39,000 nt of DNA, taken from NCBI GenBank assembly GCA_945890755.1, contig CAMDDA010000008.1, positions 1-39,000 on the forward strand, in the 5' to 3' direction. The notes beneath the pieces were generated by a model. That model saw only the letters and a list, made by a program, of their open reading frames with translations. It made no database searches and had not been told where the DNA came from. The position numbers were made by a program, and so were the translations under genes. Position 1 is the first letter of the stretch. Every line of letters starts with the position of its first letter. Source of the DNA: Candidatus Kuenenia stuttgartensis. GTDB taxonomy: Bacteria; Planctomycetota; Planctomycetia; Pirellulales; UBA1268. Of this stretch, positions 1-39,000 are shown in pieces.

Positions 1-1
1 C

Positions 2-127
2 CGCAAAGACCAGGTCCATCTGCAAGACCTGATCGCCCTCGGCCTCATCGACGCCTCGTGGCTCCCGCGGTGTGTCCCCGAACACGCGGCCCGTCTCCAG
101 CAGCTGCTCGACGACCCGGACGGCTGA
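2..127 (+). CDS. C-terminal fragment of a protein cut by the window edge; possibly nucleotidyltransferase-associated
   Basis: Frame 2 is open from the window edge to TGA at 125-127: RKDQVHLQDLIALGLIDASWLPRCVPEHAARLQQLLDDPDG*. The KDQVHLQDLI pattern resembles C-termini of AbiEii/DUF6036-like nucleotidyltransferases. Confidence 0.5.
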   Translation, partial: RKDQVHLQDLIALGLIDASWLPRCVPEHAARLQQLLDDPDG

Positions 128-202
128 CGATGTTTCGCCGCGGCAGGCCGCCTGTCGCTGCGACAAGCGGTTTCGGCCTGGGTCTCGGGGTATGATGACG
201 GC

Positions 203-427
203 ATGCTCAGTCCCGAAACCCTCGAACGCTACCGCCGAATGACGCCCGGGGAGCGGCTCGCGCTCACGTTCGAGATGATCCGCGAAAATACGCCGTATCT
301 GCTCGTGGGAAAGTCCGATGTCGTCGATCGGCGGTTCGAGCTGCTGCGTCGTGAAAATGAGGAGCGCAACTCCCGGATACTCGCCGCACTTGCTGCCCTG
401 AAGCCCCGCGGTGCTGCCGCCCCATGA
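203..427 (+). CDS. Small hypothetical protein (74 aa) overlapping the following nucleotidyltransferase gene
   Basis: ORF 203-427. Its stop overlaps the ATG of the next ORF (ATGA at 424-427), indicating translational coupling. Confidence 0.65.
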   Translation: MLSPETLERYRRMTPGERLALTFEMIRENTPYLLVGKSDVVDRRFELLRRENEERNSRILAALAALKPRGAAAP

Positions 428-981
428 CCGATCTCACGGCTGTCATCCACGACCTGATAGATGTCTTCGATCGACTTGGGCTGCCCTACGCCATCATGGG
501 CGGGATTGCGGTGAGGGCCCATGGGATTCCCCGTCCGACCTACGACGTCGATTTCACGCTCGCGGTGCCTCGCGAACGGATGGATGAGCTCTTTGCGATG
601 ATTGCATCGCGAGGGTACACGGTGCCGGAGCAGTATGCAAAAGGTTGGGTGGATACGGTGGGCGGCATGCCGCTCGTGAAGGTTCGCCTTTATCTCGACG
701 GCCGCTCCATAGACGCCGACATCTTCATCGTGGAGACGCCGTTTCAGCAGGAGGTGATCGGACGGCTGGTATCCGCCGAAGTTGAAGGCCGCAGCGTGAA
801 GCTCGTCTCGGCAGAGGACCTGATCCTCTTCAAGCTCGTGGCCAGCCGGCCCCGGGATCTCCTGGATATCCAGGACATCTTCTTCACGCAGGGTGAACTC
901 GACGAAGCCTACCTGCGTCGCTGGGCCGGCCCGCTCGGTGTCGAGTCGAGGCTCGACGAAGTCCTGGCAGCCCGGCAATGA
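424..981 (+). CDS. Nucleotidyltransferase-fold protein (AbiEii/DUF6036-like)
   Basis: 185 aa; 'YAIMGGIAVRAHGIPRPTYDVDFTLAV' matches the GG..A..H/R..R.T.DvDf pattern; 'SAEDLILFKLVASRPRDLLDIQDI' is a typical C-terminal motif. Confidence 0.8.
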   Translation: MTDLTAVIHDLIDVFDRLGLPYAIMGGIAVRAHGIPRPTYDVDFTLAVPRERMDELFAMIASRGYTVPEQYAKGWVDTVGGMPLVKVRLYLDGRSIDADIFIVETPFQQEVIGRLVSAEVEGRSVKLVSAEDLILFKLVASRPRDLLDIQDIFFTQGELDEAYLRRWAGPLGVESRLDEVLAARQ

Positions 982-1012
982 GCGTCGCGATTTATCGCCG
1001 CCAGAACGAAGG

Positions 1013-1190
1013 GCTCGCCCAGAAATGCCTTACAGTTCCCTGACGCGGATGCTGCGGCTCGGTCTCCGTCCATTCGGAGATCTTCACGCCGTTGATCCAG
1101 GTCGTGATCGTGGGCGTCTGGCCGCCGAGGCCCTCGCCGTAGATGCCCATCAGGTTCATGCCGCAAGCCGACTTGGCAGAAAGCGATCCA
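1013..1190 (-). pseudogene. Decayed remnant of a DUF1080 (3-keto-disaccharide hydrolase-like) domain
   Basis: Minus-strand translation contains 'GIYGEGLGGQTPTITTWINGVKISEWTETEPQHPRQG', which resembles the 'ITTWiNGvkv.d.tdt.p..prqG' part of DUF1080. The required upstream and downstream domain parts are missing. Confidence 0.45.
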
Positions 1191-1407
1191 CGCATCGGAT
1201 AACTCCTCGAAAAGGGTATCGGACGGGGGAACACCCGGGATTGTCGCACAATCGCCGCCGGCGGCCGAGCTGTGGACATTTTTCCGCCCGGCCTTCGTCT
1301 CGGCATTCAGTAGGCGATCATGGGCCGATGGGCCGTACGCGTCTACGCGCTGCCTCGACCCGCGCATGACGTCGATCGCACGAAGAGCGACACGCTGCTG
1401 CGCGTGC

Positions 1408-2505
1408 TCAACGGCTGGGGCGCTGCCGACCTGAGACGAGGACGCTGCGGCCCAGTGCGGTCGGTTTGCGGGCGATGATGCCGAAGCCGAGGTCGGCGAG
1501 CCAGTTGGTGATCTCGGCCGCCGAATAGAGCCGTCCCTGTGTGATGGTCGAGAGGAGCACCGAATATTCCGCGGCCCACAACGGCCCCGACTTGTCGTCA
1601 TCGAGCAGCATGTCATGGACGACGATGCGGCCATCAGCGGGCAGAGCCGCCGCGCTCTTCGCCAGTAGCGTGTGGCATTCGGGCTCGTCCCAGTCGTGAA
1701 GGACGTTCGAGAAGAGATGGAGATCGTGGTCCGTGGGCCAGGCCTGCGTGAACATGTCGATACCGGCCACTTCGACCCGGGCGTCGAGTCCGGCGGCGGC
1801 GATCCTCCGCCGGGCGATGGCATCGACGGGTGGGGCTTCCAACACCATCGCCATGAGACTGGCAAATCGCTCGGCCAAGGCGATGGTGTAGACGCCCGAT
1901 CCGCCGCCGATGTCGAGCAGCCGCCGCGACGAGTGGCAATCGACAGCCGCGGCCAGCGCAGGCGCGAGCACCCGACCACGGCAGTCCATGGCCGCCGTGA
2001 ATGCTTCTGCAAAGGCCGGGTCGAGCATCGACACGTGCCAGTCGGCCGTGGAGCCCTCGCCGGGCCAGTGTGCCGGTCGGCCTGTCCGTAGCACTTTCAG
2101 AAAGTCGGCCACACCTGGCTTGTCGGCCATCGCCGCGTAGTACGCCCGCGCATCGAAGGGCGAGCCAGCCACCAGAAACTCCCGGGCTGTTGCGGTCGGG
2201 GTCAACCGCCCGGCGACGTCGCGGGTGAGCAGTCCTTGGGCGAGAAGCAGCGAGCAGAGCACGTCCGTCGGCCGGGGGTGCACGCTGAACCGCTCGCACA
2301 TGCCCGCCACGTCTGCGGGATCGCGGGCCAGCGCCGTGAACAGATCGAGGTGCACGATCGCAACGCCGAGGGCATCCGTGGCCGCGATCGCATCCCGTGT
2401 GCGGTAGATGAACGATGGATCGGTGGTGGGGGATTGCATCATGAGAAGGGATGAGTCGTGGACGGTAGCACCGACGGCAGCGTGCCCTGGCATGTGAGAC
2501 GTCAT
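1408..2505 (-). CDS. SAM-dependent O-methyltransferase, acetylserotonin O-methyltransferase/methyltransf_2 type
   Basis: 365 aa; SAM motif I 'RRLLDIGGGSGVYTIALAERF', later 'DLHLFSNVLHDWDEPECHTLL' and 'GRIVVHDMLLDDD'; N-terminal winged-helix-like dimerisation region. The start may be internal (near 2442). Confidence 0.85.
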   Translation of the reverse strand: MTSHMPGHAAVGATVHDSSLLMMQSPTTDPSFIYRTRDAIAATDALGVAIVHLDLFTALARDPADVAGMCERFSVHPRPTDVLCSLLLAQGLLTRDVAGRLTPTATAREFLVAGSPFDARAYYAAMADKPGVADFLKVLRTGRPAHWPGEGSTADWHVSMLDPAFAEAFTAAMDCRGRVLAPALAAAVDCHSSRRLLDIGGGSGVYTIALAERFASLMAMVLEAPPVDAIARRRIAAAGLDARVEVAGIDMFTQAWPTDHDLHLFSNVLHDWDEPECHTLLAKSAAALPADGRIVVHDMLLDDDKSGPLWAAEYSVLLSTITQGRLYSAAEITNWLADLGFGIIARKPTALGRSVLVSGRQRPSR

Positions 2506-2600
2506 GCTGTTCGGGCTGCCATGTGGACAAGTTTATGACCGGGGAATGCTGATCGCTCGTAGGCCTCCCGACGATACGCTGTTCAGATGGAGGCCACAGC

Positions 2601-3938
2601 ATGCTCCGCAGCGGAACCGGTCGGTATTCCAGTGAGACGGCGATCACGAACCCCGCCCCGGGCCGCCTTTCGCGGCGGTCGATCCTGAGGGCCGCCGGTG
2701 CCGGCTTGGCCCTGCCGCTGCTTGACGCGATGGTGCCGGTGTTCGGCAGGCAGGCCCGGGCGACAGCCGAGGCTCCCCCGCGCCGGCTGGTGGCGATTCA
2801 TGTGCCGCTGGGGATGATGCCGCAGTTTTTCTTTCCGGCCCCCGTCGCGGCCGAGCCGTCGAGCCCGTATCTCGACCTCCTCGCAGAACACCGCGGGGCG
2901 TTCACCGTGTTCTCCGGCCTCTCGCACCCCGACGTCGGGGGCAATCACCACGCCGGCCAGTGCTTCCTCACCGGCGCGCCCCATCCCGGCCAGCCGACGT
3001 TTCGGAATTCACTGTCGCTCGATCAGTTCGCCGCGGAGCGGATCGGCCTCGAGACCCGGTTTCCCTTTCTGTCGCTTGCGGTCGCCAAGGGTGATCCGTA
3101 CGGCCTCGGAATCTCGGTCTCCCGAGCCGGCGTGGCGATTCCGCCGGAGCCGAGCCCGCAGCGGCTCTATCGGGCCCTGTTCGTGGCGGGCACCGCCGAG
3201 GAACAGGCGTACACGCTGCGGCGGATTCAGGCCGGCGGCAGCGTGCTCGACTTCGTGCTCGACAAAAAGGCCCGGCTGGAGCAGGGGGTGGCCCCCGAGG
3301 ATCGATCCCGGCTCGATCAATATTTCTCAAGCGTGCGGGAACTGGAAAACCGGCTCGCACGATCGGTCGAGTGGGAGCACCGTGCCAAGCCTGCGGTCGA
3401 CTATCCCGAGCCGAGCGACATCGCCGACGTGAGCCGCGTGATCGAGAAATCAAAGCTGATGTTCGATCTGGTGCGGCTGGCCCTGGAAACCGATTCGACG
3501 CGGGTGATCACGCTCTCCCTGAGCACGTTCTCCGTGGTGCCCCACGTGCCGGGCGTGAAGACGGAGGCCCACAGCCTCACGCACCACGGCAACGAGCCGG
3601 AGAAGATCGACGAACTCAAGCGGATCGAGGAGGCCCAGGTGGCCGCATTCGCCGGCTTCCTCACGCAATTGCGGGCCGCCGGCGAGGCGGGCGGAACGCT
3701 GCTCGACCGCACGCAGGTGCTCTACGGCAGCTGCCTCGGCAACGCCAACTCCCACTCCAATGAGAACCTGCCGATCATGCTCGCCGGCGGTGGCTATCGT
3801 CATGCCGGCCGGCTTGCCTTCAACGAGCAGCGCAACGAGCCGCTCGCGAATCTGTTCGTGACGATGCTGCAGCAGCTCGGGATCGAGGCCGACTCGTTCG
3901 CCTCGAGCACGGGCTCCCTCCGCGGACTCGACGCATGA
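2601..3938 (+). CDS. DUF1552 domain-containing protein with Tat-like signal
   Basis: 445 aa; 'LSRRSILRAAGAGLALPLLDAMVP' Tat-type leader; ends 'GTLLDRTQVLYGSCLGNANSHSNENLPIMLAGGG'. GGAGG precedes the ATG. Confidence 0.85.
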   Translation: MLRSGTGRYSSETAITNPAPGRLSRRSILRAAGAGLALPLLDAMVPVFGRQARATAEAPPRRLVAIHVPLGMMPQFFFPAPVAAEPSSPYLDLLAEHRGAFTVFSGLSHPDVGGNHHAGQCFLTGAPHPGQPTFRNSLSLDQFAAERIGLETRFPFLSLAVAKGDPYGLGISVSRAGVAIPPEPSPQRLYRALFVAGTAEEQAYTLRRIQAGGSVLDFVLDKKARLEQGVAPEDRSRLDQYFSSVRELENRLARSVEWEHRAKPAVDYPEPSDIADVSRVIEKSKLMFDLVRLALETDSTRVITLSLSTFSVVPHVPGVKTEAHSLTHHGNEPEKIDELKRIEEAQVAAFAGFLTQLRAAGEAGGTLLDRTQVLYGSCLGNANSHSNENLPIMLAGGGYRHAGRLAFNEQRNEPLANLFVTMLQQLGIEADSFASSTGSLRGLDA

Positions 3939-6604
3939 AGCTGCCAGCGATCATTCTCGCCGCCGCGGCCGCGTGGGCTGCGGCCGGGCCTGCTGCCGCT
4001 GCCACCGCGGTGCTCGAGGCCTTCTTCGAGCGGCACTGCTACGCCTGCCACTCGGGCCCGAAGCCGGAGGCCGGGCTCGATCTGGCCGTGCTCTCGCGGG
4101 AGCTGGCCGATCCGGCGACGCTTCGGCGGTTTGTGCGGATCCACGACCGGATCGCCGCCGGGGAGATGCCGCCCGCGGAGTCGGAGCGACCCACTTCCGC
4201 GGAGATCGCGGAGCTGACCCGCTGGCTCGACGCGGAACTCCACGCAGCTGATGCGGCCCGGATCGCCCGGGCCGGACGGGCCCGGATGCGGCGTATGACC
4301 CGCAGCGAGTTCGAGTACACGGTCAAGGATCTGCTCGTCCTCGAGCACCTTGACATCCAGTCGCTGTTGCCCGAAGACGGCCGCGTGGCCGGCTACGACA
4401 AGATCGCCGAGGGGCTCGACCTCTCCCCCGTCCATCTGGCCGCCTACGCCGCGGCGGTGGAGAGGGCGCTCGACGCGGCGATCGCCACGCGGAGCACGCC
4501 GCCACCGGTCTTCAAGCGGCGCATCCACCCGGCGGGCCTGTTCAAGTTTGGCGGCAATCTCGTCGAGGGAAACTTCGTCCTCTTATCCGGCCTCGAGCCC
4601 GATCCCGCCCTGCCGCTCCGCGGCGGCTTTGAAGATGTCGAGTGGTACATCGGTGACCCCAAGGCGGATGTCGATCTGGAAGAGCGAAACCGTCTCTTCC
4701 GTGACCACTCGATCGCGGAGAGCACGAGCAGCGTCGGCCTGCTTGTGCCGAACATCGCCGGCTACGAAGCGGCTATGAATGTGGCGCCGATCTATCCCGG
4801 CCGCTATCGGCTGCGGCTTTCGCTATGGGGATTCCACTGGAACAAAGGCCTGGTGGAGCCGGGGTCGGGCTCGCAGGCGGCCGTGCTCCGGGCTCACGAG
4901 GAAGGCCAGCAGCAGGAGGGCGGCCGGCTGCTCGCCACGTTCACCGCCGCATCGCTCAAGCCCCGCGAGCAGGAGATCACCACCTGGCTTGATGCCCACG
5001 AGTCAATCGTCTTCGACCCGGTGTCGATCCCGTGGCGTGGCCTGCAGATTCGCCAGATCGGCGGCCGCACCGCGAAGCACGTCGGTCCCGGCGTGGCCCT
5101 CGACTGGTTCGAGGTGGAGGGGCCGATCAACGACGTCTGGCCTCCGGAGAGTCATCGGCGGCTGTTCGGCGATCTTGAGATCATGGAATGGCCAGCCGAC
5201 ACGACCGCGATTCCGCCGGCCCGGAAGCCGATCCGGCAGACTCCGCTTTACCTGCCGGCCTACCAGCAGCTTTCGCCCCACGACCGCAACCCGCCGCTCG
5301 AGACGGTGCAGACGATCTCGCCGGCAGCCGATGCGCGGCGGCTGTTCGCCGAGTTCTTGCCGCGGGCCTGCCGGCGGCCGATCGAGGCCGGCGACATCGA
5401 GCCCTACGTCACCCTCGTCGAGAACCGGCTGGCGGCGGGCGACTGCTTCGAAGACGCGATGCGGCGGGCGTATGTGGCGATTCTGACGTCACCCGAGTTT
5501 CTGTTTCATCCGGCCGACACGCCGGCTGGAGCACCTGGCGATCGCTTCACGCTCGCGTCGCGGCTTTCCTACTGGCTCTGGAACTCACCGCCCGACCCGT
5601 CGCTCCTGGCTGCCGCCCGCGACGGGTCGCTGGCGGAGGCGGCCGTGCTGCATGCTCAGGTCGATCGCCTGCTCGACGATCCGCGGAGTGCTCGCTTCAT
5701 CCGCGACTTTGCAGACCAGTGGCTGGAACTGCGACGGATCGCCGAGACGACGCCCGACCGGCAGCTCTACCCCGAGTATTCGTTTCTGCTGCACGAAGGC
5801 ATGGTCGCCGAGACGCGGGCCTTTCTTGCCGAGCTCATCGCCCGCGATCTCCCCGCTCGCGCGCTCGTCGATCCTGGCTTCACGATGCTCACGCAGCGGC
5901 TGGCCGAACATTACGGGATTCCCGGCGTGGACGGCGTGGAGGTGCGGCGAGTGTCCGTTCCGGTGGGCATTCATCGCGGCGGCCTGCTCACGCAGGCGGC
6001 GATCCACAAGCTCACGGCTAACGGCACGACCACCTCACCCGTGAAGCGGGGCGTCTGGATCTCGGACCGGCTCTTCGATGATCCCGCCCCGCCGCCGCCG
6101 CCCGGGATCGCTGGCGTCGAGCCCGACACGCGGGGCGCAACGACGATCCGCGAGCAGCTTGCAAAGCACCGCAGCGACTCAAGCTGCGCTGCCTGTCATG
6201 CCAAGATCGATCCGCCCGGTTTCGCGCTCGAATGCTTCGATCCGGTGGGCGGCTACCGCGACCGCTATCGCTCGACGGGCACGGGCGACCCGGCCCCCGA
6301 GCCGCCGGCGGGTCTGTGGTTTGCCCGCTACAAGCTCGGGCCCGCGGTCGACGCCTCGGGCACGCTCGCCGATGGCCGGCCCTTCGCCGGCGCGGACGAT
6401 TTCAAGCGGGTGATTGCCGCCGAGCCGCGGTTGCTCGCCCGGGCCTTCACCGCCCACATGATCCGCTACGCGACGGGGGCCGACATCAGCTACGCCGACC
6501 GTCGCGAGATCGAGGCGATCCTCGTCACCGCCGCCCCGACACAGTTTGGGCTGCGATCGCTGATTCACGCGATCGCCGCCAGCCCGCTCATGACCCGGCC
6601 GTGA
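3935..6604 (+). CDS. DUF1592/DUF1588/DUF1587/DUF1595/DUF1585-type planctomycete cytochrome-like protein
   Basis: 889 aa; N-terminal heme-binding-like 'RHCYACHSGPKPEAGLDL' and C-terminal 'SSCAACHAKIDPPGFALECFDPVGGYRDRYR'; 4-nt ATGA overlap with the DUF1552 gene. Confidence 0.88.
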   Translation: MKLPAIILAAAAAWAAAGPAAAATAVLEAFFERHCYACHSGPKPEAGLDLAVLSRELADPATLRRFVRIHDRIAAGEMPPAESERPTSAEIAELTRWLDAELHAADAARIARAGRARMRRMTRSEFEYTVKDLLVLEHLDIQSLLPEDGRVAGYDKIAEGLDLSPVHLAAYAAAVERALDAAIATRSTPPPVFKRRIHPAGLFKFGGNLVEGNFVLLSGLEPDPALPLRGGFEDVEWYIGDPKADVDLEERNRLFRDHSIAESTSSVGLLVPNIAGYEAAMNVAPIYPGRYRLRLSLWGFHWNKGLVEPGSGSQAAVLRAHEEGQQQEGGRLLATFTAASLKPREQEITTWLDAHESIVFDPVSIPWRGLQIRQIGGRTAKHVGPGVALDWFEVEGPINDVWPPESHRRLFGDLEIMEWPADTTAIPPARKPIRQTPLYLPAYQQLSPHDRNPPLETVQTISPAADARRLFAEFLPRACRRPIEAGDIEPYVTLVENRLAAGDCFEDAMRRAYVAILTSPEFLFHPADTPAGAPGDRFTLASRLSYWLWNSPPDPSLLAAARDGSLAEAAVLHAQVDRLLDDPRSARFIRDFADQWLELRRIAETTPDRQLYPEYSFLLHEGMVAETRAFLAELIARDLPARALVDPGFTMLTQRLAEHYGIPGVDGVEVRRVSVPVGIHRGGLLTQAAIHKLTANGTTTSPVKRGVWISDRLFDDPAPPPPPGIAGVEPDTRGATTIREQLAKHRSDSSCAACHAKIDPPGFALECFDPVGGYRDRYRSTGTGDPAPEPPAGLWFARYKLGPAVDASGTLADGRPFAGADDFKRVIAAEPRLLARAFTAHMIRYATGADISYADRREIEAILVTAAPTQFGLRSLIHAIAASPLMTRP

Positions 6605-6626
6605 TCCCGCTTCGGGCCCGCCGGCC

Positions 6627-6647
6627 GCTCCGCGGAGGAGCTTTTTT
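6627..6647 (+). terminator. Rho-independent terminator candidate for the DUF1552-DUF1592 operon
   Basis: GCTCC-GCGGA-GGAGC stem-loop followed by TTTTTT, 22 bp after the stop at 6604. Confidence 0.55.
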
Positions 6648-6717
6648 CCGGGGCATATCTCCCCGAAGTAATCACGACCGTGATCACACGTTGAAGCACT
6701 GCTTCGTCTCCATCACC

Positions 6718-8169
6718 TCAGGCCAGCAGGGCCTTCACGGGCTTGGCCGGCTCGACGCCCGTGAGCTTCGAGTCGAGCCCCTGGAACTCGACCGTGAACC
6801 GCGCGTGGTCGATGCCCAGCAGATGCAGCATCGTGGCGTGAAGGTCGCGGACGTGGACGACGTCGCGAATCGCGTTGTAGCCGAAGTCGTCGGTCTCGCC
6901 GTACGCGATGCCCCCTTTGATGCCGCCGCCGGCCAGCAGCATGCTGAAGCCCTTGATGTGGTGGTCGCGGCCGATCGTCTCACCTGTGCCCTGGCCCATC
7001 GGCGTGCGGCCAAACTCGCCGCCGATCACCACGAGCGTCTCGTCGAGGAGGCCGCGGCGGTCGAGGTCGGTGAGGAGAGCCGCCGCTGCCCGGTCGGTGG
7101 GCGGGCAGATCTCCTTCATGAAGCCGTCGATGCCGGAGTGGTGGTCCCAGTCACTGTGGTAGAGATGCACGAACCGCACGCCCCGCTCCACGAGGCGGCG
7201 GGCCATCAGGCAGTTGGTGCCGACTGTCGCCTTGCCCGGCTCGGCGCCGTAGAGGGCAAGCGTCTCGGCGGTCTCGCCCGAGAGATCGGCGAGCGTCGGC
7301 ACACTCGACTGCATCCGGAACGCCAGTTCGTATTGCGCGATCCGCGTAGCCACCTCCGGGTCGGCGAGCCGCCCGAGCCGGTGATGCTCGAGCGCCGCGA
7401 CGGTGTCGATCAGGTCGCGCTGGTGGAAGGCCGACACGCCGGGCGGATTCGCCACGTAGTGCACCGGCGCGCCGCTCGTGGCAAATTCCACGCCCTGGAA
7501 CTGCCCCGGCAGAAACCCGGAGTGCCACTGCCGCGCCGCGATCGGCTGCGGGTTGCGGCCCATTTTGCTCGTCATCACCACGAAGCCCGGCAGATCGTCG
7601 GCCTCACTGCCCAGGCCGTAGGTCACCCACGCCCCCATGCTCGGCCGGCCCGAGAGCGCCGTGCCGCAGTTCATGAACGTGTGGGCGGGATCGTGGTTGA
7701 TCTGCTCGGTCACCATCGAACGGACGACGGCGTATTTGTGGGAGAGCTCGCCGAGTCGCGGGAAGAAGTCGCTCACCGGCGTGCCCGCGGCGCCGCGGTT
7801 GGAGAATGACGTGCGCGGTCCGAGGCAGATGAGCTTTTGGCCCTGCAGCTGCGCGATCGGCTGGCCAGCCGTCACGCTCTCCGGCATCTCCTTGCCGTCG
7901 AGTTCGGCGAGCACGGGCTTGTAGTCGAACGTCTCCAGGTGGCTCGGGCCTCCGGCGAGGCAGAGGAAGATCACCGACTTCGCCTTGGGCGGCAGATGGA
8001 GCGGATGGATCGCGCCGCGATACCGCGTCGCGTTCGCCTGCGCCGTGGGGCCGGAGGCTGCGGCTGCCAGGGCATCACGTGCCAGAAGGCTGCCGAGCGC
8101 GGCGCCGCCGAGCGACAGCCCCGACCGGGCCAGGAACGTGCGGCGGTGAATCGACAGCGGATCGTGCAT
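6718..8169 (-). CDS. DUF1501 domain-containing protein (Tat-exported sulfatase-like)
   Basis: 483 aa; 'IHRRTFLARSGLSLGGAALGSLLA' leader; 'KSVIFLCLAGGPSHLETFDYKP'; 'VVIGGEFGRTPMGQGTGETIGRDHHIKGFSMLLAGGGIKGG'. Confidence 0.92.
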   Translation of the reverse strand: MHDPLSIHRRTFLARSGLSLGGAALGSLLARDALAAAASGPTAQANATRYRGAIHPLHLPPKAKSVIFLCLAGGPSHLETFDYKPVLAELDGKEMPESVTAGQPIAQLQGQKLICLGPRTSFSNRGAAGTPVSDFFPRLGELSHKYAVVRSMVTEQINHDPAHTFMNCGTALSGRPSMGAWVTYGLGSEADDLPGFVVMTSKMGRNPQPIAARQWHSGFLPGQFQGVEFATSGAPVHYVANPPGVSAFHQRDLIDTVAALEHHRLGRLADPEVATRIAQYELAFRMQSSVPTLADLSGETAETLALYGAEPGKATVGTNCLMARRLVERGVRFVHLYHSDWDHHSGIDGFMKEICPPTDRAAAALLTDLDRRGLLDETLVVIGGEFGRTPMGQGTGETIGRDHHIKGFSMLLAGGGIKGGIAYGETDDFGYNAIRDVVHVRDLHATMLHLLGIDHARFTVEFQGLDSKLTGVEPAKPVKALLA

Positions 8170-8182
8170 GCAGACACCTCGA

Positions 8183-10687
8183 TCAATATCGGGCGATCGT
8201 CTCGTGGAGGTTCAGGACTGCGCGGGCGGTCGCGGTCCAGGCGGCGAGTTCAGCGGGGGCGAGCGATGTGTCGCGGGGGGCGATGCCGACAGCGAGGAGG
8301 TCCGCGGCGGCCTTGGGGTTCTGCTTGAATTCGTCGCGGCGGCGGGTGAGCAGGCCGGAGACGAGGTCGCGCTCGGCCGCGTCAGGCGGCCGGGAGACGG
8401 CCTGCCGCCAGAGGAACGTGATCCTGTCGGCGTCGGTCGCGCCCCCCTCGCGCAGCGCCCGCGTGGCGAGGCTGCGGGCAGCCTCGACGAACGTAGGGTC
8501 GTTCAGGAGCACAAGCGCGGCCTTCGGCGTGTTGCTCCGCATCCGGGCGGCCGTGCACTCCTCGCGGCTGGGGGCGTCGAACGCGAGCAGCTGCGGGTGG
8601 AGGAACATCCGCTGCCAGTGCACGTAGAGACCGCGCCGCCACTGGCGGGCATCGGCATCGGCCTTGTAGTCCCGCTGCGGAAAATTCAGATGCCGGTAGT
8701 AGCCCGCCGGCTGGTAGGGCCGCACGCTCGCGCCGCCGAGCTGCTCGACCAGGAGGCCGCTTGTGAACAGGGCTGTGTCGCGGACGTTCTCAGCTGGCAG
8801 CCGCCACCGCCCCTGGCGGGCGAGCAGCCGATTTTCGGGGTCGCGGGCGAGCAGGTCGGCATCCGCATCCGAGGCCATGCGATAGGCCCGGCTCATGACG
8901 ATCGTGCGAATGAGCGACCGCATGTCCCAGCCACTGCGCACAAACTCGAGCGCCATCCGGTCGAGCAATTCAGGATGATCTGGCAATTCACCCTGGCCGC
9001 CGAGATCGCCAACGCTGCGGCAGAGGCCGCCGCCGAAGAAGATCGCCCACAGGCGGTTGGCCGTGACCCTCGCGGTGTATTCGCCCGCGCCGCCGTCGGC
9101 TGCCGGTGTGACCAGCCAGCGGGCGAGATCGGCCCGCGTGGCCCGGCTGCCCGAGGCCGGGGCGATTGGTCCACGAAACGCCGGCACCGCCGGCTCGACC
9201 ACCGTGCCCGACTCGTCCATCCAGTTGCCGCGCGGCAGAATCCGCACCGAGCGGGGCTCAGCCAGCGTCTTTGTGACGACGAGCCGCCGCGGCAACGCCT
9301 TCCGCTCGGCCCACAGTTTTTTCAGTTCAATCCGATTGGCGACCGTCTGCCCGCTCTCAGGCTCCGCCGGCTGGGCCCGCGGCGGCAGCACGAGCGGCGG
9401 AAGCTGCGTTTCCAGCGAGTGGATACGGGCGTCGAGTTCGGCGGCCCGGGACCGGTCGAACGGGCTGATGATCGGCTGCTCGGGTTCACGCGTCGTCGGC
9501 AGCGTGTTCGTGCCACCGCCGAAGCCGGCCTTCCCCATGTGCTTTTCGTCGTCGATGTCGGCGAAGAAGGCGCCGAGCGTGTAGAAGTCGCGGCTGGTAT
9601 ACGGGTCGTACTTGTGGTCGTGGCACTGGGCACAGCCAACCGTGGCCCCCATCCACACGCCCGAGACGTTGCGAATCCGGTCGGCCTGATAGATCGCCCG
9701 ATATTCCTTCACCTGGAGACCGCCTTCGTGGGTCGTCTGCAAGAGGCGGTTGTAGGCGCTGGCGAGCACGGGATCGTCGGGATGCTCGCCGCCTTCTGGC
9801 CCGACGAGATCGCCTGCAAGCTGCAGCACCGTGAACCGATCGAACGGCAGGTTGTCGAGGAACGCCTTGATCACCCAGTCGCGGTAGGGCGAGATGTTGA
9901 AGGTCTGATCGCCGTGGTAGCCCACCGTGTCGGCGAACCGCACGAGGTCGAGCCACCAGGCCGCAAGCCGCTCAGCGTGCCGCGGCGAGGCGAGCAGCCT
10001 GTCTATCAGTAACACGTACTTATCAGACCGAGGGTCGTTGACAAACGCATCGACCTCGGCAGGCGTCGGCGGCAGGCCGGTGAGGTCGAACGTGACTCGA
10101 CGGATGAGCGTGACGGGATCCGCGTCGGCTGCGGGCGCGAGCCCTTCGGCTTCGACGCGCGCGAGCACAAACCGGTCGATCCAATTGGCCGGCCAATCGG
10201 TCGCGGCGACGGCCGGCGGCTCATGCGGCTGCGGCACCACGTACGCCCAGTGCGGCGCATACGGGGCTCCGGCCTCGATCCAGCGCTCCAAGAGCCGCTT
10301 CTGCTCCGCGGTGAGCACATGGTTCGTGTCCGGCGGCGGCATGATCGTGTCGGGGTCGGTGTCGTGAATCCGCGCCACGACCTCGCTGTCGCCCGGCTTG
10401 CCCGGCACGATCGCGGTGGCCCCGCTGTCGAGCTCGCTCGTCGCAGCGTCGTGGTCATCGAGCCGCAGCCCGCCGCGGCGGTCGTGCTCGTCGGGCCCGT
10501 GGCAGGCGAAGCAGTTCCTCGACAGGATCGGCCGGATATCGCGATTGAAATCGGGAGGCTTTTCGACGCCGTGAGCCGGGAAAGTGGCAAGGGGAGCAAG
10601 TCCGATCACGCACCGGAGGAGACCGCTGCAGATCCAGCGACTGACCGGACACGATCGCATGCGCAAAGAACGGGGAGTCCGACTCAT
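8183..10687 (-). CDS. PSD1 and DUF1549/DUF1553 planctomycete cytochrome C domain protein
   Basis: 834 aa; 'FNRDIRPILSRNCFACHGPDEHDRRGGLRLD' PSD1 motif; 'GCAQCHDHKYDPYTSRDFY'; 'LARWLVTP...VTANRLWAIFFGGGLCRSVGDLGGQGELPDHPELLD'. Confidence 0.92.
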   Translation of the reverse strand: MSRTPRSLRMRSCPVSRWICSGLLRCVIGLAPLATFPAHGVEKPPDFNRDIRPILSRNCFACHGPDEHDRRGGLRLDDHDAATSELDSGATAIVPGKPGDSEVVARIHDTDPDTIMPPPDTNHVLTAEQKRLLERWIEAGAPYAPHWAYVVPQPHEPPAVAATDWPANWIDRFVLARVEAEGLAPAADADPVTLIRRVTFDLTGLPPTPAEVDAFVNDPRSDKYVLLIDRLLASPRHAERLAAWWLDLVRFADTVGYHGDQTFNISPYRDWVIKAFLDNLPFDRFTVLQLAGDLVGPEGGEHPDDPVLASAYNRLLQTTHEGGLQVKEYRAIYQADRIRNVSGVWMGATVGCAQCHDHKYDPYTSRDFYTLGAFFADIDDEKHMGKAGFGGGTNTLPTTREPEQPIISPFDRSRAAELDARIHSLETQLPPLVLPPRAQPAEPESGQTVANRIELKKLWAERKALPRRLVVTKTLAEPRSVRILPRGNWMDESGTVVEPAVPAFRGPIAPASGSRATRADLARWLVTPAADGGAGEYTARVTANRLWAIFFGGGLCRSVGDLGGQGELPDHPELLDRMALEFVRSGWDMRSLIRTIVMSRAYRMASDADADLLARDPENRLLARQGRWRLPAENVRDTALFTSGLLVEQLGGASVRPYQPAGYYRHLNFPQRDYKADADARQWRRGLYVHWQRMFLHPQLLAFDAPSREECTAARMRSNTPKAALVLLNDPTFVEAARSLATRALREGGATDADRITFLWRQAVSRPPDAAERDLVSGLLTRRRDEFKQNPKAAADLLAVGIAPRDTSLAPAELAAWTATARAVLNLHETIARY

Positions 10688-10954
10688 TCTGACTTCCTGT
10701 ACTTGTGCGGACTAAATCTGCCAGCCAGTCGCTCGCTGCATACTTCTGAATTATGTCCAAGCTCTCAGGCACGATCGAGCCTGTGAACCCGGCCGCCCTA
10801 CGGCTTGAGGTCAGACGAGATAGTCCGCGAGGCAATGCACCGGGAGTTCTAGGGTTTTGTAGCCGACTTCGGCCTCGAAAGGTGCTGTGGACAAAAAAGC
10901 GACGTGTTGTCGGCGGTAGGGCGGCTTATCATCACCCGGTAGTGCGAAGGGGGT

Positions 10955-13069
10955 TTGGATCCTCTCCTCCAGCCAACGGGAGTTATCATCGTGTTCGCAT
11001 CTGCCCTGCTCGCCGTTGGTCGCCGAACGAAGACGCGCTGGTCCCGTCTGGCGAGCAGGCAACCATGGCTGGCCCTGCTGATATCGGCTGCAACAATTCC
11101 CGCGGCATCAGCTGCAACCTATACCTGGACGACGAGCGGATCGGGCAGCGTACTCACTGACGGCGCGGGCACGTGGAATACCTCCGCCCCCAACTGGACC
11201 ACGACTGGTGCCGGGGCCGCGGCGGCCTGGCCGAATCTCACGACCGACGTCGCCGTCTTTGGCGTTGGCAGTGGCGCGGCTGGCACGGTCACGGTAGAGT
11301 CGGTCTCGACGAAAAGCATCACGTTCAATCAGCCTGGTTCCGGCAGTTATCTTCTCTCCGGCGGTACGATCGCGCTCGGCTCGTCGCCAGTGATTACGAC
11401 GGCTAGCGGTGTGGCTGCCCAAATTGCTTCGAGCCTATCTGGCGCGGTCGACCTGAGTACGACCGGCGGCGGCACGCTCACGCTCTCCGGCTCGTCGACG
11501 GTGGCGGGCGCAGCATTATTTGCACAAGGTGAGGTCGTCATGGCAAGTGGAGCAGCACTCCCAAGCTTGACTGGGTTGACGATCGGAACGGCGGCCGGCA
11601 CCGCGATGCTGCGTGTGCAAGCTGGCGCCACCCTCACAAGTACCAGGACGACAGGAGTACATCAGATAGGCGTAGCCGACAGGCCGTTTGGTGCGGTGAT
11701 CCAGGAGGGGGGAGTCGTGAGCCTCGGAGGCAGTTCCGGCAATTTGGTGTTGAGTTCCGGGGCCGGCGGAACCGTGTACTCGGGCTCGGCGTCGTATTTG
11801 CTTCAGGGGGGTACGCTGCAGTTGAATAATACGACGGCAGGATTCATCTCCATAGGCCGTAACGCCGCAGCGACGTTTACGCAGTCGGGCGGGACCGTGA
11901 CGCTTGCCCGCGTGTCCGACGTCCTCTCTGTCGGCGACTACTCGACCGGCTCCTACGCGATCAGCGGAGGGCAGCTCACAGCTTCGAGTCCCTTGGCCCA
12001 TGCCAACCTTGGCTACCGGGGCGGCGATGGAACGCTCACCGTCAACGGTTCGGGGTCGTTCGGCATCGCCGGCTCGATATTCCTGGCCGCGAATGCGGCG
12101 AACTCCGCGAGTGCCAAAGGTTCGGCCACGATCAACCTCCAAGGAGGTGAGCTGGCCGTCAATGGTATGACGCTTGGCCGGGCAGGCACGACAGGAGCGA
12201 ACGGCCCTGGCTCTGCCACCTTCAACTTCTCCGGCGGCACGCTCCGCCCCTACAGCGCCAACGCGGTGATCGGCTCGGCTACCGCGGCGAATAACTTCGC
12301 GATGGACCTCTCCGGCACCGCCGCGACGCTCTCCGGCATCGATCTTGCCTCGCTTACAGCCCGGACGCTCGACGTCTACGCGACGCTCCAGGGCACGGGC
12401 GACATCACGGTTACCGGCGGTGTTGTCAACCTGAGGGCCACGAACATTCACTCAGGACTCACCACGATCTCCGCCGGAACGGCGGCACTTATCGGGTCGG
12501 CATCCGCTTCGAGCGGCTTCGTCGTGAATGGCACGCTCGACCTAACGAGCCAGACCTCGGGATATGTCTTCGGCTCCAACCAGACCGTGAGCGGCACTGG
12601 CATGATCGCGCTACCTACGGCCGGCCCGGGTGCCGCTCTCTCCGGCTTCCTCGTGCCCGGCAACTCACCCGGGACGCTTGTCTTCACGGGTGCCGGCACG
12701 TTCGACCTGACACAGGCCATCGACACGGAGTCGGGCCGGCTGGTTTTCGAACTGGATGGCATCGGAGCGAGCGATCTGGTCACGGTTGCCTCTGGCACGC
12801 TCGCCATCGGTTCGGGATTGCTCGAGTTCTCTGACTTCGCCTTTACGCCGCTCGCAGGATTCGGACAGGGCACCTACACGCTCTTTTCTGCGGCAACAAT
12901 CACGGGCTCGCTCGGCTCGGTGACGAGCGGCGTGATCAACGGCCTCAGCAGTTCGCTGCAGATCGCGGGCAGCGAGGTCCAACTCGTCGTCGTGCCCGAG
13001 CCGGGTGCAATTGCCCTGGCGGGTATCGGCATTGGCCTGGCCGGCTGGCTCATCCGTCGCCGCAGGTAA
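10955..13069 (+). CDS. PEP-CTERM-anchored, autotransporter-repeat-like secreted protein
   Basis: 704 aa; many G/S/T-rich beta-strand repeats; C-terminus 'VVPEPGAIALAGIGIGLAGWLIRRRR' is a PEP-CTERM sorting signal (PEP, transmembrane helix, Arg tail). Confidence 0.85.
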   Translation: MDPLLQPTGVIIVFASALLAVGRRTKTRWSRLASRQPWLALLISAATIPAASAATYTWTTSGSGSVLTDGAGTWNTSAPNWTTTGAGAAAAWPNLTTDVAVFGVGSGAAGTVTVESVSTKSITFNQPGSGSYLLSGGTIALGSSPVITTASGVAAQIASSLSGAVDLSTTGGGTLTLSGSSTVAGAALFAQGEVVMASGAALPSLTGLTIGTAAGTAMLRVQAGATLTSTRTTGVHQIGVADRPFGAVIQEGGVVSLGGSSGNLVLSSGAGGTVYSGSASYLLQGGTLQLNNTTAGFISIGRNAAATFTQSGGTVTLARVSDVLSVGDYSTGSYAISGGQLTASSPLAHANLGYRGGDGTLTVNGSGSFGIAGSIFLAANAANSASAKGSATINLQGGELAVNGMTLGRAGTTGANGPGSATFNFSGGTLRPYSANAVIGSATAANNFAMDLSGTAATLSGIDLASLTARTLDVYATLQGTGDITVTGGVVNLRATNIHSGLTTISAGTAALIGSASASSGFVVNGTLDLTSQTSGYVFGSNQTVSGTGMIALPTAGPGAALSGFLVPGNSPGTLVFTGAGTFDLTQAIDTESGRLVFELDGIGASDLVTVASGTLAIGSGLLEFSDFAFTPLAGFGQGTYTLFSAATITGSLGSVTSGVINGLSSSLQIAGSEVQLVVVPEPGAIALAGIGIGLAGWLIRRRR

Positions 13070-13075
13070 AGGAAG

Positions 13076-13095
13076 CCCCCGGCGGCAGCCGGGGG
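13076..13095 (+). promoter_or_regulatory. Intergenic hairpin upstream of the DUF1559 gene
   Basis: Perfect 8-bp stem CCCCCGGC-GGCA-GCCGGGGG, 6 nt after the upstream stop and 11 nt before the ATG at 13107. Confidence 0.55.
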
Positions 13096-13106
13096 ATCCG
13101 GCACCC

Positions 13107-14213
13107 ATGTTCTCGTCGCTTCCGCTCCGAGCTTGCTGTTTCCGCCGTCGCGGGCTGACGCTCGTCGAGCTCCTGGTCGTGATCGCCATCATCGGCCTCC
13201 TGCTGGCGCTCACCGTGCCCGCCGTGCAGTCGGCCCGTGAGGCGGCGCGGCGGATGCGGTGCGGCGCGAACGTGAAGCAGGTGGCGCTTGCGATCCACGC
13301 CTATCACACCTCGCACGGCGCCCTCCCGCGGTCGATCTGCAACCGGAACCTGAACCACCCGCACGTGTTCGACGCGACGACCAAGCGATACAGTGCGACC
13401 GCCTGGACACTTGGCCGGCCAGACACGTGGTGCGTCGAACTGCTCCCATGGCTCGAGCAGGGGATTCTCTTCGACGCCTTCGACTTCACCAAGAAAGTGG
13501 GCGACACGACGACATCAGCCACGAAGCCGGTCTCGAATGCCCTGCTTGCCCGCACGGTTCTGCCGATCTTCATCTGCCCGAGCGATGTGTGGTCGGCGAA
13601 GCCACTGTTTCGAAATCGTTGCAGCGGCGGGACCGGCACGAGCGAAGGCCACGGTCTCTGGTACGCGGGATCCATGGGCCCGCACCATGTGCGAGGCAGT
13701 TGCCCGCTCTGCCCAACGAACGCAGCATGGGGTTCGTCGCCAACACCATCGCGGACGAACCCCTGCTGCAACGGCACGCCCGGCGTGGCCAACCACCTCG
13801 GTCTCGATGGCTACACGCAGGGCTTCTTCGCGAACCATCCGGTGCCAATCAGCTTCGACGATGTGCGAGACGGCTTGTCGAACACCGTCCTGCTCGGCGA
13901 AACACTTCCTTACGAGACTGCCCACAACGGCGTCTATGTGCCCAGCTTCGCAACGGTGCTCTTGAGCACACCGATCAACCTCTTCGCTTCTCCGCAGGAG
14001 ATCGTACCCGACGGGCAGCACGATTCGCCCGCAGGTGCTGCTGCGGAGCATCGTGTCAACGGCATCAAGAGCCGTCATCCAGGGGGCGCGATGGTGGTGC
14101 TCGCCGACGGTTCCGTGGCGCTTCTATCCGAGGAGATCTCTTTTCCGGTGCTCTGGTCCCTCGGCACGAGGAAACTGGGCAGCCGCGACGTCGCTCAGCC
14201 CGTACTCAAATGA
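13107..14213 (+). CDS. DUF1559 domain-containing pseudopilin (type II/IV prepilin N-terminus)
   Basis: In-frame ATG within ORF 13005-14213; 'RRRGLTLVELLVVIAIIGLLLALTVPAVQSAREAARRMRC' prepilin motif; C-terminal 'HPGGAMVVLADGSVALLSEEI'. Confidence 0.92.
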   Translation: MFSSLPLRACCFRRRGLTLVELLVVIAIIGLLLALTVPAVQSAREAARRMRCGANVKQVALAIHAYHTSHGALPRSICNRNLNHPHVFDATTKRYSATAWTLGRPDTWCVELLPWLEQGILFDAFDFTKKVGDTTTSATKPVSNALLARTVLPIFICPSDVWSAKPLFRNRCSGGTGTSEGHGLWYAGSMGPHHVRGSCPLCPTNAAWGSSPTPSRTNPCCNGTPGVANHLGLDGYTQGFFANHPVPISFDDVRDGLSNTVLLGETLPYETAHNGVYVPSFATVLLSTPINLFASPQEIVPDGQHDSPAGAAAEHRVNGIKSRHPGGAMVVLADGSVALLSEEISFPVLWSLGTRKLGSRDVAQPVLK

Positions 14214-14650
14214 ACAGCTTCAAGAACCAACTGCGGTCCTGGCCGCTCTTCGCGGCAGCCGTGCTTGCAGCGGCCACTGGCTGCGGCGGGGCGAAGGGCC
14301 TCGTACCGGTCGAGGGTCGCGTGACGTTTTCCGGGAAGGAGCCCCCCGCCTGCGGCTATCTCTATTTCGTGCCGCGGGAGATGTCGGTCAACGAGCGGCA
14401 CGACCGCGTGGGCTCGCTGCCGGGCACGGCACTTTTTCTCCAAGACGGTCTGTTCCGGGCCGGCACGTTCACGCCCGGTGACGGCCTGCGGCCAGGTAGC
14501 TACGAGGTGCGGCTGGACTGCTCCGCTGCCCCGAGCACGGCGCACGACTCTCGCCCGTCGAGTCTCGCTCCGAGTGACTTTACTCCGCCCGATCTCGTCG
14601 TTCCTGCCACTGGCCCGCGGCCCGTTCACTACGGCCTCGATGTTCGGTAA
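14210..14650 (+). CDS. Small secreted lipoprotein of the kind often found next to DUF1559 genes
   Basis: ATG at 14210 overlaps the DUF1559 stop (ATGA); 'WPLFAAAVLAAATGCGGAKGLVPVEGRVTFSGKEP' signal peptide with lipobox-like ATGC and a 'vpveGrVtf.Gkp' motif. Confidence 0.8.
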   Translation: MNSFKNQLRSWPLFAAAVLAAATGCGGAKGLVPVEGRVTFSGKEPPACGYLYFVPREMSVNERHDRVGSLPGTALFLQDGLFRAGTFTPGDGLRPGSYEVRLDCSAAPSTAHDSRPSSLAPSDFTPPDLVVPATGPRPVHYGLDVR

Positions 14651-14973
14651 CACTGGGAACGAGGGGAGGCAGCGGACCGCGTTCGGCGTGGATGGCTTCT
14701 GAAGCATCGTGATCTTTTTTTGCGCAACGTCTGCTGCCGGATTGTGATCTTGCTGTGGCGGTCTGTGGACACTGCTGGCCGTGGCTCTGGCGACAGCTGC
14801 TTTTGTGTGGCCGTTTACGCCGTATATGGATAGAGATGGCAAATCAGCGTTCATGTACCATGTTTCCGGGCGAGAGTTCTCCCTCCGAGCGCCTCCCTCG
14901 GCCATATTGTGTGATCACATTTCAGCTTCCTCGGCAGGCCGCTGCCGAGGAAGTGCTTCCGAGGCCCGAGGTC

Positions 14974-16716
14974 ATGAACACAACCGGCCGTGTCATGTTG
15001 GCTGCCCTAGCGGCTTTGGCCACGGTGCATGCGGCCACCGCGGGCGGTGTCGATATCAGCGAGGTCGTCGTCGATGGCCGCGTGCGAAATGACGCAGCGG
15101 TCAGCTCACCGGTGAAAACGACCGGGCACCCACCGATTCGCATTCCTTCGACGGCACGCGAAATCAGGTTTCGGTTCACCGCCGACGCGGCAGCCGGTCG
15201 GCTGGCCAACGATGCGCCGTTGTGGTCCCCGCCCGCTCCGCCGCCGCCCCAGGCCGCCCGGCTTCGCTACCGGCTCGAGGGCGCGGATGCCGCTTGGAGA
15301 GACCCACCCGCTTCCGCACGGTTCGATCTGCGGTTCGAAGACGAGGAAAGGGGAGCTATCGCCAACGAGATCCTGCTGCTCGAAGGGGAGAGTCCGGGCT
15401 GGAACCGGGCTGCGGAAGACTCGGCGTTCGTCCGGAAACGGCTGACGGCCACGGTTCCCCCGTTGACCAAGACAATGCGGATTAACTTCGTGTCTCACAC
15501 GAGCGTGGGGGTGATCGCGATCGATGAGGTCGAGGTGGTGATCCAGCGGCAGGGGGAGTCCTCGATCAGCAGGCATGCCTTGCCTGTCGATCTCGGTGGC
15601 CGGCCGTTCGGGCCCATGGCGACACCGGCACGATGGGAGCAGTCAGGCAACCGCGTGGTCATGAGTCAGATGCGGATGCGGCCGAGCCCGACACCGCACC
15701 CGATTCTCGTCATCGTAGACGATGATCCCGAACTCTACGGTGGGTGGTACCAGGCACCGCCGCTGGACATCCAGCCCGGCGACCGAGTGACCGTGTCGTG
15801 GTCCGCCGCGTGGAGCCTTGGTGTGGGTGGCAAGGGGACTGCCGCATACGAGAACCTGAAGCCGGGCACGTATTTTTTTCGCGTCGGGGCCTTCTATCCC
15901 AATGGCGAGCCTTCCGGGATCGAGGCCGTGCTGCCTGTCGAGATCTATGTGCCGTGGTATCTGCGTCGCGACGTCTGGGCCGGGACGGCCGTGATCGGTG
16001 TCGCGGGGGCTGTCGCGGCGGGCCGGGCGGCGAGCGTGCGACGGATCAAGCGGCGGCTCGCCGAGATGGAGCGGGAGCGACAGCTCGAGCAGGAGCGGGC
16101 GCGGATCGCCCGCGATCTCCACGACGACGTCGGCGCCGGGCTCACCGAGATCGCCGTGCAGACCGACTGGCTGCGGCGCGACGTCGAACAGCTGCACGAC
16201 GCGGAGATCACCGGCCGGGCCGATCGCGTCTGCCAGTCGGCGGTCGAACTCATTCGATCTGTTGACGCGATCGTGTGGGCGGTGAATCCGAAGAACGACA
16301 CGCTCGACCGGTTCGTCGGCTACCTCACCCAGTCGGCCGACCAGTTCGTGCGTGCGGCCGGCCTCGGCATCCGGCTCGACGTGCCCGACGAAGTGCCGGT
16401 GACGCCGCTCTCCGGTCGCGTGCGGCACAACCTGTTTTTGATCGTCCGCGAGGCAGTGAACAACGCCGTGAAGCACGCCCAGGCGAAGTTTGTGCGGCTC
16501 GGCGTACGCCTCGACGGACGGCTGGATGGCGGTCGCGTGACGATCACCGTCGAGGACGATGGCCGCGGCTTCGATCCGAACGAGCCCGCCGACGACGGCC
16601 GCCACTCCGGCCTCGCCAACATGCGCCGCCGTGCCGACGACATCAGTGGCACGCTCACGCTCACCAGTCGCCCCGGCAGCGGCACCCGTGTGGAAATCAC
16701 CGCCCCGCTGGCGTGA
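14974..16716 (+). CDS. NarL-type sensor histidine kinase (HisKA_3 + HATPase_c) with periplasmic Y_Y_Y-like domain
   Basis: 'ARIARDLHDDVGAGLTEIAVQTDWL' phosphoacceptor box; 'NNAVKHAQAKFVRLGV', 'VEDDGRGFDPNEP', 'SGLANMRRRADDISGTL'. The ATG at 14974 begins a good signal peptide (ORF opens at 14755). Confidence 0.9.
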   Translation: MNTTGRVMLAALAALATVHAATAGGVDISEVVVDGRVRNDAAVSSPVKTTGHPPIRIPSTAREIRFRFTADAAAGRLANDAPLWSPPAPPPPQAARLRYRLEGADAAWRDPPASARFDLRFEDEERGAIANEILLLEGESPGWNRAAEDSAFVRKRLTATVPPLTKTMRINFVSHTSVGVIAIDEVEVVIQRQGESSISRHALPVDLGGRPFGPMATPARWEQSGNRVVMSQMRMRPSPTPHPILVIVDDDPELYGGWYQAPPLDIQPGDRVTVSWSAAWSLGVGGKGTAAYENLKPGTYFFRVGAFYPNGEPSGIEAVLPVEIYVPWYLRRDVWAGTAVIGVAGAVAAGRAASVRRIKRRLAEMERERQLEQERARIARDLHDDVGAGLTEIAVQTDWLRRDVEQLHDAEITGRADRVCQSAVELIRSVDAIVWAVNPKNDTLDRFVGYLTQSADQFVRAAGLGIRLDVPDEVPVTPLSGRVRHNLFLIVREAVNNAVKHAQAKFVRLGVRLDGRLDGGRVTITVEDDGRGFDPNEPADDGRHSGLANMRRRADDISGTLTLTSRPGSGTRVEITAPLA

Positions 16717-16735
16717 TGGGGCTGTCACTTGCTAA

Positions 16736-16759
16736 AAGAGTGTACTTGCGTACACTCTT
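16736..16759. promoter_or_regulatory. Perfect 10-bp-arm palindrome, candidate operator of the downstream toxin-antitoxin pair
   Basis: AAGAGTGTAC-TTGC-GTACACTCTT. A weak promoter-like TTGCTA (16729-16734) to TACACT (16751-16756), 16-bp spacer, overlaps it. Confidence 0.55.
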
Positions 16760-16818
16760 CATGGCCGTGCGGGTGTTGCGGGCAACCAGTGGCAGCGGAT
16801 TCGATCTGCGAGGCATGT

Positions 16819-17067
16819 ATGCCGTGGTACGATTTTGTGTGGAACTCAGGTGTCGATGGGAACGCAGCGCACATTGCAGAGCACGGCATCGACGTCGCCG
16901 ATGTAGAATCCGTTGTATGCAGTCCGATCAGGCTTCAACGGAGTCGTACGACTGGGAGGCCAATAGCGGTCGGGTTGTCTTCGTACGGAAGGGCGATCGC
17001 TGTCGTCTATGAGCACATCGATCCGATCACTGTCTACCCCATCACAGCTTTCGAGGTCGAGGAATGA
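16819..17067 (+). CDS. BrnT-like toxin family protein
   Basis: 'MPWYDFVWNSGVDGNAAHIAEHGIDVADVESVVCSPIRLQRSRTTGRPIAVGLSSYGRAIAVVYEHID...VYPITAFEVEE' has the BrnT-like W..GN..HI.eHGi...ve.v pattern; in-frame ATG inside ORF 16729-17067. Confidence 0.7.
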   Translation: MPWYDFVWNSGVDGNAAHIAEHGIDVADVESVVCSPIRLQRSRTTGRPIAVGLSSYGRAIAVVYEHIDPITVYPITAFEVEE

Positions 17068-17393
17068 GCGAGCCAGTGAATCCGCTTCCGCGTGAAATGG
17101 GTAGGCGTATTGTTCGTCCCGCTACGGCTGAGGAAGCACAGCGGCATGCCACTGTGCGGCGTGCTATTGAGGAAGAACTACCCGAGATCAAGGAGTGGGC
17201 ACGACAGGCAGTAGCGGAATGTGACAATCGAGTTGCCGTCGGCACCGTGTTTTCTGCCGATGAAAAGCCGGTTGTCGAGGCGATCGACGCGTATGCAGCG
17301 AGCCACTCGCTTCCGAACAGAAGTGCTGTGATCCGCGAAGCCCTCGCTCACCTGCTCAACCTGAGGATTTCGCACGAAGCACCGGGCAGCTGA
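17064..17393 (+). CDS. Ribbon-helix-helix-like antitoxin paired with the BrnT-like gene
   Basis: 4-nt ATGA overlap with the upstream gene; C-terminal 'VVEAIDAYAASHSLPNRSAVIREALAHLL' resembles a CopG-type RHH. Confidence 0.65.
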   Translation: MSEPVNPLPREMGRRIVRPATAEEAQRHATVRRAIEEELPEIKEWARQAVAECDNRVAVGTVFSADEKPVVEAIDAYAASHSLPNRSAVIREALAHLLNLRISHEAPGS

Positions 17394-17658
17394 GTGCCTC
17401 GGGGAGCAGCGGCGGCGCAGCGTTGACCTCACGCCGAGCCACATTCAGCATGCCATCGCACCCGGCGAGTCGCGATTCGACTCTCGGTAGTTTAGAGTGG
17501 GGGAGGAAGGGGCCGAGAACCATCGGAATGCACGGGCCCACCGGGGCCTGCCACCGGTTGTCATCTTTTTATCCACAGGCACGGACGTGATTCGCAAAGC
17601 GGGTACACAACGGGGGAGCCGGAGGCCGCTGGCCGGCCGGACTGGAGCCGTTCCCCGT

Positions 17659-18372
17659 ATGCCGAACCCCCGAATCCGTGTGGCCGTGGTCGAAGACGAC
17701 TCACGGCTGCGCCGCACGTTCACCGACATCCTCGACTCCGCGGCCGATTGCGAGTGCGTGGGGGTGTTTGCGACTGGGGCCCAGGCGGTCGAGCGGATTC
17801 CGCCGCTCGCGCCCGACGTGATCGTGATGGACGTCAACCTGCCCGACTCGAGCGGAGTGGAGTGCGTGGCGGCCCTCTCGCCGCAGCTGCCCGACACGCA
17901 GATCCTGATGGTGACGGTCTATCAGGATCCCGAGACGACGTTCGACGCGCTGGCCGCGGGAGCCCATGGCTACCTCGTGAAGCCCGTGATGAAGGAGCAG
18001 TTGCTGGCGGCGATTCGCGAGGTGCGCGGGGGCGGCGTGCCGATGAGCCCCGTCATCGCCCGGAAGGTGATCCAGACGTTCCGCCGGCGAAGCCCCGAGC
18101 AGGCGAGCCCCAAGCCTGCCGGGCGGCGCGGGGCGGCGGCGGCGGTGGCCGCCACGGCGCCGTTGCCTGACGGTGACCCTGACGCGCTCGCCCCGCGGGA
18201 ACAGCAGGTGCTGGAGCTGCTCGTGAAGGGCTACTCGTACAAGGATGTGTCGAAGGAGCTGGGCATCTCGACGAGCACCGTGGGCACCTACGTGCAGCGG
18301 ATCTACGAGAAGCTCCACGTGTCGAGCCGCCGCGAGATCATGGAGCGGTCGGCGAAAGAGCCGCGGGGCTGA
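17659..18372 (+). CDS. NarL/FixJ-family response regulator
   Basis: 'IRVAVVEDDSRLRRTF', 'DVIVMDVNLPDSSGVE', 'HGYLVKPVMKEQL', LuxR-type HTH 'LAPREQQVLELLVKGYSYKDVSKELGISTSTVGTYVQRIYEKLHVSSRREIM'. Confidence 0.93.
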   Translation: MPNPRIRVAVVEDDSRLRRTFTDILDSAADCECVGVFATGAQAVERIPPLAPDVIVMDVNLPDSSGVECVAALSPQLPDTQILMVTVYQDPETTFDALAAGAHGYLVKPVMKEQLLAAIREVRGGGVPMSPVIARKVIQTFRRRSPEQASPKPAGRRGAAAAVAATAPLPDGDPDALAPREQQVLELLVKGYSYKDVSKELGISTSTVGTYVQRIYEKLHVSSRREIMERSAKEPRG

Positions 18373-18385
18373 ACGCGAGCTCACT

Positions 18386-18460
18386 GTAGGCCCGTCGCTC
18401 CGCAACGGGCTGTGCCCGTCACGGCGTGACAGGCACACGCCGCGTGCTTTCGTGCGGCGT
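18386..18460. repeat. Intergenic tandem-hairpin repeat
   Basis: CCCGTCGC-TCC-GCAACGGG (one mismatch), GTGCCCGTCAC-GGC-GTGACAGGCAC (one mismatch), then ACGCCGC...GCGGCGT. Confidence 0.65.
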
Positions 18461-18538
18461 GCCGATGAGCAACTCGGGCCGGGATCAGGTACCATCTCAG
18501 GACGCAGATGTGACGTCTTCCCGTTCGGAGGCCAGGGC

Positions 18539-18748
18539 ATGATTCGCGGCGTGAAGTTTCTCTTCGACGAGCGCGGCGAGAAGACTGCCGTGATGATCGA
18601 TCTTCGGCAAGGACGCGGACTGTGGGAAGACATCCTCGATGTTGCCACGGCAAGATCGCGCGAGCGTGAGTCAGCTGAGAGCTGGACGACGGTTCGGGCC
18701 CGACTGGAGAAGGCCGGCCGCCTCAAGAAGGGGCGTCGCCGTGCATGA
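18539..18748 (+). CDS. Small antitoxin-like protein upstream of a RelE/ParE-like toxin
   Basis: 'MIRGVKFLFDERGEKTAVMIDLRQGRGLWEDILDVATARSRERESAESWTTVRARLEKAGRLKKGRRRA'; overlaps the start of the RelE-like gene. Confidence 0.7.
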   Translation: MIRGVKFLFDERGEKTAVMIDLRQGRGLWEDILDVATARSRERESAESWTTVRARLEKAGRLKKGRRRA

Positions 18749-19001
18749 GGTGCGGATCGGACGGTCCGCTACGAAGGAACTCGAATCGCTCCCGGGCAAC
18801 ATCATCGAACGCGTTGCGACGAAGATCGACTCGCTCGCCGACCAGCCTCGACCAGCTGGCTGCAAAAAGCTGCGGGGCGCTGATGACCTGTGGCGAGTGC
18901 GAGTCGGTGATTACCGGATCATCTATGCCGTCGACGACACGGCGGCAGTCATCGAGATTCGAGTCATTCGGCATCGCAAGGACGCCTACGGTTCTGCATA
19001 A
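18741..19001 (+). CDS. RelE/ParE-family toxin
   Basis: GTG start: 'VHEVRIGRSATKELESLPGNIIERVATKIDSLADQPRPAGCKKLRGADDLWRVRVGDYRIIYAVDDTAAVIEIRVIRHRKDAYG', a canonical RelE/ParE pattern. Confidence 0.85.
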   Translation: MHEVRIGRSATKELESLPGNIIERVATKIDSLADQPRPAGCKKLRGADDLWRVRVGDYRIIYAVDDTAAVIEIRVIRHRKDAYGSA

Positions 19002-19044
19002 CTGGTGTCGGCCCCTCGCCACTGCATCGTACTAAAAACGCATT

Positions 19045-19114
19045 CCGCAGATTACCAATCTGCGGCTACAGGCTGCGCACGATCGGCTTGTAGGTGCAGA
19101 CTGGCAGTCTGCAC
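19045..19114. repeat. Intergenic tandem-hairpin repeat
   Basis: CCGCAGATT-ACC-AATCTGCGG and GTGCAGACT-GGC-AGTCTGCAC: two perfect 9-bp stems with 3-nt loops. Confidence 0.75.
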
Positions 19115-19120
19115 ATCGCC

Positions 19121-19819
19121 CTACAGTCGCTTGATCGCGATGCGGCGGAACATCACCGGGTCGCCGTGGCCGGCGAACCCGAAGAAGCCCTCCTGCAGAT
19201 CCTTGCCGGGGTGAGCTTTGCCGTCGAGGAACTCGGTCGCGTCTTTCAGGTCGGTTTCGAGGATCGTCGTGCCGTTGAGTTCGACCGTGATCCGCGAGCC
19301 CTTCACCGTCACCTGCTGTTCGTTCCACTCGCCCGTGGGCCGCAGGTGGCCGCGGCGGGCGGCGGCCATGCCGTAGGCGGAGCCGTGATACTGCCGGGAA
19401 TCGAGCTTCGCATACTTCGGATGCTCGCTGTCGAGCACCTGCAGCTCACACATCCCCGTGTAGGCCGCGTCGCCGCTGCCCGGGTAGCGGATCGCCAGGC
19501 CGTTGTTGCCCCCGGGAGGCAGGAGGAACTCGAACCGCACGACGAAGTCGCCGTAGGCCTCTTTCGTATGGAGCGTGCCCCCCTTGCCGGGCTTGCAGAC
19601 GATCGCGCCGTCGCGGACCTCGTAGTTGTCCACCGCCCCGGCCCAGCCGGCGAGATCGGTGCCGTTGAAGAGCGACGTGAAGCCCTCGGGGGCGGGCGAC
19701 GCGTCTTCGGCGCGGGCCGTGGCCTGGCAGGAAGCGACGGTCAGGGCACAGGCGGCGAAAACACGACGGGTCATCTGCATGGGGGCGCTCCGAGATGGCG
19801 GAATCAAGGACAGGGGCAC
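19121..19819 (-). CDS. DUF1080 (3-keto-disaccharide hydrolase-like) secreted protein
   Basis: 'GFTSLFNGTDLAGWAGAVDNYEVRDGAIVCKPGKGGTLHTKEAYGDFVVRFEFLLPPGGNNGLAIRYPGSGDAAYTGMCELQVLD' is diagnostic of DUF1080. The start may be internal (MQMTRRVF...). Confidence 0.93.
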   Translation of the reverse strand: MPLSLIPPSRSAPMQMTRRVFAACALTVASCQATARAEDASPAPEGFTSLFNGTDLAGWAGAVDNYEVRDGAIVCKPGKGGTLHTKEAYGDFVVRFEFLLPPGGNNGLAIRYPGSGDAAYTGMCELQVLDSEHPKYAKLDSRQYHGSAYGMAAARRGHLRPTGEWNEQQVTVKGSRITVELNGTTILETDLKDATEFLDGKAHPGKDLQEGFFGFAGHGDPVMFRRIAIKRL

Positions 19820-19828
19820 GGGGGTCGT

Positions 19829-20749
19829 TCAGGTGGTCGTCACGGCTTCGTGGGCCGACATTGCCCGCCAGTGTTGGCGGTAGTCGCGGGGCGACGAGCC
19901 CGCCTTCAGCTTGAACAGCTTCGAAAAGTGGTAGGGATTACGGAAGCCGAGCGTCGCCGCGATCTGCTTCACCGACATCGGCGAGTCGCGGAGCATCTCG
20001 GCAGCGCGGCGGATCGTGAGCTGGAGGTGATACTTGTAGGGGCTCTGCCCCGTCTGCTCCTTGAACACGCGGAAGAAGTGCGTGCGGCTCACGTCGAACG
20101 TGCGAATCATTTCTTCGACGTGCGGCAGGCCGCCCGGATCCTCCTCCAGCATCAGCCGGGCACGACGGACGATCGCCTGGAGCCGCGGCACAGGTCGCTC
20201 GGTCGCGGCCGCACCGACGATCCGAGCCAGGATCTCCATCGTGCGGGCCGCGGCGATCTGGGCGAAGCCGGTGGACTCGGCATGCAGGGCGTCGAGCACG
20301 GTCGTGAAGGCCTGGAGGATGGTTTCGTCGAGGCCGACGCGGAGCACGGCCTGCTGAGGCTGGATTGCACCGGTGGCTCGCAGTCGATCGGCCGTCTCCC
20401 CTTCGAAGTGAATCCAGTAGCTGCCCCAGCCCGTGTCCTTGAGCGGCCGATACCGGTGCCACACGCCGGGAAACAGGATCAGGGCGTCGCCGGCCTCGAG
20501 TGATCGCAGGCCCGTGGCCTGTGAATCGAATTCGCCCTGGCCGTGGGTCACGTAGACGAGTGCATACTCGTTGAGCACCCGGCCGGCGTCCCACGCATAA
20601 AAGTGCCCCGGCGGATGTCGTCGTCGGGGCACGCCGGCCGAACCCGGGGCCGCCGGTTGGTAGCCGGCGCCCGTGACGCAGAGCCCCCAGGCGTGGTCCC
20701 GCGGGTTCACGGCGAGATACCGGTAGTATTCCTTGGCACTTTTACGCAT
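19829..20749 (-). CDS. AraC-family transcriptional regulator with N-terminal cupin-type sensor
   Basis: 306 aa; double HTH 'MIRTFDVSRTHFFRVFKEQTGQSPYKYHLQLTIRRAAEMLRDSPMSVKQIAATLGFRNPYHFSKLFKLKAGSSPRDYRQ'. Confidence 0.93.
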   Translation of the reverse strand: MRKSAKEYYRYLAVNPRDHAWGLCVTGAGYQPAAPGSAGVPRRRHPPGHFYAWDAGRVLNEYALVYVTHGQGEFDSQATGLRSLEAGDALILFPGVWHRYRPLKDTGWGSYWIHFEGETADRLRATGAIQPQQAVLRVGLDETILQAFTTVLDALHAESTGFAQIAAARTMEILARIVGAAATERPVPRLQAIVRRARLMLEEDPGGLPHVEEMIRTFDVSRTHFFRVFKEQTGQSPYKYHLQLTIRRAAEMLRDSPMSVKQIAATLGFRNPYHFSKLFKLKAGSSPRDYRQHWRAMSAHEAVTTT

Positions 20750-20886
20750 GGCTTGCCGGGCGGACAGCGGTCGGATCGCGACAAAGAACGAGAAAACAAT
20801 AACAAAATTGGCTTATCGTGCCAGCCGGCAGCAGTCTCAATCCGTCTGCGTCTAGTACAAATAGATATGAATTTGGACGTTTGGGC

Positions 20887-20900
20887 ATTCCGGCCGGAAT
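20887..20900. promoter_or_regulatory. Perfect 14-bp palindrome in the divergent AraC/TIM-barrel intergenic region
   Basis: ATTCCGGCCGGAAT, 43 bp upstream of the ATG at 20943. Confidence 0.4.
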
Positions 20901-20942
20901 CCGCGCGGGGGAAGATGCGTTTATCCGCTCGCAGGAGTCATC

Positions 20943-21878
20943 ATGCGCGTCAAGCGCCGCGAACTGTTTGCATCGGCTGCTGCCACCGTCGCCGCCACCG
21001 CGGCTTGCGCGGATGACGCCGTGACAAAGCGAGCCACCTCATCCATCGCGCGCGAACCGGAGCCCAAGCAGGGGCTTCTGTTCTCGTGCAAATACACGAT
21101 GACGAAGGGGGGGAGCCTCGACGAGCGGCTTGCCTCTGCCCGTGAGGCCGGGATGGACGGCGTCGACTTCGACGATGCGGCATCGGTAACGCCCGAGCAG
21201 TTGCGGGAGGCGGCTGACCGGACGGGTGTCTTCATTCACAACGCGATCAACCACGCCCATTGGGGCAAGACGCTCACGAGCCCCGACGACGCAGTGCGGG
21301 CCCAGGGGCTGGCCAACCTGATGCACTGCATCCGCGTCTCGCACGCGGCCGGCGGAAGCGGCGTGCTCATCGTCGTCGGCAAGGCGGCCGACGGGCCGGA
21401 GGGGCCGGCTCGTGCTCGGGAGGAGATTCGGAAGGCGATCCCGCTGGCGGCCACGCTCGGCCAGCGGATCCTGTTCGAGAACGTGTGGAACGGCCTCTTC
21501 TATCAGGACGACGGGCCGCGGACGCAGTCGGTCACGCCGTTCGCCGACTATATCGACAGCTTCGAGAGCCCATGGGTCGGCGCGTTCTTCGACCTCGGCA
21601 ACCACGCCCGCTATGGAGACGTGGCCGCTTGGATTCGTGAGCTCGGGCCGCGGATCGTCAAGCTCGACATCAAGGGCTATTCCAACACCAAGGCCGACGC
21701 CGAGGGCAAGTGGAAGGGCTTCGTCGATATCACCGCCGGCGACATCGACTGGGCGGCCGTGCGTGCCGCGCTCGCCGACATCGGCTTCAAGGGCTGGGTC
21801 TCCGCCGAGGTGGGCGGAGGCGACGTGGCCCGCTTGAAAACCGTGCTCGATCAGATGAAGACGGCCTTGCTCGAATGA
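20943..21878 (+). CDS. Sugar phosphate isomerase/epimerase-like TIM-barrel protein (xylose-isomerase-like), Tat-like leader
   Basis: 'MRVKRRELFASAAATVAATAACADD' leader; 'REAGMDGVDFDDAASVTPEQLREAADRTGVFIHN', 'LGQRILFENVWNGLFYQDD', 'VGAFFDLGNHARYGDV', 'IVKLDIKGYSNTK'. Confidence 0.85.
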   Translation: MRVKRRELFASAAATVAATAACADDAVTKRATSSIAREPEPKQGLLFSCKYTMTKGGSLDERLASAREAGMDGVDFDDAASVTPEQLREAADRTGVFIHNAINHAHWGKTLTSPDDAVRAQGLANLMHCIRVSHAAGGSGVLIVVGKAADGPEGPARAREEIRKAIPLAATLGQRILFENVWNGLFYQDDGPRTQSVTPFADYIDSFESPWVGAFFDLGNHARYGDVAAWIRELGPRIVKLDIKGYSNTKADAEGKWKGFVDITAGDIDWAAVRAALADIGFKGWVSAEVGGGDVARLKTVLDQMKTALLE

Positions 21879-21961
21879 TGAATGATTCGTGGAGGAGTGA
21901 GGACAGACGTCGTGCGGATCCCGTCGCTTGCGCTTAGGGCTTGTATGAGGAGACAATAATC

Positions 21962-23245
21962 ATGGATCAGACATCGAGCCGCCGTGGCTTTCTCGGGACG
22001 GGCGCGGCCGCGTCGCTCGCCTCCGGCCTGATGGTGCACTCGTCGGTTGCCGCCGCGGAGGAGGTGCGCGAGCTGCGACTCGGCATCGTGGGCTGCGGCG
22101 GCCGGGGCAGTGGCGCCGTCAACGACTCCCTGTCGATCAACCAGGGCGTGAAGATCGTCGCGGCGGCCGACCTCTATCCGGCCAAGTGTGCGTCCCTGCG
22201 CAAGAGCCTCGCGTCCCACGGCGACAAGGTGGCGATCGACGACACGAAGATGCACGGTGGCCTCGACGGCTACAAGCGGATCCTCGACGATCCGACCGTC
22301 GACATCGTGCTGCTCACCACGTCGCCCGGCTTTCGGCCGCGGTATCTCTTCGAGGCGGTGGAGGCGGGCAAACACGTCTTCGCGGAGAAGCCGGCGTGCG
22401 TCGACCCGGCGGGCTACCGCATCTGCCTCCAAGCCCACGACAAGGCGGTGGCCCAGCGCACCGCCATCGTCACCGGCACGCAGTACCGCCGACAGCCGAG
22501 CTACATCGAGGCCATCGAGCGGATCCGCAAGGGCGAGATCGGCGACGTGATTCACGCGACGAGCCGGTATTGCACCGGCGGGATCTGGTACCGCGGTCGT
22601 CAGCCCGAGATGAGCGACGCCCAATTCCAGCTCAACAATTGGATGCACTTCATCTGGCTGAGCGGCGACCAGATCTGCGAGCAGGCCGTCCACAACATCG
22701 ACGCGATCAATTGGCTGATGGGCGACAACCCGCTCTCGGCCTACGGCTCCGGCGGACGGTTCACCCGGCCCGCCGACAGCGAGCTATGGGACTCGATGAG
22801 CATCGACTATGAGTATCCGGGCAATCGCACCGTGTCGCTCATGTGCCGGCAGATTCCAGGTTCCGCGGCCGACAACAGCAACGTCGTGTATGGCTCGCAG
22901 GGCACGTGCCACATCGGCGCCATGAACGCGGGCTCGAAGATTCTCGACCGCGACGGGAAGGTGGTCTGGCAGACGTCCGGCAACATCGGGGCCGCGTATC
23001 AGCAGGAGCACAAGGACCTCGTCGATTCGATCCGCGCCAGCACGCCGATCGTGGAGCTGAAGCAGACCGCCGACAGCTCGCTCGTGGCGGTGATGGGCCG
23101 GCTCGCGGCCTACTCCGGGCAGCGGGTCACGTGGGATTTTGTGACCGAGGAGTCGCAGCTCGACCTCTTTCCCAAGGCTCTCGCCTGGGACGGTGACTTG
23201 CCCGCCCCGACGCACGCCATTCCCGGCCGGACGAAGCTCGTGTAG
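21962..23245 (+). CDS. Gfo/Idh/MocA-family oxidoreductase with Tat signal
   Basis: 'SSRRGFLGTGAAASLASG' leader; 'LRLGIVGCGGRGSGAVND', 'GKHVFAEKPACVDPAGYR'; ATG at 21962 inside ORF 21941-23245. Confidence 0.92.
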   Translation: MDQTSSRRGFLGTGAAASLASGLMVHSSVAAAEEVRELRLGIVGCGGRGSGAVNDSLSINQGVKIVAAADLYPAKCASLRKSLASHGDKVAIDDTKMHGGLDGYKRILDDPTVDIVLLTTSPGFRPRYLFEAVEAGKHVFAEKPACVDPAGYRICLQAHDKAVAQRTAIVTGTQYRRQPSYIEAIERIRKGEIGDVIHATSRYCTGGIWYRGRQPEMSDAQFQLNNWMHFIWLSGDQICEQAVHNIDAINWLMGDNPLSAYGSGGRFTRPADSELWDSMSIDYEYPGNRTVSLMCRQIPGSAADNSNVVYGSQGTCHIGAMNAGSKILDRDGKVVWQTSGNIGAAYQQEHKDLVDSIRASTPIVELKQTADSSLVAVMGRLAAYSGQRVTWDFVTEESQLDLFPKALAWDGDLPAPTHAIPGRTKLV

Positions 23246-23291
23246 CCGCCGGCTCCGCCGACAGATTCAGGATCATAGATAGGAGCATCTG

Positions 23292-25289
23292 ATGAACGTC
23301 GCCTCCGGCACCGCCACGCCACCGATCTATCGCGGCCCGCTTCCGCACGTGCACACGGTCGAACGGATCCCCGTCACCGTCTACGACCAGCCGGGCGACG
23401 CCAGCCGGTCTGTGGCGCGGGAGATCGCCGATCTCGTCACGGAGCGGGCCCGAGCCGGCCTCAAGACCGTGCTCGGCCTCGCCACGGGGAGCACGCCCGT
23501 GGGCGTCTACGACGAGCTGATCCGCCTGCACCGCGAGGAGGGCGTGTCGTTCAAGACGGTCGTCACGTTCAACCTCGACGAATACTGGCCGATGCAGCCC
23601 GACGCGCTGCAGAGCTACCACCGCTTCATGCGGGAGCACCTCTTCGACCATGTCGACATCCCGGCTGCGGCGATCCACATCCCCGACGGCACGCTGGCCC
23701 GCGGCGACGTGGCCCGCGCCTGCGGCCGGTATGAGGAGCAGATCCGCGAGGCGGGCGGGATCGACCTGCAGGTGCTCGGTATCGGCCGCACGGGCCACAT
23801 CGGCTTCAACGAGCCGGGCAGCCCGCTCGACAGCCGCACGCGGCTCATCACGCTCGACAGCGTGACGCGGTCCGACGCCGCCAGCGACTTCTTCGGCGAG
23901 TGGAACGTGCCGCGGCAGGCGATCACGATGGGCGTGGGCTCGATCCTCGATGCCCGGAGGGTGGTGCTCCTGGCGTTCGGCGAGCACAAGGCGCCGATCG
24001 TGAGGAAGGCGGTCGAGGAGCCGCCGTGCAGCCACGTGACGGCAAGCGCCTTGCAGCAGCATGCCGACGCCCGGTTCGTCCTCGACCGGGCCGCCGCTGC
24101 GCGGCTCACGCGGTTCGAGTCGCCGTGGCTGGTGGGGCCGCTCGACACGATGGGGCTCGAGTGGACCGAGTCGCTCACGCGAAAGGCCGTGATCTGGCTC
24201 GCGATCACGCTCGGCAAACCGATCCTCAAGCTCACCGACGAGGATTACAACGAACATGGCCTCCAGGACCTGCTTTCCAACCGCGGCCGGGCCTACGACA
24301 TCAATATCGAGGTGTTTCGGGCGATGCAGGACACGATCACCGGCTGGCCGGCCGGCAAGCCGGGATCGCCGCGGCGGATCCGCGGGCTCGACCAGGCGGC
24401 CGAGGTCCGCAAGGCGACCGAGTTCCCCAAGCGTGTGATCGTGTTCAGTCCGCACCCCGACGACGACGTGATCAGCATGGGGGGCACGTTCATCCGGCTC
24501 TGCGAGCAGGGGCACGAGGTGCACGTGGCCTACCAGACGAGCGGTAACATCGCCGTGTGGGACGAGTCGGCCGACCGCCACGTCGACTTCGTGGAGGAGT
24601 TCTGCCGGGCGTTCGGCGTCGGGGCGAAGGCGGAGGAGGTGGCGGACAAGGTCCGCACGTTCTTGAAGACGAAGCCCGCCGGTGCCGTCGATCTGGCGGA
24701 ACTGCAGCTCGTCAAAGGCCTGATCCGCCGCACCGAGGCCCGAGCCGGGGCCCGCTACTCGGGCGTGAAGCCGGAGCACATCCACTTTCTCGACCTGCCG
24801 TTCTACGAGACAGGCAAGGTTCGCAAGCTGCCGATCGGTCCGCGGGACATCGCCATCACGGTCGACCTGCTCGAGCGGGTGAAGCCGCACCAGGTCTATG
24901 CCGCCGGCGACCTCTCCGACCCGCACGGCACGCATCGCGTCTGCCTCTCCGCCGTCACGCAGGCGCTCGAGCAGGTGAAGGATCGGGAGTGGGCGAAGCA
25001 GTGCGAGCTGTGGCTCTACCGCGGCGCCTGGCAGGAGTGGGAGCCGCACGAGATCGAGATGGCGGTGCCGCTCTCGCCCGACGAGGTCGAGCGGAAGCGG
25101 ATGGCGATCTTCAAGCACGAGAGCCAGAAGGATCGGGCCCTCTTCCCGGGGCCGAGCGACCCGCGGGAGTTTTGGCAGCGGGCCGAGGATCGCAATCGCG
25201 ACACGGCCCGGCTCTATGACAAGCTCGGCCTGCCTGAATACGAGGCGATCGAAGGATTCGTGTTGCACAAGACGGAGTCCCGGAAATGA
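23292..25289 (+). CDS. nagB: Glucosamine-6-phosphate deaminase (NagB) fused to a LmbE/PIG-L-type deacetylase domain
   Basis: 665 aa; NagB motifs 'LGLATGSTPVGVYDEL', 'TFNLDEYWPM', 'LGIGRTGHIGFNEPGS'; then 'KRVIVFSPHPDDDVISMGGTFIRL' and 'YAAGDLSDPHGTHRVCLSAV' of LmbE/PIG-L. Confidence 0.92.
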   Translation: MNVASGTATPPIYRGPLPHVHTVERIPVTVYDQPGDASRSVAREIADLVTERARAGLKTVLGLATGSTPVGVYDELIRLHREEGVSFKTVVTFNLDEYWPMQPDALQSYHRFMREHLFDHVDIPAAAIHIPDGTLARGDVARACGRYEEQIREAGGIDLQVLGIGRTGHIGFNEPGSPLDSRTRLITLDSVTRSDAASDFFGEWNVPRQAITMGVGSILDARRVVLLAFGEHKAPIVRKAVEEPPCSHVTASALQQHADARFVLDRAAAARLTRFESPWLVGPLDTMGLEWTESLTRKAVIWLAITLGKPILKLTDEDYNEHGLQDLLSNRGRAYDINIEVFRAMQDTITGWPAGKPGSPRRIRGLDQAAEVRKATEFPKRVIVFSPHPDDDVISMGGTFIRLCEQGHEVHVAYQTSGNIAVWDESADRHVDFVEEFCRAFGVGAKAEEVADKVRTFLKTKPAGAVDLAELQLVKGLIRRTEARAGARYSGVKPEHIHFLDLPFYETGKVRKLPIGPRDIAITVDLLERVKPHQVYAAGDLSDPHGTHRVCLSAVTQALEQVKDREWAKQCELWLYRGAWQEWEPHEIEMAVPLSPDEVERKRMAIFKHESQKDRALFPGPSDPREFWQRAEDRNRDTARLYDKLGLPEYEAIEGFVLHKTESRK

Positions 25290-26314
25290 AGACCTTGAAC
25301 GTCGGCATCGTGGGTTACGGCTGGGCGGCGACGGCCCACCTGGCCGCCATCAACGCCACGCGGCAGGGCCGCGTCGTGGCCGTCTCTTCGTCGCGGCCGC
25401 TCGATGCGGCGGAACTCTCCGCGAAGCATGGCTGCCCGATCCGCGTCTATCAGCGGCTCGACGACATGCTGGCTGATCCCGGGATCGACGTCGTCGACAT
25501 CACGGGCCTGCCGAGTCTGCACCGCGACCAGGCTGTCGCGGCGGCGAAGGCGAAGAAGCACGTGATCCTCGAGAAGCCGATGGCCAACTCGCCGGAGGAA
25601 GTCAGCGACATCCTCGCTGCGGCCGAGGCCAACGGCGTGCAGGGCTGCGTCTGCTTCGAGTGCCGGTTCTCCAACCAGTTTCAGGTGACGAAGGCGCTGC
25701 TCGACGAGGGGCTGCTCGGCCGGCTGCACTACGGCGAGGTCGACTATTACCACGGCATCGGCCCCTGGTATGGCCAATACCGGTGGAACACCGGCAAGAA
25801 GGAGGGGGGCAGCGCCCTGCTCACAGCTGGCTGCCATGCCCTCGACGCGCTGCTCATGCTCATGGCAGACGAGGTCGAGAGCGTGTCGAGCATCAGCACC
25901 AAGTCGGCCAGCGAGTTTTTCACCCCGTACGAATATGACACGTCGAGCGTCACGCTCCTGCGGTTCAAGAACGGTGCCGTGGGCAAGACGGCTGCGATCG
26001 TCGACTGCCTCCAGCCCTACTACTTCCACACGCACCTCGTCGGCAGCGAGGGGAGCCTGCTCGACGACCGCTTTCACTCGATGAAGCTCAAGGCCGACAA
26101 GGGGCACTGGAGCAAGCTCTCGATGAAGATGCTCGACTCCGGCGACGTGAGCGACCACCCCTACCAGGCACAGTTTCAGGCGTTCTTCGACGCCCTCGAC
26201 CGGGGCGAGGCGATGCCGCTCACGAGCTTCCGCGAAGCTGCCCGCACGTTTGCCGTGATCTTCGCCGCCGACACAAGCGCCGCACAAGGCGGTGCGCCCA
26301 TCGTCGTCTCGTGA
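25286..26314 (+). CDS. Gfo/Idh/MocA-family oxidoreductase
   Basis: 'LNVGIVGYGWAATAHLAAINATRQGRVVAVSS', 'KKHVILEKPMANSPEEVSDIL'; ATGA overlap with the nagB-type gene. Confidence 0.92.
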   Translation: MKTLNVGIVGYGWAATAHLAAINATRQGRVVAVSSSRPLDAAELSAKHGCPIRVYQRLDDMLADPGIDVVDITGLPSLHRDQAVAAAKAKKHVILEKPMANSPEEVSDILAAAEANGVQGCVCFECRFSNQFQVTKALLDEGLLGRLHYGEVDYYHGIGPWYGQYRWNTGKKEGGSALLTAGCHALDALLMLMADEVESVSSISTKSASEFFTPYEYDTSSVTLLRFKNGAVGKTAAIVDCLQPYYFHTHLVGSEGSLLDDRFHSMKLKADKGHWSKLSMKMLDSGDVSDHPYQAQFQAFFDALDRGEAMPLTSFREAARTFAVIFAADTSAAQGGAPIVVS

Positions 26315-26355
26315 GTTGTGAGCAGTGCCGTCGCGCTGGCTCCGTCGCTTCCGCT

Positions 26356-26385
26356 CCGGGCTTCCTGGCTTCTCTAGAAGCCCGG
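26356..26385. other. Stem-loop downstream of the Gfo/Idh gene, possible terminator or repeat element
   Basis: CCGGGCTTC - 12 nt - GAAGCCCGG perfect 9-bp stem; no clear T-tract. Confidence 0.45.
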
Positions 26386-26566
26386 GGACACCGCGGACGG
26401 ATGCGGGCAAACACAGGCTTTTGCCGGGCGGCGAATTGGCGGTAGATTTATGGATGTCCCGCCGATCGACCAGCCACAGGTCCGCGTTTGACGGCCAGCT
26501 GCCCGGGCTCCGGGCGGCCGCCGAACGGCGACGCGGGTGTTTCCCACACCACTGGTGAGGACACCG

Positions 26567-29500
26567 ATGGGATGCACCGCCTGCCGCAGTTGGTTCACCG
26601 GCCCTCTGCTGGCCGCTTGCACGCTGTGCACGGCTGCCTGGCTGCCTTTTCCGGCACACGCCGCCGAGACGACGCTCGACTTCAACCGCGACGTTCGTCC
26701 GATCCTCTCGGACCGTTGTTTTTCCTGCCACGGCCCTGACCACGAAGACCGGCAGGCCGGCCTGCGGCTCGATCTCCGTGACGCCGCCATCGCCGCGCTC
26801 GACAGTGGCATGACGGCGGTCGTTCCCGGCGATCCGGCGAAGAGCGAGATCATCGCCCGGATCACGAGCACCGATCCTGACGTGGTCATGCCGCCGCCCC
26901 GGTTCAACAAGCCGATCACTCCGGCCGAGGCCGACATCCTGAAACGGTGGATTGCCGAAGGAGCGGAGTATCGCGACCACTGGGCCTTCGAACGGGTGGA
27001 GCGGCCGGCGGTGCCGGAGGTGAAAACCACCGCCTGGCCGAAGAACCCGATCGACCAGTTCATTCTCGCGCGGCTCGAGCAGGAGGGGCTCACGCCGAAC
27101 CCAGAGGCTGACCGCGTGACGCTCGCCCGGAGGCTCGCCCTCGACCTGACGGGGCTGCCGCCGGCCCCAGCCGCCGTCGATGCGTTCCTCGCGGATACGT
27201 CGCCCGCTGCCTACGAGACATACGTGGACACGCTCCTCGCCAGCCCGCACTACGGCGAGCGAATGGCGATCGAGTGGCTCGACGCGGCCCGCTACGCCGA
27301 CTCCAGCGGCTACCAGACCGACTCCAGCCGGCAGAACTGGCCGTGGCGAGACTGGCTGATCAAGGCCTACAACGACAACCTGCCCTTCGACCAGTTCACG
27401 ATTCATCAACTCGCCGGCGACATGCTCGAAAGCCCGACCCGCGACCAGATCGTGGCCACCGGCTTCAACCGCAATCACCGGCTCAACGGCGAGGGGGGCA
27501 TCATCGCCGAGGAGTGGCGGGTGGAGACCGTCATCGACCGCGTCGAAACGACCGGGCAGACGTGGATGGCGCTCTCGGTGGGGTGCGCCCGGTGCCACGA
27601 TCACAAGTACGACCCACTCTCACAAAAGGAGTTCTATTCGCTCTTCGCGCTCTTCAACAACGTGCCGGAGACGGGCACGAATCAGGGCACGGCGCACCGC
27701 GGCGGCGGCAATGTTGATCCGGTGCATCTGCTCCCCTCAGCGGAGCAGGAACGAGAGCTTTCCCGGCTGAATCAGGTCGTTACCGATGCCGAGGCCGCGG
27801 TGAAGGCAGAAGGCGCGAATATCGACGCCCTCGTGGCCCAGTGGGAGGAATCGATCCGCCCGGCGATCTCCGCCCCGCAGGAGGCCTGGGAACCGTTCGA
27901 GCCACTCGAACTGCGGAGCGCAGGGGGGGCGACGTTCCGGCGCAGCGAGGACGGTTCATGGTTCGTCGAGGGCAAGCTGCCACCGAAAGACACCTACGAG
28001 TTCGAGACGCTCGTCCCCGCCGATACGCTCGGCGGCATTCGGCTCGAGTTGCTTTCCGACGCCAGCCTCGCCGGCGGTGGCTTTGGTCGCTCGGGCAACG
28101 GTAACGTGGTGGTCACGAAGATCGAGGCCGAGATCGAGCCGCCGGGCGATGCCAAGGTGATGCCAATCGAACTCGTGCGGGCGGAGGCGAGCTACGAACA
28201 GAGCGGCTGGCCGGCCTCGAGCGTGCTGCAACTCAAGGGTGAGAAGGGCAAGGGCTGGGCGATCGACGGACACGATCCGGCCAAGCGGACTCCGCGGCAG
28301 ATCGCGGTGTTTCCGGCGAAGCCCGTGACGCTCCCGGAGAACTCGCGGCTCGTCGTACGGATTCGTCAGGAGGCGTTCGATGGCCACTCGATCGGACGCT
28401 TCCGGATCGCGTTTTCGGGTGATGAGCCCGCCATGCTCGGCGTCGGCGGATCGACGCTGCCGCAGGCCGTGAAGGATGCGATCGCGGTGGAGCCTGCGCA
28501 GCGGTCACCGCAACAGAAATCCGAAATTGGGAAGTTCTACCGGGCGAACGTCGATGGCCCGATCCGGCGGGCCGAGGCGGCCCGCGACGCCGCGAAGAAG
28601 AGCGTGGAGTCGTTCCGGGGTTCGCTCACCAGCGCCATGGTGATGAAGGAGGGCCCTGTTCGCGAGGCCTTCGTGCTCAATCGCGGCGAGTACGACAAGC
28701 GGGGCGACAAGGTGACGGCGGGGCTGCCCGCGTTTCTGCCGCAACTGCCGGAAGGCACGAATCCCGACCGGCTCGCGCTGGCGAAGTGGCTCGTGTCGCG
28801 CGACCATCCGCTCACGTCGCGGGTGTGGGTGAACCGGATGTGGGAGCGGTTCTTCGGCACGGGCCTCTCGAAGACGAGCGAAAACCTCGGCAGTCAGGCC
28901 GAATACCCCAGCCATCCCGAACTGCTCGACTGGCTCGCGGCGGAGTTCATGGAGTCGGGCTGGGACATGAAGCACTTCGTGAAACTCGTCGTGACGAGCG
29001 CCGTGTATCGGCAAAATGCCACGGTGACCCCGGAGAAGGTGGCGAAGGATCCGGCGAACCGGCTGCTGGCCCGGGCGCCGCGAATCCGACTGCCGGGCGA
29101 GGCCGTGCGGGATGCCGCGTTCGCCGCCTCGGGGCTGCTCGTGCCCACGATCGGTGGCCCGAGCGTGCGGCCCTGGATGCCCGATGGCGTGTGGGATGAG
29201 ACGAGCAAGTACGGCGACCTCCGCGGCTACAAGCCCGACACCGGCGCGGGCCGCTATCGCCGCACGATGTACACCGTCTGGAAGCGGACGGCCGCGCCGC
29301 CGACGATGCTCCTCTTCGACGCCCCCAATCGCGAGACCTGCATCGTGAAGCGGTCGCGGACCAACACGCCGCTGCAGGCGCTGGCGCTTCTCAACGAGAC
29401 CACCTTCGTCGAGTCGGCCCATGGGCTCGCCAAGCGAATGGTCGCCGAAGGGGGCGCGACGCCGACCGAACGGATCGCTCATGGCTTCCGGCTGGCGATC

Positions 29501-29713
29501 GGCCGCAAGCCGACGGCCGACGAACTGGCCGCACTCGTGGACGGATTCAATGCCGACCTCGCCACGTTCACCGCCGCACCGGACCGGGCGGAGAAGTATG
29601 CCACCGTGGGGCTCGTCACGAAGCCCGAAACCATGCCGGCCCAGGAATTCGCCGCCTACTCGCTGGCAGCCAACGTGATCATCAACCTCGACGAATTCGT
29701 GATGCGGGAGTGA
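26567..29713 (+). CDS. PSD1 and DUF1549/DUF1553 planctomycete cytochrome C domain protein, long form
   Basis: 'DFNRDVRPILSDRCFSCHGPDHEDRQAGLRLDLRD' PSD1; 'VGCARCHDHKYDPLSQKEFYSLFALFNNVPE'; 'LAKWLVSRDHPLTSRVWVNRMWERFFGTGL'. ATG at 26567 is in frame with ORF start 26537 and preceded by GTGAGG. Confidence 0.93.
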   Translation: MGCTACRSWFTGPLLAACTLCTAAWLPFPAHAAETTLDFNRDVRPILSDRCFSCHGPDHEDRQAGLRLDLRDAAIAALDSGMTAVVPGDPAKSEIIARITSTDPDVVMPPPRFNKPITPAEADILKRWIAEGAEYRDHWAFERVERPAVPEVKTTAWPKNPIDQFILARLEQEGLTPNPEADRVTLARRLALDLTGLPPAPAAVDAFLADTSPAAYETYVDTLLASPHYGERMAIEWLDAARYADSSGYQTDSSRQNWPWRDWLIKAYNDNLPFDQFTIHQLAGDMLESPTRDQIVATGFNRNHRLNGEGGIIAEEWRVETVIDRVETTGQTWMALSVGCARCHDHKYDPLSQKEFYSLFALFNNVPETGTNQGTAHRGGGNVDPVHLLPSAEQERELSRLNQVVTDAEAAVKAEGANIDALVAQWEESIRPAISAPQEAWEPFEPLELRSAGGATFRRSEDGSWFVEGKLPPKDTYEFETLVPADTLGGIRLELLSDASLAGGGFGRSGNGNVVVTKIEAEIEPPGDAKVMPIELVRAEASYEQSGWPASSVLQLKGEKGKGWAIDGHDPAKRTPRQIAVFPAKPVTLPENSRLVVRIRQEAFDGHSIGRFRIAFSGDEPAMLGVGGSTLPQAVKDAIAVEPAQRSPQQKSEIGKFYRANVDGPIRRAEAARDAAKKSVESFRGSLTSAMVMKEGPVREAFVLNRGEYDKRGDKVTAGLPAFLPQLPEGTNPDRLALAKWLVSRDHPLTSRVWVNRMWERFFGTGLSKTSENLGSQAEYPSHPELLDWLAAEFMESGWDMKHFVKLVVTSAVYRQNATVTPEKVAKDPANRLLARAPRIRLPGEAVRDAAFAASGLLVPTIGGPSVRPWMPDGVWDETSKYGDLRGYKPDTGAGRYRRTMYTVWKRTAAPPTMLLFDAPNRETCIVKRSRTNTPLQALALLNETTFVESAHGLAKRMVAEGGATPTERIAHGFRLAIGRKPTADELAALVDGFNADLATFTAAPDRAEKYATVGLVTKPETMPAQEFAAYSLAANVIINLDEFVMRE

Positions 29714-29717
29714 CGCC

Positions 29718-31178
29718 ATGAACCATGTGATCAGCGCGCAAGACGCCCTCAATCGCCGTGTGTTCCTCGGCGGAGCCGCGGGCGGCATCGGGTATGCCGC
29801 CCTCGCGAGCCTCATGCAGCCGCAGGCCGCGCAGGCGGCTGCCGTGACGGGACCCGCCAAGGCGGTGTTTCCGAATTTTCCGCCCAAGGCGAAGCGGGTG
29901 ATCTACCTGTTTCAGTCGGGCGCGCCCTCGCAGATGGATCTCTTCGACCCCAAGCCCGAGATGGCGAAGCGGCGGGGGGAGGATCTTCCCGAGTCGATCC
30001 GGCAAGGGCAGCGGCTCACCACGATGACCAGCGGCCAGAAGAGCTTTCCGGTGGCGCCGTCGATGTTCTCGTTCACCCAGCACGGCGAGAGCGGGATGTG
30101 GTTCAGCGACCTCGTGCCGAACATCGCCCGCCACGCCGATCGCTGGTGCATGATCCGCTCGATGTACACCGAGCAGATCAACCACGACCCGGCGATCACG
30201 TTCTTCCAGACGGGCCATCAACTCGCCGGCCGGCCCAGCATCGGCTCGTGGGTGAGCTACGGCCTGGGCAGTGAGAATGCCGACCTGCCCGCCTACATCG
30301 TGCTCACGAGCTTTGGCTCGGGCCGCAAGGACGACCAGCCGCTCTATGACCGCCTGTGGGGCGCGGGCTTTTTGCCCACCGAGCACCAGGGCGTGCGGTT
30401 TCGTAACACCGGCGACCCGGTGCTCTATCTCGCCGATCCTGCGGGCATCGATCGCCAGATGCGGCGGGCGACGCTCGATCGGATCGCGACGCTCAACGCG
30501 GCCCGCAGCGCGGTGGTTGGTGACCCGGAGATCGCGGCCCGCACGAGCCAATATGAAATGGCCTTTCGGATGCAGGCGAGCGTGCCGGAAATCATCGACT
30601 TCAAGGATGAACCGAAGCACGTGATCGATTCCTACGGCCCCGACGTGCACCGTCCCGGCAGCTATGCCTTCAACTGCCTGCTCGCTCGCCGACTGTCGGA
30701 GAAGGGGGTGCGGTTCGTGCAGCTCTTCCACATGGGCTGGGACCATCACGGCGGCCTGCCGGGAGCGATCAAGGGGCAGGTCAAGGACACCGATCAGCCG
30801 ACGGCCGCCCTGCTCGACGACCTGCAGCGGCGCGGACTACTCGACGACACGCTCGTCGTCTGGGGAGGCGAGTTCGGGCGGACGATCTACTCGCAGGGAG
30901 CGCTCACCGAAACGAACTACGGCCGGGATCACCACCCGCGGTGTTTCACGATGCTCATGGCGGGGGCGGGCATCAAGCCGGGGCTCACCTACGGCGCGAC
31001 CGACGACTACTCCTACAACATCGTCACGCCCGACCAGAAGGTGCACGTGCACGATCTCAACGCCACGATCCTGCACCTGATGGGCATCGACCACCTGCGG
31101 CTGACGTTTCCCTACCAGGGCCGCGACTTCCGGCTCACCGACGTGCACGGCAACGTGGTGCAGGACATCCTGAGCTGA
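29718..31178 (+). CDS. DUF1501 domain-containing protein
   Basis: 486 aa; 'KRVIYLFQSGAPSQMDLFDPKPEM', 'LVVWGGEFGRTIYSQGALTETNYGRDHHPRCFTMLMAGAGIKPGLTYGATDDYSYNI'. Confidence 0.93.
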   Translation: MNHVISAQDALNRRVFLGGAAGGIGYAALASLMQPQAAQAAAVTGPAKAVFPNFPPKAKRVIYLFQSGAPSQMDLFDPKPEMAKRRGEDLPESIRQGQRLTTMTSGQKSFPVAPSMFSFTQHGESGMWFSDLVPNIARHADRWCMIRSMYTEQINHDPAITFFQTGHQLAGRPSIGSWVSYGLGSENADLPAYIVLTSFGSGRKDDQPLYDRLWGAGFLPTEHQGVRFRNTGDPVLYLADPAGIDRQMRRATLDRIATLNAARSAVVGDPEIAARTSQYEMAFRMQASVPEIIDFKDEPKHVIDSYGPDVHRPGSYAFNCLLARRLSEKGVRFVQLFHMGWDHHGGLPGAIKGQVKDTDQPTAALLDDLQRRGLLDDTLVVWGGEFGRTIYSQGALTETNYGRDHHPRCFTMLMAGAGIKPGLTYGATDDYSYNIVTPDQKVHVHDLNATILHLMGIDHLRLTFPYQGRDFRLTDVHGNVVQDILS

Positions 31179-31207
31179 GGCTTCCCTCCTTTCTCCCCTA
31201 TATAGCT

Positions 31208-31248
31208 CCGTTGCTCCGCAACGGGCTGCCCGTCACGGAGTGACGGGC
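31208..31248. repeat. Tandem-hairpin repeat between convergent genes
   Basis: CCGTTGC-TCC-GCAACGG (perfect 7 bp) and GCCCGTCAC-GGA-GTGACGGGC (perfect 9 bp). Confidence 0.75.
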
Positions 31249-31261
31249 TTACAGTCGCGGG

Positions 31262-33418
31262 CTATTTTCGACGCCGGGCCTTGGCCGGCTTCTTCGCCGC
31301 GGGCTTCCGCTTGCGGGTGGGCTTCTCATCCGCTTCGCCCTCCGGCTGCTCGGCGGTCGCCGTGCCCGGCACCGTCTGCGGCACGATGATGCAGTTGTCG
31401 CCGAGCTCGAGGTCTTCCTCCTCCTGGATCGGGCGGCCACGGTCGTCGAGCTTCACGTCGGCCTCGGCCGTCTTCTTCTTCGCGACGGCGAGGAGCTGGT
31501 CGTAGAGCCCATCGCGTTCAGCGCCGTTGATCTGTGAGACCGCCGAGGCCACCTCGCCGAGGTAGCGGAGGAAGATGCTCCGCCGCTGGCCTTCCTGGGC
31601 CACCCGCAGCCGCCGCCGCATGTACATGCCGAGCTTGCGGCCCACTGCCTGGAGCGCGAGCCGGATCTCCTTCTGGATCTCGGGGTAGGAGGCGATCGCC
31701 TCCTTCGACTCGCTTGTGAACGGCACCCAGACGCTCGCCACGTGCACCATCGCCGTGACTGGGCCGCTCGGCAGGCCGCCTCGCGACTGCGAGAGCCCGT
31801 ACGCCCGCCAGTTGGTCGAGGTGATCGTCTGCGTGACGGCACAGGCCGCGGGCTGGAACTGCAGCGGCACTCGGTTGGCGTAGCGGAGCACGTTCATGCC
31901 CTGGCCGTCGTCGGAGCTCACGTGCTGCATCGCGCCGTGCAAGGCGTCGAGTTGCGGCTTCTTGAGCTTGGATGGCGACTGCCGCGGGGCCAGCTGGGCC
32001 TCGGCGAGGATCTTGTCGGCCGCCTCGGCCCCGAGCCCGGTGAACGTGGTGGTGAGAAACTGCCGCAGGCTGCGGGCATCGCTCTCGCCTGCCAGTTCGC
32101 CGAGGGCCTCGCGGCTGACCTTCTGCGCCGCCACGCCACCACCGTAGGCGAGCGCCGCCTCGATCACGAACGGATTGCCGCGGTAGACGGACGGCGGTCG
32201 TGTGGCCGCCGTGAAGAACTCGCCCGGCACGACCTGCCGCAGGCCCGCGAGCAGCCGCTGCTCGCCGATCGGCACCACGCAGTCGGTGGCCGGCGGCGGG
32301 ATCTTGGTCTCTTGAATCGCCTTGAAGAGCGCATCGGCTTCGCCGCGGCCGAGCTTGCCGGTGGTCACCCGCGTGGAGAGCTTGGCCGTGTCGCAGATCT
32401 TCTTGGCCGTGCCGTGCGAGACCCGCGAGAACGACTGCGTCAGAAACTGGGCGAGCGTGAGTCTGGGCTGCTCCTGCAGCATCGTCACCAGTCGGCCGAG
32501 CTCGACGCCATAGGGATGCGGCTTGATCTCCTTCGGCTCCGGCGGCAGGTCCTCGGTGGAGCGTTCGAGGATCCGCTCGGGTCCGTCTGGCCCCTGAAAG
32601 TGAATGCGGGCGTGGGGATTCGAGATCGCCGTCTGCTCGAGGTATTCCTCGACGCTGCCGCGACCCCGCTGAAACTTCGCCTCCATCTCGATCGTCACGC
32701 GGGTGCCGTGCTCGATGGCGTCGCCCTTGTCGTTCTCGGCGACCCACTCGATCGAGTGCTTCTTCATCAGTTCGACGCCGCCCTTGCCGGACGGGATGTC
32801 CACGCCCTCGCCCTTGCCGTTCAAGATCTCCGGCTGGTTGGTCTTCGTGTCGATCCGCAGCTCGGAGTAGTGGGCGGCGTGCTTCGCGTCGATCTTGGAG
32901 ATGATCTTCACCGGCTTGCCAGTGGTGAGCACGCCGTACATGCCCGCCGCCGAGATGCCGATGCCCTGCTGGCCGCGGCTCATTCGCAGGCGGTGAAACT
33001 TCGAGCCGTAGAGGAGCTTGCCGAAGATGAGCGGGATCTGCTTCGCCACGATGCCAGGGCCGTTGTCCTGCACGCTCATGCGATAGCGGGAGCCGCTCTC
33101 GCCCACCGGTTCGATCCGCACCCAGATCTCCGGCAGGATGCCCGCCTCCTCGCAGGCGTCGAGCGAGTTGTCCACCGCCTCCTTCACGCTCGTGAGCAGC
33201 GCCTTCCGTGGCGAGTCGAAGCCGAGTAGGTGGCGGTTCTTGGCGAAGAACTCGCTCACCGAAATGTCGCGCTGCCCCGCGGCCAGCGTCTGGGCGGTGG
33301 CCCGCCGCTTGGCAGGCTGTCTGGCGGCGGACGAGGCCTGGCCGTTCGCAGCCGGTTCAGCGGGCTGAGCAGCTGCGGTTTTTGCGGCTTTGGGTGGGCG
33401 TTGCTTGGTTTTGGCCAT
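31262..33418 (-). CDS. top6B: DNA topoisomerase VI subunit B
   Basis: GHKL motifs 'SVKEAVDNSLDACEEAGILPEI', 'SVQDNGPGIVAKQIPLIFGKLLYGSKFHRLRMSRGQQGIGISAAGMYG'; H2tH; transducer 'PPSVYRGNPFVIEAALAYGG', 'NVLRYANRVPLQFQPAACAVTQTITSTNW', 'VPFTSESKEAIASYPEIQKEIRLALQAVGRKL'. Probable start MAKTKQRPPK at 33418 inside ORF 33673-31262. Confidence 0.93.
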   Translation of the reverse strand: MAKTKQRPPKAAKTAAAQPAEPAANGQASSAARQPAKRRATAQTLAAGQRDISVSEFFAKNRHLLGFDSPRKALLTSVKEAVDNSLDACEEAGILPEIWVRIEPVGESGSRYRMSVQDNGPGIVAKQIPLIFGKLLYGSKFHRLRMSRGQQGIGISAAGMYGVLTTGKPVKIISKIDAKHAAHYSELRIDTKTNQPEILNGKGEGVDIPSGKGGVELMKKHSIEWVAENDKGDAIEHGTRVTIEMEAKFQRGRGSVEEYLEQTAISNPHARIHFQGPDGPERILERSTEDLPPEPKEIKPHPYGVELGRLVTMLQEQPRLTLAQFLTQSFSRVSHGTAKKICDTAKLSTRVTTGKLGRGEADALFKAIQETKIPPPATDCVVPIGEQRLLAGLRQVVPGEFFTAATRPPSVYRGNPFVIEAALAYGGGVAAQKVSREALGELAGESDARSLRQFLTTTFTGLGAEAADKILAEAQLAPRQSPSKLKKPQLDALHGAMQHVSSDDGQGMNVLRYANRVPLQFQPAACAVTQTITSTNWRAYGLSQSRGGLPSGPVTAMVHVASVWVPFTSESKEAIASYPEIQKEIRLALQAVGRKLGMYMRRRLRVAQEGQRRSIFLRYLGEVASAVSQINGAERDGLYDQLLAVAKKKTAEADVKLDDRGRPIQEEEDLELGDNCIIVPQTVPGTATAEQPEGEADEKPTRKRKPAAKKPAKARRRK

Positions 33419-33720
33419 GGTGTGCACGAGGGCTCGGGTCACCAGACTGTGATCGGCTGACACGGCCTTGGCAAGAGGGGCGGACTTTACGGGTTGAGGG
33501 GAATCTTGCGCCCAGACCTGAGGGGTTCTCCGGGATTGTCGTGCGGCGGCCTGGGGGCTGAAACGTGAAGGTGTGCCTGTCGCGTTGAGGCCGCCCAGCC
33601 GGAACGCGGGCAGTGAGCGAACGGGCGTCGCGGAGCCGAATGAAGGCATGTCGGTGGAGGGCACGGATGCCATGCGCCGGTCTGGCTCCGGCGAGCCTGG
33701 GTTCCACAGGGAGGTGGGCG

Positions 33721-34065
33721 ATGCTTCGATCTGTATGGATCCGCCGCGTGGTCGTGGTGGGCTTTCTTGCCGCCGGCATGGCGGCCGCCGAGTGCCGAGC
33801 GCTGCCGATCGACGGCGGCGTCGAGGGCCCGACGCCCGACGTCTTCTACAACTTCTACACGCCTCCGGTGCCGGCCGGTGGCTATCCCGGCATGGGGGCG
33901 CAGCTCTACGTCTCGCCGCGGCCGGTGCCCCCCCGTGTCGGTCACACCTGGAACACGTATCCCCCGTTCATGCCGCATGAGTTTCTCTACAAGCATCGTC
34001 GGCGGTACATCCGTCCCGCGGGCGTGACCGGCATGCGGACCGACGTGCACGCCTACTGGTATTGA
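33721..34065 (+). CDS. Small exported hypothetical protein (YVSPRP...PHEFLYKH type)
   Basis: ATG 33721; 'MLRSVWIRRVVVVGFLAAGMAAAECRA' signal peptide, then 'VFYNFYTPPVPAGGYPGMGAQLYVSPRPVPPRVGHTWNTYPPFMPHEFLYKHRRRY'. Confidence 0.75.
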   Translation: MLRSVWIRRVVVVGFLAAGMAAAECRALPIDGGVEGPTPDVFYNFYTPPVPAGGYPGMGAQLYVSPRPVPPRVGHTWNTYPPFMPHEFLYKHRRRYIRPAGVTGMRTDVHAYWY

Positions 34066-34081
34066 AGAGGAGCATTCTCCC

Positions 34082-34702
34082 ATGCGGCAGATGATGAAGG
34101 ACTCGCGTCGGCGGCTGGCTGTCATGGCGGTCGTGGTGACGGTGGGCTGGCTGGTCGGTCGCGGCTGTCTGGCCGGCGGGCCGGCCTATCCGGCAGGCGC
34201 GGGCGGGTACGGTTCTGTGCCCGGATGTGTCGGCCCTGGCTGCGGTCCGCATCACGGACATGCTGGTCAGCACGGCTGCGGGCGGCACTGCGGGCATCAC
34301 GGCTGCGGTCACCATCACGGCTGTGGACACTGCGGCGGTCATGGCTGCGGACATTGCTGTGCCCACGGCTTGTGCGACGGCCACTGGCTCCATCACGACG
34401 TGATCGAGAAGCGGTATTTCCTCCGGAGCCAGGGCAAGAGCTGGCACAGCGCCTGGTACGATCCCGCCGAGGGCCGACCGATCGCACTCGTCGTGCCCCC
34501 CACCGCTGAGTTCCAGACGCAATACGGCTGGGGCGTGCCGAGTTCACGCGTCGCGCCGATCTATCATCAGTTCCGGCGTCCCTATCCGGGGCCCGGGGCC
34601 GTGGCTGGAGGCGGCGGGCGATTCCTGCCCACGCCCAACCAGCCGAGCGACACCGTGCAATTCGGCGTGAACGCCGTCCGCGGTCCCTGGGGCGCGTACT
34701 GA
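34082..34702 (+). CDS. Exported protein with His/Cys/Gly-rich, putatively metal-binding block
   Basis: 206 aa; 'CGPHHGHAGQHGCGRHCGHHGCGHHHGCGHCGGHGCGHCCAHGLCDGHWLHH'; 16 nt after the preceding stop, same strand. Confidence 0.75.
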   Translation: MRQMMKDSRRRLAVMAVVVTVGWLVGRGCLAGGPAYPAGAGGYGSVPGCVGPGCGPHHGHAGQHGCGRHCGHHGCGHHHGCGHCGGHGCGHCCAHGLCDGHWLHHDVIEKRYFLRSQGKSWHSAWYDPAEGRPIALVVPPTAEFQTQYGWGVPSSRVAPIYHQFRRPYPGPGAVAGGGGRFLPTPNQPSDTVQFGVNAVRGPWGAY

Positions 34703-34711
34703 CCGGGCTAC

Positions 34712-35677
34712 CTACGTCTCCAGCCGCTGGCGGGCGAGGTCGGCCCAAGGGCTCTCCGGCGCGAGGGTCAGGAACGTCGCGAGATGATGGCGGGCGTCAC
34801 GGGAGCGGCCCACGTCGTGGAGCACGCCGGCGATGTGCCAGTGGGCATCGGCGTAGTCGGGCTCCTGCCGGAGCACGCCCTCGAGCGCCGCGAGGGCCAG
34901 TTCGTGTTCACCGAGCTCGGCCAACACGCAGCCCAGGCTGGCCCGAGCCCGCAGGTGCTCGGGATCGATCTCGATCGTCGCGTAGTATCGCTCCCGCGCG
35001 GCCGTGAGATCGCCGGCCCGGTAGAGCAGTTCGGCGAGCGTGAACATCACCGCCGCCGACGGCCCCTGGGCCTGGAGCACGGCCCGCAGCGCCTCGGCTG
35101 CCTCGGCGAATTCGCCGGCCGCCTCGAGATCATCGGCGAGGTCGAGGATCTCGGTGGCTTCGGCGGCGGCATCCCGCTCGATACCGGGCTGAGGCGACGT
35201 CGCGGCGACACGGGCGGCTGCCATGTCGATGAGTCGCACGGCGGGCACGGCGTCGATCGGCTCGTCGGCCATGACGAGCGACGATGTGTAGAAGGGCAAT
35301 TGCAGCTGGCCGCCGCCGCTCAGGAGCCGGTCACCACATTTGAGGCTCAGCCGCCGGCCATCGGCCACGATCCGGTCCGTGGCCTGGGCCGCCGCAGGGC
35401 CCCCGCCGGCCACGAGATCGGCCAGTTTGGCGTCGATTTCCCGCAGCGACAGACCGCCCCGAAGCAGGCGGCCGAGGTTCCGGCCCACCACCAGTTGGCT
35501 GAAGTCGAACCACTCGAGCGAGCTTGAGCAACGGACGGGCTCGAGGAGCCGTTCCCGCACCCAGTGCCTGACTGCAGCAGGCGAGACGCCGAGCACCTCC
35601 GCCATCATGGCCGCGGTGTAGAGCCGGCGGACGCCATGCTCAGGCATGATCTGGTCGTCCGTGACCGTCTCGGGCAT
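34712..35677 (-). CDS. MerR-type HTH protein with C-terminal TPR repeats
   Basis: 'RRLYTAAMMAEVLGVSPAAVRHWVRERLLEPVR' MerR-like HTH; 'AAVMFTLAELLYRAGDLTAARERYYATIEIDPEHLRARASLGCVLAELGEHELALAALEGVLRQEPDYADAHWHIAGVLHDVGR' TPRs. ATG at 35677 chosen within ORF opening at 35779. Confidence 0.85.
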   Translation of the reverse strand: MPETVTDDQIMPEHGVRRLYTAAMMAEVLGVSPAAVRHWVRERLLEPVRCSSSLEWFDFSQLVVGRNLGRLLRGGLSLREIDAKLADLVAGGGPAAAQATDRIVADGRRLSLKCGDRLLSGGGQLQLPFYTSSLVMADEPIDAVPAVRLIDMAAARVAATSPQPGIERDAAAEATEILDLADDLEAAGEFAEAAEALRAVLQAQGPSAAVMFTLAELLYRAGDLTAARERYYATIEIDPEHLRARASLGCVLAELGEHELALAALEGVLRQEPDYADAHWHIAGVLHDVGRSRDARHHLATFLTLAPESPWADLARQRLET

Positions 35678-35820
35678 GGGGAAAGTCCTCGCGGCGAGCG
35701 CAGAATCTATCGCAGGCCCGAGGTTACGTCCAACGAGCCGTTGGGTTTCGGGGCTGGGGAAGGGTATTCTCACGACCACAACAGTCGTTCCTTCAGCATC
35801 CGTTCTCTGGAGCCTGCGTC

Positions 35821-37209
35821 ATGAAGAACACTCGTCGCGGTTTTCTGTCGTCGTGCGCCACGCTCGCCGCCACCACGGGAGTGCCCTACTTCCACTCGAC
35901 GCCGCGCACGCTGGCTGACGAAACGCAGACGAAAAACGGGCGATTCGCCCTGGGCCTGATCGGCGCCGGGGGCATCGCCGGCGCGAACATAGGCGCCGCG
36001 AGGGACTGGATCGACATCGTGGCGATCGCCGACGTCGATTCCGGCCGGGCGGCAGGTTTCAACGCGAAGCATGCCGGCGGCAAGGCGACGGTCACCGACG
36101 ACTACCGGCGGATTCTCGAGCGCAGGGACATCGACGTGATCCACGTCGCCACGCCCGACCACTGGCACACCAAGCCCGTCATCGAGGCGATGCTCGCCGG
36201 CAAGGATGTCTACTGCGAGAAGCCGCTCACGCTCACGATCGACGAGGGCAAGCTGATTCGGAAGGTGCAGCGGGAGACGGGCCGCGTCGTGCAGGTCGGC
36301 ACCCAGCAGCGAAGCACATTCCCACTTTTCGTGACCGCGATGGCGCTCGTGGCAGAGGGGCGGCTCGGCCGGATCAAGCGGGTGCAGGCTGCGATCGGCG
36401 CCGCCCCGTCTTGCCCGGCGATCCCCGTCGCCGAACCGGCCAAGGAGTTCAATTGGGATCGCTGGCTCGGGCCCGCGCCGGCGGTGGAGTATCGATTCTT
36501 TCAGGGGCCGGCGACGACCGACAAGGACGGCAAGGAGAAGAAGCCGCAGGCCAACACGAACGGCCACAACGAGTTTCGCTGGTGGTACGAGTATTCGGGG
36601 GGCAAGCTCACCGACTGGGGCGCCCACCACGTCGACATCGCGATGTGGGCCCTCGCCCTCAACGGCCAGACGGCAGGGCCGACGGCGATCGGTGGCACGG
36701 CCAAGCACCCCGTCGAGTTCAAAGACGGTATGCCGGTGGAGCGTGATCGCTACAACACCGCGACGGAGTTTTTGTTCACGGTCGATTTTCCGGGCGACAC
36801 GCAGCTCGTGATCCGCCACGACACCGACAACGGCGTGCTCATCGAGGGCGACAAGGGGACGATCTTCGTCAGCCGTGGCAAACTGACCGGCGCGCCGGTG
36901 GAGGCCCTGAAGGACGACCCGCTGCCGGCAAACGCGATCGCAAAGGTCTACCGCCACATGCCCATGGAGGGGAACGAGCGGAAGGCCCACTGGGCCAACT
37001 TCCTGCAGTGCGTTCGCAGCGGCACGATGCCCATCTCGGATGTGCATTCCCATATGCAGATGCTCAACGTCTGCCATCTGGCCGGCATCAGCGCTCGCCT
37101 CGGCAGGTCGCTGAAGTGGGACGCCGTCACCGAGCAGATCGTCGGCGACGACCAGGCCAACGCGATGCTCGCCCGGCCGTATCGGCAGGGCTACGAGATC
37201 GAGATGTAG
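35821..37209 (+). CDS. Gfo/Idh/MocA-family oxidoreductase with Tat-like leader
   Basis: 'NTRRGFLSSCATLAATTG' leader; 'FALGLIGAGGIAGANIGAARDWIDIVAIADVD', 'GKDVYCEKPLTLTIDEGKLI'. Confidence 0.93.
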   Translation: MKNTRRGFLSSCATLAATTGVPYFHSTPRTLADETQTKNGRFALGLIGAGGIAGANIGAARDWIDIVAIADVDSGRAAGFNAKHAGGKATVTDDYRRILERRDIDVIHVATPDHWHTKPVIEAMLAGKDVYCEKPLTLTIDEGKLIRKVQRETGRVVQVGTQQRSTFPLFVTAMALVAEGRLGRIKRVQAAIGAAPSCPAIPVAEPAKEFNWDRWLGPAPAVEYRFFQGPATTDKDGKEKKPQANTNGHNEFRWWYEYSGGKLTDWGAHHVDIAMWALALNGQTAGPTAIGGTAKHPVEFKDGMPVERDRYNTATEFLFTVDFPGDTQLVIRHDTDNGVLIEGDKGTIFVSRGKLTGAPVEALKDDPLPANAIAKVYRHMPMEGNERKAHWANFLQCVRSGTMPISDVHSHMQMLNVCHLAGISARLGRSLKWDAVTEQIVGDDQANAMLARPYRQGYEIEM

Positions 37210-38029
37210 CTGCGAGTGGCACGCCGGCGATCCAGCCTTCGAGTGGGTCGAGGTGGCGGGGGAGGCCGTAGCGGGGCAGCGTGGCGGCGTGGGCGGCTTG
37301 GAGGGCGCAGATGACGGCGTCGAGGAGGTCGCCGCTGCCGTTGGCGATGAGCCGGCGCCGCCATGTGGGGGTGATCGCAAGTGTGACGTCGAGGCCGGCC
37401 GTGCCGTATTCGAGCGCGGCGAGGATCGCTCTGCGGTTGGCTCGGCGGTCGGGCGTCTGTTTGGCCGCGGTGTCGCTCTTGTAAGACTGCCGGCAGACCC
37501 TGCGGGCCGTGAGCCCCGGATAGGCCTCGAGGGCGATCCTGCCGCTGCCGCGCGGACCATGACGGTGGGCCGGGAACGTGAGGCCCGCGGCGAGCATCCG
37601 GCCGATGCCGGCGTGCATCATCCAGGCGACCGGGGGATTGGCCCAGCGCATCGCCGGACTCGAACCGGCGGGCTTGTCGGTTGCCCGCCAGGCGAACTTG
37701 TCGCCCACGGGGCGAGCGTCACACCAGCGGCGAAAGACGTCGCGGAGCGCATCGCGCGGCTGGTCGCAGTAGAACCGCACGAACTCCGGCCAGTCGGTGG
37801 GCCAGCCTTCGTGCTCGATGAGTGGCCGCGGCTGGCTGAAGGGGAGGTCGAAGCCCCCCACCCAGCGGCCCGGCGCGGCGAGCAGTCCATCGAACTCGTC
37901 GAGGCTCGTGAGTTCACGGATCTCGTCGACTTCGTAGGTCGGCCGTGGGGCGGCGGCCCGCCAGCGGCCAACGGCCACCGTGAGCGGCTTGCGTCGCGAT
38001 GGCGCCGACGTGAAATCGACACCGATCAC
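37127..38029 (-). CDS. DUF429-family protein (predicted RNase H-fold nuclease-like)
   Basis: GTG start gives 'VIGVDFTSAPSRRKPLTVAVG' with catalytic-like D; 'WVGGFDLPFSQPRPL', 'ALEAYPGLTARRV', 'DLLDAVICALQAAHAA'. Start uncertain (open frame to 38182). Confidence 0.75.
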   Translation of the reverse strand: MIGVDFTSAPSRRKPLTVAVGRWRAAAPRPTYEVDEIRELTSLDEFDGLLAAPGRWVGGFDLPFSQPRPLIEHEGWPTDWPEFVRFYCDQPRDALRDVFRRWCDARPVGDKFAWRATDKPAGSSPAMRWANPPVAWMMHAGIGRMLAAGLTFPAHRHGPRGSGRIALEAYPGLTARRVCRQSYKSDTAAKQTPDRRANRRAILAALEYGTAGLDVTLAITPTWRRRLIANGSGDLLDAVICALQAAHAATLPRYGLPRHLDPLEGWIAGVPLAATSRSRSPADTAGRASRWPGRRRRSAR

Positions 38030-38055
38030 CAGGCTGCCGTCATGCAGCGGCCGGC

Positions 38056-38937
38056 TCACTTGGCGAACGGCCGGCTGCGTTCGGCGTCGGCCGTCGGGAA
38101 GTCGGCGGGCACCGGCTGTGCGACCGCACCCGTGGCCGCCCACTCGGCTCCCCGCACGAACGTCGTGATGAAGCCGACGCACTCCTGCGATTCGTTGGCA
38201 TGGCCCATCGGCGTGTGGAAGACGCGGCCCTCGCCGTAGGCGATCGTCATGATCATCGGCTCGTGCCGCTTGGTCTTGGGCGAGTAGGCCGTTGCGAGCA
38301 CCTCCATGTTGGTCGCCGGACCGCGGAGACTGTCGTAGAGTTCATCCTGGGCGTGCAGCCACGTGGCCGGCATGCCCTTCGTGACGGGATGGGCCGCGTC
38401 ACGGACGATGACCGCGAACGGCGCCTGCGGGCCATGGCTACCGCCGGCCCCCGGCGACGTGTCGCGCACGAGTTTGCCGTCGTCGGAGTAGTAGACGTAC
38501 GGCCCGCTCTTCTCGTTGCGTCCACCCCAGCCGCCGAGCCCGATCATCTCGTTGTAGGCCGCCCAGTCGGGGAACGAGTTGTCGGCCGCGTGGACGGCGA
38601 CGAAACCGCCCCCACTGCTGACGTAGTCCTCGAAGGCGGTTCGGGTTTCGGCGGGCCAGGCCGCGGCCCCGTGGCCAAAGTTGCTCACGACCACGGTGTA
38701 GTCGGCGAACGCAGGCTTGAACGACGGGTCTTCACCCTTCGGTGCATGCGTGACGACGTCCACCGTGAAGCGGCCGGTGTCTTCGAGATACCGCTTCATC
38801 ATCTGGGTCGTTTGCGGCCAGTTGCCATGGTTGTTCTGGCCGTCCACGATCAGCGCCCTCAGTTTCTCGCCGGCCGTCGCGTCGGTGGCGGCGGCCGAGA
38901 GGATGGCGATGGCGAGCAAGGAGGAGAGCAGTCGCAT
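38056..38937 (-). CDS. ThuA domain-containing secreted protein
   Basis: 'LRALIVDGQNNHGNWPQTTQMMKRYLEDTGRFTVDVVT', 'YTVVVSNFGHGAAAWPAETRTAFEDYVSSGGGFVAVHAADNSF', 'GEGRVFHTPMGH' - ThuA-like hallmarks; signal peptide present. Confidence 0.9.
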   Translation of the reverse strand: MRLLSSLLAIAILSAAATDATAGEKLRALIVDGQNNHGNWPQTTQMMKRYLEDTGRFTVDVVTHAPKGEDPSFKPAFADYTVVVSNFGHGAAAWPAETRTAFEDYVSSGGGFVAVHAADNSFPDWAAYNEMIGLGGWGGRNEKSGPYVYYSDDGKLVRDTSPGAGGSHGPQAPFAVIVRDAAHPVTKGMPATWLHAQDELYDSLRGPATNMEVLATAYSPKTKRHEPMIMTIAYGEGRVFHTPMGHANESQECVGFITTFVRGAEWAATGAVAQPVPADFPTADAERSRPFAK

Positions 38938-39000
38938 GGGACACTCCGCGAGAGGTGGGTGACGAAGCGGCAGTGTAGCAACGGGTGCCCGTAGGCCCGT

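Follow-up and report, generated by a model that had tools for sequence, protein, structure and literature searches.

A second H2tH domain inside the transducer of the topoisomerase VI B subunit of Pirellulales

The window, i.e. the whole stretch of 39,000 nucleotides that was analysed, carries the gene for the B subunit of DNA topoisomerase VI (Top6B) on the reverse strand at positions 31262-33418. The open frame encodes 718 amino acids counted from the start MAKTK, and an in-frame ATG at 33673, upstream of this start, would give a Top6B of 803 amino acids. The protein scored 662 bits against NF003218 (DNA topoisomerase VI subunit B; cut-off 274) and 489 bits against TIGR01052 (cut-off 380.7), both of which are matches to the DNA topoisomerase VI B subunit at the equivalog level. 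Three other frames were noted in this region. A 495-amino-acid open frame running antisense through the gene (31742-33229, forward strand) is probably a by-product of the high G+C content. A 206-amino-acid frame at 34082-34702 on the forward strand, for which no Pfam match was found at 1e-5, holds a dense stretch rich in Cys, His and Gly (GCGHHHGCGHCGGHGCGHCCAHG); metal binding would be a guess. At 34712-35779 on the reverse strand one protein combines a MerR-type HTH domain with TPR repeats following it.

The domain layout of Top6B was derived from profile matches, from alignments and from an AlphaFold2 model made on an alignment of 81 sequences. Residues 1 to about 40 are predicted to be disordered. 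The GHKL ATPase domain follows at residues 45-300 approximately (32519-33286; HATPase_c match, alignment to 2q2e and model), and in its N, G1 and G2 boxes E80, N84, D118-N119-G120-P121-G122 and G149-Q-Q-G-I-G are invariant in the 81 sequences. Between the GHKL domain and the transducer, where it is expected in a Top6B, lies the canonical helix-two-turn-helix domain, here called H2tH1 (residues 307-371, 32306-32500), which was placed by alignment to the M. mazei H2tH, by HMM and by the secondary structure of the model. The Pfam match to the transducer comes in two pieces, residues 376-427 (32138-32293; PF09239 positions 1-57) and residues 510-651 (31466-31891; positions 57-156), the second of which includes the long stalk helix at residues 579-631 in the model. 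Positions 1-156 of PF09239 are thus complete but split at position 57 by 81 amino acids, and this transducer is a variant that has gained an insert and lost nothing. Two motifs known from M. mazei were located as well, RGRG at residues 251-254 (32657-32668), equivalent to the KGRR loop by column counts, and WRAY at residues 537-540 (31799-31810), aligned with the WKxY motif.

Alignment with relatives places the insert at residues 429-509 (31892-32134), and within it we find a second H2tH domain, H2tH2, at residues 436-500 (31919-32113). A preliminary description, made from the sequence alone, had aligned residues 321-371 with 450-500 over 51 ungapped residues with 19 identities, and this alignment is exact to the residue. 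The duplicated unit (residues 307-371 and 436-500) is slightly longer than first quoted, because the first helix is duplicated as well. The description had also put the second segment inside the transducer, between strands which are nearly contiguous in archaeal Top6B; the two pieces of the PF09239 match meeting at position 57 confirm the former, and the latter is borne out by M. mazei, in which residue 367 is followed by residue 371 at this point, and likewise by S. shibatae. Its statement that the architecture is changed between the ATPase and the transducer has to be corrected, as the extra domain occupies a hairpin loop within the transducer itself.

For recognition of the domain we built an H2tH HMM from non-Pirellulales planctomycetes and two archaea, without any Pirellulales sequence. 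In a set of 53 diverse Pirellulales proteins this HMM matches every insert, with 31-56 bits (40.5 bits and an iE of 6e-13 for the window's Top6B, P0001), and the top score among 982 shuffled inserts used as a control was 12.6 bits. The similarity is therefore not due to chance. The insert alone also matches positions 242-309 of NF003218, which correspond to the H2tH, at 6e-18 over the whole fragment, and hhalign gives a probability of 98.7% for the set of H2tH2 sequences against the set of H2tH1 sequences. Searching the PDB with a profile of the insert, the S. shibatae Top6B H2tH was ranked first (2e-8), followed by M. mazei (2.5e-4), then uS13 and Fpg.

A helix-two-turn-helix fold is also predicted by structure modelling. 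Residues 431-510 have a pLDDT of 87-97 per ten-residue block, and the helices of H2tH2 (436-445, 451-458, 464-474, 487-499) are offset by a constant +129 from those of H2tH1 (307-316, 322-329, 335-344, 358-370). Folded alone, the insert reaches a pLDDT of 80.6, and Foldseek ranks M. mazei Top6B (9o0g_B; 1.2 A over 68 columns) first among its PDB matches, with uS13 and MutM next. That residues 436-500 are an H2tH domain is supported both by fold and by sequence homology to the Top6B H2tH. An ordinary part of the transducer, or a chance helical stretch unrelated to H2tH, is exceedingly improbable: nothing was found to support it (though 19 of 51 identities would by themselves be modest evidence of homology), the former is ruled out by the absence of the segment from archaeal (M. 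mazei, S. shibatae) and other planctomycete Top6B, and the latter by profile scores far over the shuffled controls together with the independent fold match.

Top6B was found in 180 of 197 sampled Pirellulales genomes, and in none of these 180 does the transducer profile match unbroken over its full length. A few Pirellulales loci show one match or three, and these are either incomplete or located on contig ends. The names met among the relatives of the gene include Pirellulales, Lacipirellula and Thermoguttaceae, which assigns the window to Pirellulales. Of 392 genomes from the rest of the phylum, 191 carry Top6B, and the insert is absent from all those sampled and aligned outside Pirellulales. 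It measures 80-82 amino acids in the Pirellulales loci that were read; at the same loop most other planctomycetes have about 9, and the loop outside Pirellulales is either short or made of unrelated charged sequence. On a tree of the Top6B core, with the H2tH and insert columns removed, presence of the insert is one change on a branch with a support of 100. The insert arose once, at the base of Pirellulales. Among close relatives it has a dN/dS of about 0.17, compared with 0.13 for H2tH1 and 0.07-0.08 for the rest of the protein, and a value of this size means that the insert is under purifying selection.

The transducer loop is an insertion hotspot. Family f51, which lies outside Pirellulales and also has a split transducer match, was considered as an independent gain of the same insert; this was rejected, since the sequence inserted there is charged, of low complexity and shows no H2tH features. 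Unrelated lineage-specific inserts were seen at the same loop in further planctomycete families (L144, L149, L150, L152, L154 and L146-L148, L151, L159-L161), some with a basic stretch of about 33 amino acids (GRIKKK-like), others with long stretches that are acidic or helical. In IMG/VR, a very large contig of 482 kb that is putatively viral (L179) encodes a divergent Top6B lacking the insert, and phage records gave no match.

The preliminary description regarded the second copy as an internal duplication. H2tH2 clearly descends from the H2tH of a Top6B; that its source was H2tH1 of the same protein is plausible but unproven. In trees, the H2tH2 sequences form one group with a long branch to the other H2tH domains, and the remaining topology varies with the archaeal sequences included. 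When S. shibatae is left out, Pirellulales H2tH1 plus H2tH2 are split at 100/100 from M. mazei and the other planctomycetes, which fits internal duplication; with more archaea the same split has 98/95, and in a further sequence set only 68/54. Constraint tests reject neither H2tH1 as one clade (p 0.38) nor H2tH1 plus H2tH2 as one clade (p 0.24). We consider it unlikely, if not remotely so, that H2tH2 instead came, by capture, from a foreign Top6B of the crenarchaeal type. The S. shibatae H2tH resembles H2tH2 (31% identity, with a mean BLOSUM62 sum of 71) more than it resembles H2tH1 (23%, 48) or the H2tH of other planctomycetes (24%, 52), and H2tH1 and the core of the protein are nearer to M. 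mazei. Furthermore, S. shibatae was the top PDB match of the insert profile, joins H2tH2 in every tree that includes it, and has the nearer relative of this genome's Top6A. Against capture, S. shibatae stands alone on a very long branch (3.8), which makes long-branch attraction likely, and the grouping rests on 56-70 columns. The split found without S. shibatae also speaks against it, as do R350/R479 and Q324/Q453, which are shared by H2tH1 and H2tH2 of Pirellulales. A viral-contig scan with S. shibatae as query gave no further archaeal Top6B, and a wider scan gave two loci.

The partner subunit Top6A is encoded in the same genome (PF04406 match at G000:C9:23591-23797). It has 380 amino acids (L003:1252-2394, genome contig C9) and matches 2zbk_A at 9.5e-74, and no compensating change of its length was seen. 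Top6A scores 251 bits with S. shibatae and 149 with M. mazei; for Top6B this is reversed, with 456 bits for M. mazei and 257 for S. shibatae. The two subunits may have different histories. Additionally, GyrA/ParC-type genes were counted as PF00521 matches, with GyrA and ParC pooled. The window's genome has one. Among 28 Pirellulales genomes, one such gene was found in each of the 16 with Top6B and two in each of the 12 without it, and six genomes of the same class without Top6B also have two. From these reciprocal counts topoisomerase VI appears to stand in for topoisomerase IV, and is probably the main decatenase in Pirellulales. The pattern suggests that the two enzymes have been exchanged within one order, even within one family. 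That topoisomerase IV is generally absent from PVC bacteria with topoisomerase VI has already been noted (PMC11302465).

For the role of H2tH2, the M. mazei enzyme gives the points of reference. R263, K268 and K308 of its H2tH touch the arms of the bent G-segment, and mutants of this domain lose G-segment bending and coupling (PMC5922973, PMC13040014). The WKxY motif also touches the G-segment (PMC5922973, PMC13040014), and the KGRR loop lines the T-segment cavity (PMC5922973). By homology, H2tH1 in its usual place would contact the arms of the bent G-segment outside the enzyme. H2tH2, descended from a Top6B H2tH and inserted once in the Pirellulales ancestor into the transducer hairpin, would line the chamber that holds the T-segment; its position in the central cavity rests on published modelling of the Pirellula staleyi Top6B. 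There it may touch the backbone of the T-segment through its conserved GxG hairpin and nearby basic residues, and such a contact could help to keep the transported duplex in place or in orientation for decatenation. For this explanation as a whole, a Top6B with two H2tH domains of which the second contacts the T-segment in the chamber, we see about an even chance.

The residues of H2tH2 bear on this explanation in both directions. Over 53 sequences the GxG hairpin is kept at G461 (98%) and G463 (92%), and candidates for a basic surface are R449 (100%), R452 (98%), K/R469 (95%) and R479 (100%). The equivalents of R263, K268 and K308 are I/A/V/T, G and N. This loss is not decisive, because the only H2tH of S. 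shibatae lacks all three too (V, S and E at these positions). Loss of the KGRR cavity loop as compensation for H2tH2 was not seen; the loop stays basic in Pirellulales as K/R-G-R-G, with R-G-R kept.

H2tH2 could also be a structural or protein-contact module that does not bind DNA and instead stiffens the transducer, narrows the chamber, or touches the opposite Top6B, H2tH1 or Top6A at gate closure. We regard this as a real possibility, held at less than even confidence. The mean net charge of H2tH2 is about 0 vs +6 for H2tH1, all three known DNA-contact positions are lost, and the canonical DNA face has hydrophobic or acidic residues (positions 456, 460 and 465, the last being D or E at the hairpin in 89%). 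In M. mazei, moreover, the two transducers come close to one another across the dyad around G387, which lies 16 residues beyond the site of insertion. A purely structural domain is less easily reconciled with a canonical nucleic-acid hairpin that has been kept even though H2tH1 of the same proteins has R-V-S in its place, or with basic residues at 449, 452, 469, 479, 484 and 486 that are conserved or frequent. We therefore put contact with the T-segment slightly ahead of a purely structural role. As to the suggestion in the preliminary description that the extra domain could alter DNA binding or crossing geometry, we infer such an effect only.

In structural terms, it is poorly understood how the transported segment is recognised by type II topoisomerases and held in them. 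A G-segment-binding domain duplicated into the T-segment chamber is a natural system for a removal test, and it sits in the apparent main decatenase of a large and widespread bacterial order. The apparent substitution of topoisomerase VI for topoisomerase IV in Pirellulales also bears on why some bacteria separate their chromosomes with an archaeal-type enzyme. Tentatively, the main decatenase of Pirellulales may contain four H2tH domains per enzyme: an outer pair bending the G-segment and an inner pair, in the chamber, gripping or orienting the T-segment, the domain for G-segment binding having been re-used to make the latter. If true, this would be a type II topoisomerase with a domain dedicated to the T-segment.

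Among known systems, the M. mazei B subunit (2Q2E, 9O0G, 9O8P) is the best whole-model PDB match (40% identity), with an identical order of GHKL, H2tH1, transducer and stalk and with both the KGRR-like and the WKxY-like motif. Unlike the window's Top6B its transducer hairpin has no insert, and its C-terminal Ig-like domain is absent from bacterial Top6B (PMC11302465). The H2TH domains of Fpg/MutM glycosylases, ribosomal protein uS13 and NFACT share the fold and the GxG hairpin with H2tH2 and appear as weak profile hits and as fold matches, but the scores are far below those to the Top6B H2tH and the host proteins are unrelated. Haloarchaeal Top6B (L172-L174, on plasmids) also has a lineage-specific enlargement in the H2tH/transducer region; here, however, about 200 unrelated amino acids interrupt H2tH1 itself, and the transducer hairpin is short.

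The nearest precedent is the 'unique alpha-helical bundle' that Allen and Maxwell (2024) described in Top6B of Pirellula staleyi and Cladocopium goreaui, and which in their modelling of the P. staleyi protein protrudes into the central cavity (PMC11302465). Like the insert, this bundle occurs in the same bacterial order, is helical, lies in or beside the transducer and is absent elsewhere, and bundle and insert are very likely the same feature. Their paper gives no identification as H2tH, no dating, no distribution within the order and no comparison of residues with H2tH1 (PMC11302465), and in the open-access literature, supplements aside, we found no paper that calls the bundle an H2tH. The feature is thus partly known, as the bundle had already been described without its H2tH identity. 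What is new here is the identity of the second H2tH domain, its conservation and its single origin.
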